DNA of 64,000 nucleotides from Gammaproteobacteria bacterium. GTDB lineage: Bacteria; Pseudomonadota; Gammaproteobacteria; S012-40. The number at the start of each line of letters is the position of its first letter. Position 1 is the stretch's first letter. Shown one piece after another: positions 1 to 64,000 of this stretch. Below the pieces are notes generated by a model that searched no databases, was not told the origin of the DNA, and was given only the letters and a program-made list of their open reading frames with translations. Where the stretch lies: contig JAOUMY010000007.1 of NCBI GenBank assembly GCA_029881255.1, positions 1 through 64,000 of the forward strand. The letters are read 5' to 3'. Made by a program: the position numbers and the translations under genes.

Positions 1-245
1 CCCACGCCAGCGCCAGCACCAGCGCCGGCTCCAGCGCCAACCCCGGCACCAGCACCAGCACCAGCAGCAGGCGGACACCATGGCGGAGGTGGGGGCGCAC
101 CAGCTCCTGCGCCAGCACCGGCACCGGCACCAGCACCAGCACCAGCACCAGCACCAGCACCAGCACCAGCACCAGCACCGCCGGCTCCAGCACCTGCTCC
201 TCCAGCACCAGCACCAGCACCAGCTCCGGCGCCAGCACCGGCAGT
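1..245 (+). repeat. Degenerate hexanucleotide GCACCA/GCGCCA/GCACCG tandem repeat
   Basis: In-frame tandem hexamers encode (Pro-Ala)n. They vary at third positions (gca/gcg, cca/ccg), with a perfect GCACCA run around 133-175. The unit is a multiple of three, so copy-number change would lengthen or shorten the linker without breaking the frame. Confidence 0.85.
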
Positions 246-879
246 AGCCCCAACGCCTCCAGTTGGAATGGTCAACATGTCTGGATTTTCATCAACCTTG
301 CCAGGCATGACGGAAGTATCCAACCTTGCTTCGAATGCCGTTTGGGATTTTTTTGCGGGAGCACTCAATCTGGAATTGACTGTTTTACCTGGCGACAGGC
401 AAATAACGGTGTGGAATTTGGCTAGCAGTGAATTGATCATGATTTTGAACATCACAGGAAATTCCAGTTCGATCTCAACAGTAAACCGGCAATTCACCAA
501 CATTCCTTGCGAACTGGCTGTTTACGCACAGGGACGCTTTCAGGTTTTAACCGTTTCGAATATTTCTGCTACAAGCTGTGTGTCTGGTAGTGGCGCGCTT
601 GCGCGAATAGAGACGCGTTTTCCAAATGCGATTGTGTCAACGTCGCAGTCTGATTTGACGATCCAGGCTGGCAGTATTCGGTCTTTTGAGGCCGCTTCGG
701 CCCCAGGAATTGAGTACCTGTGGTGGATACAGCAAATGAATCTGGTGGGCAGTCAGCGACAATTTGGCCCGATACAGTTCAATACGCCAGGTGTCTTTAC
801 CGTCACTTTGAATGTGAGAAATACCGAAGGGCTGGTTGATCCTGTTCCCAAACGCCTAAACATCAACGTTGTGCCTTAG
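1..879 (+). CDS. Ala/Pro-repeat protein with degenerate C-terminal PKD-like domain (5' end outside window)
   Basis: The reading frame is open from base 1, so the gene begins before the window. About the first 85 codons are Pro-Ala dipeptides, broken once by a His/Gly stretch near base 75. A domain of about 100 residues with two cysteines follows (an 'IPCEL' motif and 'ATSC'), then a PKD-like beta-sandwich near the C terminus with the family signatures 'TPGVFTVTLNVRN' and a closing 'LNINVV' strand. The lipoprotein at 2335-4671 has the same two-Cys domain and PKD module, so the two are paralogues in shuffled order. By analogy it is probably an exported or surface protein in which the PA segment acts as an extended spacer. 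The export signal is not visible. Function unknown. Confidence 0.8.
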   Translation, partial: PTPAPAPAPAPAPTPAPAPAPAAGGHHGGGGGAPAPAPAPAPAPAPAPAPAPAPAPAPAPPAPAPAPPAPAPAPAPAPAPAVAPTPPVGMVNMSGFSSTLPGMTEVSNLASNAVWDFFAGALNLELTVLPGDRQITVWNLASSELIMILNITGNSSSISTVNRQFTNIPCELAVYAQGRFQVLTVSNISATSCVSGSGALARIETRFPNAIVSTSQSDLTIQAGSIRSFEAASAPGIEYLWWIQQMNLVGSQRQFGPIQFNTPGVFTVTLNVRNTEGLVDPVPKRLNINVVP

Positions 880-895
880 GGGTGAGGGCTGGACT

Positions 896-1309
896 TTAGG
901 GTGTAAGCAATAAATCATCAAGTTCAGCGCTAAAAAAGAGATGGCTGGTGCATCGGCAATCGGATGATCCAAAACCCGTAACCGGCATGCTGGCAGCATT
1001 GCGTTGAGCGAGTTCGTTTGCCCAAACGTGTTCAAGTCGTTTTTCGGGCGCGATTACATATTTGACCGGTTCAGTATGTGCGCGCAAAAAATCGATGTGC
1101 CATCGTTGTGTTTTATTGTCTGATAAATGTCGTCCAAGTCGGGCACGAATGCCGCCAGGACCAAACGCGCTGCCGACATAGACGTAATATCCTTTCGCAA
1201 AGTGGAACATCCCGAGTTTGCCTATGCCTATATTTCCGCTTGTTTCCGCAAATAAATAGAGTGCGTATGTGCCTTGCTGCTGAGTCAAATTTTCCTGTCT
1301 GAAGTACAC
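896..1309 (-). CDS. GIY-YIG nuclease-fold protein of the DUF123 (Uri) family
   Basis: This small protein (137 aa from a GTG start) spans the DUF123/COG1833 version of the GIY-YIG fold. The first strand is 'TYALYLF', the second 'GYYVYVGSA', followed by 'RLGRHL' with the conserved Arg, and a C-terminal 'SSDCRCTSHLFFF'-like Cys/His stretch ('DCRCTSHL'). Family members resemble a standalone URI domain and are presumed DNA-acting nucleases; their role is not settled. The GTG lies 6 bases after the yheT stop, so it is probably the last gene of that transcript. There is no strong Shine-Dalgarno; a TTG seven codons later preceded by AGGA is an alternative start. Confidence 0.8.
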   Translation of the reverse strand: MYFRQENLTQQQGTYALYLFAETSGNIGIGKLGMFHFAKGYYVYVGSAFGPGGIRARLGRHLSDNKTQRWHIDFLRAHTEPVKYVIAPEKRLEHVWANELAQRNAASMPVTGFGSSDCRCTSHLFFSAELDDLLLTP

Positions 1310-1315
1310 GAGTGT

Positions 1316-2272
1316 TTACAGGTATTGTTTCAAGTAGGTTGGAATTCTCGTTTCCAGCCAATAGTGCGGCATAAACGGGATACGGCCGGAAACAAAACCC
1401 ACATGACCACCTTTTTCAAATACTTCCAGTGTTGTAGTCGCAGAGATTGAAGCCTTATCCGGGATGCAGTCTCTGTTCATAAACGGGTCGTCGGCAGCGT
1501 GAATAATCAAGGTATGGTGCTGAATACTGCGCAAGTGATTCAAGGCGCTACATTCATCGTAATAGTGCCGAGCATCTCGATAACCGTGTAGGGGACCGGT
1601 AATGACATCATCAAACTGACGAAAATTACGCAAGCCCCTTATGCATTGATAGTCAAAAGGCGGTGTTATGCGTCGGAATTTTTCCTGAGCCTTACGTTTT
1701 AGCGTGTTCAGAATATTCCATTGATAGAGCCGTGAAAATCCACGATCCATTACATCGGCAATCTGGTGCAAGTCGAACGGGACCGATACGGCGACCGCAG
1801 CGCGCAAGGGCAGATCAGGTCTCTTAGCCAACAGGTTGAGTAATGCTGACCCGCCTATGGAAATACCAACAGCAGCGATTCTGGTGTGTGGTTCACGCTT
1901 GGCAAGTAGATCGATGATATAGCCAGTGTCCTCTGATTCACCGGCGTGATAGCCACGGGCAAGACGATTGGACTCATGTGAAGCGCCTCGGAAATGCATG
2001 ACCACGCCCCGCCAGCCAATGCGGTGAAATTGTTTTAACAGACCTTTGGCGTAACGGGATTCTACACAACCGCCAAGTCCGTGGAAGATAACTACGATAG
2101 GGCCGCTATTCCCCTTGGTCCAGGCCAAATCAATAAAATCACCATCAGGGAGTTCTATTCGCTCCGGACGAATATCCACCTTTGGTGTCAGGCGGAATAG
2201 GTTGGGCCAAATGGTTTGGGCGTGTCGGTGGCGCAACCACCATGCGGGACGAAAAGAGGCGTTTTTTATCAT
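1316..2272 (-). CDS. yheT: YheT-family alpha/beta hydrolase
   Basis: This 318-aa protein has the COG0429/YheT layout: an N-terminal 'PAWWLRHRHAQTIWP' motif, oxyanion segment 'FHGLGG', nucleophile elbow 'GISIGG', a late Asp in 'HAADDPF' and catalytic His in 'GGHVGF'. It has no signal peptide, so it is probably cytoplasmic. Enzymes of this group are carboxylesterase-like with unknown physiological substrates. The conserved N-terminal motif starts six codons in, which supports this ATG. A TATAAT sequence ends only 6 bases upstream of the ATG, so the transcript may be nearly leaderless. The GIY-YIG gene follows 6 bases after the stop. Confidence 0.9.
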   Translation of the reverse strand: MIKNASFRPAWWLRHRHAQTIWPNLFRLTPKVDIRPERIELPDGDFIDLAWTKGNSGPIVVIFHGLGGCVESRYAKGLLKQFHRIGWRGVVMHFRGASHESNRLARGYHAGESEDTGYIIDLLAKREPHTRIAAVGISIGGSALLNLLAKRPDLPLRAAVAVSVPFDLHQIADVMDRGFSRLYQWNILNTLKRKAQEKFRRITPPFDYQCIRGLRNFRQFDDVITGPLHGYRDARHYYDECSALNHLRSIQHHTLIIHAADDPFMNRDCIPDKASISATTTLEVFEKGGHVGFVSGRIPFMPHYWLETRIPTYLKQYL

Positions 2273-2278
2273 GCGGGT

Positions 2279-2284
2279 ATTATA
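2279..2284 (-). promoter_or_regulatory. Candidate -10 box (TATAAT) for yheT
   Basis: On the minus strand a perfect TATAAT lies 6 bases before the yheT ATG, between that codon and the upstream terminator. Transcription would start at or near the start codon. The -35 position falls inside the terminator hairpin and shows no good match, so this rests on one hexamer. Confidence 0.3.
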
Positions 2285-2285
2285 G

Positions 2286-2317
2286 AAAAAAAGGCCTGAA
2301 AATCAGGCCTTTTTTTT
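2286..2317 (-). terminator. Rho-independent terminator after the PKD lipoprotein gene
   Basis: Perfect stem GGCCTGA/TCAGGCC with an AAA loop, flanked by 7 A and 7 T. It is symmetric, so it could act on either strand. It lies 18 bases past the stop of the leftward PKD gene and isolates it from yheT. Confidence 0.92.
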
Positions 2318-2334
2318 CTAAGCAGTTTTAGGAC

Positions 2335-4671
2335 TTATGGCAATGGGAACGTGATTGGAAGCACCGTCACCGTGATCTTCGCTGGCGTGGGGTCGGCGAT
2401 ACCGGCCGCATTGACGACGCGCAGTTCAATATCCCATATACCTTCCATTGTAAAAGTCACATTACCTGGACTCTGAGCAGTAGAGTTTCCCGCTCCCCCA
2501 TCAATATCCCAGAAGAACTCTAGTGGCAGACCATTGGGATCAGCCCCCATGCCGGCCAGTTCTATGGTATTACCTACCGTGATCGTAATATTGCCATCTG
2601 GCGATACGATAAAACTCTCTGGTGCCCCTGCCAATGGTGAAGCCGGTGTCGCTGGCGCAGGCACAGGGTCCGCTGGTGGTGGTACCGGATCTGCTGGTGG
2701 TGCAGGATCTGCTGGTGGTGGTACCGGATCTGCCGGTGGTGCAGGATCCGCTGGTGGTGCAGGATCCGCTGGTGGCGCTGAACCAGCTGGTATAACCGTA
2801 ATGACAACCTGTGGCGGTGTGGGATCAACATTACCAAGCGAATCTATCGACAGCATAGTAACGGTGTACATACCAGGTGTGGCAAATACCACCGGGCCAG
2901 GGTTTTGTTCTAAAGAATCCGGTATAGCGGGATCTCCGAAGTTCCAGAGATAGGTAATGGGATGGTTACCCGCGGCGTCGTCTCCTTCGCCCTGGAAATC
3001 CACGGCCATACCGGCTTCTATGATCACATCACCAGGTGGTGACACGATTTCTCCTTCAGGACCAAGCGGCGCAGGCGCAGCTGGGTCGACAACTGTAACC
3101 ACGAGTTCAGCCGGCGTAGGATCAGCCTGCCCGAGCGAGTCAGTCGCGGTCAATGTAACGGTGTAAATTCCAGGTGCTTCATAGACGACTGGCGCTGGAA
3201 TCTGTTCAGTAGATACAGGTATGGCTGGATCGCCAAAGTCCCAGGCAAATGTCAGAGGTTCGTTTCCAGCTGGAGAACTGCCCGCACCGATAAACTGCAG
3301 TGCATCACCAATATTGACGGTAACGTCAGCCGCTGGTTCGACTATGACGCTGTCAGGAAAATCATTATTGGTTACCGTGGCATCTAATACAGTAATCATG
3401 CGGGTGGCAGGCGTGGGATCAGCAAGCCCAAGCGCATCGACAACCACTAGTGATACGGTGAATATACCTGGTGTCGGGAAGGTGATCAGTCCTGGCGCCT
3501 GGCCAACCGTGCTATTCGCACCGCCACCAAAATCCCAGAAGTAGTTTAATGGTTCATTGCCGTCCGGGTCCGTACCTGAGCCGATGAAAAACAGACTGTC
3601 ACCCGAGAAAATCACCATATTGTTGTTCGGCGAAATGATGTTTCCTGATGGCGCGAGGTTCTCTGTAATTGCTGCGACAACGGTGATATCGACGCTGACA
3701 GGGTCAACATTACGATTACCCTGTTGGTCGTAAACCGTTAGCGTCACAGTAAAGGTTCCTACTTCGTTGAATGTCACCATTCCCGGACTTTGCTGCGTGC
3801 TATTCGGCGCCGCGCCAGCAAAGTTCCACAGAAAGGTGAGTGCGCCCGTGCCACTGGGATCAAAAGCTGAACCGGAGAAGAAGACCTGTTCGCCTAGCAT
3901 TACGGTCATCGGGCCTGCAGGTGAGTCAATATTTGCAATTGGAGGAGCGCCAAGAATACTTGTCGTTGCTGGTAAAACCTGGATACGGCGTGTGGCGGGA
4001 AGCGCGCTCGCTCCGGCGCTATTGGCGACGTTTAGCTTTACGTTATATATGCCAGGCTTAGTGAATCGTATGGCGCCTGGATTTTGGATATTGGATGTGT
4101 CGGATGCGCCATCAAATTCCCACTGGAAGGTTAATGGGTCTATTGCATTGTCCGGGCTACCTGTTGATGTAAAAAATACGCTATCACCGGCACTGATTCT
4201 AACATCGCTGATCGGCGTGAGAATTATCGCTTGTGGCAGGTTGTTTACACCAACAAAAGGGCTTGCGCTTCGCACATTTGTCAGGTCACGAGTGCGTGAC
4301 ATGGAGTTGCAGCTCGCTGGTGAATTTTCGATTTTACTGACCTGCACTCGTCCATTTACCTGAGCTTTGATGGCACAGGGAACGGTTTGCGGTTTTTGCA
4401 GATTGAAGCGCCAGTAGTGTTCGTTGTGAATCAGGGTGGTGGCGATTAACTCGCCGCTATCGTTGTTGACCAGGGTGACTTTGGAACCATCTCCGTGGCC
4501 GTGACCGCTAACGTGTAGAATTTCGCTACCGGCATCCCAATGCGCAGATTGGATTACGGATCGTGAGGCGGTTGGAAGAGGTTCGCATGCACTGAGCAAA
4601 ACACTTAGTAACACGCCTAGCCACAAGAGATACTCTTTTTTGAAGACGGCAGTTAGAGATGAATGTGACAT
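2335..4671 (-). CDS. Lipoprotein with six PKD domains
   Basis: From the ATG at 4671 (GGGGAA seven bases upstream) the protein is 778 aa with a lipoprotein signal ending in 'LLSAC' (Cys29). Longer in-frame starts would bury that signal. A two-Cys domain comes next ('TVPC' ... 'SPASC'), shared with the protein at 1-879. Five PKD domains of about 90 residues follow, each with 'PLTF.WDF'-like and 'PGIYTVTL'-like strands; then a Pro/Ala/Asp linker near residues 610-680 and a sixth PKD domain. PKD domains mediate protein or carbohydrate contacts in surface proteins. No catalytic domain is present, so an adhesive or structural outer-membrane-anchored role is inferred. It stands alone with its own terminator. 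Confidence 0.88.
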   Translation of the reverse strand: MSHSSLTAVFKKEYLLWLGVLLSVLLSACEPLPTASRSVIQSAHWDAGSEILHVSGHGHGDGSKVTLVNNDSGELIATTLIHNEHYWRFNLQKPQTVPCAIKAQVNGRVQVSKIENSPASCNSMSRTRDLTNVRSASPFVGVNNLPQAIILTPISDVRISAGDSVFFTSTGSPDNAIDPLTFQWEFDGASDTSNIQNPGAIRFTKPGIYNVKLNVANSAGASALPATRRIQVLPATTSILGAPPIANIDSPAGPMTVMLGEQVFFSGSAFDPSGTGALTFLWNFAGAAPNSTQQSPGMVTFNEVGTFTVTLTVYDQQGNRNVDPVSVDITVVAAITENLAPSGNIISPNNNMVIFSGDSLFFIGSGTDPDGNEPLNYFWDFGGGANSTVGQAPGLITFPTPGIFTVSLVVVDALGLADPTPATRMITVLDATVTNNDFPDSVIVEPAADVTVNIGDALQFIGAGSSPAGNEPLTFAWDFGDPAIPVSTEQIPAPVVYEAPGIYTVTLTATDSLGQADPTPAELVVTVVDPAAPAPLGPEGEIVSPPGDVIIEAGMAVDFQGEGDDAAGNHPITYLWNFGDPAIPDSLEQNPGPVVFATPGMYTVTMLSIDSLGNVDPTPPQVVITVIPAGSAPPADPAPPADPAPPADPVPPPADPAPPADPVPPPADPVPAPATPASPLAGAPESFIVSPDGNITITVGNTIELAGMGADPNGLPLEFFWDIDGGAGNSTAQSPGNVTFTMEGIWDIELRVVNAAGIADPTPAKITVTVLPITFPLP
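2655..2790 (-). repeat. In-frame repeat encoding the PADPAPP linker
   Basis: Alternating copies of about 15-21 bases built on 'ggtgcaggatc(c/t)gctggtg' and 'ggtaccggatctgctggtg' encode 'PADPAPPADPVPP' units between PKD domains 5 and 6. Adjacent copies are nearly identical, which suggests recent slippage or unequal recombination. Confidence 0.7.
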
Positions 4672-5311
4672 ATAAATTCCCCACATATTATTACTGTTCC
4701 CACATGACACTCGAAACAAGTTCTGCTTCGGGGATGGAATTCGGAGAATATAAGCCAACATATCCACATTGGCAGTGCGTGGAAGACGGAAAGGTTTTCT
4801 GAGTGGTTCGCGATCAGGTTACCTTACAGACGAACGATATCGGTTACTCGACCTCAATCACTCATAAATTTTCTCCGGGCGTTAAACTCCGGTTTCACTT
4901 CACCACGCGCTGCCGGTAGATTCATTCCCTTCCCCACGTGTTGCCAGGATTTTTATTGTTGATCCTTTGGCACTTTCTACTTCAGCGTCTTTCTTGTTTT
5001 TGTAAGGTCAGCATTTCACATGCGCTTCAGATTGTTCTTATTGTTGTGTCATCTGACCGCGAACCACATTTTCACGTTGACGGGTTCTATGCTCTATTTC
5101 TAAGCTGAATCAAACCTGAACCAATTCCTACAATTTACTCAGGATTGTCTTAAAGCCCTAACCTTACGCCTAACCTTACGTTAGGGGGGCTTTATAACAT
5201 GCGGAATATTAGGCAATTATTAAAGTTACAATTGTTTATCAAATCGGTATAAAACTGAGCTGACTTTGGAACGAAAACAAGATAGGAAAACTATCATTCG
5301 GGAGAGTCAGC
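4672..5311. other. 640-bp intergenic region between divergent PKD lipoprotein and TetR genes
   Basis: No supported gene on either strand. It must hold the promoters for the leftward PKD gene and the rightward TetR gene. The only clear structure is the inverted repeat with an internal 12-bp duplication at 5152-5193. The rest is AT-rich with no motif I can defend. Confidence 0.6.
5152..5193. repeat. Inverted repeat enclosing a tandem 12-mer (CCTAACCTTACG x2)
   Basis: AAAGCCCTAA pairs imperfectly with TTAGGGGGGCTTT, and the interval carries two direct copies of CCTAACCTTACG. It lies about 120 bp upstream of the TetR gene. It could be a regulator operator or an RNA hairpin; there is no T tract, so it is not a standard terminator. 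Confidence 0.45.
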
Positions 5312-5866
5312 GTGGCTCGTAAAAATACAGCAGCACAAATCATTGAACAGGCGACCAAGTTGTTCAGAAACAGCGGCTACCATGCCACGTCGATGAACGA
5401 TATCGCTCAAAGCGTGGGTTTAAAAAAGGCTAGTCTATACAATCACTTTCCAAGCAAGGAAGAGATTGCCAGAGCCGTGGTCAAGCATGTTACGCAAGAG
5501 TTTCAGCAACATGTCTTCGATATCGCAAAAGATGGAAGCCTATCGCAAACTGATCGAGCGCATAAAATTGCTGATTTTCTCTATCAGCAGTTCACTGAAA
5601 ATCGTGGAAGCGTGGTCGCGTCGCTATCGATGGGAGAGCTAGACGATAAGGAACTCCCAATGGCAGAGATTCGCAGCTTCGTCGATGAGTGGCAGAGTTC
5701 GTTGGTGAAATTGCTGGTGCCTCGGCTTCAGGAAAATGAAGCGCGTTGTAAGGTGCAGGAATTTGTGGCTTGTCTCCATGGGGGCCAGGTGATGATGCGT
5801 CTCTACAATGAAAGGCGCGACCTCATACGCAAAGCTTGCGATGAATTTGCGCAACTGGCTGCGTGA
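5312..5866 (+). CDS. TetR/AcrR-family transcriptional regulator
   Basis: This 184-aa protein has an N-terminal TetR helix-turn-helix over about residues 6-52. Its signatures are 'ATKLFRNSGYHATSMNDIA', 'VGLKKASLYNHF' and 'SKEEIARAV'. The C-terminal ligand and dimer domain is divergent, as is normal for the family, so the inducer cannot be predicted. The GTG start is supported by GGGAGAG 7 bases upstream. It stands alone, convergent with the FimV-like gene and divergent from the PKD lipoprotein gene. It may control itself or the PKD gene through the long shared upstream region (inference). Confidence 0.92.
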   Translation: MARKNTAAQIIEQATKLFRNSGYHATSMNDIAQSVGLKKASLYNHFPSKEEIARAVVKHVTQEFQQHVFDIAKDGSLSQTDRAHKIADFLYQQFTENRGSVVASLSMGELDDKELPMAEIRSFVDEWQSSLVKLLVPRLQENEARCKVQEFVACLHGGQVMMRLYNERRDLIRKACDEFAQLAA

Positions 5867-5883
5867 GCGAGCCGCGTTGTAAC

Positions 5884-5914
5884 AAAAAAGAGGCCACAAT
5901 GGCCTCTTTTTTTT
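5884..5914. terminator. Bidirectional rho-independent terminator between TetR and FimV-like genes
   Basis: Stem GAGGCC/GGCCTC with loop ACAAT, six A on the left and eight T on the right. It serves both convergent genes. Confidence 0.92.
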
Positions 5915-5936
5915 GTGTATTCACTCAGTGAATTTG

Positions 5937-7340
5937 CTACCGATCTGGTTGTGCGATTCCCAGTTGTTCTGCCTGATTTTGCGCCTGTTTTTCCAGTGTT
6001 TTGAGTTTCATCTGTAGCTCACTGTTTTCCGTTCTATACTCCGATATCGTATTGCGGACGGCTTCAAGCTGTTCCAACAAATCGTTGAGTTCCTTCCGTT
6101 TGCGTTCCTGATCCTTCTTCAGTTCCGCGACTTTGCCAATATTGCGGGATGAGGCGATATTATTCTGGTACTCAGGCTGCTTTGGCGCGCGGCGCGCGGT
6201 GCGGTCAGGGACCGCCTTAGTCGAGAATCGCAGACGCTGCCCGGACATCAAGCTACCGTAGCGGCGTCCGGAAAATGCTTCTGGGTTTAGCTGATATAAC
6301 ACGGCCATGCGGGCACTATTATCCAAGTCAGAGTAATCAGCGAATTTCTCTGCAATGCGCGACAGGGATTCACCTGGACGAACTGGGCCATAACGGAACT
6401 CACCATCACCAAGTTCCTCGATTCTTGAAGCTTTTGGCCGACTGGCGACTTGTGGCTCGACTGGCGGCAAGGCTTTGACTGGAGGCGTTACCTCTTCCTC
6501 TATTACGGGATCTACGGCAGGAGGAATTGGTTCCTCAGCCTGGGCCAACGCGGTTTCTTCAGTCGCCGGAACCGGCTCTGGTATTGGCTCTGGCATAGAT
6601 TCTGGCATTGACTCTGGCTCGTCAATTGGCGGGACTTCTGCGGTATTTTCCGCCACTTCAGTTACTGTTGGAGGCTCGGGTTCGAAGGAGTCATCAACGA
6701 TTTTGGTCTCAGGGACTACGGGTTTGACCGGAGTCTTGGCGACTTCAGTCACCGGAGTGATGGTTTCCACCGGCTTCTTAGGCTGTTTTGTTACGGTATT
6801 TTGAACCGGAGTTCTGGTTTCTGTAAAAGGTTTGCCCCCCGGAATGTCGTCAGCAATGATGACGCCTGCGCTATCGAAGGCCATGTTTTCGCGAGGGTCA
6901 CGGGATGCATTCTTGGATGTCGTCGGAGACAAAAAGATATTGAATTGCTTACGGATTTGCCCACCACTCCAGGTGAATTCAATTAGCAGGTTGAGTATAA
7001 GCTCGTGGACCGGCGCACTGCTTCTGACTTGTATAAAAGGCTTATCATCACTGGAAATACGCACGGTGAGATTCATGTCCTTGAGCAAAGGCACCCAATC
7101 CACCCCTTCTTTCAAATAGGTGCTTTGATGGGAGACCTGGGCCATCAGAGAATCGATTTCCGCACTTTTGAAAGAGGGGATATTGATTTCGGCTAGCAAT
7201 GGTTCCGCATAGCTCGATTTCACAGATATTTCGCCAATGCTCAACGCGCTGGCCTGAAGTGGCAGCAAGAACAATAAAACTAAAATATATACGTGAAACC
7301 TGTTCAATTTCTTAGCCTTAGCTATTACAGAAAATTCCAT
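5937..7340 (-). CDS. FimV-like N-terminal domain and LysM protein
   Basis: From the ATG at 7340 the protein is 467 aa. A signal peptide ends at 'LQASA', followed by the FimV/HubP N-terminal domain beginning 'LSIGEISVKSSYAEPL' with 'DWVPLL' and 'FTWSGGQIRKQF'. A long Pro/Glu/Thr-rich segment follows, then a LysM-like peptidoglycan-binding stretch ('PGESLSRIAEKF' ... 'LMSGQRLRF') and a C-terminal coiled coil. FimV and HubP organise the cell pole in gammaproteobacteria, but those proteins are usually much longer, with a membrane segment and a cytoplasmic TPR tail. Neither is visible here, so this looks like a short periplasmic relative. An upstream TTG at 7361 is a possible but less likely start. 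Confidence 0.8.
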   Translation of the reverse strand: MEFSVIAKAKKLNRFHVYILVLLFLLPLQASALSIGEISVKSSYAEPLLAEINIPSFKSAEIDSLMAQVSHQSTYLKEGVDWVPLLKDMNLTVRISSDDKPFIQVRSSAPVHELILNLLIEFTWSGGQIRKQFNIFLSPTTSKNASRDPRENMAFDSAGVIIADDIPGGKPFTETRTPVQNTVTKQPKKPVETITPVTEVAKTPVKPVVPETKIVDDSFEPEPPTVTEVAENTAEVPPIDEPESMPESMPEPIPEPVPATEETALAQAEEPIPPAVDPVIEEEVTPPVKALPPVEPQVASRPKASRIEELGDGEFRYGPVRPGESLSRIAEKFADYSDLDNSARMAVLYQLNPEAFSGRRYGSLMSGQRLRFSTKAVPDRTARRAPKQPEYQNNIASSRNIGKVAELKKDQERKRKELNDLLEQLEAVRNTISEYRTENSELQMKLKTLEKQAQNQAEQLGIAQPDR

Positions 7341-7609
7341 TACATATATAGCGGCAGCCAAAATTAATTCTTAATCACTGCCTACATGCCTTCTTTTGCA
7401 GGGAAAGGAAGGCATGTTCTATTCACAATCTTTTAAAATCAATCTAAAACTCATATACCGTGTATATTGTATGCCATATCCACTGAGTAGCTGTGATTTT
7501 CGAATTCGCTCCTTCCTTGTACGACTAAACCGCAGAAAAACTTAAATAACTTTTTTCTTTGTGTCGATAGCCTTAGACAGTTTGATTTCAAAGGAAGATT
7601 TTCGATCTC

Positions 7610-9799
7610 ATGGCATCAGAGTCGTTCATTGAGACGTTTGGAAAGCGCAGCCAGGCCTTTGCCAGCATCACCACAGATACCCATGTTCGTATCCAACAAT
7701 TAACCGTGCTGTACAAGCAGTCCGGTACCGCGATTGTTGGGACGCTGATCGCTGCGTGCGCCATATTCTACTTGTTATGGGACGAGATTAACCATACGCG
7801 GCTTTTTGTCTGGACTGCATCAATTCTATTCTGCGTGTCTTTGGCAGTCGCCTGGCTATTTAGTTTTAGGCGATTTCATATTTTTCCTAAACATATTCGA
7901 AAGCTGGACTGGGGTTTCAGTCTACAGGCCCTACTACACGGTTTGTGTTGGGGTGCTTTAGGAGTGATGGCGCACGGTGACGTCACTGAATTTGTTTTTA
8001 TGGCAATTATTATTGCGCTGGTCGGCATGGCAACGGGGGCGATTACGACGACGGCGGCCGTGTATCGAAGCTATCTCTTTTTTTTACTGCCGAGCTTGTT
8101 ACCCGTTTCAATCACTATGGTTTTTTACGATGATACGCGTGCATGGAATGTAGCGGGTGTGTTGATATGGGCTTATATCGCCATACTCATCGTCGCGGGA
8201 TACGATTTTTTTAACACCCTGAAGAATACCTTCAATCTACGCACGATAAATTCCGAACTGGTTGAAAATCTGATGGCGGAAAAAATCAAAAGTGACAAAG
8301 CTGTGCAGATGCTGGAAACCGAGATCAAAGAGAGACAGAGTGCACAGGAGAGCATGCGTGAGGCAATGGAGTCTGCTCGAGATGCAAACATTGCAAAGTC
8401 TCGATTTCTTGCCAATATGAGCCATGAAATTCGTACACCTTTGGCCTCGATTATCGGTTTTGCAGAAATGATACTGGAAGAACCTGACCCGGTGGAGCGT
8501 GAAGCTTCGGTGAAAACCATCATCAGAAGTGGAAAACATCTATTGGAAGTTATCAACGATATTTTAGATCTATCAAAAATCGAGTCAGAGAAACTTGAGA
8601 TTGAAACTATTGATGTTTCGATTATTGATATCACCACAGAGATCACAGATAACTTTCAAAAACTGGCAGAAGAAAAAGGTGTCGAATTCGGTATTAGCTA
8701 TGATTTTCCTTTACCCGCCAAGTTTTGTTCAGACCCGACGCGGGTACGTCAAATTATCTACAATCTGGCAAGTAATGCATTGAAGTTTACCCAGGAAGGA
8801 AAGATTCATCTTCATGTTGCCTATGATCGGGTTCAGAGAAAAATCAGGGTGGAAACCACAGATACCGGTATTGGCATGAGCGCAGCGGAACAGGCAAAAC
8901 TGTTTCAGCCATTCACACAGGCAGATGTTTCCACAACGCGTCAGTTTGGCGGCACGGGTTTGGGTTTATCTATATCTCGACGCCTTGCCTTAATACTCGG
9001 TGGAGACTTGGCGTGCACAAGTGAAAAAGGTAAGGGCAGTGTTTTTACTTTAACGCTAGATACTGGCGAGATAGATGAAACTGATCTTGTTTATGAAACG
9101 AAAAAACGGGCAGCCGCTAATATTGTCGCCGGAACGCCAAGCTTAAAGGGGCGGGTTTTACTGGTAGAAGATAGTCCGGACATACAACGCCTGGTATCGA
9201 TGCTATTGCGTAAAACCGGGGTGGAAGTCGTGTGCGCTGATAATGGCCGCGAGGGTGTTGAGAAGGCCTTAACCGAAGACTTTGATCTGGTGTTAATGGA
9301 TATACAGATGCCGGTGATGGATGGAGTTGAGGCAGCCAAAACGTTACGGGCAACAGGAACAGAGATGCCAATTATTGCCATGACGGCGAATGTGTTCGAG
9401 GAAGAAAGAAGAGCGTATCAGGCGGCTGGTATGAATGATCATGTCAGCAAGCCTATCGATAAAAGTACGTTCTATAGTTCAATAACCCGATTTCTGGAGG
9501 AGGGCGAAATGAATCATGTTGCGGCGGATGACCAGGACGAATTCAATGCGATGGTTGAGAAATTCAAACTGCGCTTGCGCACATATCTGGAGGAAATGTC
9601 AGTGTGTCTGAAACAGAACAATATTCAGGACCTGGCTTTGAAGTCTCATACCATAAAAGGACTAGGCGGGAGCTTTGGTTTTCCTGAAGTGACAACGTTG
9701 GCAGCGGATTTGAATCAATATGCTAAACAAGGTGATCTCTCTAAAATGGAAACTGCGCTAAGCAAGCTGCGAGACTACGCATTTCAAAACGTGTTTTGA
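7610..9799 (+). CDS. Membrane hybrid histidine kinase (HK-REC-HPt)
   Basis: This 729-aa protein starts with six predicted membrane segments (about residues 40-200), a short coiled coil, then a HisKA domain with H-box 'NMSHEIRTPL' (His272). HATPase motifs follow ('DTGIGM', 'FGGTGLGLSIS'), then a receiver domain ('LLVEDS', phospho-acceptor Asp564 in 'LMDIQMP', Lys in 'VSKPI') and an HPt domain with His680 in 'KSHTIKGLGG'. All phosphorelay residues are intact, so a full His-Asp-His relay within one chain is expected, as in ArcB or BarA. No response regulator is adjacent. The output may be a distant regulator or the convergent HD-GYP protein (inference). RBS AAAGGAAG precedes the ATG. Confidence 0.93.
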   Translation: MASESFIETFGKRSQAFASITTDTHVRIQQLTVLYKQSGTAIVGTLIAACAIFYLLWDEINHTRLFVWTASILFCVSLAVAWLFSFRRFHIFPKHIRKLDWGFSLQALLHGLCWGALGVMAHGDVTEFVFMAIIIALVGMATGAITTTAAVYRSYLFFLLPSLLPVSITMVFYDDTRAWNVAGVLIWAYIAILIVAGYDFFNTLKNTFNLRTINSELVENLMAEKIKSDKAVQMLETEIKERQSAQESMREAMESARDANIAKSRFLANMSHEIRTPLASIIGFAEMILEEPDPVEREASVKTIIRSGKHLLEVINDILDLSKIESEKLEIETIDVSIIDITTEITDNFQKLAEEKGVEFGISYDFPLPAKFCSDPTRVRQIIYNLASNALKFTQEGKIHLHVAYDRVQRKIRVETTDTGIGMSAAEQAKLFQPFTQADVSTTRQFGGTGLGLSISRRLALILGGDLACTSEKGKGSVFTLTLDTGEIDETDLVYETKKRAAANIVAGTPSLKGRVLLVEDSPDIQRLVSMLLRKTGVEVVCADNGREGVEKALTEDFDLVLMDIQMPVMDGVEAAKTLRATGTEMPIIAMTANVFEEERRAYQAAGMNDHVSKPIDKSTFYSSITRFLEEGEMNHVAADDQDEFNAMVEKFKLRLRTYLEEMSVCLKQNNIQDLALKSHTIKGLGGSFGFPEVTTLAADLNQYAKQGDLSKMETALSKLRDYAFQNVF

Positions 9800-9841
9800 A
9801 TAGTGGCTGGTGCGTAATATATTGGAAGTAAAATGACGTGC

Positions 9842-9978
9842 TTATTTTGTACCGTTCTTTCGAGCCAGATGATCAAGCTGCATTCCAGGTAAATTGGCAA
9901 CATCGACCGTATCAATCTGTTCTTTGCTGAGAATAATTTCGGCGTATTTCAAATATACCTGCTCGTTGACGAATATTG
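9842..9978 (-). other. Out-of-frame C-terminal tail of the HD-GYP gene
   Basis: Read one frame over from the upstream ORF, the minus strand here encodes about 45 residues, 'IFVNEQVYLKYAE' then 'LSKEQID' up to a TAA at 9842-9844. This is the usual end of HD-GYP proteins ('F...VYL.YAE..L...QID'). The upstream frame instead stops at 9949 after a short unrelated tail. Restoring one base (an A in the caata stretch near 9974-9978) joins the two frames. Confidence 0.8.
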
Positions 9979-11487
9979 AAACAGCTCATGGTCTATGTGT
10001 TGTTCCTCAGCCATTTTCCCGAGAATTGTCAGCGCTTGTGAAAGAGGCATAGGTTTTTTATAGGGTCGGTCTGTCGCTGTCAGAGCTTCAAAAATATCGG
10101 CAATCCCCATGATACGTGCCTGCACCGACATTTGCTCGCGTGTCAGACCGTTGGGATAGCCTTTACCGTCCATGCGCTCATGATGATTTCCGGCAATTTC
10201 AGGAACGTTTTTCAAATGTCTGGGGAAGGGAAGTGAGTTCAACATGCGTTGACTCAACACAACGTGATTGTTTATCACAACCCGCTCTTCCTGAGTCAGG
10301 GTTCCTTTTTGTATACATAAATTCTTGACCTCGTCGTCGTCGAGGAACGGTCGCTCAACTCCGTTTTCCTGCCAACGATAGGCCGCAATTCGGCGAATAC
10401 GGGTTTGATATTCCTCGTTCATGAATTCGCTACCGGTGTTACAACTGGCAAGAAAGCACTGGTCGTCATCGAGTTGCTTCAGTTGTGTCTGATACTGTTG
10501 ATCCAGTTGCGCGATTGCTGCTGTATCGCCGTTGCTGGCAAAGGTGTTTTTCAAATGTTCGATTTCCCGGTCGCGTTTTAATACCTCGAATCGGGTATTC
10601 ACGGTATGCAGACGATCGTAAATCGTTTCCAATTTTGTCGCCTTATCGATAACGTGGACAGGGGTGGTGATTTTTCCACAATCATGTAGTAGCGCGGCAA
10701 TTTTCAGTTCATAAAACTGTTGTTCACTAAACCGAGTTTTGGCATGTGGTCCGAAACCTGTCTGATGTACCGCTTCGGCCAACATCATGGCTATGTCCGG
10801 TACACGACGGCAGTGACCGCCGGTATAAGGTGATTTTTCATCGATTGCCGTGGCAATCAATTCGATAAATTTCTCCAGTAAGTCTTTTAGCGCAAGACTG
10901 AGATTGTTATTAGTCAGGACGATTGCCGCCTGTGCGGAAAGTGCCTCAGTCAGGCGTTGATCTTCGGGGCTAAAGGAAATCGTGTTGCCTGCGTCGTCAC
11001 GCGCGTTGATTAATTGCACGACGCCGATAAGCTCACCATGTGGCGTAGTCATAGGTATGGCGAGAAACGATGTTGAACGATAGCCCATGTTCTGGTCATA
11101 GGCGCGCATGCCGGAAAAATCGAACCCTTCGGCCTGGTAGGCATCGGGAATATTGACTGACTGCCCGGTGTTGGCGGCAAACGTCGCAATATTATGGATG
11201 TTTTGATTTCCGTTCTTTTCGACCAGAGGGATAGGTGCCAGATTGATCTTTTCCTGCCGGGTTCCACCCTTGGCGATGCCCAGGGTGTCATTCTTCATAA
11301 TCGCAAATTCCAACGATTTTTCTGCGTCATTATAAAGATACAATGTACCACCATCGGCATTGGTGATGCTTTTTGCGCCATTCAAAATGATTTCGAGCAA
11401 TTTGTCTGTATCCCGCTCGCTAGATAGGGAGATAGCGATAGAAATCAATTCCTGTGCGAGATCAAATTGACGGAGATTTGGATTCAT
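9949..11487 (-). CDS. GAF-HD-GYP cyclic-di-GMP phosphodiesterase, C-terminally frameshifted
   Basis: This 512-aa ORF has an N-terminal GAF domain (about residues 15-190) and an HD-GYP domain. The HD-GYP domain carries 'GGHCRRVPD', the metal site 'LLHDCGK' and the signature 'HHERMDGKGYP', followed by 'ARIMGIADIFEALTATDRPY'. HD-GYP enzymes hydrolyse c-di-GMP; the GAF domain probably senses a small ligand or cyclic nucleotide. An insertion of about 100 residues with coiled-coil character splits the HD region from GYP. The normal end of the domain is present but out of frame (see 9842-9978), so the protein ends with an aberrant tail of about ten residues. It is convergent with the hybrid kinase and could oppose WspR, encoded 17 kb away (inference). 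Confidence 0.88.
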   Translation of the reverse strand: MNPNLRQFDLAQELISIAISLSSERDTDKLLEIILNGAKSITNADGGTLYLYNDAEKSLEFAIMKNDTLGIAKGGTRQEKINLAPIPLVEKNGNQNIHNIATFAANTGQSVNIPDAYQAEGFDFSGMRAYDQNMGYRSTSFLAIPMTTPHGELIGVVQLINARDDAGNTISFSPEDQRLTEALSAQAAIVLTNNNLSLALKDLLEKFIELIATAIDEKSPYTGGHCRRVPDIAMMLAEAVHQTGFGPHAKTRFSEQQFYELKIAALLHDCGKITTPVHVIDKATKLETIYDRLHTVNTRFEVLKRDREIEHLKNTFASNGDTAAIAQLDQQYQTQLKQLDDDQCFLASCNTGSEFMNEEYQTRIRRIAAYRWQENGVERPFLDDDEVKNLCIQKGTLTQEERVVINNHVVLSQRMLNSLPFPRHLKNVPEIAGNHHERMDGKGYPNGLTREQMSVQARIMGIADIFEALTATDRPYKKPMPLSQALTILGKMAEEQHIDHELFQYSSTSRYI

Positions 11488-11562
11488 AGAGTCAGACTAA
11501 GTTTTCTACTGCATGCAGTAAGTGTATCGAACTGCATGTCACAAAACTTGATGGAATACGTC

Positions 11563-12567
11563 TCACTCCCAGCGAAAAATCGCAGACCCCAAACCGAGAA
11601 AAAGTATGGTCATGACTGACAATATGCCGTAGTGGCTGGCTATATCAGAGAAACCCGCGCCATCGGACATTATTGCTCGGGCGCCGTCTACCATATGGGT
11701 CAGTGGCAAGGCTTGAGAAATCCACTGCACCCATTGTGGGGAGCCTTCAAGGGAAAACCACACGCCCGATAGCAACATCATGGGCCAGGTCGTCATATTC
11801 AGAATTCCCCCGGCAAATTCCTCGCTTTTCAGGCGCGCCGCGATGAGCAGTCCAAAGGCAATCATGCACATCGCACTCAGTAGGGACAGGAAGAACAGAT
11901 TGAGATAGGAGCCTCGCATCTGAAAGTCGAGGAAAAAGTCACAGCCGATGTAAACAAAAACGGTAATGGACTGTATCAACAACAGGCGGGATACCAGTTG
12001 AGCCAGCAGGAATTTAAACGGCGAAAGTGGCGTGGCTTTTAGGCGTTTTAGAAAACCATTTTTGCGATACCGGACGATGACATAGCCGACACCAAACAAA
12101 CAACTAATCATAATGTTCAAACCGAGTACGCCTGGCACTATCCAGTCAACATAACGTATCTCACGCCCATGTACTTCCTGGCGATCAAATTGACGCTTAC
12201 CCTGGGCGCCGATAAACATCTGTTCCAGAATATAACCATTGGGTGAGGTCGAGTTGATCCAGTATCCAGGCTGTGGCTGCAATGTCAGCAACATATCGAT
12301 ACTGTGACGATCAACCTTTTCGACGGCTTTATCGATGTTTGAAAACGGCAGAAACTCAATAAATCGTGTCGACATAAACGGCAGGGATTGATAATCACTG
12401 ACTTCGCCTATCACGCCGACTTTATACATTGGTCGGCTGTCGTCGGAAAATAGGATAGAGAAACCAAACACCAGCAGGAAGGGAAATACCACATTCCAGG
12501 AAAGGGCTGAGCGGTCGCGCAGAAATTCGAGATTACGTGCGTGCAAAACCGCGAGAAAATCTTTCAA
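11563..12567 (-). CDS. ABC-2 type transporter permease
   Basis: This permease has one membrane helix near the N terminus ('WNVVFPFLLVFGFSILF'), a large extracytoplasmic loop, then five more helices in the C-terminal half. That is the ABC2_membrane layout with an N-terminal loop, as in YhhJ/YbhR-type exporters. The favoured start is TTG at 12565-12567, overlapping the stop of the ATPase gene (ATTGA) and preceded by GGAAAGGA; this implies translational coupling. A GTG at 12618 would add 17 residues read through the ATPase gene. With the preceding ATPase it forms a complete exporter. The substrate is unknown. Confidence 0.88.
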   Translation of the reverse strand: MKDFLAVLHARNLEFLRDRSALSWNVVFPFLLVFGFSILFSDDSRPMYKVGVIGEVSDYQSLPFMSTRFIEFLPFSNIDKAVEKVDRHSIDMLLTLQPQPGYWINSTSPNGYILEQMFIGAQGKRQFDRQEVHGREIRYVDWIVPGVLGLNIMISCLFGVGYVIVRYRKNGFLKRLKATPLSPFKFLLAQLVSRLLLIQSITVFVYIGCDFFLDFQMRGSYLNLFFLSLLSAMCMIAFGLLIAARLKSEEFAGGILNMTTWPMMLLSGVWFSLEGSPQWVQWISQALPLTHMVDGARAIMSDGAGFSDIASHYGILSVMTILFLGLGSAIFRWE

Positions 12568-13448
12568 TTGCGTAAATCCTTTCCGGTAAGCGTGATAAAG
12601 AGATCTTCGAGATTCCACTTGCGCATTTCGACTTTCGCCAGTGGAATTTTGCGGTGCATGAATTCGCTGATAACGCCTTCCACATCACTGGTATGAATCT
12701 CAGCCCAACCATTCTTGCGGTGCAATTTGCCATTATTGTCAGGCCAGTCGCTACTCAGTAATTCAGTCGGCAAGCGTACTATGCTTTCATTGAAATGCTT
12801 GTCCAGCAAGGCGTTTGGCGTACCCTCGGCAATAATTTTGCCTTGATCAACGATAAGAATTTCGTCGCACAACACATAGGCTTCGTCCATGTAGTGCGTG
12901 GTAAGCACAATTGTTTTGCCACGCGCTTTAATGCCTTCGATAAGATTCCAGAAATTGCGTCGTGATTGCGGGTCAAGGCCAGTGGTCGGCTCGTCGAGAA
13001 AAACGATTTCCGGGTCATTGACCAGGGCCAGTGCAAGTAATAACCGTTGACGTTGTCCGCCTGAGAGTTTGCGATTATCGCGATCTAGAATATCGTGGAG
13101 GGCGCACATGTCGATGATGTGTTGCATATCAGCCGGATGGGTATACAGGCTATGGAACATGCGCAGGGTTTCTTCAACGGATAGAAAATCCTGTAACGAA
13201 GTGGCTTGAAACTGTATGCCCGCCTGTTGACGAAAATCGTGATCTAGGGGTTTGTCTTTATACAACACCTCGCCAGAAGTAGGTGCTGCAATGCCTTCCA
13301 TCATTTCGATAGTCGTGGTTTTGCCCGCGCCGTTCGGTCCAAGTAAACCGAGACACTGGCCTTTTTTTATCTGAAAAGATATGCCATTGACTGCGTTGAC
13401 CTTGCCATAGCTTTTAAAAAGATTGCGTACCTCCAGCAATACTTCCAT
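12564..13448 (-). CDS. ABC transporter ATP-binding protein
   Basis: This 294-aa ATPase has Walker A 'GPNGAGKTT', Q-loop region 'QFQATSLQDFL', signature 'LSGGQRQRL', Walker B 'IVFLDEPTTGLDP' and H-loop 'VLTTHYMDEA'. Sequence and length match the NatA/YadG/CcmA-like exporter group, with a C-terminal extension of about 70 residues after the nucleotide-binding domain. It partners the overlapping permease to export an unknown compound across the inner membrane. It lies five bases downstream of apaG, so it is probably co-transcribed with pgl-glk-apaG. Confidence 0.93.
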   Translation of the reverse strand: MEVLLEVRNLFKSYGKVNAVNGISFQIKKGQCLGLLGPNGAGKTTTIEMMEGIAAPTSGEVLYKDKPLDHDFRQQAGIQFQATSLQDFLSVEETLRMFHSLYTHPADMQHIIDMCALHDILDRDNRKLSGGQRQRLLLALALVNDPEIVFLDEPTTGLDPQSRRNFWNLIEGIKARGKTIVLTTHYMDEAYVLCDEILIVDQGKIIAEGTPNALLDKHFNESIVRLPTELLSSDWPDNNGKLHRKNGWAEIHTSDVEGVISEFMHRKIPLAKVEMRKWNLEDLFITLTGKDLRN

Positions 13449-13453
13449 ATGGC

Positions 13454-13831
13454 CTAGTGCAGGGAATGAGGTATGGCGAGGGTGAACGCAGGTATATTGG
13501 CGTCAAAATGTGTGTGGTCGTCGGCAATCATTTGATAGGTGCCATACATGCTACCGACCGGGGTTTCCAATACGGTGCCACTGGTGTATTGAAAATGTTC
13601 ACCTGGTTTTAGATAGGGTTGTTCACCGACCACGCCGAGTCCACGAACCTCCTGCTCCTGTCCGTTGGCGTCGGTGATATGCCAGTGACGGCTGACCAAA
13701 CGTGCCGGGACTTTTCCTTCGTTACTGATGGTAATGGTATAGGCGAAGACAAAGCGCTTGTTTTCCGGGTCAGATTGCTCGCCGAGGTAGTCTGTTTTTA
13801 CCCTGATATCTATTTTGTGCTCAATGTTCAT
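13454..13831 (-). CDS. apaG: ApaG protein (Co2+/Mg2+ efflux-associated)
   Basis: The 125-aa length and motifs match ApaG: 'FAYTITISNEG', 'RHWHITDANG', 'EVRGLGVVGEQP', 'YTSGTVLETPVGSM' and 'DANIPAFTLA'. The fold is a fibronectin-type-III-like sandwich. In enterobacteria the gene sits beside ksgA and apaH and affects cobalt resistance; its biochemical role is unsettled. Here it sits between glk and an ABC exporter, not in the ksgA-apaH cluster. Confidence 0.95.
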   Translation of the reverse strand: MNIEHKIDIRVKTDYLGEQSDPENKRFVFAYTITISNEGKVPARLVSRHWHITDANGQEQEVRGLGVVGEQPYLKPGEHFQYTSGTVLETPVGSMYGTYQMIADDHTHFDANIPAFTLAIPHSLH

Positions 13832-13839
13832 AGGTCTAC

Positions 13840-14832
13840 TTAGTCCACTTGATTTTGTGCCACGTATTCTGCGCCCATCAGGCCTATCTTGGCATTAATA
13901 ATCAGATAAACCGGAATTTTCTCAGTTATAACCGACATGCGACCCTTATCGTTAAATGCGCGGACAAAATTACCATCCTGCATGAAGGGGAGTATCTTCG
14001 GCGCAATTCCACCGGCGATATACATGCCGCTGGAACAACGAAAATTCAAGGCCATATTACCTGCCTGGGCACCATATATTTTAACAAACAATGCCAGTGC
14101 TTCGCCCGCTAAATGTGACGGATTTGCCAATGCCTGCACGGATATTTGGGCCGCTGCGTCACCGGCGCCGAGTTTTTGAGAAAAATCCAGGTCGGCTCTG
14201 TGGGGATAGTATTCACTCATGAATTGAAAGATTGCCTGTAATCCATCACCGGATAGAATGCGCTCGTATGACACATGCGCATGACGTTTGCGAAGAAATT
14301 GCAGCAAACCTATCTGCACGTCGTCTGTGGGCGCGAAATCGCAATGCCCCCCTTCCGTGGCGTATACCGATATCTCTGACGTTTTGTGATGGAGATAGGC
14401 CTGACCGAGACCGGTTCCTGCGCCTATGATCGCCTGTGTGCCATGGCGATCCGGTTTGCCCGGCTGGAGTGTGATGACATCATTCGCGGAAAGCGATGCT
14501 ATGCCATATCCTATAGCCTGGAAGTCGTTAATCAGTTTTATGCGGGAAATAGCCAATTCGTGACCCAAGGTCTGACTGTCTATTTTCCAGGGCAGATTGG
14601 TGATCGACGCGGTTTGCGTATCGGTGTGATGGAATACCGGTCCGGCGACGGCGAGGCAGGCACTATCAACAGGGGTGTTTTCAAGAAATTCCCCCAATAA
14701 ATGTTCGAAACTCGCATAGTCATTGCTGGTGACATGACGAAATTTTTGTTCGTATACGTTTCCGTTTTCTACTGTGCTGAGACGCAGCAGAGTTTTTGTG
14801 CCGCCGAGATCGGCGGAGAGCAAGGTGGTCAT
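13840..14832 (-). CDS. glk: Glucokinase
   Basis: Glucokinase phosphorylates glucose with ATP to glucose-6-phosphate in the cytosol. The 330-aa protein has the E. coli-type (non-ROK) signatures: phosphate loop 'SADLGGTKTLL', 'NLPWKID', 'LINDFQAIGYG', 'GAGTGLGQAYL' and 'EGGHCDF'. Its start overlaps the pgl stop by four bases (ATGA), so the two are translationally coupled. Together they feed glucose into 6-phosphogluconate metabolism. Confidence 0.95.
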   Translation of the reverse strand: MTTLLSADLGGTKTLLRLSTVENGNVYEQKFRHVTSNDYASFEHLLGEFLENTPVDSACLAVAGPVFHHTDTQTASITNLPWKIDSQTLGHELAISRIKLINDFQAIGYGIASLSANDVITLQPGKPDRHGTQAIIGAGTGLGQAYLHHKTSEISVYATEGGHCDFAPTDDVQIGLLQFLRKRHAHVSYERILSGDGLQAIFQFMSEYYPHRADLDFSQKLGAGDAAAQISVQALANPSHLAGEALALFVKIYGAQAGNMALNFRCSSGMYIAGGIAPKILPFMQDGNFVRAFNDKGRMSVITEKIPVYLIINAKIGLMGAEYVAQNQVD

Positions 14833-15548
14833 CGCGCATCACTCAGCTGGGAAGCGGCATGTCTATCGATAAACCAATTCTGATTGCCGCTGACGTGTGT
14901 TGCGGGCACATCGACGCCGAGATCGATGATTCGATGAAGTATCTCGGCTTTCCCTTCTCCTTCGACCAGAAATATGATTTGCCTGGCCTGGTTAATTACC
15001 GGATAGGTCAGGGTAATGCGCCAGCTCTGCATTTTTTCCACATAGACAGCACAGGTAGGTGTGCTGGTTTCCTGCAATGCCGAGGTACCCGGGAAAAGTG
15101 AAGCGGTATGGCCATCTGCACCCAGACCGAGAAACACGAGATCAAAAATGATGTTTGTATTGAACTGCTGTTGCAATTGCTGTTGATAACGGGCGGCGTC
15201 TTGTGCCGCATTGACCCCGTCGGTCGGTATAGGGAAGATATTTTTCGTCGGACAAGTTATGTGATCAAACAGACTCTCTTTGGCCATACGGAAATTGCTT
15301 TCCGCATGATCATGCGCTACCCAACGCTCATCACCAAAAAATATGACACAGTTCTTCCAGTCTACGCTTGAACGATACGGTTCTTGCGCCAGTAATGTAA
15401 ACAAGCGCTTTGGGGTGGTACCGCCGGACAGGGCGACAGTGAAACGACCGCGCGCCTGTATTGCCTCTGCTGATAATTGTTGCCAGCAGTCGGCGGCAGC
15501 TTTTGATAACTCATCCGGTGAGTCGAAAATGTTGAGTTCGCCAATCAT
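14829..15548 (-). CDS. pgl: 6-phosphogluconolactonase
   Basis: Pgl hydrolyses 6-phosphogluconolactone to 6-phosphogluconate in the oxidative pentose phosphate or Entner-Doudoroff route. The 239-aa protein shows 'VALSGGTTPKRLF', 'FFGDERWV', 'SNFRMAKESLF' and 'LGLGADGHTASLFPG', all typical of the DevB/SOL family. AGGT lies about 6 bases upstream of the ATG. A terminator hairpin ends 14 bases upstream of the start codon, leaving almost no room for a separate promoter. Expression may depend on read-through from tal. No zwf, edd or gnd lies in this window. Confidence 0.95.
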   Translation of the reverse strand: MIGELNIFDSPDELSKAAADCWQQLSAEAIQARGRFTVALSGGTTPKRLFTLLAQEPYRSSVDWKNCVIFFGDERWVAHDHAESNFRMAKESLFDHITCPTKNIFPIPTDGVNAAQDAARYQQQLQQQFNTNIIFDLVFLGLGADGHTASLFPGTSALQETSTPTCAVYVEKMQSWRITLTYPVINQARQIIFLVEGEGKAEILHRIIDLGVDVPATHVSGNQNWFIDRHAASQLSDAR

Positions 15549-15562
15549 AGCGACCTGTATAC

Positions 15563-15600
15563 AAAAAACGGGTGTAACGTCACGCTACACCCGTGTTTTA
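15563..15600 (-). terminator. Terminator between tal and pgl
   Basis: On the minus strand the stem is ACGGGTGTA/TACACCCGT (9 bp, 9-base loop) followed by six T. It is placed to end the tal transcript or to attenuate read-through into pgl. Confidence 0.88.
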
Positions 15601-15619
15601 TGAAATGCAAGTTGTGTAA

Positions 15620-16762
15620 TCAGGCAGCACTCGATGATTGTCGATTTTTGATCTGACTCATTTTGTCGTCGATCGCGCCCAGCAGTTTTTTAAATGCATC
15701 AGTAAAACTCGCCACACCATCGTCTTCAAGTTTTTGCATGGCTTTTTTGACATCAATGCCGGCATTTTGCAGGGCATGAAATTCGGCTGGCGCATCCTTG
15801 AGCCCCATTTCCAGTGTAGCTTGCGTAGCAGTGCCGTGATCTTTAAAGGCATCCAATGTCGCCGGTGGAATGGTATTCACCGTATGTGCACCGATGAGTG
15901 AGTCGATATACAGCACATCACTCCAATCCGGGTTTTTTACACCGGTGCTGGCCCACAACAGACGCTGGGGACGCGCGCCTGATTTGGCAAGATCTTTAAA
16001 ACTGTTGCCAAAGAGCTTGCCGTATTCAACATAGGCGCATTTGGCATTGAGTATGCCTATTTGTCCTCGCAACGAGGCAAGCGTTTTACTGACATCGGAG
16101 GGTAGTTCGTCTACCAGTTTTTCTAGAATATTGTCGACGCGACTGACAAAAAAACTGGCAACAGAGGCAATTTTATCTATGGCTTGCCCCGATTCCTTAC
16201 GTTTTTGCAAGCCCGCGATATAGGCATGCGCGATTTCTATATAGCGATCAACGGAGAACAATAATGTGGCGTTGATATTAATGCCATCGGCGATCAGTTG
16301 TTCTACAGCGGGTACGCCTTCCCATGTTGCAGGTACTTTGATCATGACGTTGGGACGATCGATGCGTTTGAAAAGCTCACGCGCCTCTTTTATCGTGGCA
16401 CTGGTGTTATAGGCAAGGTCGGGAGATACCTCGATGCTGACGTAACCATCCTCGCCATGACTTTCTTTGTACACATGCGCGAGTAAATCTGCTGCATGTT
16501 TAATGTCCTCAACCGCCAGTTGATAAAAATAGTCGCGACTGTTTAGTGAAGGTTGTTCTAGGGCTAAGCGGGCCAGGGAATCGTCATAATCCTTGCTACC
16601 ATTAATGGCTTTCTCGAAGATGGACGGATTGGAAGTGATCCCGCGTAAATCGTCCTCGCGTATCATCTGCGCAAGTTTACCGTTTTGCAGCATGTTGCGC
16701 TCAATATTGTCGTACCAGAAGCTTTGACCGTATTTTCTCAATAGATTGATCGCGGTAGCCAT
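15620..16762 (-). CDS. tal: Transaldolase
   Basis: Transaldolase moves a dihydroxyacetone unit between sedoheptulose-7-phosphate and glyceraldehyde-3-phosphate in the non-oxidative pentose phosphate pathway. From the ATG at 16762 (GGAG 11 bases upstream) the protein is 380 aa and begins 'MATAINLLRKYGQSFWYD', the start of the long bacterial transaldolase subfamily. Motifs: 'RGITSNPSIFEKAI', 'VSIEVSPDLA', 'NVMIKVPAT' with the Schiff-base Lys, 'NATLLFSVDRY' and 'RLLWASTGVKNP'. The upstream in-frame codons to 16816 show no homology. Its terminator separates it from pgl. Confidence 0.95.
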   Translation of the reverse strand: MATAINLLRKYGQSFWYDNIERNMLQNGKLAQMIREDDLRGITSNPSIFEKAINGSKDYDDSLARLALEQPSLNSRDYFYQLAVEDIKHAADLLAHVYKESHGEDGYVSIEVSPDLAYNTSATIKEARELFKRIDRPNVMIKVPATWEGVPAVEQLIADGININATLLFSVDRYIEIAHAYIAGLQKRKESGQAIDKIASVASFFVSRVDNILEKLVDELPSDVSKTLASLRGQIGILNAKCAYVEYGKLFGNSFKDLAKSGARPQRLLWASTGVKNPDWSDVLYIDSLIGAHTVNTIPPATLDAFKDHGTATQATLEMGLKDAPAEFHALQNAGIDVKKAMQKLEDDGVASFTDAFKKLLGAIDDKMSQIKNRQSSSAA

Positions 16763-16921
16763 ATTCGTTTTTCTCCGGCAGGTGGTGGAACTGGAGGACT
16801 CCAACCTTATCGTCAAACCCGGTGGCGTCTTTAACGTATTCCAAATTCAATAAGATTTTGAATTTTCATCATGCCTAACTGATAGACCGTACTTTCCCTG
16901 GGATAAAGCAGCTGAACTATA

Positions 16922-19900
16922 TTATTTATCCGTCGTCGATGCGTGGGGTTGGTTTTTGGTGGTACGGCTCAGTTCTCCTTTTTCCAGTATAGATGACTCA
17001 AGGCGAGACATCAGTGTTGGGAGATCCTGATGTTCGGGGGCGAGGGTTTTGATTTGGCTCAACAGGCCTTCCGCCCAACGGGTATCGCCTGCTTTTATTG
17101 CGGTATCAATCAACAGACGATAACGCTCTACTTCGGTGTCGATCTGTTTTTTCAACATCGCCAGATAATGATTAGCCAGTTGCACGTTGTCATTCGAGAG
17201 GTAATAGGCAGTCAGACGCCTTAAGACAACCGGGTTTGCCAGGGATAGACGAGCGATTTGTTCAAGCTCATTAATAATTTGTTCGTTGCCCCGATTGAGT
17301 TGCGTTGCCAGATACCATTGTCGAATCGATGGGTCTGCGTCCACCGCAGGCCGTTGCAAGGTTTCGCCCAAGGAAAACGCAATCTCGGCCAATGTTGCTT
17401 GCCTATAATTATCGTCAGGAATATTGTTTGCCAAGGTCCGCGCTTGTTTTGCTTTATTTTGTAGTAGATATACCCGTGTCTGTTGCGATAATGCATCACT
17501 TTGAAGTCGTGGGTGTTCCTCAAACCAGGTTGTTGCCGCTTGCAGATTGAATTTCCACACCAACAGGTGATGTTGCAAGCTGTCACTATGGGTTTCTGAG
17601 ACAGTTTTGAGTTGATGAATAATTTTTTCCGTCGAGCCAGGACTATCCCATTTTAAAAATGCCTTACCTAGCGAATACAGTCTTTCCGCTAGTTCTTTTT
17701 TATCGATATATTGGCCGAGATCGATGCGGTAATTCTGGTTTAAAAAGCGATAGGGGTTTTCCTCGTCTTGCAAACTGGCAGAGAGCGCAGACAAACGCAC
17801 CTCGGTGAAGATATTGGTATCGCGGTTGGGTATAGCGTCTCCGGCGGCAGTTTTTAATTCTTTTTGCGATAGCGCGAAATACCATAGCAAATCCTGCGCT
17901 TGGTAAACTTCATAATGCGCCAGTGTAGCGGCGATCGACGGATGCTTCATGCGTTCAGATACTTGATCATAGTCATAGTGAATGGGGCTGAGTGAGCCGA
18001 GTAACATAAAGTCGCCGGTGTCGATGTTGGCGAAACTGATGACATAGGGAAATACATTGGTAAAAGCCTTGAAAATGGAACGCAAGGTCGTCACGTCCAT
18101 TTTGAACAGGTTCACCCATTGACTATAAAACCCCCCTTCGTTGAGCCGCGATTTTACGATGGTGAAAAACTCCTGGGTAAACACGTTCGACGCCCCAGCG
18201 AGCCAAGGGTGAGACGCTTGTGCCGCAATGATGTCGTATCGCTTGTCTTCAACAAGCAATGTATTTCGCGCATCGTTAAACGACAGGTTTACGCGAGGGT
18301 CATCAAGGGCGATGGCCGGACCATTTTCCAATGTGCGTATGGCCTCAACAACGGTAGGTTCGAGCTCCACCACACGCACGCTTTTCACATCGGTATGCGT
18401 GAATGCACGGGTTGTCAGTCCACCACCATAGCCGACAACAAAGGCGCTTTCCGGGTTTGGATGTAGAAAGTAAGGCATGTAGGCAAGCAGACTTTCGATG
18501 ATGAGCGTCTGCTTGTTATTTTTCATATTGATAATGGATTCGTTTAGACCATTTGCCTGGACTTTGGCGTATTCACCGTCATAGGTGACCAGGCTGATGA
18601 CGCTGACCTTTCCTTCTTTCAGAAACAGGAATTCCGGTTCTTTGCCCTGTGAGGCCTGTTCGTCATACATATAGTCGACCGATGCAATCATTTCCCTGTA
18701 GTCGAGATGCGGCCATAAAAAATGGCTGCTAAGGGCGACGGTTGCGCAAAGCGCGATCGCAGTGCGCTGTGCTGGTCGGGTTGTAATCAAAATAAAGAGT
18801 GCACCTGTGACCAAGGTCAATATGGCCATCGAGCTTAGTAATGTATCGGTTCCCCAGGTGGGAATTATCCAGAATCCTGCGGCAAGCGAACCGAGTATGC
18901 TGGCGAGTGTGTTGACTGCGTAGGCTTTGCCTACGCGCTGGCGAACGCCGTCGAGATCACCGCAATAGAGTCGCAGATTTACCGGGAAGATAAGGCCTAA
19001 CACAAACGTCGCCGGGAAGAGTAAAAACAGGATAGTGAGATATTTGATGAATTGTTTATTCGTCTCTTCGATACTCATATGGTTGATGCCTTCGTAAATA
19101 CTCGGCACCAGGCTCAAACCACCGCGGGTAAACAAAAATAACAGCGCGAGACAGATCATGCTCAAGCCAAGAAACGCGGCTGGATGGCGTATCCGTTGAA
19201 TATGATTTTTGATAAACCAGGATCCCATCGCTATACCGAACAAGAAAATGGTCAATATGGACGCAAAACCATAAATTGTCGTTCCCGCGAATATCGACAA
19301 ATATTTTGTCCAGCCAACTTCTGTCGCGATCGAGACAAAGCCGGTCATGAATAGTGTGGCCAGGGCCATGCTGCGAACACCAAGACCCGGCATTGAGTCA
19401 TAGTGCTTGTCCGTTGATTGGCGATCTTCGAGTGGCGGAAACTGTAGTCGGCGATTGGCCATCATGCCGATAAAAACGATAGTCAGATTAAGTGCAACGG
19501 CGATATAAATCGCCCCATCGAGTCCGAAGTTGGGAATAAAAACAAACCCGGATAACATGGCGCCAAATACGGCGCCCAGGGTGTTTAGACTATATAACTG
19601 ACTTACACGCAAACCGACGTGTTGATGTCGGCGCACCAATATACCGGCCATTACCGGAAATGTTGCACCCATACACAGAGTGGGTATCAGCAGTAGTGTC
19701 AGGGTAATCGCGAATTTCGTGCCGAGTTGACCGCCACTGGCCCCGATTTCAGCCATTAAGCCATCCAGGTTCAGTAAGGTGGGTAGTAATAATAGTCCGC
19801 TAAGCGCAATCAGCGCTTCAAGCACGATATAGGGCGTTAAATTCTGAATGCGTTGGCGGGTGATGCGCTCAGCGGTGTAGCTACCCAGCGCCATGCCGAG

Positions 19901-20038
19901 AAAAAATGCGGCCAGAACAGTACTGATGGCTGCACTGGTAGAGCCCATGCTTAGCCCAAGCAGTCTCACCCAGCTGACCTGATAGGTTAAGGCGGCTGTA
20001 CCCGAAAGAACCAGAAACAGCGCCGATAACACATACAC
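16922..20038 (-). CDS. Polytopic membrane protein with spermidine-synthase-like domain and TPR-like tail
   Basis: This 1038-aa protein starts at GTG (AAGGA 8 bases upstream). About 13 membrane segments fill residues 1-425, in the arrangement annotated as fused MFS/spermidine synthase, with the hallmark 'LSGTAALTYQVSWVR'. A Rossmann methyltransferase-like domain follows (about 510-720) with 'VVGYGGGLTTRAF', the ribose-binding Glu in 'VVELEPTVVEA' and 'NDARNTL'. The segment that carries the catalytic Asp in SpeE reads 'YDIIAAQASHPW' and lacks that acid. The last 250 residues look helical and TPR-like. Genuine polyamine synthesis is therefore unlikely; the reaction and substrate are unknown. Confidence 0.8.
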   Translation of the reverse strand: MYVLSALFLVLSGTAALTYQVSWVRLLGLSMGSTSAAISTVLAAFFLGMALGSYTAERITRQRIQNLTPYIVLEALIALSGLLLLPTLLNLDGLMAEIGASGGQLGTKFAITLTLLLIPTLCMGATFPVMAGILVRRHQHVGLRVSQLYSLNTLGAVFGAMLSGFVFIPNFGLDGAIYIAVALNLTIVFIGMMANRRLQFPPLEDRQSTDKHYDSMPGLGVRSMALATLFMTGFVSIATEVGWTKYLSIFAGTTIYGFASILTIFLFGIAMGSWFIKNHIQRIRHPAAFLGLSMICLALLFLFTRGGLSLVPSIYEGINHMSIEETNKQFIKYLTILFLLFPATFVLGLIFPVNLRLYCGDLDGVRQRVGKAYAVNTLASILGSLAAGFWIIPTWGTDTLLSSMAILTLVTGALFILITTRPAQRTAIALCATVALSSHFLWPHLDYREMIASVDYMYDEQASQGKEPEFLFLKEGKVSVISLVTYDGEYAKVQANGLNESIINMKNNKQTLIIESLLAYMPYFLHPNPESAFVVGYGGGLTTRAFTHTDVKSVRVVELEPTVVEAIRTLENGPAIALDDPRVNLSFNDARNTLLVEDKRYDIIAAQASHPWLAGASNVFTQEFFTIVKSRLNEGGFYSQWVNLFKMDVTTLRSIFKAFTNVFPYVISFANIDTGDFMLLGSLSPIHYDYDQVSERMKHPSIAATLAHYEVYQAQDLLWYFALSQKELKTAAGDAIPNRDTNIFTEVRLSALSASLQDEENPYRFLNQNYRIDLGQYIDKKELAERLYSLGKAFLKWDSPGSTEKIIHQLKTVSETHSDSLQHHLLVWKFNLQAATTWFEEHPRLQSDALSQQTRVYLLQNKAKQARTLANNIPDDNYRQATLAEIAFSLGETLQRPAVDADPSIRQWYLATQLNRGNEQIINELEQIARLSLANPVVLRRLTAYYLSNDNVQLANHYLAMLKKQIDTEVERYRLLIDTAIKAGDTRWAEGLLSQIKTLAPEHQDLPTLMSRLESSILEKGELSRTTKNQPHASTTDK

Positions 20039-20191
20039 GGCGTATATCCTTTTAATACCGAAAATCGCCAGCGGAAGTTATCGACCGGCTAAACTGCAGC
20101 GTCACAGAGAATCGCATGTGACACTCCCCCCACGTAGGCCCATGACCCGAATACATATCGTTTTATACTTATTGTTGTTGAAGAAAGAAGC

Positions 20192-20542
20192 TTAATTAGA
20201 AATCGTCTCGTTAGGCGCAGACCAGTTAAAACTGACTACCTGTTTATGGCTGTTGAAGCGAATCTCCAAAACCTTGAGATTGGCGTCTTTGAGTTTGTGT
20301 ATCTTGCCCTTGCCATAGTAATAGGTCCACCGGGTGTAATAAGTTCCATCCATCTCGACCACTGCCCCGGTACTCGTAGGTTCACCCATCTTTCCCTTGA
20401 CCTGGGCCTGGGTGGTTTCACCACGCTTTACCCATGCCTCGAAATCCTTGGGATTAAAATCTGTTCCGAACTGTATGGTGGCGCAGGCGCTAGCCAGTAC
20501 GAAAATCAACGATATAACAGTGAACTGCAGACTCTTTTTCAT
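20192..20542 (-). CDS. Small lipoprotein with SmpA/OmlA (BamE)-like fold
   Basis: This 116-aa protein has a lipobox 'LASAC' (Cys20), then a compact domain with 'GETTQAQVKGKMGEP' followed by aromatic beta strands ('YYTRWTYYYGKGK', 'LEIRFN'). That pattern matches the helix-strand BamE/SmpA-like fold common to many small outer-membrane lipoproteins. True BamE has a different N-terminal sequence, so I do not name it bamE. It stands alone between the membrane gene and a divergent lipoprotein gene. Confidence 0.75.
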   Translation of the reverse strand: MKKSLQFTVISLIFVLASACATIQFGTDFNPKDFEAWVKRGETTQAQVKGKMGEPTSTGAVVEMDGTYYTRWTYYYGKGKIHKLKDANLKVLEIRFNSHKQVVSFNWSAPNETISN

Positions 20543-20724
20543 TTTTCCTCAGACTTCTTTTCAAGAAATTAAAACCAACTTAATCACAGCGACTATACTT
20601 AGTTGTACACGCAAACTGAAAAAGTGCTGCAATCAAGACAAAAGTTTAGTAATAATAGATACATATACCGAGACCTGTAAAGGGCGCAATTCTAAAAATT
20701 ACCGCGTGTGGGAAGAGGGAAAAC

Positions 20725-22215
<1,491 letters not shown>

Positions 22216-22268
22216 AAAAACCTGGCTTTACTTCGCTCACATTTATAACTAGATGAAAAATCATCGTT

Positions 22269-22288
22269 TTCAGTGATAAATCACTGAA
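22269..22288. repeat. 20-bp palindrome upstream of the wsp-like operon
   Basis: TTCAGTGAT and ATCACTGAA flank a two-base centre. The short symmetric arms look like a dimeric-regulator operator and no T tract follows. It starts 134 bp before the receptor gene. Confidence 0.5.
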
Positions 22289-22311
22289 CTTCGCTATCAA
22301 GAATAGTATAG

Positions 22312-22376
22312 AAAATTCCGATATATATAGAGGCCTAAAAGGTCAAACTAACTTAATGATTAATATCGGAATTTTT
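22312..22376. repeat. 13-bp perfect inverted repeat before the wsp-like operon
   Basis: AAAATTCCGATAT (22312-22324) and its exact complement ATATCGGAATTTT (22363-22375) enclose 38 bases and end 27 bp before the receptor ATG. In RNA it would form a long stem directly in the 5' leader. It could be a leader regulatory structure or a protein site. The A/T-rich stem and large loop argue against a standard terminator. Confidence 0.6.
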
Positions 22377-22402
22377 CGACTCGTCATGTTGTTCGACGAT
22401 AG

Positions 22403-24430
22403 ATGCACGCCACGATGGAAAAATTTTTCAGCAAGCTGTCGATCAGGGCGAAGTTAAACATCATCATCGCCTTCATATTCCTGGCGGTAATTGCGGTCGC
22501 TACCGTGGTTAACGTCATGAGTGAACGACGTTATATTCTTGAGGTTGCCAAAGAACAGGTAACCGATCTCTCCTATTGGTATTTCGATAGTCTCAATACC
22601 ATGATGCTGACCGGCACCATGGAACAGCGATCTATATTACGTGAAAAGCTATTAGCGCGTTCTCAGGTTAAAGAGGCACGCGTGGTGCGCGGCGAACCGG
22701 TCTCTCATCAGTATGGGCCAGGTCTACCGGAAGAACAGGCGGTGGATGAATTGGACTACAAAGGTTTGCAAGGTGAATCCAGTCTCATCGTTGAAGATAC
22801 ACCTCAAGGTCGTGTCATGACCGTAGTGACCCCATTTAAAGCAAGTGAAAACACCCGCGGCGTGAATTGTCTGCGCTGCCACGATGTGAAGCCCGGCGCG
22901 GTGAATGGCGCGATTCGCGTGTCATATTCATTAGCGCATATGGACGGCAATTCCGCGACCGAAACGATTCGTAATGTGGTAACGAATCTGGTGCTGTTCT
23001 GGGTCGGAATGATACTGGTTAATATGCTGTTACGCCGCTGGGTCATCCTGCCGCTGGGAAAACTCAATCACGCCGTTAGTCAGCGTGGTCAAGGCGATAC
23101 TGGCATACGCGTCGAGCTTGAAGGAAATGATGAATTTACGAGGCTGGGACGCGCCTTTAACACCATGGCTGACAATATCAATGCTGCCAATGATCGTGAA
23201 CACCAGACTGCCGTCGATTTGCAGACCAAGGTCGACGCGATGCTTGAGGTGGTAAACCGTGTAACCGAAGGTGACTTTAACGCGCGCGTACCGTTCTCAG
23301 GTAATGATGCCATCGGTGAGTTGGCGAGTAGTCTGCAAATCATGATTGACTTCATCAACACGTCTATCGAACAAAAGAAATTAGCGGTGGAAACCTTGCA
23401 GAAAAAGGTCGATGACTTACTGCTCATCGTAACTTCTGTTGCGGACGGAGATCTTACCCAGAATATTTCCATCGGTGGCAACGATGCGATCGCGCAATTA
23501 GCGCAAGGCGTACAAACGATGACCTCGCGTCTCAATGAACTCGTCGCGCAAGTGCAACGCTCAGGTGTGCAAGTGACCTCTGCGGCGACTGAAATGGCGG
23601 CAAGCGTTAAGCAAGTGGAGCTTACCGCAGAAAAGAATGCGCTTACCACAGGAGAAATCGCCACTACCGCAACTGAAATCTCCGCAACGTCTAAAGAATT
23701 GCTGGAGACCATGGACGAAGTGGCGGAAGTCGCGGAAAAGGCCTCTAGCTCAGCGGAACAGAGTCACAAGGGGCTGGTGCGCATGGAAGAACTCATGCGT
23801 CAGGTGGTGGAGTTTTCCAGCATCGTATCAGACGAACTGGAAGTGTTGAGCGATAAGGCCACAAATATCAGTGACGTGGTGACGACAATTTCGCGCGTGG
23901 CGGACCAAACCAATTTGTTGTCCTTAAATGCATCCATCGAAGCGGAAAAAGCGGGCGAATATGGCCGCGGTTTTTCCGTCGTTGCCAATGAAATACGACG
24001 TCTCGCAGACCAGTCGGCGGTAGCGACTTTAGACATTGAGCAAATGATAAGAGAGATGCAAGATGCGGTGAACTCAGGTGTGCGCAGTATGGGTAAGTTC
24101 GCCCATCAGTTGCAGGAAAGCGTTGCAGTGGTACAACACGTGAGCCAGGAACAATCAGAGATCATCGATCGCGTGGAAACACTCGGGCCGCGCTTTGAGT
24201 TAGTACACAAGGGAATGCACTCTCAATCTAAACGGGCAGAACAGATTAACGACGTGATGAAGCATCTCAGTGATGCTGCTCGACGCACAGTGGAATCACT
24301 GCATATTTCCTCCGCTGCAATTGAACGGCTGAATAATGCGGCAGGTGGGCTGCACAGTAGTGTGTCGCGATTTAAGGTGAGGACTAAAAACGCTCTGTTC
24401 AAAGATGGCGATAGTGGTGGCTCATCATGA
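22403..24430 (+). CDS. wspA: WspA-like chemoreceptor with CxxCH haem-c motif and multiple HAMP units
   Basis: This 675-aa receptor has TM1 (about 14-36), a periplasmic domain, TM2 (about 193-213), one canonical HAMP and two further cytoplasmic HAMP-like units ('VTEGDFNARVPFSGND', 'VADGDLTQNISIGGND'), then a signalling domain. The hairpin tip reads 'NLLSLNASIEAEKAGEYG', a variant I associate with WspA; the usual form is [15 protein letters not shown]. The periplasmic part contains 'NCLRCHD' (Cys156, Cys159, His160), the c-type haem attachment signature, which suggests gas, redox or haem sensing. It leads a five-gene operon, overlapping the next gene by four bases. The start codon has no strong Shine-Dalgarno; an ATG four codons later is possible. 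Confidence 0.85.
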   Translation: MHATMEKFFSKLSIRAKLNIIIAFIFLAVIAVATVVNVMSERRYILEVAKEQVTDLSYWYFDSLNTMMLTGTMEQRSILREKLLARSQVKEARVVRGEPVSHQYGPGLPEEQAVDELDYKGLQGESSLIVEDTPQGRVMTVVTPFKASENTRGVNCLRCHDVKPGAVNGAIRVSYSLAHMDGNSATETIRNVVTNLVLFWVGMILVNMLLRRWVILPLGKLNHAVSQRGQGDTGIRVELEGNDEFTRLGRAFNTMADNINAANDREHQTAVDLQTKVDAMLEVVNRVTEGDFNARVPFSGNDAIGELASSLQIMIDFINTSIEQKKLAVETLQKKVDDLLLIVTSVADGDLTQNISIGGNDAIAQLAQGVQTMTSRLNELVAQVQRSGVQVTSAATEMAASVKQVELTAEKNALTTGEIATTATEISATSKELLETMDEVAEVAEKASSSAEQSHKGLVRMEELMRQVVEFSSIVSDELEVLSDKATNISDVVTTISRVADQTNLLSLNASIEAEKAGEYGRGFSVVANEIRRLADQSAVATLDIEQMIREMQDAVNSGVRSMGKFAHQLQESVAVVQHVSQEQSEIIDRVETLGPRFELVHKGMHSQSKRAEQINDVMKHLSDAARRTVESLHISSAAIERLNNAAGGLHSSVSRFKVRTKNALFKDGDSGGSS

Positions 24431-25125
24431 ACGAAGAAAAAATAGCAAAGCTGGTAGAGCAGGCCTGTTGGCGTCAAATTGGCGTCTGGAGCAGTAAAGT
24501 AGGGCGATGTGAATATTTGGAAATTGTTCGGCACTGTCGAAACTGCGAGGTGTTTTCTTCGGCTGCGCAAGGGGTGTTTGCGCGTGAAAGTAGTCAGGCA
24601 AAACTGTTTGAACGCTCACTTGACTTATTTCATTCAGGCGAAGTTGTAGCGCGTAGCGAAGGGATTTCTCTGTTGCCATTTCGCTTGGGAACGACGTGGT
24701 TTTGCACCCGACCTAAAGAGGTTATCTCCATAGCCCCCCAAAGCAAAGTGCACAGAATTCCGAATAGGGAGAGTGGCTTTATTCGAGGACTTGTACCGGT
24801 GGATGGCGCGATCTATCCCAGCATATGTTTGAATGTCTTCTTTGGTTTGACCTGTGCTGGCGAGGAGCGTTATCAGGACACAGGCGTATTTGAACGCACG
24901 GTGATTTTGCAAGCAGGTAAAAAACGCCTGGCGGTGTCAGTGGACGAGGTGCGCAACTTACACTATTTCAAGGCGCAGGAGGCAAAACCTCCAGGGCACA
25001 GGTGTAGCGACAAGTTACGTCCATACGTGAAACAGGAATTCGTTTTTGATTCCTATCTTGATGAAGTCGTTTTCGAACTGGATATGGAGTCAATTGGTCT
25101 GCAATACCTGAAGGCTTTGACATGA
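24427..25125 (+). CDS. wspD: WspD-like CheW coupling protein
   Basis: This 232-aa protein has a CheW fold over about residues 75-232 ('LLPFRLGTTWFC', 'HRIPNRESGFIRGLVPVDGAIYP'-like strands, 'KRLAVSVDEV'). In front is a Cys-rich segment with 'CWRQIGVWSS' and 'VRHCRNCEVF', which I recognise as the WspD N-terminal pattern. It should couple the receptor to the CheA-like kinase. It overlaps both neighbours by ATGA, so translation is coupled throughout. The four N-terminal cysteines are spaced as if to bind metal (inference). Confidence 0.85.
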   Translation: MNEEKIAKLVEQACWRQIGVWSSKVGRCEYLEIVRHCRNCEVFSSAAQGVFARESSQAKLFERSLDLFHSGEVVARSEGISLLPFRLGTTWFCTRPKEVISIAPQSKVHRIPNRESGFIRGLVPVDGAIYPSICLNVFFGLTCAGEERYQDTGVFERTVILQAGKKRLAVSVDEVRNLHYFKAQEAKPPGHRCSDKLRPYVKQEFVFDSYLDEVVFELDMESIGLQYLKALT

Positions 25126-27359
25126 GTGGAAACGGTGGAGATCTCAGTGATTTTTCCATGCTTGATCTGTTTCGCATGGAGCTCGACAGTCAGACAAATA
25201 TTCTCAATCAGGGTTTGCTTGCGCTGGAGAACCAAAATGCATCGGCAAAGGAACTTGAACGGTTGATGAGAGCTGCACACTCTATTAAAGGCGCCGCACG
25301 CATGGTGAATGTCAATAGCGTTGTGCGAATTTCTCATGTATTGGAAGAGTGCTTTGTGCAAACTCAGCAACGCAATCTGAGACTCAGTCATGATGATATC
25401 GACGCATTGTTGGGCAGCATAGACGTTTTGTGTGAAATTGCCAAACTTCCCGACAGTGATATGACCAGTTGGGATGCAAAATACGAAATTCAAATTGGCA
25501 CAATAGAATCAAACTTGTTGGCAATAGCGAATAAGAATAAACGAGATTCAGTGGTTGTGACCAGTAATGATATAGATGCCCGGCTGTTACGTGATGAGGC
25601 GAATAAACAGTACGCGAAGGAAACGCTATTAAATGAGGAACGGAACACACTGCGAGTAGATGTAAATCGTATCAATCGCATTCTAAGCCTTGCCGGTGAA
25701 TCGCTGGTAGAAAGTCACCGCCTGAACGACATGATGGAAACGTTCACCCAGTTCAAACAACAGCAAAATCGCTTAATGGATGAGTTGAATCGCCTGCGTG
25801 TGACAATGCGAGATGCGCCGATAAGCGGTTTAGTAAAGTCGCAATTTCAAAAATGCTATACGTCTGCCATGCATATGCGGCACACCTTGAATGAAAGGAT
25901 TGTTGAGCTTGATAGTTTCGATCGCCGCAATGCGCTATTGATCGAACGCCTGCATGAGGAAGTACGATCTACGCGCATGCGTCCGGTATCGGCTCTTGTA
26001 CATGCTTTTCCTCGTATTGTAAGGGATCTGGGAAGAACGCTGAGTAAAAAAGTCAAACTGCATATGTCTGGTTTGGCGACACTCGTGGATCGTGAGGTAT
26101 TGGAACGTATAGACACGTCATTGAAACACCTGATTCTAAACGCGGTTGATCATGGCATTGAGGACGAATCGACCAGGTTGAATATGGGTAAAACTGCTGA
26201 GGGTCATATTACGCTTGAAGTGTCACAGAGCGCTGGAATGTTGTTTATTGTCGTCGAAGATGATGGCAAAGGGGTGGATCTTAGTGCCTTAAAACGGAAG
26301 GTAGTTAAGAAAGGAATTTCGAAAATGGATGTTCTTGACGATATGGATTCAAGCTCTTTGTTGTCGTTTTTGTTTATGGCTGGATTTAGTACGCGTAGCC
26401 GGACTGATACTCTGTCCGGGAGGGGAGTAGGTCTTGATTTGGTGCGTGAAACGATAGAGGGACTGGGAGGGAGCATATTTGTAAGTAGTCGCCCGGGGGA
26501 GGGAACGCGTTTTCAGTTACTTCTACCCCAAACAGTTTCCATTATGCGAATTCTATTGGTGGAAGCGGCAGGTGAGTTATATGGTTTTCCCTTGTCGCGA
26601 GTACACCGCGTGACGCGGATACAACGACAGGATATCGCAAAGAATTTACACGGCTATTGTTGCTATTTTGATGACGGCACGTTTCAGTTAATCAGTATTG
26701 ATCAACTACTGGGTGAAAGTGTGCCAGAGCTTGCTCCAGAGCTGGACGTAGTCTTAATTGATCAGGCGGATCAAAAAATCGCGATTATCGTCGACAATAT
26801 ACTTGGACAGCGCGAAGTCTCGGTACAACGTCTTGATCCTGATCTTGGAGACATTCCAGGTGTTGATTCCGCGGCTATACTCGATGACGGTGAACTGACC
26901 TTGATTTTCAGTTCTCACGCACTGGCTGGGCTTTACAGCGATTTGAATGCAGAACGCAAGATTAATCTTGCCATGCCTCGGCGTCGTGGCGAGCGATACC
27001 TGCTTTTGATATGCGATTCTCCTACAACACGTGAAACGGCAAGACGTTTTTTGGTTCGACACGACTATCAAGTGATTACGATGCGCTATTCAGACAGTGT
27101 GGTTGATCGAATCAGAGGACAGACACCTGATGGCGTCATTGTCGGAACTGACATAGGGGAGGACTCGCTGCGAAAATTGTTTTTTGTATTGAACAAGGAT
27201 GAATCTTTGCGTCATACACGCACCATGATGTTAGTCGATGATATGGACAAGTCTTGGTTGAATGAAGATCAATGGGCAATGCCCCAGTTGAATACGCGAG
27301 ACACGGTTCGACAGGCCTTTTTACATACGGTGAACGCAATGTTGGCAGGAAAGCATTAA
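25122..27359 (+). CDS. wspE: WspE-like CheA hybrid histidine kinase
   Basis: This 745-aa protein has an HPt domain with phospho-accepting His53 in 'AAHSIKGAARMV', a dimerisation and linker region, a CheA-type ATPase ('LKHLILNAVDHGIE', 'VVEDDGKGVDL', 'LSGRGVGLDLV'), a CheW-like regulatory domain and a C-terminal receiver-like domain. The receiver begins 'YLLLICDSPTTRE' but its central strand reads 'DGVIVGTDIGED' and the usual Lys near the end is absent, so it may not be phosphorylated. The kinase should phosphorylate WspR and WspF in response to the receptor. It shares overlapping ends with both neighbours. Confidence 0.9.
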   Translation: MSGNGGDLSDFSMLDLFRMELDSQTNILNQGLLALENQNASAKELERLMRAAHSIKGAARMVNVNSVVRISHVLEECFVQTQQRNLRLSHDDIDALLGSIDVLCEIAKLPDSDMTSWDAKYEIQIGTIESNLLAIANKNKRDSVVVTSNDIDARLLRDEANKQYAKETLLNEERNTLRVDVNRINRILSLAGESLVESHRLNDMMETFTQFKQQQNRLMDELNRLRVTMRDAPISGLVKSQFQKCYTSAMHMRHTLNERIVELDSFDRRNALLIERLHEEVRSTRMRPVSALVHAFPRIVRDLGRTLSKKVKLHMSGLATLVDREVLERIDTSLKHLILNAVDHGIEDESTRLNMGKTAEGHITLEVSQSAGMLFIVVEDDGKGVDLSALKRKVVKKGISKMDVLDDMDSSSLLSFLFMAGFSTRSRTDTLSGRGVGLDLVRETIEGLGGSIFVSSRPGEGTRFQLLLPQTVSIMRILLVEAAGELYGFPLSRVHRVTRIQRQDIAKNLHGYCCYFDDGTFQLISIDQLLGESVPELAPELDVVLIDQADQKIAIIVDNILGQREVSVQRLDPDLGDIPGVDSAAILDDGELTLIFSSHALAGLYSDLNAERKINLAMPRRRGERYLLLICDSPTTRETARRFLVRHDYQVITMRYSDSVVDRIRGQTPDGVIVGTDIGEDSLRKLFFVLNKDESLRHTRTMMLVDDMDKSWLNEDQWAMPQLNTRDTVRQAFLHTVNAMLAGKH

Positions 27360-28387
27360 TGCGAATTGGAATCGTCAATGATGTGCCATTAGTTTCTGAA
27401 GGATTACGCAGGGTATTAATGCGTCATACGGAATTCGATGTCGCGTGGCTAGCCTGTGACGGTCAGGAAGCCGTAGATAAATCAGGCATGGATCTGCCAG
27501 ATGTCATTTTAATGGATTTAATCATGCCGGTAATGGACGGGGTGGAGGCTACACGGCAAATCATGCAGAACAATCCCTGTCCGATACTGATTGTTACCGC
27601 CTCAGTTGATGAGAATATTGCGATGGTATTCGACGCGATGAGTCACGGTGCGCTCGACGTTGTTACCACGCCTTTAGCCTGTACCGGAGACCCGGATCTG
27701 GGTACAGACGAGTTTCTGACTAAGATCAAACTCGTGCATGCCGCGGCTATGGCGACTACAACTCAGTTAACATCCAAGCGCGCGCAGAGTGCCAGTATGG
27801 ATGCGTGTATGGAGGCCACCGGCCTGGTGGCAATAGGCGCTTCTTCTGGCGGCCCACAGGCGATTTTGAATGTATTAAATAGAATGTCGCGGAATTTGCC
27901 AGTCGCTATTGTTGTCGTACAACATATGGACGAAAAATTTGTCCCCAGCTTTATAGAGTGGCTACGTCAGCAACTGGGTCGGCCAGTACAGCGGGCTGTG
28001 GAAGGGAGTAAACTCTGTCAGGGGCGAATTTACGTTGCAGTGACCTCGGATCATTTGGTGCTTAATCAGGACCGGCACCTGGCGTATACCACTTTGCCGC
28101 TAGACTATCCTTATCGACCTTCTGTCGATATTTGGTTAAACAGCGTGGTGGAAAACTGGAAGCGCCCCGCGTGTGGTGTATTGCTGACCGGTATGGGAAG
28201 TGATGGTGCCACGGGATTGAGAAACATGCGGGAGAATGGTTATTACACCATTACGCAGGATAGGCAGACCAGCACGGTTTATGGAATGCCCGGTGCTGCG
28301 CGAGCACTTGACGCAGCAATAGAAGAATTACCGCTGGAACAAATCGGTCCAGCGGTCGAACGTTATATGGCAGCAAGAGTTAGATAA
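27359..28387 (+). CDS. wspF: WspF-like CheB methylesterase response regulator
   Basis: From the ATG at 27359, which overlaps the wspE stop (TAATG), the protein is 342 aa. It has a receiver domain with phospho-acceptor Asp in 'LMDLIMPVMDG' and a methylesterase domain with nucleophile Ser162 in 'GASSGG', His in 'VQHMDEKF' and Asp in 'GMGSDGATG'. It should remove methyl groups or deamidate receptor glutamates to reset WspA; loss of WspF in Pseudomonas locks the pathway on. No methyltransferase partner is encoded in this operon. Longer in-frame starts back to 27272 lie inside wspE and lack homology. Confidence 0.92.
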   Translation: MRIGIVNDVPLVSEGLRRVLMRHTEFDVAWLACDGQEAVDKSGMDLPDVILMDLIMPVMDGVEATRQIMQNNPCPILIVTASVDENIAMVFDAMSHGALDVVTTPLACTGDPDLGTDEFLTKIKLVHAAAMATTTQLTSKRAQSASMDACMEATGLVAIGASSGGPQAILNVLNRMSRNLPVAIVVVQHMDEKFVPSFIEWLRQQLGRPVQRAVEGSKLCQGRIYVAVTSDHLVLNQDRHLAYTTLPLDYPYRPSVDIWLNSVVENWKRPACGVLLTGMGSDGATGLRNMRENGYYTITQDRQTSTVYGMPGAARALDAAIEELPLEQIGPAVERYMAARVR

Positions 28388-28401
28388 AGAGTATGGGTTG
28401 A

Positions 28402-29418
28402 ATGTCAGGCGAAATTCAAAAGACACATGACGCACAGAAAACCATTGTGATGCTGGTAGACGATCAGTCTATTGTTGCGGAAGCTGTGCGTCGTATGCTG
28501 GCCGACGACCCGGAGATCGAATTTCACTATTGTGATCAACCGACGCGGGCAATTGATTTCGCCACGGAGTTACGCCCTACTGTCATATTGCAGGATCTGG
28601 TTATGCCTGATCTCGACGGTATTTCTCTGGTACGACACTATCGCTCAAATTCTGTAACAGCAAATGTGCCGGTCATAGTTTTATCGACCAAGGAAAATCC
28701 GAAGGATAAAAGCCTGGCCTTTAGCGTGGGGGCAAATGATTACCTGGTTAAACTTCCGGACAAAATAGAATTGATCGCGCGAGTGAAAGCGCATTCACGC
28801 AGCTATCTCACACAATTGGAGCGTGACGAAGCATATCGTCAGTTACAGGAATTGCAGGCTCAGTTGGAAGAGAGTAACGCGACTCTGCAATTGCTTTCCT
28901 GCCTGGATGGTTTGACAGGAATTGCCAATCGTCGTCGATTCGACGAGTTTATGAAAAATGAATGGAAGCGTGCACGTCGCGAACAATCCGTATTGTCGAT
29001 GATCTTGGTCGACGTGGATATGTTTAAGGCATATAACGATAACTACGGCCATCAACAGGGTGACGATACCTTGAAAAGAGTCGCCAACACACTAAGCGCG
29101 GTGCTCAATCGCCCGGCGGACTTGCTGGCGCGTTATGGTGGAGAAGAGTTCGTCGTCGTCTTACCTGACACCGATCTGGACGGCGCATACAAAATGGCTG
29201 AGCGTTTTCGTGGTAATGTGATGGACCTTAACATTCCACATGACTATTCAACCCAGAAAATTGTGACGATAAGCGCAGGTATTGCGGCGTGCAAGCCGTC
29301 TGAAAAAGAGAATACACCTGAACGACTACTCGAAAAAGCAGACAAGGCTCTGTATGCGGCAAAGGAACAGGGAAGAAATCGGATAGTTTCTTACAACGAT
29401 TTGAACAAGAAGAAATAG
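28402..29418 (+). CDS. wspR: WspR-like REC-GGDEF diguanylate cyclase
   Basis: This 338-aa protein makes c-di-GMP from two GTP. The receiver domain has 'MLVDDQ', phospho-acceptor Asp65 in 'ILQDLVMPDLDG', and 'VLSTKE' and 'YLVKLPD'. A coiled linker leads to a GGDEF domain with active site GGEEF (246-250) and an intact inhibitory I-site R-P-A-D (237-240) five residues upstream. Sequence along the whole length, including 'DYLVKLPD' and 'KAYNDNYGHQQGDD', matches Pseudomonas WspR. It closes the operon, 15 bases after wspF, and is the predicted output of the cluster. Confidence 0.94.
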   Translation: MSGEIQKTHDAQKTIVMLVDDQSIVAEAVRRMLADDPEIEFHYCDQPTRAIDFATELRPTVILQDLVMPDLDGISLVRHYRSNSVTANVPVIVLSTKENPKDKSLAFSVGANDYLVKLPDKIELIARVKAHSRSYLTQLERDEAYRQLQELQAQLEESNATLQLLSCLDGLTGIANRRRFDEFMKNEWKRARREQSVLSMILVDVDMFKAYNDNYGHQQGDDTLKRVANTLSAVLNRPADLLARYGGEEFVVVLPDTDLDGAYKMAERFRGNVMDLNIPHDYSTQKIVTISAGIAACKPSEKENTPERLLEKADKALYAAKEQGRNRIVSYNDLNKKK

Positions 29419-29446
29419 GACACAAATTCTGAAGTTGTAAAATTTA

Positions 29447-30670
29447 TTAGTTTTTCTTTAGTTTAAACTGATTAATCAGCGTTTTGAGCTCGCTAGTCAT
29501 GTTCGACAGCTGGTGGGATTTTTCCAGGGATGAACTGGCATCGTTGACTACCTTTTTAGCCATATCAGATATTTCGTGAGTGATATCACTCAAACTCTCA
29601 TTCGATTGACGATGTATTTGAGATGCACTTTCGATACGCCGGTTTAGTACGGCAATTTTCTCGATCTCGCTCATCATCGCAATCAGATCTTTTGCCACCG
29701 AAGAAACGGTTTCCGAATTCTCATGTGCAAGCATCTTGGCGTTCTCCATCGAGCTTACCGCGACATTGGATTTACTTAGTAGTTGATCGATTATATTTTT
29801 GATTTCGGTTGTGGATTCATGTGTGCGTGATGCCAGGGTACGTACTTCATCGGCGACTACGGCAAAGCCTCTGCCTTGTTCTCCAGCGCGTGCGGCTTCG
29901 ATAGCGGCATTTAGCGCAAGTAAATTGGTTTGTTCTGCGATATCGCTAATGACGTTGATGACTAGTCCTACTTCATTGCTCTGTTGCGCCAGAGCCTCGA
30001 TGCTGTCAGCTACTCGGGTAATCTCTTCCGAGAGTTGCGTGATAGAACGGGTTGTTTGTTCCAGATGATGGCTGCCTTGACTGGCTTTTTCCTCGGTCGT
30101 GTTGGCGTTTTCCGAAGCGGCAACCGCATTTTCGTTGATTTCAACAATACCGCGTAGCATTTCCTGTATTGAGTGGTTGGTAACCTTGCTCTTCTCAAGT
30201 TGCTGACTGGCGCTATTTTGTGTTGTGCGGGCCAGATTCGATACCGCATCTGTTGTTTCCGCTACACTAGCCGTCTGTTTCTGAATCTTGCCGATAATTT
30301 CGCGAAAGGTTTCCTGCATGGTATTGGTGCTTTCGGCCAGATCTCCAATCAGATCATCGTATTTAAAGTCGCAGCTTTGTGTGAGATCTTTTCGACCAAT
30401 GGCTTGTGAGATGCTTCTGATTTCGCGTAATGGCGAGAGCAGGATGCGGTTGACCAGATAGAAATTGACAATGCCAATGGTCACTCCCGCGAGTATGCAG
30501 CCGATAGTAAACCATACCAACATTCCAGGTTTCCATTCGACGAACATGGCGGCATAAAATGGAAAAACAGCGCCCATGAACAATCCGAAGCCATAACACG
30601 CATACATAAGGCGCGCGAGCAGACTTTTTCTAGGGTTGCGAAGAAGAATCCAACTGCGACTTTGTTTCAC
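29447..30670 (-). CDS. Methyl-accepting chemotaxis protein without a large sensor domain
   Basis: This 407-aa protein has two membrane helices separated by only a few residues (about 20-70), a HAMP domain and a full receptor signalling domain with the standard tip '[18 protein letters not shown]' and '[15 protein letters not shown]'. With almost no periplasmic loop, it may sense membrane state or an intracellular cue. It converges on the wsp-like operon with 28 bases between stops. It ends '[10 protein letters not shown]', with no CheR-docking pentapeptide. Confidence 0.93.
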
Positions 30671-30769
30671 GTCTATTCAGGTGTCTATCCGTTATTCATC
30701 AAGATATAACGACAAAAGAGGCCCTGATTTTGAGTGTTTTTAACGAATTTAATATGAGAGACAGTGCGG

Positions 30770-32029
30770 TTATAAGTCTGGCGGCATAATTCGCGCAGTT
30801 TTAACCATGTTTTCAGAGGTCTGCATGATTTCGATGGCATATTCGTTAATCTTGACGCTTATTCCTGCTTCCGGAATGCTTTCCAAATATTCCACCACCA
30901 CACCGTTTAATGTTTTTGGTCCGTCTTGAGGAAGATCCCATTGCATCACACGATTTAGTTCACGGATATAGGTGCTGCCATCGACGAGAAAACTCCCGTC
31001 CTCCTGGGGATGGATTTCCTTGATGAGTGCTGACGGGTCGCTGGTAAACTCACCGACGATTTCCTCAAGAATATCTACGAGTGTAACCAGGCCCTGAATG
31101 TCACCATACTCGTTAACTACCAGACCAATTCGGCGTTGCTGGCGTTGAAAATTAAGCAACTGTGTATTGAGTGGCGTGGCTTCCGGAATAAAATACGGCT
31201 CTCGCATGTTGGCCTCAATCGCCTGTTTCGAAAACTCTTCCTGAGCCATCAAATGCATGACGTGCCGAATATGGAGAATTCCTTCGATATTGTCTATATC
31301 ACCACGGTATACCGGCAGACGGGTATGCTGACTGTGAGTGAGTTGTTCTTTTATATCTGCCCAATCGTCTTCGAGGTCGATTCCCTGCACTTCATTACGT
31401 GGAATCATGATGTCTTCGACAGTCACTTTTTCGAGGTCCAGTATGCTCAGCAACATTGACTGATGTCGTTTTGGAATCAATGCGCCGGCCTCATTTACGA
31501 CAGTGCGCAATTCTTCCGTACTCAAGTGATGGCTGTTCGCGCCTTCGACATCGACGCCTAACAAACGCAGCAAGGAATTGGCTATGCCATTGACCACCCA
31601 TACCAGGGGATAAAGTATTTTCAGTAGTGGAATAAAGATAAAAGCCGCAGGAAAGGCGATGCGCTCTGGATGCAAAGCGGCCAGCGTTTTAGGCGCGACT
31701 TCCGCAAAAATCAAAATGACAAGTGTTAATAGGCCCGCCGCGATGGCGATGGCAGTTTCCCCACCTAAACGCAAGGCGATGATAGTGGTTAATGATGAGG
31801 CGAGGATGTTAACAAAATTATTGCCAAGCAGAATGAGGCCAATCAGGCGGTCAGGACGCTCGAGTAAGCGGTTCGCTCGAATAGCGCCCTTGTGCTTGAT
31901 CTGCAGCAGATGTCTCAGCCGATAACGATTTAACGTCATCAAGCCTGTCTCTGATCCCGAGAAAAAGGCGGACAATATTAAGAGAAAAATCAGTGAGCCA
32001 AACAGCGCACTTAAAGGAATTTCATTCAA
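30770..32029 (-). CDS. corB: CNNM/CorB-family transporter (YfjD)
   Basis: This 419-aa protein has the DUF21 membrane domain (three to four helices, starting 'LSAFFSGSETGLMTLNRYRL'), a tandem CBS pair ('TVEDIMIPRNEV', 'HTRLPVYRGDID') and a C-terminal CorC/HlyC domain ('FLVDGSTYIRELN'). CNNM and CorB proteins handle Mg2+ or Co2+ at the inner membrane. It lies on the same strand as ypjD, the frequent neighbour of corB in gammaproteobacteria, with 185 bp between. Confidence 0.92.
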   Translation of the reverse strand: MNEIPLSALFGSLIFLLILSAFFSGSETGLMTLNRYRLRHLLQIKHKGAIRANRLLERPDRLIGLILLGNNFVNILASSLTTIIALRLGGETAIAIAAGLLTLVILIFAEVAPKTLAALHPERIAFPAAFIFIPLLKILYPLVWVVNGIANSLLRLLGVDVEGANSHHLSTEELRTVVNEAGALIPKRHQSMLLSILDLEKVTVEDIMIPRNEVQGIDLEDDWADIKEQLTHSQHTRLPVYRGDIDNIEGILHIRHVMHLMAQEEFSKQAIEANMREPYFIPEATPLNTQLLNFQRQQRRIGLVVNEYGDIQGLVTLVDILEEIVGEFTSDPSALIKEIHPQEDGSFLVDGSTYIRELNRVMQWDLPQDGPKTLNGVVVEYLESIPEAGISVKINEYAIEIMQTSENMVKTARIMPPDL

Positions 32030-32214
32030 TGATGGCTAACCCCTTTAGCCTCGATAAGCGGAATCCAACCCGTATTACACGGGCCATTGTGGGCGCTGTC
32101 AATCCCGAATGACGTCGGTAACGTTTTAACCGAGATCAAATTTATCGACATTCTTCATGGAATAGTGCGTTGTTTTTTTTCAATAAATGTTAAGTTTTCC
32201 GTTATATTTGCCGT

Positions 32215-33015
32215 TTAACGCTTGAGCAGTATTTCGAGTACGTATTTACTGCCGAAGTAGGCGACCATTAGTGTGACAAAGCCGCTAATGGTCCAGCGTA
32301 CGGCAGTACGACCGCGCCAGCCGTGTTTCCAGCGCCCCCATAACAGGGTGGCAAACACTAGCCAGGCCACGACGGAAAGCACGGTTTTGTGCACGATGTG
32401 TTGAGCGAACATATCTTCAAGGTAGACAAAACCGCTGGCAAGAGACATGGTTTGTAGGGCGAAACCGATGCTGATCATTTGAAACAATAATGTTTCCATG
32501 GTTTCAAGTGCAGGGAGCGCACGGATAAAACCACCCGGATGGCGGTTATGGAGATTTCGCTCCTGGGTAGATAGCAGTATTGCCTGTACACAGGCTAGCC
32601 CAAGAAGGCTGTAGGCCAGTATGGAAAACAGGATGTGAATACTCAGGCCTCTCGCTTCATTCAGCACAATATGTGTTGTCGGAACGGTGGTATGTATAGA
32701 CAATACGATGGCTGTTACGGGAAAGATAATGATGCCAAGCGCTTCGATAGGTTTGTTCATCATCGCGATTAACAGTAGACTTGCGACGAACCAGACAGCA
32801 ACGGAACTTATGTTGGTAAATCCAAGGTTGAGACCGGCTTCGGTCACTACGGTAGCGTATAAGGCCCAAGCGTGAAGCAACAGTGCGACGAAGGTACACA
32901 GAAGTACAATGCTTTTACCTGGTGCGGCGGCGAGGTCAGGTCTAAGACGACGCAGCAGTATAACGGATGAAAGCAGATAACAAAGTATGGATAGCGCACT
33001 AACAAAAGTAAGCAT
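32215..33015 (-). CDS. ypjD: YpjD/CcsA-like inner-membrane protein
   Basis: From the ATG at 33015 the protein is 266 aa, the usual length of YpjD, with eight predicted membrane helices. It resembles the CcsA/CcmC/HemX cytochrome c assembly family: 'HILFSILAYSLLGLACVQA' with a conserved His, 'SGFVYLEDMFAQHIVHKTVLS' with paired His, and Trp-rich segments. Family members handle haem; the role of YpjD itself is not established. Upstream in-frame codons to 33099 overlap the divergent gene's promoter and have no homology, so I reject that longer start. Confidence 0.88.
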   Translation of the reverse strand: MLTFVSALSILCYLLSSVILLRRLRPDLAAAPGKSIVLLCTFVALLLHAWALYATVVTEAGLNLGFTNISSVAVWFVASLLLIAMMNKPIEALGIIIFPVTAIVLSIHTTVPTTHIVLNEARGLSIHILFSILAYSLLGLACVQAILLSTQERNLHNRHPGGFIRALPALETMETLLFQMISIGFALQTMSLASGFVYLEDMFAQHIVHKTVLSVVAWLVFATLLWGRWKHGWRGRTAVRWTISGFVTLMVAYFGSKYVLEILLKR

Positions 33016-33139
33016 TGTAAACGGGGCTCCGAGGAAACTCAGGCGAATAATGGCACAACCCCCGGCGCCATTGAAGGGGTAAGTTGGCAAAAATGGCAAA
33101 CTTTTTCAGGACGAGTAAAGAGAGCAGGTTCAGAACAAT

Positions 33140-33904
33140 ATGAAGATTCGGGTCCTAGGATGTAGCGGCGGTATCGGTGCAGGTCTTCGAACCACGTCAA
33201 TTTTGATTGACGATGACATTCTGATCGATGCGGGTACTGGCGTCGGTGATTTATCGCTGGATGAGATGAGTCGCATACGACATGTGTTTCTGACGCATTC
33301 ACACATGGACCATATCACTGCACTTCCTTTGATGATCGACAGCATATTTGAACGTATCAATGATCCTATCAACGTGTACACGCAGCCTGAAACCGCCAAG
33401 GCGATCAAGGAACATGTTTTCAATTGGATGATCTGGCCAGATTTTACAGTTTTACCTACAGAAGAAAATCCAGTGCTGAATTTTCACTCGATGGTGCCAG
33501 GTGAAACGATCGAGATAAAGAAGCGCGTCATTGAAATGATTGCTGTCAATCACAACATTCCTGCCGCAGGTTATCGCGTACAGGGAGAGAATGGCGCGTT
33601 CGCGTTCAGTGGAGACACAACAACCAATGACTCATTCTGGGAAGCGCTTAACAAACACGGATCATTAGAATTACTGTTTGTGGAAACGGCGTTTACCAAT
33701 CGACAACGAAATCTCGCGCAAATTGCCCATCACTATTGTTCCTCGTTATTGGCTAATGACCTGAACAAGCTGAAGCATCGCCCCGATGTCTATCTCACGC
33801 ATCTGAAACCAGGCGAGGAAATTGCCATACTCTCGGAAATGCGCGTGGCGGTACAACAGTTCGCCCTTAAAACCTTGGTCGGGGGCGAGGTTTTTACGTT
33901 ATAA
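33140..33904 (+). CDS. Metallo-beta-lactamase-fold hydrolase (class II cyclic phosphodiesterase-like)
   Basis: This 254-aa protein has the MBL metal site 'THSHMDH', a second His in 'AVNHNIPAAGYRV', Asp in 'FSGDTTTND' and a terminal His in 'LTHLKPGEE'. The N-terminal 'MKIRVLGCSGGIGAG' and general layout resemble class II cAMP phosphodiesterases and related hydrolases. A nucleotide phosphodiester substrate is plausible but not shown. It lies 42 bases before ffh on the same strand. Confidence 0.88.
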   Translation: MKIRVLGCSGGIGAGLRTTSILIDDDILIDAGTGVGDLSLDEMSRIRHVFLTHSHMDHITALPLMIDSIFERINDPINVYTQPETAKAIKEHVFNWMIWPDFTVLPTEENPVLNFHSMVPGETIEIKKRVIEMIAVNHNIPAAGYRVQGENGAFAFSGDTTTNDSFWEALNKHGSLELLFVETAFTNRQRNLAQIAHHYCSSLLANDLNKLKHRPDVYLTHLKPGEEIAILSEMRVAVQQFALKTLVGGEVFTL

Positions 33905-33946
33905 TCCCAGGCCCTGTTTTCGCAATTATTCCGACAAGGCCGACCC

Positions 33947-35308
33947 ATGCTCGAAAATCTCACCGATCGCTTTGCCCAGTCTCTACGAGCCATTCGTGGT
34001 CAGGCACGCATTACCGAAGACAATATCAAGGATACCCTGCGAGAAGTACGCATGGCGCTACTGGAAGCCGATGTAGCCTTGCCTGTGGTGCGGGAATTTG
34101 TTAATCGCGTCAAAGAGCGGGCGGTTGGCCAGGAAGTCATCAAGAGCATCTCCCCCGGCCAGGCCTTTGTCAAAGTCGTCAATGATGAACTTATCCATGT
34201 CATGGGTGAGGCGAATGAGGAGCTAAATCTTAGCGTACAACCCCCCGCCGTGATTCTGATGGCAGGACTCCAGGGGGCGGGTAAAACGACAACTGTCGCC
34301 AAACTGGCCCGTTGGCTAAAAGAGAAAAAAAACAAGACCGTGCTGGTGACCAGTGCGGACATTTATCGGCCCGCAGCAATCAAGCAGCTCGAGACCGTCG
34401 CCGCCGAAGTCGGTGCGCTGTTCCATCCCAGTAATGAAAAGCAAGACCCTGTTGATATTGCCAAGGGTGCGATAGACGCTGCGCGCAAGAAATTCGCCGA
34501 TGTCGTCATTGTCGATACGGCGGGTCGCCTGCATGTGGATGAGGAAATGATGGCCGAGATTCGGCGTCTGCATGGAGCCATCAATCCGGTAGAAACCTTA
34601 TTCGTCGTCGATTCCATGACAGGTCAGGACGCAGCCAATACTGCCAAGGCCTTTGGTGACGCCCTGCCCCTGACGGGTGTGGTGCTAACCAAGACCGATG
34701 GTGATGCCCGCGGCGGTGCTGCTCTGTCGGTAAGACAGATTACGGGTAAGCCGATCAAGTTTATCGGTGTTGGTGAAAAGACTACAGCTCTCCAGCCGTT
34801 TCACCCTGAACGTATTGCCTCTCGAATTCTTGGCATGGGCGACGTGCTCACCCTGGTAGAAGAGGCCGAGTCCAAGCTCGACAAAAACGAGGCCGCGCGC
34901 CTCGCGGGCAAGCTTCAGCGAGGGCAGGGGTTCGATCTAAACGATTTCCTCAGCCAGGTCCAGCAGATGAACAAGCTCGGCGGTATTGCCAACCTGATGG
35001 ATAAGTTGCCGGGCATGGGGCAGCTCTCCGATGAGGTGAAGAGCAAGGTAAACGATAAGCAAATCAAACAGGTTGAAGCGATCATCCTGTCCATGACCCC
35101 TCAGGAACGTTCCCGTCCGGATGTCATACGCGGCTCACGCAAGCGTCGTATCGCTAATGGCTCCGGTACCCAAATTCAGGATGTAAATCGCCTACTCAAG
35201 CAGTTTACCCAGATGCAGAAGATGATGAAGAAGATGGGCAAGAAGGGTGGCATGATGAAGATGATGAAACAACTCAAGGGCGGTATGCCTAACGGGATGC
35301 CCTTTTAG
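33947..35308 (+). CDS. ffh: Signal recognition particle GTPase Ffh
   Basis: Ffh binds signal sequences of nascent membrane proteins and, with 4.5S RNA and FtsY, targets ribosomes to the inner membrane. The 453-aa protein has the N domain, the GTPase G domain ('GLQGAGKTTTVAKLA', 'DIYRPAAI', 'VIVDTAGRL', 'TKTDGDARGG') and the Met-rich M domain ('MKKMGKKGGMMKMMKQ'). The length matches the family. In most relatives rpsP follows directly; here three unrelated genes intervene. Confidence 0.97.
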   Translation: MLENLTDRFAQSLRAIRGQARITEDNIKDTLREVRMALLEADVALPVVREFVNRVKERAVGQEVIKSISPGQAFVKVVNDELIHVMGEANEELNLSVQPPAVILMAGLQGAGKTTTVAKLARWLKEKKNKTVLVTSADIYRPAAIKQLETVAAEVGALFHPSNEKQDPVDIAKGAIDAARKKFADVVIVDTAGRLHVDEEMMAEIRRLHGAINPVETLFVVDSMTGQDAANTAKAFGDALPLTGVVLTKTDGDARGGAALSVRQITGKPIKFIGVGEKTTALQPFHPERIASRILGMGDVLTLVEEAESKLDKNEAARLAGKLQRGQGFDLNDFLSQVQQMNKLGGIANLMDKLPGMGQLSDEVKSKVNDKQIKQVEAIILSMTPQERSRPDVIRGSRKRRIANGSGTQIQDVNRLLKQFTQMQKMMKKMGKKGGMMKMMKQLKGGMPNGMPF

Positions 35309-35358
35309 CGCAACAAGGTTTTGCAGCCCCATCCAACCTAGAATTAAAAGGATTTAAT

Positions 35359-35994
35359 ATGCCGGTTTTCACTTTAGATCAGTGGAAGTCTCACCAAATG
35401 AAGGACTATACACAGCACTTGGCGATGAATTGCGGGGGAACGGCGGCGACGTTTGCGATATATGGCTTGGTGGAGAACGTGCCGGAGTCTGCCATTCGTA
35501 AATTGCTCATTCAGGAAAGCGTGCCCGGCAAGAAACTCGAGACGCTGATTAACCAGGCAGGTAAGGATAATATCCGTGCATCCAGTCCTGAGCGAGTCAA
35601 AACCGCCAACTATGGGGATGTCAATCCACATGAGCTAGGTGGATTGAGTTCTGAGGTATTGGAAGACATATATAAGGATATGTTGACGACTAATGGGTAT
35701 CGCTGCGTTATACAGTCCTGCCATGTCAGCAAGAAGAAAGAGAGTTCCAATTGGTACAAGGATCCTCATTGGCAGACCTGGTATTTGTCTAAGAATGGCG
35801 AATTACGATCCTATAACGCCTGGCCTTATTGGACAGCGGCGACGATTAAAAACACCTTTGTCGGTACGCCAGTAGGTTTTATCGCAGTTAGTGGTCCACG
35901 AATTCGGGAGCAAGCGGTATTTCAAGCTATTCCACCGAGATCAGGGAATATAGAAGGACAGAAGAGTCGCTTTGATCAGCGAATCCGTCAATAA
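35359..35994 (+). CDS. Conserved-looking hypothetical protein with an NCGG motif
   Basis: This 211-aa protein is not recognised. It has no signal peptide or membrane helix. An N-terminal 'MNCGGTAATFAIYGLV' (Cys near residue 25 at a helix start), a later Cys pair around 'VIQSCHVSKKK', and 'DPHWQTWYLSKNGEL' with a His before a beta hairpin together recall papain-like or peptidase-like cysteine hydrolases. That is inference from motif order only. RBS AAAGGA precedes the ATG. It sits 50 bases after ffh and converges on the sensor kinase gene. Confidence 0.7.
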   Translation: MPVFTLDQWKSHQMKDYTQHLAMNCGGTAATFAIYGLVENVPESAIRKLLIQESVPGKKLETLINQAGKDNIRASSPERVKTANYGDVNPHELGGLSSEVLEDIYKDMLTTNGYRCVIQSCHVSKKKESSNWYKDPHWQTWYLSKNGELRSYNAWPYWTAATIKNTFVGTPVGFIAVSGPRIREQAVFQAIPPRSGNIEGQKSRFDQRIRQ

Positions 35995-36059
35995 CCACTT
36001 ATCTGAAAAAACTTACCCGGAAGATACGAAATCTTACCTTGACGGACTTATTCACGTCG

Positions 36060-37739
36060 TTATGCGCTTGCTTCTGGAATGGTTTGAACTTCCGTAGAAG
36101 AATTGTCTGGAAAGCGTAATACAAACCAGAAGCGTGAACCTTTTCCTGGCGTACTTTCCACTCCGATATATCCTCCCATTAGTTCAACCAGCTGTTTACT
36201 AATCGCTAAACCAAGTCCTATACCGCCATGGATACGGGTAAAAGATTCATCGACCTGGGTGAATTTTTCAAAGATATAGGTGAGTTTGCCTTTTTCGATA
36301 CCGCAACCGGTGTCTGTAACCGAGAATCGCAGCAGATTCCAGTTGTTATTGTCTTTGCTCACTTTAAGAATAATGGAACCGTGTTGCGTAAATTTATAGG
36401 CGTTGCTGATAAGATTAACCAGGATTTGTCGCAGTCGAATTGGATCTCCTTGTTGCGTTTCCGATAGCATCGGATCATATTGGAGTATGAGTTCTAAATC
36501 GGGTTTTTCGTGTGACTTCCTGAAGAGCTCTAGAACTTCTTCCAGTAGTTTTCGCAAATTGAAGGTTTCGAACTGCAGCGCAAATTCTCCTGACACGTTT
36601 TGAGAGTAGTCAAGAACATTGCTTAGTAGTTCGAGTAGATGAAGTCCCTGCGCATAGAGTACATCGACATATTGTGTTTGTTCTTCATCCAGCGGAGTAT
36701 CCTTTAGGGAATCTGCCATTCCGATGATGCCGTTCAATGGCGTTCTTACCTCGTGGCTCATATTGGCGAGAAATAGTGACTTAGCCTTGTTTGATGCCTC
36801 TGCCGCATCCATGGCTTTAGATAAATCGGCGAGCGTATTTTGCAGGTCGGTGGTGGCTAGTCGTCGCCTTTCCACTTCTTCAGATAACATGTGATTGTTT
36901 TCAGCGAGTTGACTCTGAGAATTTGCAAGCTCAATGAGCGAGGAGCGAAATTTTTCCAGACTTCTGCAGACGGTTGCAATTTCATCATTTTCTCCTCTCA
37001 AGGGAATTTCAATATCTGTGTTGCCTTGTTGTAAATCGTTTAGCGTCTTGCTTATTACGCTAACATTGCGAGACATACTGCGCGTAACAGCAAAGCTCGT
37101 CAATAGCATAATCATGACAAATGCTGCTATGACGGTGCCAATAGGGTGGTACACGTCCTTGATGGTATCCATCTCCACAACCAGTTCGCTATTAATGTGA
37201 GATGAAATGTCAAAAATAATATGCGAAAGAAAGCTATTGGTTTTGTTAAAGCTGTTAGACGCCTCAAGCAAATATTTTTCTGACAGCCTGAGATTTACGG
37301 TAATCATCTCTATCGCGAGACTGATGGATTTTCGGTAAAGAATTAACTCGTCATGTATTTGATCAAAATTAATTTCATAGTCAAAATGATGCGCGTTCGG
37401 GGAGTGATTTACTTTGTTGGAAAGCTGGCTAACCAGGTTATCGATTCTATCGAGGTAGTTGCGACCAAGTAGGTAGGCATCTTGTTCGCTATAATTTTTC
37501 GGCGCATTTTTAATCAGATTAAATATATCATTGTGAATGCTTGAAAGTTCCTCGAAGCCCCGAGCAACAAGATGTAGTTGATGAATTTCCTCGATTGCGA
37601 TGTGTTCTACCGTGTCTTCATACTGGCTGGCAGTTAAGAAGGTAAACGTGCTGGCAGTAACGATACCCAGGCTTGCAAGGAATAAAGTGAGTCGTATCTG
37701 ATTTTTAAACGACCAACTGGAAAAGCTATTGAATTTCAT
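36060..37739 (-). CDS. Membrane sensor histidine kinase
   Basis: This 559-aa protein has TM1 near 20-40, a helical periplasmic domain of about 150 residues, TM2 near 195-215, a HAMP domain, a coiled coil, then HisKA with '[13 protein letters not shown]' (His329) and HATPase motifs ('[10 protein letters not shown]', 'DTGCGIEKG', '[10 protein letters not shown]'). It has no receiver or HPt domain. Its start overlaps the end of the upstream histidine phosphatase gene by 14 bases, so the two are co-translated. The orphan HPt protein at 41033 or another regulator may receive the signal (inference). Confidence 0.92.
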
Positions 37740-38388
37740 CTTTCCCGGATTTTCTTGTTATCGTCTTCCAGGTCTCTGGTAAAACCGCATAGATTTCTGA
37801 AAACGAATGATTGTCGTCTGACTTGAATATATGGATTACCCCTTCTGGCTTAGGCCAGATTCCGATAGCCTCCTGTAAATTTGCCGTGTGCGCGACGATC
37901 ACCTCATTTGTTCCGCCAGGAGGAATTTTGTGTAGTAGCTCGTTAAGAATGCGGGACTTTTTTTCGCGTTCCTCCCGTGTAAGGCTCATTACAAAGTAAA
38001 GCGAGTCATTTACCTGCGGTGCGCCAAAGGAAAGTTGAGCAGTCTCTATACAGCGGCAAAATGGGCTGCTGTGAATTTCGTGGATGGGAATGTTCATGTC
38101 CCGGAATGCCTGGCCTATCCACCTTGCCTGATTTCTGCCAGTCTCGGATAGCATTCGTTGAGTAGTACAGTCCTTCAGGTTTACTGGTTGGACATCTTCT
38201 TGTGTGTGGTCGGTTGCGGTATGCCGCATATAGATCACATAGCCGCCTTTTTTCAAAGTAGGAATGAAATCACGTAGAGCCGAGTCGGCAAGTAGGTGAG
38301 GCTGATTTGCCGCATAAACTGGTAAGGTGCCCAAGAAGACTATTGGGATTAATATGAAGAAATTCGCACAAAGATGGCCAGGTTTCAT
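37726..38388 (-). CDS. Periplasmic histidine phosphatase-family protein
   Basis: This 220-aa protein has a signal peptide ending near 'LPVYAANQ' and a SixA/phosphoglycerate-mutase-like domain. The catalytic motif is 'YMRHTA' (usually RHG), followed by '[13 protein letters not shown]', '[11 protein letters not shown]' and the second catalytic His in 'VIVAHTANL'. The signal peptide puts it in the periplasm, away from cytoplasmic phosphohistidine. Overlap with the downstream sensor kinase gene suggests it supplies or shapes that kinase's input, for example by dephosphorylating a periplasmic ligand (inference). Confidence 0.85.
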
Positions 38389-38558
38389 TTTTTATCACGC
38401 AACAAGGTCTATTGGGTTTATTTCGTCTCATATAAATAGAATCATTAGCAGGTAATTTGCGAGTAATAGTGGGGAAAAATGTGTAACTTATTGATATATA
38501 TGAGTGTACAGGTTTGTTTGGACAAAGCTCGGGTGGGATTATTCTTGATACGTCGGCG

Positions 38559-38582
38559 GTTTGGCATAATTTGTAGCCAAAC
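38559..38582. repeat. Inverted repeat GTTTGGC-N10-GCCAAAC
   Basis: Perfect 7-bp arms with a 10-base A/T-rich centre, about 35 bp upstream of the putative -10 box for the rpsP operon. It looks like a dimeric-regulator site; the regulator is unknown. Confidence 0.5.
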
Positions 38583-38615
38583 AAGGGATAATCCTTTAAA
38601 TCACATCCACATTAG

Positions 38616-38621
38616 TATAAA
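38616..38621 (+). promoter_or_regulatory. Candidate -10 box (TATAAA) for the rpsP operon
   Basis: TATAAAATTCGCCGC has an A/T -10 followed by a G/C-rich discriminator, a combination common at ribosomal promoters. No good -35 lies 17 bases upstream, so this is tentative. Confidence 0.35.
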
Positions 38622-38640
38622 ATTCGCCGCTTCTTTGGGC

Positions 38641-38709
38641 ATGGGTGGCTTGCGCGCGCCCGGCGGAGGCCGTAGACGGACCCGCAATAGGCCTACTGAT
38701 TTATTTTGA
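38641..38709 (+). CDS. Possible 22-codon Arg-rich leader peptide upstream of rpsP
   Basis: An ATG 20 bases after the candidate -10 box opens a 22-codon frame with six Arg and six Gly, ending TGA 15 bases before the rpsP ATG. Its start has no Shine-Dalgarno beyond a GGG. The G/C-rich stretch could equally be a structured RNA leader that happens to be open. Confidence 0.25.
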   Translation: MGGLRAPGGGRRRTRNRPTDLF

Positions 38710-38724
38710 TGAGGATTTGAGTAG

Positions 38725-38961
38725 ATGGTAACGATTCGTTTATCACGCGGCGGCGCAAAAAAGCGTCCTTTCTACCACATGGTTGTAACTGACAAGCGTA
38801 ATCGCCGCGATGGCCGTTATCTTGAGCGTGTCGGCTTTTTCAATCCTATTGCAACTGGCGCTGAAGAGCGTCTTCGCGTCAACAAGGAGCGCGTGGAATT
38901 CTGGTTAGGCCAGGGTGCACAAACTTCTGAACGCGTTGCAAAATTGCTGAAAGAGGCATAA
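38725..38961 (+). CDS. rpsP: 30S ribosomal protein S16
   Basis: This 78-aa protein is a standard S16: '[18 protein letters not shown]', '[19 protein letters not shown]' and '[12 protein letters not shown]'. GAGG lies 10 bases before the ATG. It is the first gene of the conserved rpsP-rimM-trmD-rplS operon. Confidence 0.98.
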
Positions 38962-38973
38962 GCCAAAGTACGC

Positions 38974-39480
38974 ATGGGTGGTGAGAGTCCGATTATCGTC
39001 GGTAGGATTTCGGGCATATATGGTGTGAAAGGATGGGTGAAGGTCTATTCTCACACCAATCCAATAGATAACATCACGCATTACAATCCCTGGTTGCTCC
39101 GAACAGGCCAGGGATGGCAGCCCCGTAAGGTGGTTGCTGCCCGGCAGCATGGTAAGGGCATTGTTGCCCTACTAGAAGACTGCCACGACCGGGATCATGC
39201 CCGAGCGCTGATTGATGTCGATATCGGCATCACCAGGGAACAGCTTCCAGCACTTGCCCCAGGCGAGTATTACTGGAATGATCTGGAAGGTCTGAGCGTT
39301 GAACATATCGATGGAACGCCAATGGGGAGAGTAGACCATCTATTCGCGACCGGCGCTAACGATGTGATGGTAGTCAAAGGCGATGTTGAACGCTTGATTC
39401 CATTTGTTCAGGGTTCCGTGATAGTTGAAATAGACCTGGAAAAACAGCTTGTTAAAGTTGATTGGCCCTTGGACTTTTAA
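38974..39480 (+). CDS. rimM: Ribosome maturation factor RimM
   Basis: RimM assists maturation of the 30S head and binds S19. The 168-aa protein starts 'VGRISGIYGVKGWVKVYS' and contains 'LAPGEYYWNDLEGL' of the PRC-barrel half and 'GRVDHLFATGANDV'. It lies 12 bases after rpsP and 20 bases before trmD. Confidence 0.96.
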   Translation: MGGESPIIVGRISGIYGVKGWVKVYSHTNPIDNITHYNPWLLRTGQGWQPRKVVAARQHGKGIVALLEDCHDRDHARALIDVDIGITREQLPALAPGEYYWNDLEGLSVEHIDGTPMGRVDHLFATGANDVMVVKGDVERLIPFVQGSVIVEIDLEKQLVKVDWPLDF

Positions 39481-39500
39481 GCGGTTCAGGCGCCAGATGA

Positions 39501-40244
39501 ATGAAAATTGACGTCGTAACACTCTTCCCGCAAATGCTGACGGGATTTCTGGAATATGGTGTTATTGGCAGAGCGGTGAAGCGCAAGGATTTGGACATAC
39601 AGGTCTGGAACCCGCGAGACTTTACCGCCGATCGTCACCGTACTGTCGATGACCGTCCATTTGGTGGTGGTCCCGGGATGGTGATGATGGTAGAACCGCT
39701 GCAGAAGGCGGTGCAGGCAGCAAAGGCAGCTGGGCCTGTGGGACGCAAAGTGATTTATCTTTCTCCCCAGGGGCGCAGATTGGACCAGCAGGGTCTGCAG
39801 GAATTATCGCAACGTCCAGGTGTAATATTAGTCGCTGGTCGTTATGAAGGCGTCGATGAACGTTTCATCGAGTCTGAAGTCGATGAGGAGTGGTCTATAG
39901 GGGACTACGTACTCAGTGGGGGCGAATTGGCAGCTATGGTCTTAATAGACGGCATGGCGCGTTTACTCCCAGGAGTGCTTGGGCACGAGGCATCGGCACA
40001 AGAGGATTCTTTTGTGTCGGGCTTACTGGATTGTCCGCACTATACCCGGCCCGAAAGCTATCAAGGCGAGACGGTACCAGCGGTATTGTTAAGTGGTGAT
40101 CATCAGGCGATAGCCCGCTGGCGCGAGAAACAGGCGCTGGGCCGGACCTGGTTAAGAAGGCCGGAATTGATAAATGAATCCGAGCTGGATGAACGACAGC
40201 AGTTGTTACTGCGGGAATTCATCCAGGAACAAAATGAATCTTGA
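39501..40244 (+). CDS. trmD: tRNA (guanine37-N1)-methyltransferase
   Basis: TrmD methylates G37 of tRNAs using SAM bound in a trefoil knot, preventing +1 frameshifts. The 247-aa protein shows '[10 protein letters not shown]', '[11 protein letters not shown]', '[10 protein letters not shown]', '[12 protein letters not shown]' and '[15 protein letters not shown]'. Complete and typical. Confidence 0.98.
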
Positions 40245-40269
40245 ATACATCGATATTATGGAGTGAGCC

Positions 40270-40617
40270 ATGAGCAACATTATTAATCAGCTCGAAGCCG
40301 AACAAATGAAGACCGATGTCCCTGACTTTGCGCCAGGTGATACTGTTGTTGTTCAGGTCAAAGTGGTTGAAGGTAACCGTGAGCGTTTGCAGGCCTTTGA
40401 AGGCATTGTTATTGGCAAACGTAATCGTGGTCTGAATTCCGCTTTCACTGTACGTAAGATTTCCCACGGTGAAGGGGTTGAGCGTACTTTCCAGACACAT
40501 AGCCCTGCGGTTGACAGCATTACCGTTAAGCGTCGTGGAGATGTACGTCGTGCCAAGCTTTACTATCTGCGTGAACTGCAAGGTAAGGCAGCTCGAATCA
40601 AAGAAAAGCTTTCATAA
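40270..40617 (+). CDS. rplS: 50S ribosomal protein L19
   Basis: This 115-aa protein matches L19: '[13 protein letters not shown]', '[16 protein letters not shown]', '[10 protein letters not shown]' and '[10 protein letters not shown]'. GGAG lies 7-10 bases before the ATG. Last gene of the operon, followed by a strong terminator. Confidence 0.98.
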
Positions 40618-40640
40618 AGTCTACTTTATGAGACTACGGA

Positions 40641-40667
40641 AAGGCGTGCATAGCACGCCTTTTTTTT
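40641..40667 (+). terminator. Terminator of the rpsP-rplS operon
   Basis: Stem AGGCGTGC/GCACGCCT, ATA loop and seven further T. It lies 24 bases after the rplS stop and also faces the convergent DUF2892 gene. Confidence 0.95.
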
Positions 40668-40674
40668 GTAGTGT

Positions 40675-40878
40675 CTATCCGTTTTTATAGGTTGAAATTT
40701 TGCCGAGCCAATATAGCGGACAAAAATTGATCAGTGCAGTTAAGATCATTATTGCCGCCAGCACTCCCAGTACTATCGTCAAAACGCCTTGAACGGCGCC
40801 AGAGGCAATAACACCGATACATGCAATACCAATTATGATGCGAATAATTTTATCGGTTGTACCCAAGTTTTTGTTCAT
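40675..40878 (-). CDS. DUF2892 (YgaP-type) membrane protein
   Basis: This 67-aa protein starts 'MNKNLGTTDKIIRIIIG' and has two membrane helices with a closing 'NFCPLYWLG', the DUF2892 pattern. Such domains occur alone or fused to rhodanese (YgaP), and the Cys in 'FCPLY' is conserved. The role of the standalone form is unknown. Confidence 0.88.
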   Translation of the reverse strand: MNKNLGTTDKIIRIIIGIACIGVIASGAVQGVLTIVLGVLAAIMILTALINFCPLYWLGKISTYKNG

Positions 40879-41032
40879 GACTGTGCCAACTCCTTTTCTG
40901 AAATACTAGTTATCAAGCCTACACCTATTACAGTACACAAACCGATACTTGTCAGTACGTGTTATGGCGCTCAGGAAATATATTTTTACAATTCTCAGGT
41001 AAATACCTTTCTATCAGGTTCGATACCCTCAT

Positions 41033-41404
41033 ATGACCGTACTGAAAGGGAACATTCCCAGCATGGAATTGGAAAATATCGATCAGCTCCCCGTATTTGA
41101 TGAGGAAAGTACTGCGAACATGCGTAGTATGCTGGGCGATGAATTTGATCAAATCGTCAATGAATTCATCGATACCACACCGCCATTGATCGAAGCATTG
41201 TCTCTCGCCATAGAACAAGGCGACAAAGAGCAAATTATTGGCGTATCTCACCGACTCAAGAGCGGTAGCGCCAATCTGGGGATGATGGCATTTTCTACGG
41301 TTTGTAAATATATAGAAGAAAATATGCGCAACGGTGACGATGTGGATCTTCATCACTCACTGTCACTCCTTGTTCAGCAATTCGCTCGTATAAAATCCCA
41401 CTAA
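41033..41404 (+). CDS. Standalone HPt (histidine phosphotransfer) protein
   Basis: This 123-aa protein is a single HPt four-helix bundle with the phospho-accepting His in 'SHRLKSGSANLG'. It would shuttle phosphate from a hybrid kinase receiver to a response regulator. No kinase or regulator is adjacent. An internal ATG at 41063 is an equally good start (AAAGGGAA 12 bases upstream), giving 113 aa. Confidence 0.88.
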   Translation: MTVLKGNIPSMELENIDQLPVFDEESTANMRSMLGDEFDQIVNEFIDTTPPLIEALSLAIEQGDKEQIIGVSHRLKSGSANLGMMAFSTVCKYIEENMRNGDDVDLHHSLSLLVQQFARIKSH

Positions 41405-41470
41405 TTCTTCGCCGGCAACACCTAAGTCATGCTATGTTTTGTGCAGGTAAAACCAGTACAGGTAATTGTC

Positions 41471-41929
41471 ATGGAAACAGTCAGCCTCGATACGCCAATT
41501 GGCTTCCTGCAAGCGTCAATCAGTGAGGGGAAGATTACCTCACTGGATTTTTCCGATGATGAGACTGGCGCGAACTCAGTAAGAGTCTCCCATCCAATAC
41601 TCCAGCAATTACAACGTTATTTTGAAGATCCCAGGTTTCCGTTTGCGGTGGATATTTCGCCCCAGGGAACGGAGTATCAGCAACGTGTTTGGGATGCGCT
41701 AAGACAAATACCGGTGGGAAGCACTATCACTTATGGCGAGTTGGCCAAGCGCCTGGGAAGTAGTGCGCGGGCTATTGGAAATGCCTGTCGCAAGAATCCC
41801 GTTCCATTGATTGTTCCTTGTCATCGTGTTGTCAGTCAAAAAGGGATCGGCGGCTTCATGGGGCAAGTGAACGGAAAAGAGATTGCAATAAAACAGTGGT
41901 TATTGCGACATGAAGGTGTGGAGTATTGA
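41471..41929 (+). CDS. ogt: Methylated-DNA--protein-cysteine methyltransferase
   Basis: Ogt removes O6-methyl groups from guanine by suicidal transfer to its Cys. From the ATG at 41471 (AGGTAA upstream) the protein is 152 aa with 'GTEYQQRVWDALRQIPVG', 'ARAIGNACRKNP' and the acceptor motif 'IVPCHRVV'. An upstream ATG at 41429 adds 14 residues without homology. The stop overlaps the xerD start. Confidence 0.93.
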   Translation: METVSLDTPIGFLQASISEGKITSLDFSDDETGANSVRVSHPILQQLQRYFEDPRFPFAVDISPQGTEYQQRVWDALRQIPVGSTITYGELAKRLGSSARAIGNACRKNPVPLIVPCHRVVSQKGIGGFMGQVNGKEIAIKQWLLRHEGVEY

Positions 41930-42831
41930 GTGCTGTTGTAGAGACCTCTGCCGGATTAATCGAACGTTTCATTGATGCGATGTGGATGGAAGCCGGCTTG
42001 AGCGAAAATACGCTCAATGCCTATCGTAAAGATCTTGAAAGTCTGCGTGCTTGGTTGCATGTGAAGGGAGTCGATATCGAACTCGCGCAACGTAGTGATT
42101 TGCTGGCTTACCTCGGGGCGCTTAGTCGAGATGGTCGCAAGCCTCGTTCAATGGCGAGATTGCTGTCTGCCATGCGGCGTTTTTTTCGCTATTTGGTAAG
42201 AGAGGGTTTGCGAGAGGATGAACCTACTCGTTTAATCGAATCTCCTCGTCTGGGACGTACGCTACCGGCAACGCTGAGCGAAGAGGAGGTTGACAGCTTA
42301 CTCGCTGCGCCTGCTGAGGACAGTGATCTCGGTATGCGTGACAGGGCGATGTTGGAGCTGTTGTATGCGACGGGGCTGAGGGTATCCGAGCTGGTGGGCC
42401 TGTTGTTGAGCCAGATCAGTCTCAACCAGGGAGTGGTTAGGGTCGTTGGTAAGGGAAATAAGGAACGGCTGGTGCCTATGGGGGATGAAGCCGTTAGTCG
42501 CTTGCAACAATATCTCCGTGTGGCGCGACCTGGTTTGATGAACGGTCGCATGAGCGATTCGGTCTTTGTCACCGCTCGTGGCACTGGTATGACCCGCCAC
42601 GCATTCTGGCATATTATTCGGCGTTATGCCCTTGTTGCTGGGATCACCAAACCCTTGTCACCACATACGCTGAGACATGCTTTTGCTACCCATTTGCTCA
42701 ATCATGGTGCCGATTTGCGAGTGGTTCAGCTCCTGCTTGGACATAGTGATCTCTCGACGACGCAGATATATACCCATGTTGCACGGGAACGGTTGAAATC
42801 CCTTCACTCAGCGCATCATCCGCGCGGATAA
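41926..42831 (+). CDS. xerD: Tyrosine recombinase XerD
   Basis: XerD with XerC resolves chromosome dimers at dif. The 301-aa protein has a SAM-like N-terminal domain ('LSENTLNAYRKDLESL') and a catalytic domain with Arg in 'ATGLRVSELVGL', Lys in 'VVGKGNKERLVP', 'HTLRHAFATHLLNHG', 'LLGHSDLSTTQIYTH' and the nucleophilic Tyr. The TTG start overlaps the ogt stop (TTGA), with GGAG just upstream. The following dsbC gene is a usual neighbour of xerD. Confidence 0.95.
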   Translation: MSAVVETSAGLIERFIDAMWMEAGLSENTLNAYRKDLESLRAWLHVKGVDIELAQRSDLLAYLGALSRDGRKPRSMARLLSAMRRFFRYLVREGLREDEPTRLIESPRLGRTLPATLSEEEVDSLLAAPAEDSDLGMRDRAMLELLYATGLRVSELVGLLLSQISLNQGVVRVVGKGNKERLVPMGDEAVSRLQQYLRVARPGLMNGRMSDSVFVTARGTGMTRHAFWHIIRRYALVAGITKPLSPHTLRHAFATHLLNHGADLRVVQLLLGHSDLSTTQIYTHVARERLKSLHSAHHPRG

Positions 42832-42951
42832 AAATCGAAATCTTTTACATGTTTACCTGTCAAAAAACTCAATTCCGGTGGCCACAGGGCGATAACGCTG
42901 GTATGTTGTGCCCCATTATTCGGGGTGGTAGCGCCAATTCAGGAGTAAAAA

Positions 42952-43677
42952 GTGAAAAAATTGAAGTTAATTGCTGCGATTATGTTGCTAATAGCGCCGA
43001 CTATGCAGGTTTTTGCTGATAATCAAAAGGAAATTGAAGGAATCAGAGCCGCCTTAGCCAAAATTATCCCTCAGAATAAACCCGATGTAATTTCGCCATC
43101 ACATATTCCGGGTATCTATGAAGCGGTTTTCGGGGCGCAGATTGTCTATCTTTCTGCCGATGCGCGTTACTTTATCCAGGGTGACCTTATTGACCTCACT
43201 ACCAAGGTTAATCTGACCGAGCAAACGCGCGCAGTTCAGCGCAAGAAACTGGTGAAGAAAATGGATGAATCCACCATGGTGGTATTCAATCCCAAGGGGA
43301 AAGTAAAGCACACCATTTCTGTGTTTACTGATATTGATTGTGGTTACTGCCGCAAACTGCATCGTGAAATGGAAACCTACCTGGAAAAAGGTATCAAGAT
43401 TCGTTATCTCTCGTTCCCGCGTTCCGGCCCCAACACCAAATCTTACTTCAAGGCGATTAGTGTCTGGTGCGCCAAAGATAAACAAGATGCCATGACTCGT
43501 TCAAAGTCGGGTGAAGAACTGCCTAAAGCGGATTGCAAACACCCAATCGATGAGCATATGCGTATGGCAGAAGATTTCGGCGTATCCGGAACGCCAACTA
43601 TTGTGCTCGAAAATGGCGAAGTGATCCCTGGATATGTGCCAGCCGAGCGTCTTGAGAAGATTCTGAAAGACGTATAA
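42952..43677 (+). CDS. dsbC: Thiol:disulfide interchange protein DsbC
   Basis: This periplasmic disulfide isomerase is 241 aa with a signal peptide ending 'MQVFA', an N-terminal dimerisation domain ('IYLSADARYFIQGDLID'-type strands) and a thioredoxin domain with active site 'DCGYCRKLH'. A cis-Pro loop 'GVSGTPTIVLENG' and a second structural Cys pair ('VWCAKDK', 'ADCKHP') are present. The GTG start has AGGAG 8 bases upstream. The kinship could also fit DsbG, but 'CGYC' favours DsbC. Confidence 0.95.
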   Translation: MKKLKLIAAIMLLIAPTMQVFADNQKEIEGIRAALAKIIPQNKPDVISPSHIPGIYEAVFGAQIVYLSADARYFIQGDLIDLTTKVNLTEQTRAVQRKKLVKKMDESTMVVFNPKGKVKHTISVFTDIDCGYCRKLHREMETYLEKGIKIRYLSFPRSGPNTKSYFKAISVWCAKDKQDAMTRSKSGEELPKADCKHPIDEHMRMAEDFGVSGTPTIVLENGEVIPGYVPAERLEKILKDV

Positions 43678-43699
43678 GTCACTTTTTCCCCTTACATCA

Positions 43700-43736
43700 A
43701 AATGAACTGGATACACTCGATATCCAGTTCATTTTT
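43700..43736 (+). terminator. Terminator after dsbC
   Basis: Perfect 12-bp stem ATGAACTGGATA/TATCCAGTTCAT with a 7-base loop, followed by TTTTC. Confidence 0.9.
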
Positions 43737-43827
43737 CATATATTCAGGCGTCGCGTAGCGATTTTCAGCTACACTTTAAATACAAAAGCGATAAATAGTA
43801 CCTAGAAGTCTACGTGGGGAATCCGAC

Positions 43828-44829
43828 ATGAGCAGAGAGCTGACACTAGCGTTTGCCACGCTTGGGGCCTTTATTGTCCTGTCCAGTTGTGGTGGCAGCC
43901 GTTGCTCCAATGGTGTGGCAGAGTGTGGCAAGGTTTCCGACACTGCCTCCTATAGCCATACAGCAATTACCCTGAATAACAGTTTTTCTCCCACGCTCTT
44001 ACACCTTGCGGCTCCAGCTACAGCGCCACTGCAAGCACCCTGGGACGCTCGAGACAGGGGCTTAATGCGTATTGCTGCCGCGCGCACCCCGGACTCTGAT
44101 ATCGCCAAAGGCGTGGTGTTGGAGACGACTACGCCGTGCGAGGGCGGAGGCACACTGACAGATACCCAAAACAACGAACCGCCTCCATGGTATTCCCAGG
44201 GCGATAGCTACATCACGACTTATAGCGCCTGCGTGACTGGAGATACGCAAGTGGACGGCACGCGCTCGTATATTGTGGATGTCCTGACTGGGCAGCCGTA
44301 TGTCGATGTCAGCTGGTCCACAGGGACAACCATAGCAAGAGATATCAGACGCACCGATTTAATTTCGGGACAGGTTAGCTACGCCAAAGGCAGCATGAGC
44401 GAACTAATGGCGGTGGTTGACGGTGTTCAATATACGCAGATACTGGCGGGAAGTTCGGATCGTAACTGGTTCAATAATGGTCAGGAACAAATAGGCATAG
44501 AGGCTTATGAGGTGACATATGCGTGGGATGAAACGACGCAATTGTTCGAATGGGATTTTAAGGTTCAGAGCAATGGGCCGGTGACTGGTGAATCTGCAGC
44601 TGAAACCGTGCAAACCTTGCGCGGTACATTGGGGCAGCCGCCAGAGTCCGGGCAGTTTCGCAGCGCTAAAACCAGCAGTGGCGTTACCAGTGTGTCTACT
44701 ATAACCGCGATAGGTGGCGGCAATGTTTTGGTTGAGACAGATAGTGATGGTGACGGCATTGTCGACAATACAACGGAAACCACCTGGCGTTTATTGCTCC
44801 TGGACTCACCATTGAACCAATTTATCTAA
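43828..44829 (+). CDS. Lipoprotein of unknown function
   Basis: This 333-aa protein has a lipobox 'VLSSC' (Cys21), then 'GGSRCSNGVAECGK' with two more Cys. The rest is a Thr/Ser-rich, probably beta-rich secreted region with 'TTPCEGGG' and 'YSACVTG' forming another likely disulfide, and an acidic 'TDSDGDGIVDNTT' segment near the C terminus that resembles a Ca-binding thrombospondin-type-3 loop. No family recognised. It precedes a predicted outer-membrane protein by 100 bp. Confidence 0.85.
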   Translation: MSRELTLAFATLGAFIVLSSCGGSRCSNGVAECGKVSDTASYSHTAITLNNSFSPTLLHLAAPATAPLQAPWDARDRGLMRIAAARTPDSDIAKGVVLETTTPCEGGGTLTDTQNNEPPPWYSQGDSYITTYSACVTGDTQVDGTRSYIVDVLTGQPYVDVSWSTGTTIARDIRRTDLISGQVSYAKGSMSELMAVVDGVQYTQILAGSSDRNWFNNGQEQIGIEAYEVTYAWDETTQLFEWDFKVQSNGPVTGESAAETVQTLRGTLGQPPESGQFRSAKTSSGVTSVSTITAIGGGNVLVETDSDGDGIVDNTTETTWRLLLLDSPLNQFI

Positions 44830-44931
44830 ACTTTTCGGCGTGAACGTGCACTAACCTCATCTTAAGTCATTGTCTGTTATAGTCATCCGCCAGTAGACAG
44901 CAAGCGGCGGCAGTACACTGTTTCATCAACT

Positions 44932-45768
44932 ATGATTCGTATCATATCTATCTTATTGTTTTTATTTGGGGCTTTTCCTGCATTTGCCTACCACCCCGAG
45001 GACGGTATCGACCTCAATGCGGTGGTGACCAACTTCGACTTTGCTGAGTACGACGATATGCGTGCCGACAAGGACAAGCGCAAGGTGGTTACGGAAAAGG
45101 GCTGGATCTATGGTGGTGATCTTGAATTCAAGACCACCTTCAACCGTATTTATGTCCAGGCCAATGCTGGCCTGCACCAGGGCAATGTTGCCTATGATGG
45201 TGAGGCGCAGGGCTCCGGCGCAAAGCATAAAACCAGAACCCTGGAGACTATAGCTGACTATTCCTTCGGAATAGGGCGGGCCTACGAGACCTGGCGTCGA
45301 CATGATTATTCCTTTATCTATGCGGGAGTCGGTTTTCACCAGTGGGTGAGAGATATTGAAAGCAAGGACGAAGTTCTTGGTTTGTACGAACTCTATCGTT
45401 GGTGGTATGCACACGTCGGTGCGAGAGGGTATCTCTTCCGCATGGGGCCAGTGCATGTGTTTGGAGAGATCTCAATATTGCGCACACTCGTGCCGGAAAT
45501 GACGATTAGCTTTCGGCAAGATAACGTGGATAACGTCAAGCTCAACCTGGGCGAACACTACAGCGCTAAATTTACTCTGCCTATACGTATTCTGTTAGGA
45601 CGTCATTTTCAGATGAACCTGGAACCCTTCTGGGAAGCCTGGGATCTCGGGCGCAGCGGCCATATGGATCTGACGACTCAAGGCGTTGTAGTGGGTGGTG
45701 TGCATGAGCCCCGTTCCACTTCACGCATGTGGGGCATGAATATCGGCTTTTCCATGCGCTTTGACTAG
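44932..45768 (+). CDS. Predicted outer-membrane beta-barrel protein
   Basis: This 278-aa protein has a signal peptide cut after 'FPAFA', then alternating amphipathic strands rich in Tyr/Trp ending in 'MNIGFSMRFD' with a terminal aromatic, the usual end of a barrel. No known family recognised. It may pair with the preceding lipoprotein, as no terminator is seen between them. It converges on cnoX. Confidence 0.75.
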   Translation: MIRIISILLFLFGAFPAFAYHPEDGIDLNAVVTNFDFAEYDDMRADKDKRKVVTEKGWIYGGDLEFKTTFNRIYVQANAGLHQGNVAYDGEAQGSGAKHKTRTLETIADYSFGIGRAYETWRRHDYSFIYAGVGFHQWVRDIESKDEVLGLYELYRWWYAHVGARGYLFRMGPVHVFGEISILRTLVPEMTISFRQDNVDNVKLNLGEHYSAKFTLPIRILLGRHFQMNLEPFWEAWDLGRSGHMDLTTQGVVVGGVHEPRSTSRMWGMNIGFSMRFD

Positions 45769-45794
45769 GTGTTTTCGGGTATTGCGTTATTCCT

Positions 45795-46658
45795 TTAGAG
45801 AATCGCGCTTGCCATCTTTGAACGAAAACTGTTTACCAGCGGTCCAGAGCTTCCGAGCATGGTGAAGATCGCCAACATCGCCTTACGCGGCAATCCGTCC
45901 TGATAATTCTTATCGGTTTTCAGCAATTGTAAAAATAACTCAAGCGCCTTTTCGTAATCCTGTTGAGTCACGTAATATGCACCCAGCTGGTGTAGCGCCT
46001 GACAATCTTTCGGATTTTCGCTCAGCGCTTGTTGAAGCTGTTCGACATCGGTAATTGCGGCCGCAACTGGCACGAATAACAAACGGGCGCGTACACTTTG
46101 CACCTCGTCATCATTCTCGTGGGCGAGGGGGATTTTAGTCAACAATGCTTCTGCTTGTTCACTCTCACCGGCAACGAGATGTAATTCAATCATGCCGAGA
46201 ATCAGATTCAGTCGATCCGGGTCCATATTGTAGGCCGCGGTCATCTTGGACTTCGCAATATTGATATCTCCATTTGCCAGTGCAGCAAGTGCATCGTTAT
46301 AGAGAAAATCACTTTCACGCGTCAGGTGTTTTTCGATGAGTTCGCGAATTGATGATTCGGGAATCACGCCGGAAAACTCGTCGACGATGCTGCCCTGTTT
46401 AAAGATCTTTACGCTAGGCAGGCTTCGGATGCCAAATTGGGCGGCAAGGTCACGTTCGACATCGGTGTCTACTTTCACGACGAAAACTTTTCCGCCGTAG
46501 TACTCGGCGAGCTGGTTTAATACTGGCGCCAGCATTTTGCAGGGGTTACACCAGCTCGCCCAGAAATCTACCAACACCGGAACTTGAAACGAACGCTCAA
46601 TGACCTGGGAATGAAAACTGCTGCTGTCGGCATCGATAACATATGACGATTCGCTCAT
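45795..46658 (-). CDS. cnoX: CnoX/YbbN-type thioredoxin with TPR domain
   Basis: This 287-aa cytoplasmic protein has an N-terminal thioredoxin domain ('VLVDFWASWCNPCKML') and a C-terminal TPR region ('CQALHQLGAYYVTQQDYEKALELFLQLL'-like helices). Homologues are chaperedoxins that protect substrates of GroEL and DnaK under oxidative stress. The full WCxxC site is present, unlike E. coli CnoX, so it may also be redox active. It lies 32 bases after the helicase gene on the same strand. Confidence 0.9.
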   Translation of the reverse strand: MSESSYVIDADSSSFHSQVIERSFQVPVLVDFWASWCNPCKMLAPVLNQLAEYYGGKVFVVKVDTDVERDLAAQFGIRSLPSVKIFKQGSIVDEFSGVIPESSIRELIEKHLTRESDFLYNDALAALANGDINIAKSKMTAAYNMDPDRLNLILGMIELHLVAGESEQAEALLTKIPLAHENDDEVQSVRARLLFVPVAAAITDVEQLQQALSENPKDCQALHQLGAYYVTQQDYEKALELFLQLLKTDKNYQDGLPRKAMLAIFTMLGSSGPLVNSFRSKMASAIL

Positions 46659-46690
46659 GGATAATCAACCTCTTGATTGTGTTCTGCTAG

Positions 46691-49600
46691 CTATAGGGCA
46701 AGCTGTTCTTGCAATTGGCATGCAGTGGCTTCACCAATATGCGTAAACAATAATAAACATCGGATCTCTTTTTGCGGCCAGAGGCGCGCAATACCCTCGG
46801 CATAAAGTTTCATTTGCGCGTGATATTCCGTTGCTGTTTTTTTCAGCGCGGTTTTAGTGATTCGGTGAGTTTTGTAATCGAGTAGAGTAATGTAATCGCC
46901 ATGAATAATTAGCCTGTCGATCACACCGGTAACCCAGTGCTCACCGTGTTTGAACTGTATTGGCAGTTCGTTATAGGCCTTGTCATATTTATCCGTATTG
47001 AAATAGTCACTGAATTTCGCGTTTTCAACGACGGCTTGTGCCTCCTCAAGCAAGGAGACCAAGGAATTTCCGTCTACGGGTATACCGGTTTCAGAGCTTA
47101 CCTGTGCCAGGAGTGCTGGCTGCGACATCGACCGATGAGAGCTAAGAAGTTCAATGAAACGATGTATCGCTACACCTCGATTGCGTCCCTGTTCATCGAA
47201 ATATTCCGAATCATGTAAGGCCTGACTGGGGCGGATATCTTTTGAAATGTTGCTGGCGTCAAAAGGCCTCGTTAAAGCGGGATCTACCGGTACGACGGGT
47301 TTGCCTACACTTTCCGTCTTGTTGAGCTGTGTAGGTTTTTGGCCGCTTTCTATACTTGCCAGTTCGCCCAAACGCTCAGTCAGTAATCCATACCAACCGA
47401 GTTGTTTACTGCGGGATGGTCGACAGGCGCTGACGAATAAAAATTGTCTTGCGCGCGTGAGGGCGACATAAAGCAGGTTCATGTCTTCCTGGGTAAATCG
47501 TTGTTCCTCGATTTGCAGCAACATCTGTGTAAGTTCGTCCTGATATTTTTTGCGCGCGACTACCATGAAATGTTTGGGTTTGTCTGACTCTGCCGGCCAA
47601 TTGACGATGGCGCGATAGGGGCGTGCGGCATTGCGTGTATCAGCTGCACCGGCAATAAACACAACGGGTGCTTCGAGTCCTTTGGAGCCGTGTATGGTCA
47701 TTATCCGTACACGGTTTTCAGAACTTCCATTTTCCTCTTTGGAAAGGTGTCCTTCTTCCTTTAACTCTTCCAGTCGTGCGAGAAATCGACCGACAGACGG
47801 ATAACGACCGCTATCGACTTCCAGGGCCAGACTGGTGAACGCATGCAAATTATGCAGGACCTGGTCGCGGGTATGCGATGCGACATTTTGCGCGTATCGC
47901 TGCAATAGATTGCGTTCGAAAAAAATGCGATCGAGCAAATCGTGCGTGGGAAGATAGCTCGCATAGCCACGCCATTTATCTATCTGGATTAACGCTTCAT
48001 CGAGAATTTCTGGTATGTCGCCCTGTTCGCGCATGGCGTGTAATTTGTCATACCAATTGTTACCGTGCGGGTAGCGTGCGATGGAAATTACATCTCCATT
48101 GCTGCAACAGAATATAGGTGAGCGCAATACAGTGGCCAGCGCGAGATCATTGATAGGAGCCTGTAGCGTCTGTAACAAACAGGTTAAATCCTTGATCTCC
48201 TGTGTATCTAATAATTCAACATGGCGGGCACTGTTATACGGAATACCCGCTTCACGCAAGGCCTGTTCATAGGCGTCGGCCTGGGTGCGTGCGCGGATGA
48301 GTATCATGGCGTCACCATACTGGAATGCCCGCGCGGAATGACTATTACCAATAGGTAATTCATCACGATAGAAGGATAGTATCTTCTCAGCGATGATTCT
48401 TCCTTCACGTAAATAACGTGTATCCCTGGCTATGATGCGTGGTTGTAATAGAGGGTTGCGAAATTCCTGTGTTGCGTTTTCGCTTTTTTCGTCAGCTTCA
48501 ACCAGGGGGAGCAACTCGACGCGCCCCCAAAGATCTTCGTTAAATGTAGAATGTTGATGAAAATCGTTTAATAGCATTTGCCCCTGCTGAGGAGTGAAAC
48601 ATTGATTCACCACTTGCATAATGGCTGTAGCAGAGCGACGTGATTTATCCATAGGATAGCGTTGTGCGCGCAGATGCGATTCCAACCACTGTGCCGACTC
48701 TTCCAATAATTTTGGCTCGGCACGACGAAAGGCGTAGATTGATTGTTTATCGTCGCCAACAATGAAGGCGCTGCGCCCATCGTGTTGTGACGCAAGTTCC
48801 TGTAACACAGGCAACACCAGTTGCCATTGAGTGGGATTGGTGTCCTGAAATTCGTCAATCAGGAGATGCTCAATGCGTTGATCCAGCTTGTATTGCACCC
48901 AGGTGGCGTTATTCGCATGGTGTAGTAATTCGTAAGCCTTCCACTCCAGGTCGGCAAAATCGAGACAGCGTTGTTCCCGTTTGAGACGTTGAAAATGGTC
49001 GAGCAATCGTTGTCCCGCGAAATACCACGCCAGACATGTTTTATAGCTTAGGTGCCGATTGATTTGCTCACGTGTCACACTCAAAGAATGGACAAAGGAA
49101 TCATGGATTGCGAGAAATTGCGCCGCACCCGCGGCTGTCATAGCCTTGTCCTGCGCCTTGCTTGGTTTACGTGCGCGAGGCGTGTCGGCTTGAGTAAAGA
49201 ACACTTGCCACAAATAGTTAAATCGTTCTTCGACCTTACGCGACTCGTCTAGTGCGTTAAGCGCGTATGTGAGGGAATCATCGTTGCCCTTGTTGGAGTG
49301 CTTGCGCAGCAGATCACAAAATTGTTGTAATTCGTCCTCTGCCAGACGGGAAAAATACGTTAGTAGTGGATTTTCATCCGGACTAATGCGCAGTTGTTGC
49401 AACAGGTTTTGACGCGCGGTTTCCACAGGCTGGGATACGCCGCTACAAAATGCCCACCAGTCACTTCGATGACTAAGAAAGTTCTGTAGGGCTTCCTGTG
49501 TATTGTTGAGACTATTAAAAGTGTCGAAAAGAATTTCCAGTTGTAGTCCTAGCTCGCCATCGGGATCCAGAGTCGCCTCGGCGTACAAGGCTTCCCAGGC

Positions 49601-50053
49601 GGCTTGAATAAACGGCGCTTCGTTTTCTATCAGATCAAAGGCCGGTGGCACGTCTGCTTCCATCGGAAACCGTCGCAAGATGTCCTGGCAAAAGGCATGA
49701 AAGGTTGTCGCTTTGACCGGGTTTTCCAGTCGCATCAGTCGTTCGTAGAGATTCCGTGCGCGTAAACAGTTTTCATCGTCTGAGGCAACGCCGATATCAC
49801 GGAGTTTTGCTTTTAGCGTCTGCCTATCACATTGCACGAACTCGAATAGCCGTTCGGCGAGACGGGTTTGCATTTCCGTGGCCGCTTTACGGGTAAAGGT
49901 GATCGCCAATATAGCGTCGGGTCGGGCGTCGGCCAATAGCAATCGAATCAGTCGTGTGACCAGCAGATAGGTCTTGCCCACGCCGGCAGAGGCCTTGACG
50001 ACGGCGCTGTGCTCGGGGTTGGCGGCATTTAATGGATTGGGAATTGCTGACAT
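46691..50053 (-). CDS. addA: UvrD-like helicase-nuclease of the AddA/RecB type
   Basis: From the ATG at 50053 the protein is 1120 aa. Helicase motifs: '[11 protein letters not shown]' (Walker A), '[13 protein letters not shown]', '[14 protein letters not shown]', '[16 protein letters not shown]', '[15 protein letters not shown]' and '[13 protein letters not shown]'. A C-terminal RecB-like nuclease follows with '[11 protein letters not shown]' and 'LLDYKTHR'. It should resect double-strand breaks with a second subunit, but no addB or recC is adjacent. It is divergent from queA, which suits the start chosen; a longer ORF to 50137 would overrun the queA start. Confidence 0.88.
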
Positions 50054-50135
50054 AGGGCGTATCTTATCAGACCATCGGTATTCGCGCAGACCTTCAGCTC
50101 TGATGTGCAGAAGGATTCTGGTACAATCGCCGCCC

Positions 50136-51179
50136 ATGAAGCTACAAGATTTTCAATTCGAACTGCCAGATGAATTGATCGCCTCGGTCCCGGCGGCAAA
50201 GCGCAGTGCCAGCCGTATGTTATGCCTGGACCGACAAAACGGCAACATACGCGATGGGGCGTTTACGGACCTAATCGACTTGTTGAACCCGGGAGATCTG
50301 CTGGTATTCAATGATACCCGTGTCATTCCCGCGCGCCTGCTGGGACAAAAAGACACCGGTGGCGCAGTGGAAGTCATGGTCGAGCGCGTCCTGGACGACC
50401 ATACGGTGTTGGCCCATGTTCGTGCGAGTAAATCGCCCAAACCTGGCCGCCGCTTGTTACTCGAAAATCATATCAACGCGGAAGTCATTGCGCGTGAAAA
50501 CGATTTGTTCCAAATTCGATTCGATGGCAATGAATCTGTTTTTGCTCTACTCGAAAAATACGGGCGTATTCCCTTGCCGCCGTATATTGAACGCGACGCT
50601 GTTGAGACCGACAAGGAGCGTTATCAGACAGTTTACGCGCGTGAGCCGGGAGCAGTAGCCGCACCAACGGCCGGACTACATTTTGACGAGACAGTCTTGC
50701 AGAGCCTGGCTGAAAAAGGTATCGATACCGCATTCGTTACACTCCACGTCGGTGCCGGAACGTTTCAACCGATTCGTGTCGATACGATAGAAGATCATCA
50801 CATGCATCACGAACGCATCGAACTTGATCAATTAACAGCGGATAAAATTCAGCATGTCAAAGCACAGGGCGGTCGAGTTGTTGCTGTTGGTACTACCGTA
50901 GTCCGAGTGTTGGAGTCAGTCGCGCGTACAGGTGAACTCAAACCATTTCAAGGCGAAACAGACATCTTTATTTATCCCGGATATCGTTTCCATATTGTCG
51001 ACGCCTTGCTAACCAATTTTCATTTACCGGGTTCGACATTGTTGTTGCTGGTGAGTGCCTTTGCCGGTACTGATTCAATTTTGAAGGCTTATCACCATGC
51101 CATTGAATCACGTTATCGTTTCTTTAGTTATGGCGACGCCATGTTTATCGCAAGCGCAACGAGCGGTGACAAGAAATGA
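50136..51179 (+). CDS. queA: tRNA preQ1(34) S-adenosylmethionine ribosyltransferase-isomerase QueA
   Basis: QueA transfers the ribosyl part of SAM to preQ1 in tRNA to form epoxyqueuosine. From the ATG at 50136 the protein is 347 aa with '[13 protein letters not shown]', '[11 protein letters not shown]', '[13 protein letters not shown]', '[11 protein letters not shown]', '[11 protein letters not shown]' and '[16 protein letters not shown]'. Upstream in-frame codons overlap the divergent addA gene. A TACAAT 8 bases before the ATG may be its -10, giving a very short leader. Confidence 0.97.
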
Positions 51180-51619
51180 AAACAATCTGCCAGGAATTGG
51201 AACAAACCTTATATCACGAGATACCACTGACGCAGGCTATGGGTATCAAGGCGGTCGCATATGATGGCACTACCCTGGAACTGTCCGCGCCCATAAGCTT
51301 GAACTCAAATCACAAATCGACTTTTTTCGGCGGCAGTCTATATACGGTTGCGGTGACCACCGGTTGGGCGCTCTTGCATTTGAAAACAATAGAGCGTGCA
51401 CTGCAAGGTCATGTCGTCATCCATGAGGCTTCAATAAATTATTCCCTGCCGGTACACAGCGATGTGCGTGGTCGATGTCGTGTTGATGCAAAGGAAATTG
51501 AGAGATTTGAACGGCTTTATCGTCGACGGGGAAAATCGGCGATCACGCTCTCTGTTGAATTAGTTGATAGGGATGAAAAAATTGCGGCGGTGTTTTCCGG
51601 TCGTTACGCCCTGGTATAA
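51176..51619 (+). CDS. YiiD C-terminal-type thioesterase (hotdog fold)
   Basis: This 147-aa single domain resembles the YiiD_C putative thioesterase family: '[16 protein letters not shown]', '[23 protein letters not shown]' and '[11 protein letters not shown]'. The substrate is unknown. It overlaps the queA stop by four bases (ATGA), hence co-translated, though no functional link to queuosine is known. It is convergent with cheD, one base apart. Confidence 0.85.
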
Positions 51620-51620
51620 C

Positions 51621-52142
51621 TCAATCCATGGTCTCGCGTACGGGTGTCTTCTTCAGTGTGGTCTTGCCCGTTTTAAGATCAAGACAAATATGGCGGTAAA
51701 ACGGTCCACTTACATCTTCCTCGACAATTCGAAAACGATGCAAACTCAATAAACGCTTGGTTATCGCAAGATTCTTTGCGCCAATATCAATGTAGCTTTC
51801 CTTGTCTCGGTAATGGAACATCTGTCCACCGCCATACAGGCCAACGGTAAAGTTCTTGGGTTGTAGATCGATTTCTGCAATATATTTGATGAAGGTATTG
51901 ATCGCGCCATCGGCAAATCGTGTATTCATCGGATCGGGCGTATCAATTCGAGTTTCCGGCAGGGCTATGTGGCACATGCCACCAATACCGTGTTCCTTGT
52001 GCCATAAAGTAATGGCGACGCAAGAGCCTAACAGGGTTTTGACTTCCCTGGCCTGATTGCCGAAATAGAGATCTCCGACCATCAGGTAGACAGACTCGCC
52101 TTCTTCTTGGATGTCACTGGAAGCTGCGGTGTTTTGATTCAT
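51621..52142 (-). CDS. cheD: Chemoreceptor glutamine deamidase CheD
   Basis: CheD deamidates receptor glutamines and can bind CheC-type phosphatases. The 173-aa protein has the active-site Cys41 in 'LLGSCVAI' and His58 in 'GGMCHIALP', 17 residues apart as in characterised CheD, plus 'NTRFADGAINTFI' and 'GLYGGGQMF'. No other che gene is adjacent. It may act on the two receptors encoded near 22-31 kb (inference). Confidence 0.93.
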   Translation of the reverse strand: MNQNTAASSDIQEEGESVYLMVGDLYFGNQAREVKTLLGSCVAITLWHKEHGIGGMCHIALPETRIDTPDPMNTRFADGAINTFIKYIAEIDLQPKNFTVGLYGGGQMFHYRDKESYIDIGAKNLAITKRLLSLHRFRIVEEDVSGPFYRHICLDLKTGKTTLKKTPVRETMD

Positions 52143-52213
52143 TCTAGGCTGTATTTGTTAGTGCAAAAAGGTTATCGGACAGGTGCAGAGGAAGGTTGAG
52201 TTATATCTCAGAA

Positions 52214-53092
52214 TTATTCTGGATCCAGCAATTCCTTTAAACGTGAGGAATGTCGACGTTTTTCCAGTTCAACAAGATACCCACTCATGCTGTGCGCGTC
52301 GAGTTTACGCGCTTTGATCAGATCGTCGTAATAGCTGGTCACCCCTCGAAGTACGCTGAGGTCTGCGCCCAAGCGACTATAGCTATTATCTTGTGGGTGT
52401 AGCAGGATTTCGTCGCCGACATGCCAGTAGATATGCCAATCGTGCTCGTGATCGGCAGACAAGGGTGGCACGAGCGGGACAATGTCTTTTTCGCGGGTGT
52501 AGCGCAAGACAGGCAGCGAGGCATATTTAACCGCGGCCGTTCGGTCCATCACCTTGGGTTGACCAAAAGTAATAATGCGTTCCACGCCTAAACCTGCTTT
52601 CTTGAGATGCAGTCCTAAAAGAACCGATACAGCGCCGCCTAGGCTGTGCCCGGCAATAGCAATATTGGCGTCGCGCACCAGCTTGTGAAACAACTCATCG
52701 GCAATGCGTCTGGCGGCCTGATCAAATCCAGCATGAGCGCGGATTTCAAGAACCTCGTCGTCGACGAATGCAAAGCGCGCATCGACAATCGCGTCTTCTA
52801 TGCTATCCGTGCCTCGTATAACAACAATTTGTAGTCCGCTATTTTTATCTCTAGCGAGAAAATACTGTACTCGCTCTGTGACCAGCTTGTTGCTGGTTTC
52901 CAGTGCAAGCCCCAGTTCATAGAGCTTGGTTTCAAGTTCGGGTAGATCGAGATAAGCCGCGTCGGCCAATTGCGCGTAAAAATATCCATCACCGAAGTTG
53001 GGGAAGACATCTTCATTCACCTTAAGTGAAGAACAGCTAAAACTCAGTAGCGCTAGTAAGACGAAGGCCCAGCGCGTAGCAAAATGTGTCAT
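52214..53092 (-). CDS. Class 3 lipase-family lipoprotein
   Basis: This 292-aa protein has a probable lipoprotein signal ('LLALLSFSC') and a lipase_3 alpha/beta-hydrolase domain with nucleophile 'IAGHSLGGAVSVL' and downstream Asp/His candidates ('EKDIVPLVPP', 'HDWHIYWH'). Such enzymes cleave acylglycerols or phospholipids; the location is probably the outer membrane. It begins 12 bases after the zapG stop, so the two may be co-transcribed. Confidence 0.88.
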   Translation of the reverse strand: MTHFATRWAFVLLALLSFSCSSLKVNEDVFPNFGDGYFYAQLADAAYLDLPELETKLYELGLALETSNKLVTERVQYFLARDKNSGLQIVVIRGTDSIEDAIVDARFAFVDDEVLEIRAHAGFDQAARRIADELFHKLVRDANIAIAGHSLGGAVSVLLGLHLKKAGLGVERIITFGQPKVMDRTAAVKYASLPVLRYTREKDIVPLVPPLSADHEHDWHIYWHVGDEILLHPQDNSYSRLGADLSVLRGVTSYYDDLIKARKLDAHSMSGYLVELEKRRHSSRLKELLDPE

Positions 53093-53104
53093 AAATATGC
53101 GTGC

Positions 53105-53548
53105 CTAATGTACTGTTTTAACGTTCTCAACAGGATTTTCCTTGGCAACAACCGATTCAGGGTTGGTTTCCAGGTTTTCCGATTCAGGCGCCTCGATGTG
53201 AACTTCCGTGGGAGTAGAGGATTTCTCCTGTTTGTCCAGTAAATGCGTTTGGCGGATTTCCAGCCGTTCCACTCCCAATTGTTCCGCGCACAAGGAGTTT
53301 GCCCCCTCTGCCAGGTGTTCATGTACGGCACGGTAACTATCCGTCATGTTATTGATCAGGTTGGCAGTCGTCAGAAAATGGTTAGCAACATCTGCCTTGT
53401 ATTTTCCTAACTCGAATTGCGTTCGTTCCAGCTCCTTGGCGAGGTCTTCATTCCTGGATTTATATCCACCGTCCTCTTTTTTTAAGAAGTAGCCGATCAA
53501 TCCTCCTACCACGAGCCCGAATAGCAGAAACATAATCGCTGTCGCCAT
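53105..53548 (-). CDS. zapG: ZapG/YhcB (DUF1043) cell-envelope protein
   Basis: From the ATG at 53548 (AAAGGTGA 6 bases upstream) the 147-aa protein has one N-terminal membrane helix ('MFLLFGLVVGGLIGYFL') and a long cytoplasmic coiled coil with 'ELGKYKADVANHFLTTANL' and 'NNMTDSYRAVHEHLAEGA', the DUF1043 core. YhcB/ZapG connects division and envelope growth in E. coli. The C-terminal 60 residues are acidic and variable. A GTG nine bases earlier is an alternative start. Confidence 0.9.
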   Translation of the reverse strand: MATAIMFLLFGLVVGGLIGYFLKKEDGGYKSRNEDLAKELERTQFELGKYKADVANHFLTTANLINNMTDSYRAVHEHLAEGANSLCAEQLGVERLEIRQTHLLDKQEKSSTPTEVHIEAPESENLETNPESVVAKENPVENVKTVH

Positions 53549-53678
53549 GAGTGTCACCTTTCCCTGAGTTCGCTAGCCTGAACACAGTATAAATAAGGCT
53601 ACATGGAATTAACAGAGGCATAGAGACGATTGGAGGCGACGGAGTAAACGTCTTGGGAGTCGAAAAGAGTTTATCTGC

Positions 53679-55880
53679 CTAGTTGCTGCCTATGCCTACC
53701 CTGTTGATGGCATTAATGGCGTTGATAAAACCGGCATTGTTGGTTTTATTCGGCAACAAAATATCAACTTCCCAATCCATATTGCTATCGTGTCCGGTCT
53801 TTATACCGATGATTTTCAGTGCGGATGTCGCACTGTGGCGGCGGATGTCGGAGATGATTTGTCTTGACTCGGCGGTGAGTTCGAGTAATAAGACATCGAA
53901 AGGGTGTCCGTTTTCCTGGCTTCGTGAGAGCAACTGCAAACATTCGTCAAGACTGGCGGATACATCGTAGCGAATAGATAAAGCCTTCAGCGTTGGTAAT
54001 ATGGTGCGGTAGACGTTTTGCGTACCGCCGAATATCATGACTCCAGTCGGTCTGGTGGGAGGAGAAATGTTAGTCGATGGGGCACTAATTGCGCCGGTCA
54101 GCGTTGGTATGAGAATCGAAAAACTACTGCCCTGATTTGGTAATGACTCCACGCGTATATCTCCGCCCAAGCTATCGATAATTTCTTTGCTTATACTCAG
54201 TCCTAATCCTGTGCCGCCGTAATTTCGCGTAATTGAATTGTCTGCTTGGGTAAAAGGCTCAAATATTTGTCTCACTTTTGCTTCGTCAATACCGATGCCG
54301 GTGTCGTTTACTTCGATGTGTAGCATTGCGGCTTGTTCATTTTCGAGATGAATGTCCGCATCAAAGTGTGGCGTGTCTGGTCCCTCTGGAGAAGGAATCA
54401 GAGAAAATCGAGTTTCGATTTTTCCCTGTGGTGTAAATTTCACTGCGTTACCAATAATGTTGGACAGTACCTGACGTAAGCGGATGGGATCAGAAATGAC
54501 GATACAATCTTTGTGCAGATTGTGGTGAACTTCGAAATTCAATCCTTTTGCAAGTGCTTTGCTTAGAAATAAGTCTCGCACATCGTTGGCCAGCTGATTT
54601 AGATTGAACGGGACAAACTCCATCTTGATCTTGCCAGATTCCAGTTGGGAAAAATCAAGCAAATCATTCACCAGCTTTAAAAGAGAATGTCCGGACTCAT
54701 TGGCGGCGGAGATGAACTGTTGTTGTTCATCATCCAAACGGCTGTGTTGCAATAGGTCGAGCATTCCTAATATGCCATTGAGAGGCGTGCGGATTTCGTG
54801 ACTGACATTTGTCATCAGGCGGGTTTTGTATTCTGAGGCGAGTTCCGCCGATTGTTGCGCTTTAATGATGTTATCCTCCAGGCGTTTACGCTCGGAAATG
54901 TCGCGGACAATTCCGACGAACACCGTACCAGCTTTGGTGTCCACGCGATTGACGGCCAGGTCCATGGGGAATATCTCGCCGTTTTTTCTCTTGGCGAATA
55001 CATCGCGGCCTATTCCAATAATTCCTGCTTTCTTTTTCTTGTTCATGTAGTCGTCAAGATACTTTTCATGACTCATCATTTCCAGTTGATTTCCGATCAG
55101 AATGTTAACGCTCTTTCCGATGACTTGGTCTCGCGCATATCCAAAAATTGTTTCGGCAGCATGGTTAAATGACAAAATAATGCCTTTGCTATCGATGGTG
55201 ATAATCCCGTCGACAACGTGTTCCATAATAGCTTTTTGGTACTCAACATTTTCGGTGTGTCGTTGTTGTTCTTCCTGACGAATCTGATTGAGCTCTTCCA
55301 TAAGACTACCAAGTCGCTCTTCATCTTCACGCTGAATTATTTTTGTTCGAATGTTAGAGCGATTGATTAATCCACGTTGCGCCAGATAAACAGGAAGCAA
55401 AAGGAAAAGTAGAAAGCCTAAAAATAGGAACTGTGCGTCTTCAGTCAATAGATACGCATTGAGACTGGCGTCATCCAGACTTAGTCTGACCCGTGCGCGA
55501 TATAATGCATTTTCTTCTTCAGGGTAGGCGACGTTTAAGAGCACGGTTTCTTCAGCAACTCCATGCTCCTGGCTGAGAACCGGGGTGATCGGTTGGCCAT
55601 TTTGATCGAAGATCTGAAAGGATAGCCAGGAATGACGTAAAGGGTGTCTGGAAAAAAACGTGTCGGTATCAAAAGACTCCACCGCCTGGTCAGCGATAAA
55701 TTCTCCAATACGCTCAGAGATCATCTGCTGCTCCAAATCAATGTGGATTTGTTTGAGATAGTGAACAAAAAAAGTAGGCCACAACAATCTGACGCTAAAC
55801 CAAATCAGCAGCGCACCTGCTAGCAATGGAAGCAGCAGTCTAAACCGTGTATCGCTTAAGGTAATCATTTTGCGCATCAT
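53679..55880 (-). CDS. PAS sensor histidine kinase with degenerate receiver-like tail
   Basis: This 733-aa protein has two membrane helices (about 14-33 and 150-170) around a periplasmic domain, a coiled coil, a PAS domain ('IMEHVVDGIITIDSKG', 'RKNGEIFPMDLAVN'), HisKA with 'NVSHEIRTPLNGI' (His361) and HATPase ('GNAVKFTPQG', 'DTGIGI', 'YGGTGLGLSIS'). The last 110 residues have a receiver-like outline but the acceptor strand reads 'FDVLLLELTAES', with Glu where Asp is expected, and no conserved Lys. The tail is probably a pseudo-receiver. No response regulator is adjacent. Confidence 0.9.
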   Translation of the reverse strand: MMRKMITLSDTRFRLLLPLLAGALLIWFSVRLLWPTFFVHYLKQIHIDLEQQMISERIGEFIADQAVESFDTDTFFSRHPLRHSWLSFQIFDQNGQPITPVLSQEHGVAEETVLLNVAYPEEENALYRARVRLSLDDASLNAYLLTEDAQFLFLGFLLFLLLPVYLAQRGLINRSNIRTKIIQREDEERLGSLMEELNQIRQEEQQRHTENVEYQKAIMEHVVDGIITIDSKGIILSFNHAAETIFGYARDQVIGKSVNILIGNQLEMMSHEKYLDDYMNKKKKAGIIGIGRDVFAKRKNGEIFPMDLAVNRVDTKAGTVFVGIVRDISERKRLEDNIIKAQQSAELASEYKTRLMTNVSHEIRTPLNGILGMLDLLQHSRLDDEQQQFISAANESGHSLLKLVNDLLDFSQLESGKIKMEFVPFNLNQLANDVRDLFLSKALAKGLNFEVHHNLHKDCIVISDPIRLRQVLSNIIGNAVKFTPQGKIETRFSLIPSPEGPDTPHFDADIHLENEQAAMLHIEVNDTGIGIDEAKVRQIFEPFTQADNSITRNYGGTGLGLSISKEIIDSLGGDIRVESLPNQGSSFSILIPTLTGAISAPSTNISPPTRPTGVMIFGGTQNVYRTILPTLKALSIRYDVSASLDECLQLLSRSQENGHPFDVLLLELTAESRQIISDIRRHSATSALKIIGIKTGHDSNMDWEVDILLPNKTNNAGFINAINAINRVGIGSN

Positions 55881-56013
55881 GTTTTAGAACAACTACAAAA
55901 AAGTCGTCAAAAAGAATTAGTTCAAGGGAAATAATCGGACAAATTACCCAAATCTTTATGGGAATATGGTGTGTGTTCGTGAAGCAGTTCCTGATTGATT
56001 AATAAATACTGTG

Positions 56014-56613
56014 TTAGCTGCCAAACGAAGTCTCGTCAATGGAAAAACTGGTGTAGCGTTGGGCCTTTAGCGTATCCGACCAGTAGCTCGGAGAAAGCCC
56101 TGCTTTATGCTTTAGATGGTTGAGAAATTCCTCTGGGCTTTCCAGGCTTTCCCATACCGATGGCAGGAAGGTGGCTCGGTGGTACCCGTCAGAAATAATC
56201 AAGCCATCTACACCGGGTCTCAATTGCGCTATCAAATCCTGCTCAGAACCAAAACTTATGGGCGTGGCCTCGGACAAAATTGATATCGACAACGTGGTGT
56301 CCGGGAGTTCCTTGCTTTGCATCGATGGAAAACGTGGGTCTTCAAATGCCGCGGCATAGGCGTTGTGGGCAACATCATTAACCAGTGGGCGTATCGCGCT
56401 CAGCGTGCCGATGCACCCGCGTAGCTCTCCTGTTTTTTTTAAGGTGACAAAAGTTGCACGTAGTTCTTGTAACGGAGCAGGATAATTTCCTGTCACTGGT
56501 TCAAGCGCCACCCCGACGCGTAGCCCATTTTCGATAGAGGCGCGAGCGATATCCAGCAAGATTTTTTGTTCTTCCTGGCTATAGGGCGTTTCAATAGAAG
56601 ACATAAGCACCAT
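56014..56613 (-). CDS. amrA: AmmeMemoRadiSam system protein A (AMMECR1 family)
   Basis: This 199-aa protein has the AMMECR1 hallmark 'LRGCIGTL' and flanking motifs 'FVTLKKTGE', 'DPRFPSM', 'GVDGLIISDGYHRATFLPSVWE' region and 'LNHLKHKAGL'. AMMECR1 function is unknown; in bacteria the gene co-occurs with a Memo homologue and a radical SAM gene. Its start overlaps the Memo gene's end by 23 bases. Confidence 0.93.
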   Translation of the reverse strand: MVLMSSIETPYSQEEQKILLDIARASIENGLRVGVALEPVTGNYPAPLQELRATFVTLKKTGELRGCIGTLSAIRPLVNDVAHNAYAAAFEDPRFPSMQSKELPDTTLSISILSEATPISFGSEQDLIAQLRPGVDGLIISDGYHRATFLPSVWESLESPEEFLNHLKHKAGLSPSYWSDTLKAQRYTSFSIDETSFGS

Positions 56614-57376
56614 ATCCGACGACGCGATCTTTGCTACCGGCGGTATCGCCAGAGTTGCGTAGGTCTACTGTCTTCACTTGCCAACGATGTTTTGCGGCCA
56701 GACATAACAGTCCTTTGATGGGATTTCGACCACACGCATCTTCGTCGCCAATATCATCACCGTCCAGTCGTTCGATAGCAGCGCTGGTTTCGGCATCCAT
56801 ACGCTGCGCGACAGTGTAGCTATGGTAGTGGCTGAGATCAGAACTGACGACAATCAAGGTGTCTTCTTCATTCCATAACCATTCCATCACTTCAGCGACT
56901 TCGTCGGCTCTACTATCCCCGACAACAATCGGCACAAGTGAAAACGTACCAAGTGTTTTTTGTAAAAAAGGTAGTTGTACCTCGAGACTGTGTTCTTGCG
57001 CGTGGGCTTGATTAAGTACGTGTACTTGCGGAAGGCTGGAGACAGATTCGACTTTTGTTCGATCCAGTGGCACTTCACCCAAAGGGGTATCGAAGTAGCT
57101 TGCGTCAGAAACTGCCAAGCCTGAAAAGGCGACGCGGTGAGATGGACCAAACAATGCAACCGTCTTGATCTTGTCCCTGAGTGTTTCAGTCAGTTTATAA
57201 ACGCTCGCTGCGATTTTGCCAGAATAAATATATCCGGCGTGGGGCGCAATTATCGCCTTGGGTAAAATTTGCTGTTGGCTTGCCGCGTTTAACATGTAAT
57301 CGACCATATCGCCCAGTTCGCGCGAGTTCTGTGGATAGAACATGCCCGCGACAGCTGCTTGCCGATGTATCACCAC
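56591..57376 (-). CDS. amrB: AmmeMemoRadiSam system protein B (Memo family)
   Basis: This 261-aa protein matches the Memo/COG1355 family: 'VAGMFYPQNSREL', 'KAIIAPHAGYIYSG', 'GPSHRV', 'EHSLEVQLPFLQ' and 'VVSSDLSHYHSY'. The conserved His residues resemble those of extradiol dioxygenase-like proteins and may bind metal. GTG start; GGAGG lies 3 bases from the GTG at 57376 and 6 from the next GTG at 57373, so the latter could be used. Divergent from the radical SAM gene 86 bases away. Confidence 0.93.
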   Translation of the reverse strand: MVIHRQAAVAGMFYPQNSRELGDMVDYMLNAASQQQILPKAIIAPHAGYIYSGKIAASVYKLTETLRDKIKTVALFGPSHRVAFSGLAVSDASYFDTPLGEVPLDRTKVESVSSLPQVHVLNQAHAQEHSLEVQLPFLQKTLGTFSLVPIVVGDSRADEVAEVMEWLWNEEDTLIVVSSDLSHYHSYTVAQRMDAETSAAIERLDGDDIGDEDACGRNPIKGLLCLAAKHRWQVKTVDLRNSGDTAGSKDRVVGYGAYVFY

Positions 57377-57462
57377 ACACCTCCAAGGCTATTAATTGAC
57401 GAGTATTGGGCTTATTATGATCTCAGTACCGAAGGATGTCGACCAACTTGGGAGTACGCGTA

Positions 57463-58554
57463 ATGGAAACCTTGGACGCCTCTACAGTCAAAACCCGCTA
57501 TTGGCATATGCTGGACGATGGGCGTGTGCAATGCGATCTTTGTCCACGTTACTGCAAGTTGCATGAGGGGCAGCACGGTCTGTGTTTTATCCGTGCCAAT
57601 ATTGAAAACGAATTAGTGCTTACCAGCTATGGGCGATCCAGCGGGTTTTGCATTGATCCGATCGAGAAAAAACCGCTAAACCACTTTTTACCCGGAACTT
57701 CTGTTTTTTCATTTGGTACCGCAGGGTGTAATCTGGCATGTAAGTTTTGTCAGAACTGGGATATCAGCAAGTCACGTGAAACGCGTACCCTGGCCGATGA
57801 TGCGATGCCGGACAAAATTGCCCGTGTCGCCGCACAGGAAGCTTGTCGCAGCGTTGCCTATACCTATAACGACCCGGTAATTTTTCATGAATACGCCATT
57901 GATGTTGCCCGGGCTTGTCAGGAACACCAGCTCAAATCGGTAGCGGTCACCGCAGGTTATATCTGTGATACGCCGCGCAAGGAATTTTTTTCCTACATGG
58001 ACGCCGCCAATGTGGACCTTAAAGCGTTCACCGATGATTTTTACTGGAAGGTCACTGGCAGTCACTTGCAAAACATTCTGGAAACACTGGTCTATATCAA
58101 ACACGAAACCAATGTGTGGCTGGAGACGACCACGCTACTCATCCCTGGCATGAACGACTCGGCAACGGAAATTGAAGAGATGACGAGTTGGGTGGTAAAA
58201 GCACTCGGGCCAGATGTACCCATGCATTTCAGTGCCTTTCATCCCTCGTGGAAAATGATGGACAAACCTGCTACGCCACCACAGACACTGGCACTCGCAC
58301 GAAAGATTGCGATGGACAACGGCGTGCGCTACGCCTATACCGGCAATGTACATGACAAGGCAGGGCAGAGCACGTATTGTCATCAATGCGGAGAAATATT
58401 AATTGGCCGTGACTGGTATGTACTAAGCGACTGGAATCTTGATGCACAGGGCAGGTGCATAAAATGTTCAACACCTTGTGCCGGTGTTTTCGAAGAACAG
58501 CCTGGCAACTGGGGAAGTCGCCGCAAACCGGTCAATATGCACAATCATATTTAG
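57463..58554 (+). CDS. amrS: AmmeMemoRadiSam system radical SAM enzyme
   Basis: From the ATG at 57463 (GGGAG 9 bases upstream) the protein is 363 aa. The radical SAM cluster motif is 'CNLACKFCQNW' (CxxxCxxC). N-terminal cysteines 'CDLCPRYC' and 'HGLCF', and a C-terminal 'CHQCGE' with 'CIKCSTPC', probably bind zinc or an extra Fe-S cluster. The enzyme resembles pyruvate-formate-lyase activase-like proteins. The reaction is not known. An upstream ATG at 57436 is less supported. Confidence 0.93.
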   Translation: METLDASTVKTRYWHMLDDGRVQCDLCPRYCKLHEGQHGLCFIRANIENELVLTSYGRSSGFCIDPIEKKPLNHFLPGTSVFSFGTAGCNLACKFCQNWDISKSRETRTLADDAMPDKIARVAAQEACRSVAYTYNDPVIFHEYAIDVARACQEHQLKSVAVTAGYICDTPRKEFFSYMDAANVDLKAFTDDFYWKVTGSHLQNILETLVYIKHETNVWLETTTLLIPGMNDSATEIEEMTSWVVKALGPDVPMHFSAFHPSWKMMDKPATPPQTLALARKIAMDNGVRYAYTGNVHDKAGQSTYCHQCGEILIGRDWYVLSDWNLDAQGRCIKCSTPCAGVFEEQPGNWGSRRKPVNMHNHI

Positions 58555-58589
58555 AAGATCTTCATTCTAGATGACGTATTAAGGGTTAC

Positions 58590-58985
58590 TTATGCGACGA
58601 GTACGTCGTTCACGAGTTGCATAGCTTCCTCTGTCCGCTCAGTAGAGATGGCCACTAAGCCGTAATCTTCATCGCGCTCCAGAAAGCGTATGCTGCGTAT
58701 ATTGATATTGGCATTCTTGAAGCGCGTAGAAATTTGTGCCAGCGCCCCCGGTTTGTTTTCAATGCGTATCACTATCGCATCCTCGCTCACTGCCTTGAGG
58801 TCAGGGAATTTTTGTAACTCGTAGAGCGCTCGATCGTAGTTATCGACATTCATAATAATAATGGCCGATTCGTTAAAGGTCTCGGCGTCGATATGATTGA
58901 TATTGATGCCAGCCTGCGCCAGGGTTTCGGAGATATCGGCCATAACGCCGGGGCGGTTGGGGGAGATGATGGTAATCTGCTTCAT
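58590..58985 (-). CDS. Tandem ACT-domain protein linked to histidine decarboxylase
   Basis: This 131-aa protein consists of two ACT modules, the first starting 'ITIISPNRPGVMADISETL' and the second 'IRIENKPGALAQISTRF'. ACT domains bind amino acids and regulate metabolic enzymes. Its ATG overlaps the decarboxylase stop by four bases, so it is co-translated. I infer a histidine- or amino-acid-sensing regulator of the decarboxylase, or a free sensor. No catalytic domain. Confidence 0.9.
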   Translation of the reverse strand: MKQITIISPNRPGVMADISETLAQAGININHIDAETFNESAIIIMNVDNYDRALYELQKFPDLKAVSEDAIVIRIENKPGALAQISTRFKNANINIRSIRFLERDEDYGLVAISTERTEEAMQLVNDVLVA

Positions 58986-60142
58986 GCAACATTCCCTTTC
59001 TTCATATCGTCAATTAAGTCTTGCAGTATGGCATTGATGTGCCGCTCTTCCACATGGGGCATGGTAATTATATGCGCATGATTACCGTGAACCGCAAGTT
59101 GCCATTTTTTCATGATTTGTGGGCCTGGACGCGGAAAAACTACAGTAATCGAATTATTATTTCGCCAGGCATCGATTCCCGCCTGTTTGAATTTAGTAAT
59201 CGCGTAATCGGCCGTTTTAAAACAGCGCAAAATGATTTTGCGAAATCCTTCCCAACCTTGTGCACGTATGGCATACCACAAAAATAGGGGAGTAATCGCA
59301 TTGCGTGAGCCAGTGAGCGTGGTATCCAGGGTGCCGATGTATTCAACCGAACGTGCGATGCGTTCGACATTGGCCTTTTTCGCAATGACAACACCGCAAG
59401 GGATCGGTGAACCTATCATTTTGTGACCGCTAATCGACACACTGTCGACACCGGACCGAAAATTCCACGGCTGTGGATCTTTGACAAAAGGCAAAATCAT
59501 GCCGCTTAGAGCCGCATCCGCATGTATATAGTAATCGCGAATGGCGAGGTCATTCAGTACGGCTTTAATTTTATCGAGATTGTCGACAGCACCCTTCATG
59601 GTTGTACCAATATTGGCGAATATGATCGGTGGTACGTCACGGTGTATACGCAAAGTTTCTTTCAAATCTTCGTAGTCGATCTCGCCATTGGGCAGGCTGC
59701 GTATCATAATGTTACGCGCATGCAGCAGTCGTAGAATTTTGGCTACACTGTAATGCGTATCTTCTGAATAATAGACGACACCATTGGGATGCAGTTCGCG
59801 CGCGAGATAAATACCGTACATATTGCCTTCGGTGCCGCCATTCGTCATGTAGCCCCAGAATCCGTTTTTGGGTGCTTCAGTATATTCACGAAAATATTCC
59901 AGCACCTCACACTCGATGTCGTGAGTATTCAGCCGAAAAGTTGTGTCTTCAAACGGATCACCAACGTTGTTGAGCGGATAAAACATAAATGGAAACAGGG
60001 GCGAGAAATCGAAGTCGCGCGTACACGGATAGCCTAGAAAGCGATCGGCTTCATATTCAAATTTTTCCAGAAGTTTGTCGAGTCTGGCGCGATCTTCCGC
60101 ACTAAGCATGTCTGGAGTATAAAGCGGGTGTTTGTTTATCAT
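58982..60142 (-). CDS. hdc: PLP-dependent histidine decarboxylase
   Basis: This 386-aa group II decarboxylase closely follows Gram-negative histidine decarboxylase: 'WGYMTNGGTEGNMYG', 'YYSEDTHYSVAKI', 'PNGEIDYEDL', 'PPIIFANIGTTMKGA', 'HADAALSGMILPF' and the PLP-Lys in 'SISGHKMIGSPIPCG'. It would convert histidine to histamine and CO2. No histidine/histamine antiporter is adjacent, so an acid-resistance or siderophore role cannot be assigned. Recognised from memory of the Morganella-type enzyme; a related amino-acid substrate is possible. Confidence 0.9.
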   Translation of the reverse strand: MINKHPLYTPDMLSAEDRARLDKLLEKFEYEADRFLGYPCTRDFDFSPLFPFMFYPLNNVGDPFEDTTFRLNTHDIECEVLEYFREYTEAPKNGFWGYMTNGGTEGNMYGIYLARELHPNGVVYYSEDTHYSVAKILRLLHARNIMIRSLPNGEIDYEDLKETLRIHRDVPPIIFANIGTTMKGAVDNLDKIKAVLNDLAIRDYYIHADAALSGMILPFVKDPQPWNFRSGVDSVSISGHKMIGSPIPCGVVIAKKANVERIARSVEYIGTLDTTLTGSRNAITPLFLWYAIRAQGWEGFRKIILRCFKTADYAITKFKQAGIDAWRNNNSITVVFPRPGPQIMKKWQLAVHGNHAHIITMPHVEERHINAILQDLIDDMKKGNVA

Positions 60143-60287
60143 AGAATTCCCTGTTGCTTACGCGCTCTGCAAGCCATTGTTCGGTATACTGCAAATACTT
60201 CGCCGGTAAAGGCTTTGTGCGCCGGTATATCTATTTGGAAAATTATCGACAGTTAAAGTTTCGTCTAAAGGGAGAAAGGAGTTCGTG

Positions 60288-60584
60288 ATGCATGTCACTC
60301 TAGTCCATGTTTCGGTTAAAGATGCCCATGTAAATGATTTTATTGAGGCATGTCGTTTGAATCACGAGGCATCTATCAAGGAGAACGGGAATCGTCGCTT
60401 TGATATTTTACAGTCTGCAGAAGAGCCTACAAAATTTGTGCTATATGAGGCTTATGTCGGCGAAGCAGAGGCTAAAGCTCACAAAGAAACTCAACATTAC
60501 CATGCCTGGCGTGAAACCGTCGCTGACTGGATGGCAGAGCCACGCAAAGGAGTTGCCTATCAAGGGGTATTTCCCAAACAATAG
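60288..60584 (+). CDS. Antibiotic biosynthesis monooxygenase (ABM)-fold protein
   Basis: This 98-aa protein is an LsrG/ABM-like ferredoxin fold: 'HVTLVHVSVKDAHVNDFIEA', 'NRRFDILQSAEEPTKFVLYE' and 'HYHAWRETVADWMAEPR'. Such proteins act as small cofactor-free monooxygenases or isomerases. AAAGGAG precedes ATG 60288 by 8 bases; a GTG one codon earlier is possible. It lies 65 bases before the iron-type dehydrogenase, probably co-transcribed. Confidence 0.88.
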   Translation: MHVTLVHVSVKDAHVNDFIEACRLNHEASIKENGNRRFDILQSAEEPTKFVLYEAYVGEAEAKAHKETQHYHAWRETVADWMAEPRKGVAYQGVFPKQ

Positions 60585-60649
60585 TCATTACCTTGTCGAT
60601 ACGCAAGGCGTCGTTTCAATCAATAGAAATGAACTGAAAAGGTTTTAGC

Positions 60650-61834
60650 ATGCAGGGTTTTTCGGTGGCCCGATTACCTCGGATAGAGTTTGGTCGTGGT
60701 GTTATAAGCAAGTTGCCTGATCTGGTCGCGTCATTTGGTTCGAATGCGCTAATCGTAACAGGTGCCAAATCGTTTACTGGTAGTGAGCACTGGGCAGCGT
60801 TGCAGACATCCTTGCAACGATTGCATATTCGTCATCAACACTGCGTGATCGATCAGGAGCCTTCTCCCCATCGCGTAGATGAAATCGTGGCAAGTTTTGC
60901 GCACGAAGACTTTTCGGTTGTTATCGGTATCGGTGGGGGGAGCGTTCTCGATGCGGCAAAAGCCATTGCTGGCTTGTTACGAGTACAGCACTCGGTAATG
61001 GAGTATCTCGAAGGCGTCGGCCCCGAGCGTCCATACGTGGGACCGGCTGTGCCTTTTATCGCCGTACCTACGACGGCAGGTACGGGTAGCGAAGCGACAA
61101 AGAATGCGGTACTGAGTGTGCAGGCACGTGATGGATTTAAAAAATCGTTTCGGCACGACAAGCTGGTTGCAGAATACGCGCTAATTGATCCCGCGCTACT
61201 CAGTCGTTGTCCACCACAACAGATAGCCGCCAACGGAATGGATGCTTTAACTCAACTCATAGAGTCCTATGTATCACTCAAAGCGAATGTGTTTACGGAT
61301 AGTCTGGCGCTGGAAGGGATACGTTTGGTACGTGATGGCTTGCTGGAATGGTATCGCGAAGGAGAGGTCGCGACGGCAGCACAAGACAACATGTCTTATG
61401 GCGCGTTGATATCTGGCATTACATTAGCACAGGTAGGTCTGGGCTCGGTGCATGGGCTTGCCTCACCGATGGGGGCATTTTATCCCATCCCGCATGGCGT
61501 GGTGTGCGGAACGCTGTTGGCACCAGCAACGCGCGTCAATATTGAGGCGATGAAACAACGGGAACCGGACAATCCCGCGCTGAAGAAATATCGCAAACTT
61601 GGCGCGACATTTTTTCAGACACATATACCGGACGCTGATAAGGCTTATAGTGGCCTGGTGCGAAAGCTTGAGCAATGGAGTGATGAACTCTGTTTGCCGC
61701 GATTGGCGCAATACGGGGTGACTGAGCAAGACCTCGATCATATTGTTGCAAATTCCCGAGGAAGCAGTATGAGGACGAATCCCATCGTATTGAGCGATGA
61801 TGAAATAAAAGATATTTTGCGTTCGCGTCTGTGA
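60650..61834 (+). CDS. Iron-type alcohol dehydrogenase
   Basis: This 394-aa protein has the Fe-ADH family NAD site 'VVIGIGGGSVLDAAKA', 'IAVPTTAGTGSEATKNAV', 'LIDPALLSRCP', and metal-region motifs 'NGMDALTQLIESYVS' and 'SVHGLASPMGAFYPIPHGVVC'. The usual second metal ligand His (DALTH) is Gln here, while the Asp and the two later His are kept. The substrate is unknown; the upstream ABM gene suggests a shared catabolic step (inference). It starts 65 bases after that gene. Confidence 0.92.
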   Translation: MQGFSVARLPRIEFGRGVISKLPDLVASFGSNALIVTGAKSFTGSEHWAALQTSLQRLHIRHQHCVIDQEPSPHRVDEIVASFAHEDFSVVIGIGGGSVLDAAKAIAGLLRVQHSVMEYLEGVGPERPYVGPAVPFIAVPTTAGTGSEATKNAVLSVQARDGFKKSFRHDKLVAEYALIDPALLSRCPPQQIAANGMDALTQLIESYVSLKANVFTDSLALEGIRLVRDGLLEWYREGEVATAAQDNMSYGALISGITLAQVGLGSVHGLASPMGAFYPIPHGVVCGTLLAPATRVNIEAMKQREPDNPALKKYRKLGATFFQTHIPDADKAYSGLVRKLEQWSDELCLPRLAQYGVTEQDLDHIVANSRGSSMRTNPIVLSDDEIKDILRSRL

Positions 61835-61971
61835 TCAAACAAAGGCCAGACTCAGGGAGTATCAATTTCCCCGCCTGTCCCCTATTATAGGCCGCAGTGG
61901 ATGGCGTTACGCCGCTTGAATGTTCAAATACAGACCGTTGACGTGTTTTGCCGATCGAACAGGAGTTATTG

Positions 61972-62940
61972 ATGAACAAGCTTTATCCCGACATACGCCC
62001 TTACGTTAATCACAGTATTGCCGTTGAGCCGCCACATGTCCTGCACGTGGAGGAAAGCGGAAATCCTGAGGGCATACCGGTTGTGTTTCTACACGGCGGT
62101 CCTGGTTCGGGAACGGAAAGTTATCATCGACGTTTTTTCGATCCGGAAGTCTATCGAATTATATTGTTCGATCAGCGTGGCTCTGGTAAGTCTATCCCTC
62201 ATGCCTCATTGGAAAACAACACCACGCAAGCACTGGTCGCGGACATGGAACATATCCGAGAGCATCTGGGCGTGGACAAATGGGTGGTGTTCGGAGGTTC
62301 CTGGGGTTCAACACTGGCACTTGTCTATGCGGAAACTTATCCGCAACGGGTGTCAGGCCTGATCGTACGCGGCATATTCCTGTGTCGTCCCAAAGAAATT
62401 CATTGGTTTTATCAGGAAGGGGCGAGCAAGCTGTTTCCCGATTACTGGGAAAGCTATGTCAAAGTGATTCCGCCGAAAGAGCGCGGTGAAATGGTTAAGG
62501 CATTTTACAAACGACTCACGGGTAAGAATGAAATTGAGCGTATGGCTGTAGCCAAGGCCTGGTCAATTTGGGAAGGGCGTACCGCGACCTTGCTCAATCG
62601 CAAAGAAGTGGTGAATCACTTCGCAGACCCTCATACGGCACTATCACTGGCGCGGATAGAGTGTCATTACTTTATGAACAACGCCTTTCTGGAAGAGGAT
62701 CAGATATTGCGCGATGCGCATAAACTGAAACACATACCCGGCGTGATCGTACATGGTCGTTACGATGTGGTGTGTCCAATTGAAAACGCCTGGGATCTCC
62801 ACAAGGCGTGGCCGGAAGCGGAGCTGAAAATCATTGCTGAAGCGGGTCATGCCGCGTCAGAACCAGGGATAATCGACGCCCTGGTGCAAGCGGCCAGAGA
62901 CATGGCAAAGCGTTTAGGAAAAGTGAAAGAACCGAGTTAG
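61972..62940 (+). CDS. pip: Proline iminopeptidase
   Basis: This cytosolic alpha/beta hydrolase removes N-terminal proline. From the ATG at 61972 (AGGAG 8 bases upstream) the 322-aa protein shows 'LYPDIRPYVNHSIAV', 'FLHGGPGSGTES', 'LFDQRGSGKSIPHA', nucleophile 'FGGSWGSTLALVYAE', 'HGRYDVVCPIENAW' and 'AEAGHAASEP'. Complete S33-family enzyme; an earlier start at 61948 lacks a better RBS. Confidence 0.95.
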   Translation: MNKLYPDIRPYVNHSIAVEPPHVLHVEESGNPEGIPVVFLHGGPGSGTESYHRRFFDPEVYRIILFDQRGSGKSIPHASLENNTTQALVADMEHIREHLGVDKWVVFGGSWGSTLALVYAETYPQRVSGLIVRGIFLCRPKEIHWFYQEGASKLFPDYWESYVKVIPPKERGEMVKAFYKRLTGKNEIERMAVAKAWSIWEGRTATLLNRKEVVNHFADPHTALSLARIECHYFMNNAFLEEDQILRDAHKLKHIPGVIVHGRYDVVCPIENAWDLHKAWPEAELKIIAEAGHAASEPGIIDALVQAARDMAKRLGKVKEPS

Positions 62941-62981
62941 AAAAAAAGAAAATGCGGGAAACAGCTGACGCCATTTCCCGC
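62941..62981 (-). terminator. Terminator for the leftward outer-membrane gene
   Basis: Stem GCGGGAAA/TTTCCCGC with a 12-base loop; on the minus strand an A/T tract with T7 follows. It lies just past the stop of the gene at 62990. Confidence 0.8.
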
Positions 62982-62989
62982 GCGATTGC

Positions 62990-64000
62990 TTACATCATCA
63001 TGTATTCCAGGGAGACCTGGAGTATGCCGTTAGTCTTCATTTGTGGGCCATTCAGGTACTGACGCACCGGTATAGCGTAGTCGGCATGGATATTAAAACC
63101 AGAGAACTGCTGACCAATGCCGAGTTGTACGTCAAGACGTGACCCGCCGGTATAACGTGTATTGTCCGTCATACGATCATCACGACCTTCAACACGCCCA
63201 CGGACAGTTTGCATGACCTTGGAACGAAGCTGTGTGCCCGAGGCGAAGCGATAACGCAGCCATGTGCTGAGTTCGACAACATCTCCACGATTATAGTACG
63301 CACGATTATAGCCAGTTCGTGAAATACGGTAGACCTTGGCACCGGCGGTCAAATTGTTTTCGTCACGCTCGATTTGCAAGGCAGTATGGATATCGTAAGT
63401 TCCTGTACCGGTTTGCATGATATAGGGCGCAATACCATATCCCTGCGTCATGGTATCGAAAATTCCATCCGAGTTGTCTATGCTGCCAGTGGGGAGATTA
63501 ATACCGGTCTTGATCGTAAAATCAAACCAATTGGTGCGAGCAAAGGTGTAGTTTAGAAATACCTGCGTATCGCCAACACCTCTGGTCGTCATCGGAAATT
63601 CGGTGAGAATGCCTGTTTGTGACATTTGATCGTACATGGTCATGTTGTTGTAAAGATAATTGAGCATGACTTCCCAGGACAGGCGGCTGGTTTGGTTATA
63701 CATCAACATCAACATATGCATGTCCATGATCATGTTTTTGCCTGAGTTGGTTATAGGCTGAGCCCCGTTGAGATAAGTACGGTCTTTTGTATAAAGAGGC
63801 GAATTGTTCAAGATCGCTGTCGGATCAAGGAAATTGTTTCCATCCAACATGTCTCTTTGAAACATGCGTTCGTAGGAATAGGCAAACATCCAGGCGCCAG
63901 CATGATATTTGTGGCTACTGTCGGAGCTGTCAGTGGCTTTATCGCCCATATGTTCGCTGTGATCCATATTTGTTGCTGGTAAGCGAAGCGGGGAATGATC
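62990..64000 (-). CDS. His/Met-rich outer-membrane beta-barrel protein (5' end outside window)
   Basis: The frame stays open from 62990 to the window edge through the ATG at 63967, with no signal peptide yet seen, so the gene is probably 5'-truncated. The visible 336 residues start with a His/Met-rich stretch ('MDHSEHMGD', 'SSHKYHAG'). Amphipathic strands follow, with a Met-rich segment ('MIMDMHMLMLMYNQ'), 'GINLPTG' as in outer-membrane transport proteins, and a C-terminal strand 'LQVSLEYMMM'. The His/Met content suggests copper or other metal handling (inference). Confidence 0.75.
   Translation of the reverse strand, partial: DHSPLRLPATNMDHSEHMGDKATDSSDSSHKYHAGAWMFAYSYERMFQRDMLDGNNFLDPTAILNNSPLYTKDRTYLNGAQPITNSGKNMIMDMHMLMLMYNQTSRLSWEVMLNYLYNNMTMYDQMSQTGILTEFPMTTRGVGDTQVFLNYTFARTNWFDFTIKTGINLPTGSIDNSDGIFDTMTQGYGIAPYIMQTGTGTYDIHTALQIERDENNLTAGAKVYRISRTGYNRAYYNRGDVVELSTWLRYRFASGTQLRSKVMQTVRGRVEGRDDRMTDNTRYTGGSRLDVQLGIGQQFSGFNIHADYAIPVRQYLNGPQMKTNGILQVSLEYMMM

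Follow-up and report, generated by a model that had tools for sequence, protein, structure and literature searches.

Periplasmic c-type haem chemoreceptors and Wsp systems have both been described before. In the Geobacter receptors, the axial haem ligands are His143 and water in GSU0582, and His144 and Met60 in GSU0935. CO and NO displace Met60, and a redox-linked spin change involving Met60 has been reported for GSU0582 and GSU0935 (PMC8396549). DcrA of Desulfovibrio vulgaris is likewise a periplasmic c-type haem chemoreceptor, for redox and oxygen, and the same review gives it no cyclase link (PMC8396549). A family of single Cache domains, sCache_heme (DUF3365/Tll0287, PF11845), has been defined by its Cache fold and CxxCH motif, with MCP and cyclase outputs, and a signalling-type member bound NO tightly (PMC12889525). 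The preprint that defines it does not mention Wsp (PMC12889525), and we found no report of GSU0582 or GSU0935 in a Wsp cluster.

The Wsp system of Pseudomonas is encoded by wspABCDEFR. Gene clusters of this kind produce cyclic di-GMP, a biofilm signal. The sensor of P. aeruginosa WspA is a 4HB_MCP_1 domain, and a 2022 review calls the stimulus of WspA a mystery (PMC8846402). A 2021 survey covered 794 Wsp clusters, among which Pseudomonas was the sole gammaproteobacterial genus; the sensor region of WspA was the most variable part, and haem was unmentioned (PMC8552884). Single earlier notices of Wsp concern Thiolapillus (PMC4136832) and the Zetaproteobacteria (PMC5513912). We found no report of a haem-c WspA in the open full texts searched, a scope outside which most subscription papers fall. 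Thus, haem-c (sCache) chemoreceptors and Wsp systems are known already, and the new element, as far as we found, is their combination.

In this study, we analysed a chemoreceptor gene at 22403..24430 (+) of the window, which is the whole stretch of 64,000 nucleotides under analysis. The 675-aa product was identified as a WspA-like receptor by its Pfam HAMP and MCPsignal matches, the homologues of its sensor and its WspA-like signalling domain. A periplasmic single-Cache haem domain is predicted at about aa 39-191 (22517..22975, +) from the AlphaFold model, the folds of 3b42 and 5b82, and the profile match to 3b47. It is followed by a Pfam HAMP domain at aa 209-260 (23027..23182, +), the best of three such stretches, and by the MCP signalling domain at aa 442-623 (23726..24271, +), a Pfam match that is WspA-like by comparison. 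The earlier note had pointed to NCLRCHD at 22865-22885, between two membrane helices on the periplasmic side and with no other cysteines nearby. The predicted haem-c attachment motif, CLRCH, occupies aa 156-160 (22868..22882, +), inside that span. In the receptor model, helices 14-70 and 178-229 contain the two hydrophobic membrane spans that flank the sensor domain; with HAMP following at 209-260, this places CLRCH in the periplasm, as had been proposed. The remark on cysteines holds for the entire 675-aa protein, in which Cys156 and Cys159 are the only ones. Just upstream of wspA, the window encodes a putative lipoprotein-like protein of 496 aa (20725-22215, +) with a long Thr-Gly-rich repeat of TGTGTD units and zero Pfam matches.

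The conservation of the motif was examined by searching the N-terminal 218 aa of the receptor against 37 near relatives and against a same-class sample of 369 genomes, which gave 76 homologous domains. Pairwise identity in their periplasmic part averaged 40% and fell to a minimum of 16%. All 76 domains carried CxxCH, and the only invariant positions of the alignment were Met68, Pro144, Cys156, Cys159, His160 and Gly169; the two residues between the motif cysteines were variable. A profile search found the sensor domain in 107 of 398 genomes of the phylum. From these phylum-wide loci and the window's own genome, we aligned a wider set of 50 distinct proteins, including the window protein, which have MCP or cyclase-like outputs and come partly from other classes. 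Met68, Pro144 and CxxCH were invariant in 50/50. Variation of the motif among orthologues, the check set out in the earlier note, was thus not seen for Cys156, Cys159 or His160 in sets gathered by similarity, which may have left out strongly diverged copies that lack haem. When the sensor domain was shuffled with its own two cysteines retained, CxxCH arose in 0.03% of shuffles. This frequency and the invariance in both protein sets indicate that CxxCH is not a chance occurrence.

The kinship of the sensor was then traced by profile and by fold. A phmmer search of PDB with the single receptor protein gave nothing useful, and GSU0582 was reached only by the family profile, which matched 3b47, the haem-c receptor domain of that protein, at E 1.5e-4. 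This alignment places CxxCH on CxxCH and His160 on His143. Met68 (22604..22606, +) aligns with residue 26 of the 3b47 chain; this residue corresponds to Met60 provided that chain residue His109 is His143. The sensor was modelled by AlphaFold with pLDDT 95. Foldseek matched the receptor model to 3b42 (GSU0935, compared at fold level) with an E value of 1e-5. With VIA-align, the Z values were 12.5 for WalK, 10.1 for CitA, 10.0 for DcuS and 9.6 for Tll0287 (5b82; rmsd 3.5 over 120 residues). Z values in this middling range are often seen, and we therefore base the fold assignment on the fold and profile matches combined. On this basis, the modelled sensor domain is a single Cache fold resembling GSU0935 and Tll0287. 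GSU0582 and GSU0935 (3b47, 3b42) resemble the window receptor in the whole arrangement of membrane span, periplasmic Cache/PAS-like haem domain, membrane span, HAMP and MCP, with CxxCH and a ligand Met at matching places, although they are distant in sequence, as the E value shows. The comparison with DcrA is by description only. Tll0287 ligates its haem by Cys/His, whereas the window receptor has an invariant Met. The receptor also lies below the match limit of PF11845; neither PF11845 nor PF21563 matched it at E 0.01, and among the 76 domains they matched 5 and 9, respectively.

These results suggest that the cysteine pair is kept for haem, as the earlier note had thought likely; the invariance and the kinship with GSU0582 and GSU0935 both support it. 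The kinship with Geobacter haem-c PAS receptors proposed there also stands, except for the PAS label, because the current classification places this domain class under single Cache (PMC12889525). From its sequence, the receptor is predicted to attach haem covalently, with Met68, invariant in 76/76 and 50/50, as the likely sixth ligand.

The genome that carries the window also encodes a probable route for haem attachment. A profile search found ccmE on contig C5, and the adjacent run of ccm-like genes is ordered and sized like a ccm operon; the names of the other ccm genes were assigned from order, size and sequence start. Directly beside this run lies a gene with 11 CxxCH motifs (L125:10021-12513, -). 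The same genome encodes a second haem-sCache protein (L208 / L209, G000:C11, about 36.5-37.3 kb), which has CLSCH and a matching Met, and whose later part resembles the WspR cyclase.

The receptor gene is the first of a cluster with the order wspA-wspD-wspE-wspF-wspR. A CheW-like coupling protein in the WspD position (24427..25125, +) was assigned by Pfam CheW and synteny, and the CheA-like kinase WspE (25122..27359, +) by Pfam Hpt, H-kinase_dim, HATPase_c and CheW. The CheB-like methylesterase WspF, a Pfam assignment, lies at about 27359..28387 (+), with its start placed at an ATG overlapping the wspE stop; when aligned to the longest wspF ORF, 27272-28387, the NCBIfam CheB model starts at aa 30. 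The last gene, at 28402..29418 (+), encodes the receiver-GGDEF diguanylate cyclase WspR, assigned by Pfam and by its best PDB matches. These were full-length matches to two WspR structures, 3i5a (E 9.8e-112) and 3bre (E 3.6e-105), which scored far above other cyclases. The protein contains GGEEF and the inhibitory-site motif RPAD. The Wsp-type cyclase output named in the earlier note is thus borne out by synteny and structure matches. Both the haem assignment and the Wsp assignment of the receptor are strong. Convergent with wspR, the window encodes an additional HAMP-MCP receptor of 407 aa (29447-30670, -).

Like Pseudomonas WspABCDEFR, the cluster has a WspA-like signalling domain and, in matching order, CheW, CheA, CheB and WspR. 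It differs in lacking wspB and wspC, in a degenerate WspE receiver and in the sensor, which is a haem single Cache here and 4HB_MCP_1 in P. aeruginosa. As wspB and wspC are missing from the cluster, it is a reduced Wsp-type system. Neither gene was present in the window's cluster or in six same-family loci with context, and wspF was seen in the window and in one other of these loci. Most relatives outside the family have, between wspA and wspD, a CheW gene (wspB) and one for a CheR bearing C-terminal repeats (wspC). The alignment shows that the window protein and at least one relative have lost the acceptor Asp of the C-terminal WspE receiver, which most relatives keep. The methylation-helix stretch QQEAT, common to other receptors, is altered in the window's family. 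The missing wspB and wspC, the receiver decay and the changed QQEAT stretch together suggest, as a reading of gene content, that methylation-based adaptation has been lost in this family. CheR might act in trans; the genome has three CheR genes, all on a different contig and within other clusters.

We next considered how often the haem sensor and Wsp occur together. We counted 37 haem-WspA genes, defined as encoding the haem domain together with a WspA-like signalling domain; 32 of them came from the sample of 369 same-class genomes and fell into 13 families as coded. The cluster runs to wspR in 32/37, and the other five are truncated by the end of the contig or of the locus. Pairing of the haem receptor with Wsp is therefore recurrent in dozens of related bacteria and is not a one-off. 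In the loci examined from the phylum's other classes, a limited sample, no Wsp cluster was seen; the fusion partners of the haem domain there were other MCPs or cyclase-like proteins. All of 25 WspA-like receptors without the haem domain also lacked CxxCH (22 from the same class, and three from Verrucomicrobiota loci that served as comparison only). When 62 signalling domains were placed in a quick tree, a single branch separated haem from haem-free receptors (SH-aLRT 95), and the sensor state changed once, compared with about 20 times in shuffles. As many branches of this tree are long and its root is uncertain, one gain and one loss of the haem sensor are both possible. The phage search gave no match, and the plasmid search gave a single one, to a chromosome-sized Aeromonas caviae record at 37% identity. 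Two Wsp clusters (L164 and L171) contain a tandem pair of WspA-like receptors with differing sensor domains. Another cluster (L162:10381-16644) looks decayed or poorly assembled, with wspC, wspD and wspE split over several ORFs and wspR not seen.

We propose that the window encodes a Wsp system in which a haem-c sCache WspA controls cyclic di-GMP through redox- or gas-driven release and rebinding of Met68, and we consider this proposal as a whole probable. The periplasmic single-Cache domain of WspA would hold one covalently bound c-type haem, with His160 of CLRCH as the proximal ligand and Met68, on the first periplasmic helix, as a probably labile sixth ligand. A redox change of the iron or the binding of a diatomic gas, most likely NO, would release Met68 or let it rebind, and the first helix would shift against TM2. 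HAMP would relay this shift to the signalling tip, which would set the WspE kinase and, through WspR phosphorylation, the cyclic di-GMP level and how the cells attach. The sequences and the model show the motif with its invariance, an unvarying Met where the known ligand sits, the fold and a conserved cluster with WspR as output; we infer that haem is loaded, that Met68 ligates it, what the stimulus is, in which direction the response goes and what phenotype follows. NO and redox are both candidate stimuli between which sequence cannot separate, and O2 is less likely, following PMC12889525. Cytochrome cd1 nitrite reductase was not found in the genome, so NO gains no support from this enzyme, although its absence is weak evidence on the ligand.

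The closest competitor to gas-driven switching is a purely periplasmic redox sensor, in which Met68 would sit on ferrous iron and leave upon oxidation, and gases would be physiologically irrelevant. The redox-linked spin change with Met60 in GSU0582 and GSU0935 (PMC8396549) and the invariance of Met68 in our alignments agree with such a sensor; the tight hold on NO by the tested signalling-type sCache_heme protein (PMC12889525) speaks against it. We give this reading somewhat less than an even chance. A CxxC pair could in principle form a zinc site or a redox disulfide with haem absent, but the PDB relatives hold haem c at the same place, the genome has ccm genes, and an invariant His immediately follows the second Cys. 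We rejected the zinc or disulfide reading on the invariance of His160 and regard it as very improbable.

A bound haem may also be secondary, with the membrane spans mainly sensing surface contact or envelope stress and the haem only tuning the response. The sensor domain of P. aeruginosa WspA is replaceable with surface sensing retained (PMC8846402), and this tolerance means that haem may only modulate, or add to, membrane-based sensing. Many same-class WspA-like receptors bear other sensors, which fits the same idea. The haem residues, however, are strictly invariant across a large divergence, which points to a necessary role for the haem, and we hold a merely tuning role to be unlikely.

Returning to the haem-c WspA as the main sensor, we tentatively suggest that a branch of Wsp lies under a haem-c gas or redox receptor and not a surface sensor, and that the window's family, without WspB and WspC and often without WspF, has become a non-adapting, haem-gated cyclic di-GMP switch; we would not put this beyond a possibility. 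The Wsp clusters found here in many families of what are very probably Gammaproteobacteria widen the range given in the 2021 survey (PMC8552884). The class was deduced from Ffh, which is 70% identical to the E. coli protein and has gammaproteobacterial best hits, and from a shared gene neighbourhood of yfjD-like, ypjD-like and ffh. A cofactor that can be defined makes this Wsp receptor a handle on the system, with ligation and redox state read by spectrum and output read as cyclic di-GMP. Through a system so far known for surface sensing, biofilm formation may come under the control of a redox or gas cue, and a chemosensory array would then connect NO or the redox state of the periplasm with biofilm decisions.

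Follow-up and report, generated by a model that had tools for sequence, protein, structure and literature searches.

ACT domains are widely known as the parts of biosynthetic enzymes that sense amino acids, and the small ACT subunit of acetohydroxyacid synthase is regulatory. Small proteins with two ACT domains include BT0572 (2f06) and its like, as well as those encoded beside phenylacetate-CoA-ligase-like genes. The closest described decarboxylases are the histidine decarboxylase of Photobacterium phosphoreum (7eru/7erv), with annotated plasmid copies from Klebsiella, E. coli and Vibrio echinoideorum, and the plant enzymes AtSerDC (8jg7) and CsAlaDC (8jij); 7erv/7eru and 8jij/8jg7 were also the best PDB matches of the enzyme described here. 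With histidine decarboxylase this enzyme shares the fold and the PLP site, and one NCBIfam model, which AtSerDC also passes, scores both above its cut-off; but it is paired with an ACT protein, falls on a different branch of the tree and lacks six residues of the histidine type. With AtSerDC and CsAlaDC it shares the GDPF, KWQLA and MP motifs and the catalytic-loop Tyr, whereas Tyr111/Phe106 of these enzymes is replaced mostly by Cys or Val, and an ACT partner is found in place of their zinc-finger-holding C-terminal extension.

A decarboxylase gene overlapping a tandem ACT gene

The window, that is, the whole stretch of 64,000 nucleotides analysed, contains the following features:

56014-56613, minus strand: AMMECR1 (NCBIfam TIGR04335/04336/04337 set)
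56591-57376, minus strand: Memo (same NCBIfam set)
57436-58554, plus strand: radical SAM protein (same NCBIfam set)
58590-58985, minus strand: tandem ACT protein, 131 aa, ATG start, proposed regulatory partner (frame, Pfam, model)
58982-58985, minus strand: ATGA common to the ACT start codon and the decarboxylase stop codon (sequence)
58993-58999, minus strand: putative Shine-Dalgarno-like AAAGGGA within the decarboxylase 3' end, before the ACT start (read from sequence)
58982-60142, minus strand: group II PLP decarboxylase, 386 aa, ATG start (reading frame, Pfam PF00282, NCBIfam PRK02769)
59714-59716, minus strand: codon of decarboxylase residue 143 (Arg), candidate docking residue, which tracks ACT gene presence
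60023-60025, minus strand: codon of decarboxylase Cys40; in alignments this residue matches Tyr111 of AtSerDC, which sets Ser/Ala specificity

The original prediction had placed both frames correctly and had recognized that the decarboxylase stop overlaps the ACT start. Across this junction the minus strand reads ...AAAGGGAATGTTGCATGAAG..., with 7 nt separating the end of AAAGGGA from the ACT start. The original prediction's remark that no antiporter or siderophore genes are adjacent was also borne out: on one side of the pair lies an AmmeMemoRadiSam set, and on the other are genes for an ABM/LsrG-like protein and an Fe-containing alcohol dehydrogenase. The AmmeMemoRadiSam set (56014-58554) is complete and adjoins the pair, its radical SAM gene being convergent with the ACT gene; the NCBIfam models involved are typed as hypothetical equivalogs. 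The other two genes (60285-61834) are divergent from the decarboxylase.

The window enzyme is a group II PLP decarboxylase by Pfam (Pyridoxal_deC, 82.8 bits, above the cut-off) and fold comparison, and provides the single PF00282 match in the whole 4.97-Mb genome. Residues H130, D209, H240 and K241 and the catalytic-loop Tyr268 are invariant in a 29-row decarboxylase alignment, the roles of PLP-site and catalytic residues being those given in PMC11407765.

The partner contains two ACT domains by both profile and fold: Pfam ACT matched two stretches (64.2 bits), and the predicted model (mean pLDDT 90.5) consists of two beta-alpha-beta-beta-alpha-beta-like units, the second of which best keeps the [DN]xPG loop (P79, G80). 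The top fold match was 2f06 (Z 11.5), to which the protein is 21-22% identical. The ACT subunit of acetohydroxyacid synthase was also a fold match. It is a probable analogue in function, not a proposed member of the same group: both are small ACT proteins associated with an enzyme that handles amino acids, but the partner here is a PLP decarboxylase, and the NCBIfam models for that small subunit score far below their cut-offs. The window's genome contains one match to the ACT protein at E ≤ 0.001.

Conservation and evolution of the pair

A scan of named genomes yielded 117 decarboxylase relatives, of which the best 80 were kept, so that the sample leans to close relatives. The pair is seen well beyond the window, an ACT gene of the same family lying directly downstream of the decarboxylase in 37 of these best 80 of 117. 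The 37 loci span at least ten phyla, including Gemmatimonadota, Planctomycetota, Verrucomicrobiota, Omnitrophota, Nitrospinota, Acidobacteriota, Chloroflexota, Pseudomonadota, Thermodesulfobacteriota and Myxococcota. Among the 39 non-Bacteroidota loci of the best 80, the ACT gene is downstream at 37 of the 38 that could be evaluated; the contig of L074 ends inside the decarboxylase, and L082 has no ACT gene. Among the 41 Bacteroidota loci of the same best 80 of 117, 39 of them evaluable with at least 600 nt downstream, no ACT gene was found.

With genomes beyond the named ones added, all 50 unfused pairs examined are co-directional and in the same order, with a median gap of −4 nt (range −14 to 173, the upper value belonging to L034, whose ACT frame is split) and an overlap of exactly 4 bases in 26; these counts leave out the window copies (L001 and L002), as do all others, and include twice, as do the residue counts, the identical L010 and L037, apparently one genome. 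Because strand and order are kept throughout, with so short a gap, the pairing is more than chance. In L029, L034 and L102, all on draft contigs, one of the two genes is interrupted by frame breaks or a stop, perhaps through sequencing errors. In L004 (genome G078, of the same class as the window's genome), a locus known from a single draft contig, one 611-aa frame runs from the decarboxylase through a Pro-rich linker into the two ACT domains, with no Met at the point where the ACT protein would begin. The genetic traits looked for in an ACT regulatory subunit, a gene linked to that of its enzyme or fused to it, are present in the pairs and in L004.

Within the class of the window's genome, decarboxylase (E ≤ 1e-60) and ACT family (E ≤ 1e-15) were each detected in 15 of 369 genomes, and in the 13 genomes with both the genes are always adjacent or fused. 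The two ACT-only matches (E 7e-21 and 6e-18, the other full-length matches being at 2.2e-39 or better) are assigned to another family, given their weaker scores and phenylacetate-CoA-ligase-like partner. In L122 (1450-3188) and L124 (119-1929), read by eye, a tandem ACT protein follows such a gene. As judged from sequence, ACT proteins in that position are a different tandem ACT family, from which the window protein differs in partner enzyme and in forming a separate score group over the 369 genomes. Accordingly, no member of the close ACT family was found without the decarboxylase in the 369 genomes of the class. The reverse, decarboxylase without ACT, was found in two (L105, 47% identity; L106, 42%). 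In the 398 genomes examined of the phylum, the ACT family was found solely in the window's genome and in G713, where the pair is again joined by an ATGA overlap. Pairwise identities of decarboxylase and ACT protein correlate (r 0.78 over 49 rows, a value reached in 0 of 2000 shuffles), but shared descent alone would also give such a correlation.

The conserved co-directional unit, the start/stop overlap and the natural fusion make it very likely that the ACT protein is a dedicated partner, and probably regulator, of the decarboxylase. In this respect the original prediction of a dedicated ACT sensor is supported; its choice of histidine as the amino acid is not (see below).

In a 95-row decarboxylase tree, the ACT-bearing enzymes surround the ACT-less Bacteroidota on starred branches, according to which the ACT label must have changed three times or more; the tree was rooted at its midpoint for drawing only, and the branch uniting 87 rows has support of 88/94. 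L006 and L074 (contig ends), L011 (31% identity) and L029 (broken frame) were left out of the tree and the residue counts. Because ACT-bearing enzymes lie around them, the Bacteroidota would most simply have lost the ACT gene. Vibrio campbellii (L093) holds another ACT-less copy amid ACT-bearing rows. A divergent Lrp/AsnC gene, its family named for one of the loci, lies within about 175 nt of the decarboxylase at 16 of the 40 Bacteroidota loci with enough upstream sequence (L047, L057, L068, L070, L075, L076, L077, L078, L079, L080, L084, L085, L086, L087, L088 and L091), as if a transcription regulator had taken the place of the ACT protein; L066 carries ACT as well as Lrp.

Decarboxylase residue 143, chosen after the fact from eight lineage-differing columns, is R, Q or K in all 51 ACT-paired rows and P, S or G in all 41 Bacteroidota; L093, L082 and L106 have P there, and L105 has E. 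The histidine-type enzyme 7erv has Lys at this position.

Substrate of the decarboxylase

Most likely, a single neutral amino acid is both the substrate and the ACT ligand, or the two belong to one pathway; we lean weakly towards a hydrophobic amino acid (Leu, Val, Phe or Met type) over serine. Four observations underlie this lean. The position of AtSerDC Tyr111 is occupied mostly by Cys or Val; according to PMC11407765, mutants show that this Tyr sets Ser versus Ala specificity, and the Y111V, Y111A, Y111L and Y111W variants lose serine activity; plant SDC-like enzymes act on Phe, Met, Leu and Trp, as stated in PMC4177580; and the neighbours of L081 comprise a Glu/Leu/Phe/Val dehydrogenase, a POR-domain protein and an SNF transporter. 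Among the neighbourhoods read (L027 in part, L029 left out), only that of L081 has the look of amino-acid catabolism; L036 has a class III aminotransferase downstream. All-against-all clustering of the frames at 91 loci revealed, among the matches listed, no gene other than ACT shared across phyla, so that the substrate reading draws on a single neighbourhood and a small number of residues. The clusters that came next, with 46 and 41 loci, look antisense to or overlapping with the decarboxylase, as seen from one example each. Glycine-betaine-type ABC genes near L042 were considered as a shared trait and rejected, L030 having another ABC type. A literature search for valine decarboxylase gave nothing useful among the matches listed.

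Among the alternatives, a bacterial serine decarboxylase forming ethanolamine, with a serine-sensing ACT protein, survives best, and we consider it unlikely. It would agree with the three motifs shared with the plant serine decarboxylase and with the top NCBIfam model for the ACT protein, phosphoglycerate dehydrogenase (40.9 bits, far under the cut-off of 404), whose fold matches to the ACT protein include serine-bound structures. However, the Tyr111 position is Cys in the window and Cys, Val, Ser, Thr or Ala in ACT-paired rows, and Val or Ala there is among the changes that abolish serine activity in AtSerDC. The window enzyme also lacks the plant-type C-terminal extension, whose zinc finger comprises three Cys and one His (PMC11407765); it ends 8 residues past the aligned part (378/386), with no Cys or His there. 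Ethanolamine ammonia-lyase EutB was found in 0 of 17 pair-bearing genomes and phosphatidylserine decarboxylase in all 17, the latter leaving no need of ethanolamine for lipids; these genomes were searched without a matched pair-free set and include G006, whose contig ends inside the decarboxylase and whose ACT gene is assumed.

A true histidine decarboxylase, with an ACT partner sensing histidine or histamine, as the original prediction had it, appears less likely again. The equivalog model PRK02769 gives the window enzyme 505.6 bits, above its cut-off of 305, and the nearest solved structure is the histidine decarboxylase 7erv (TM 0.91, about 50% identity), with which it has the HADAALSGM motif in common. 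Overall similarity to 7erv (408 bits) exceeds that to the plant serine decarboxylase (317 bits), which counts against a non-histidine substrate. However, PRK02769 scores 597 on the Photobacterium histidine decarboxylase, 607 on the Klebsiella copy and 459 on the Arabidopsis serine decarboxylase; as AtSerDC passes too, the label 'histidine decarboxylase' does not decide the substrate. Moreover, Glu40, Trp63, Phe109, Ser270, Lys/Gln274 and His347, common to four histidine-type sequences, are all absent from the window enzyme. Pro63, Tyr109, Gly270 and Thr274 occupy four of these positions in 94 of 94 family rows, where the histidine type has Trp, Phe, Ser and Lys/Gln; the outlying L095, L096, L097, L105 and L106 were set aside before this count. 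Position 40 is mostly Cys or Val in the family, Glu in the four histidine-type sequences and Tyr or Phe in the plant serine and alanine enzymes. The histidine-type set is small, comprising the solved enzyme 7erv and L092, L094 and L107 (the plasmid copies being annotated only, and L092 and L094 close kin), and the link of its residues to specificity is a candidate one. The closest histidine-type sequences, 7erv, L092 and L094, form a separate branch of the tree, whose rows do not include L107. The locus also lacks the antiporter or siderophore context of the histidine reading; according to PMC8465708, clusters of a PLP-dependent decarboxylase with an antiporter are found only in Proteobacteria. 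The substrate of the window enzyme is probably not histidine, and the name given in the original prediction is not borne out for the window enzyme or the 94-row family.

The Rhizobium plasmid 'histidine decarboxylase' L095 (2977-4131) has GYPY, as in the plant serine decarboxylase, with which it groups on a long branch (100/93); a fatty acid desaturase gene lies next to it.

Proposed regulation by the ACT protein

A further alternative concerns the partner: the ACT protein could be merely co-expressed and act on another enzyme or regulator. The decarboxylase does exist without it in Bacteroidota and some others, so that neither folding nor catalysis as such depends on ACT. Nevertheless, we regard this alternative as quite improbable in view of the natural fusion in L004, the retention of ACT as the one kept neighbour over ten phyla, and the lack of a close ACT relative apart from the decarboxylase in the 369 class genomes. 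Least probable by far is that the enzyme decarboxylates aspartate to provide the beta-alanine of coenzyme A: PanD, searched in the same 17 pair-bearing genomes without a matched pair-free set, was not found in 4, but was found in 13, the window's included.

As a whole, the evidence is best explained by a dedicated ACT-regulated decarboxylase with a neutral, probably non-histidine substrate, whose ACT gene was most simply lost in Bacteroidota; we hold this reading to be moderately probable. On this explanation, the overlapping genes would yield matched amounts of decarboxylase and ACT protein, and the latter would dock on the enzyme. The free amino acid may then bind to the ACT domains, of which the second, carrying the [DN]xPG loop, is the better conserved, and the ligand-bound ACT protein would change the rate of decarboxylation. 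Sequence does not reveal the direction of control; the simplest guess is that an ample supply of the amino acid switches the enzyme on.

Among the matches listed from the open-access literature, we found no paper on an ACT domain joined to a PLP amino-acid decarboxylase of this kind. Searches of the literature found no biochemistry of a member of this decarboxylase family and, for 2F06/BT0572, only unrelated papers among the matches listed. These results suggest that what is new is a known sensor domain and a known enzyme superfamily in a combination not found described.

Our results suggest that the pair is a decarboxylase of old standing that carries its own regulator and probably acts on an amino acid other than histidine. 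More tentatively, and as a possibility that we would not yet call probable, it may represent an ancient, unrecognised class of ACT-controlled decarboxylases, hidden under the histidine decarboxylase name, acting on a neutral, probably hydrophobic, amino acid and spread over at least ten phyla, whose control was rewired: by a separate allosteric ACT subunit in most lineages, by fusion once, and by Lrp/AsnC in many Bacteroidota. If this is true, many proteins named 'histidine decarboxylase' would be misnamed, which bears on predicting histamine formation, and nature would offer, in the pair, its fused form and the Bacteroidota enzymes that lack ACT, a set on which to study how a small ACT subunit switches a decarboxylase.
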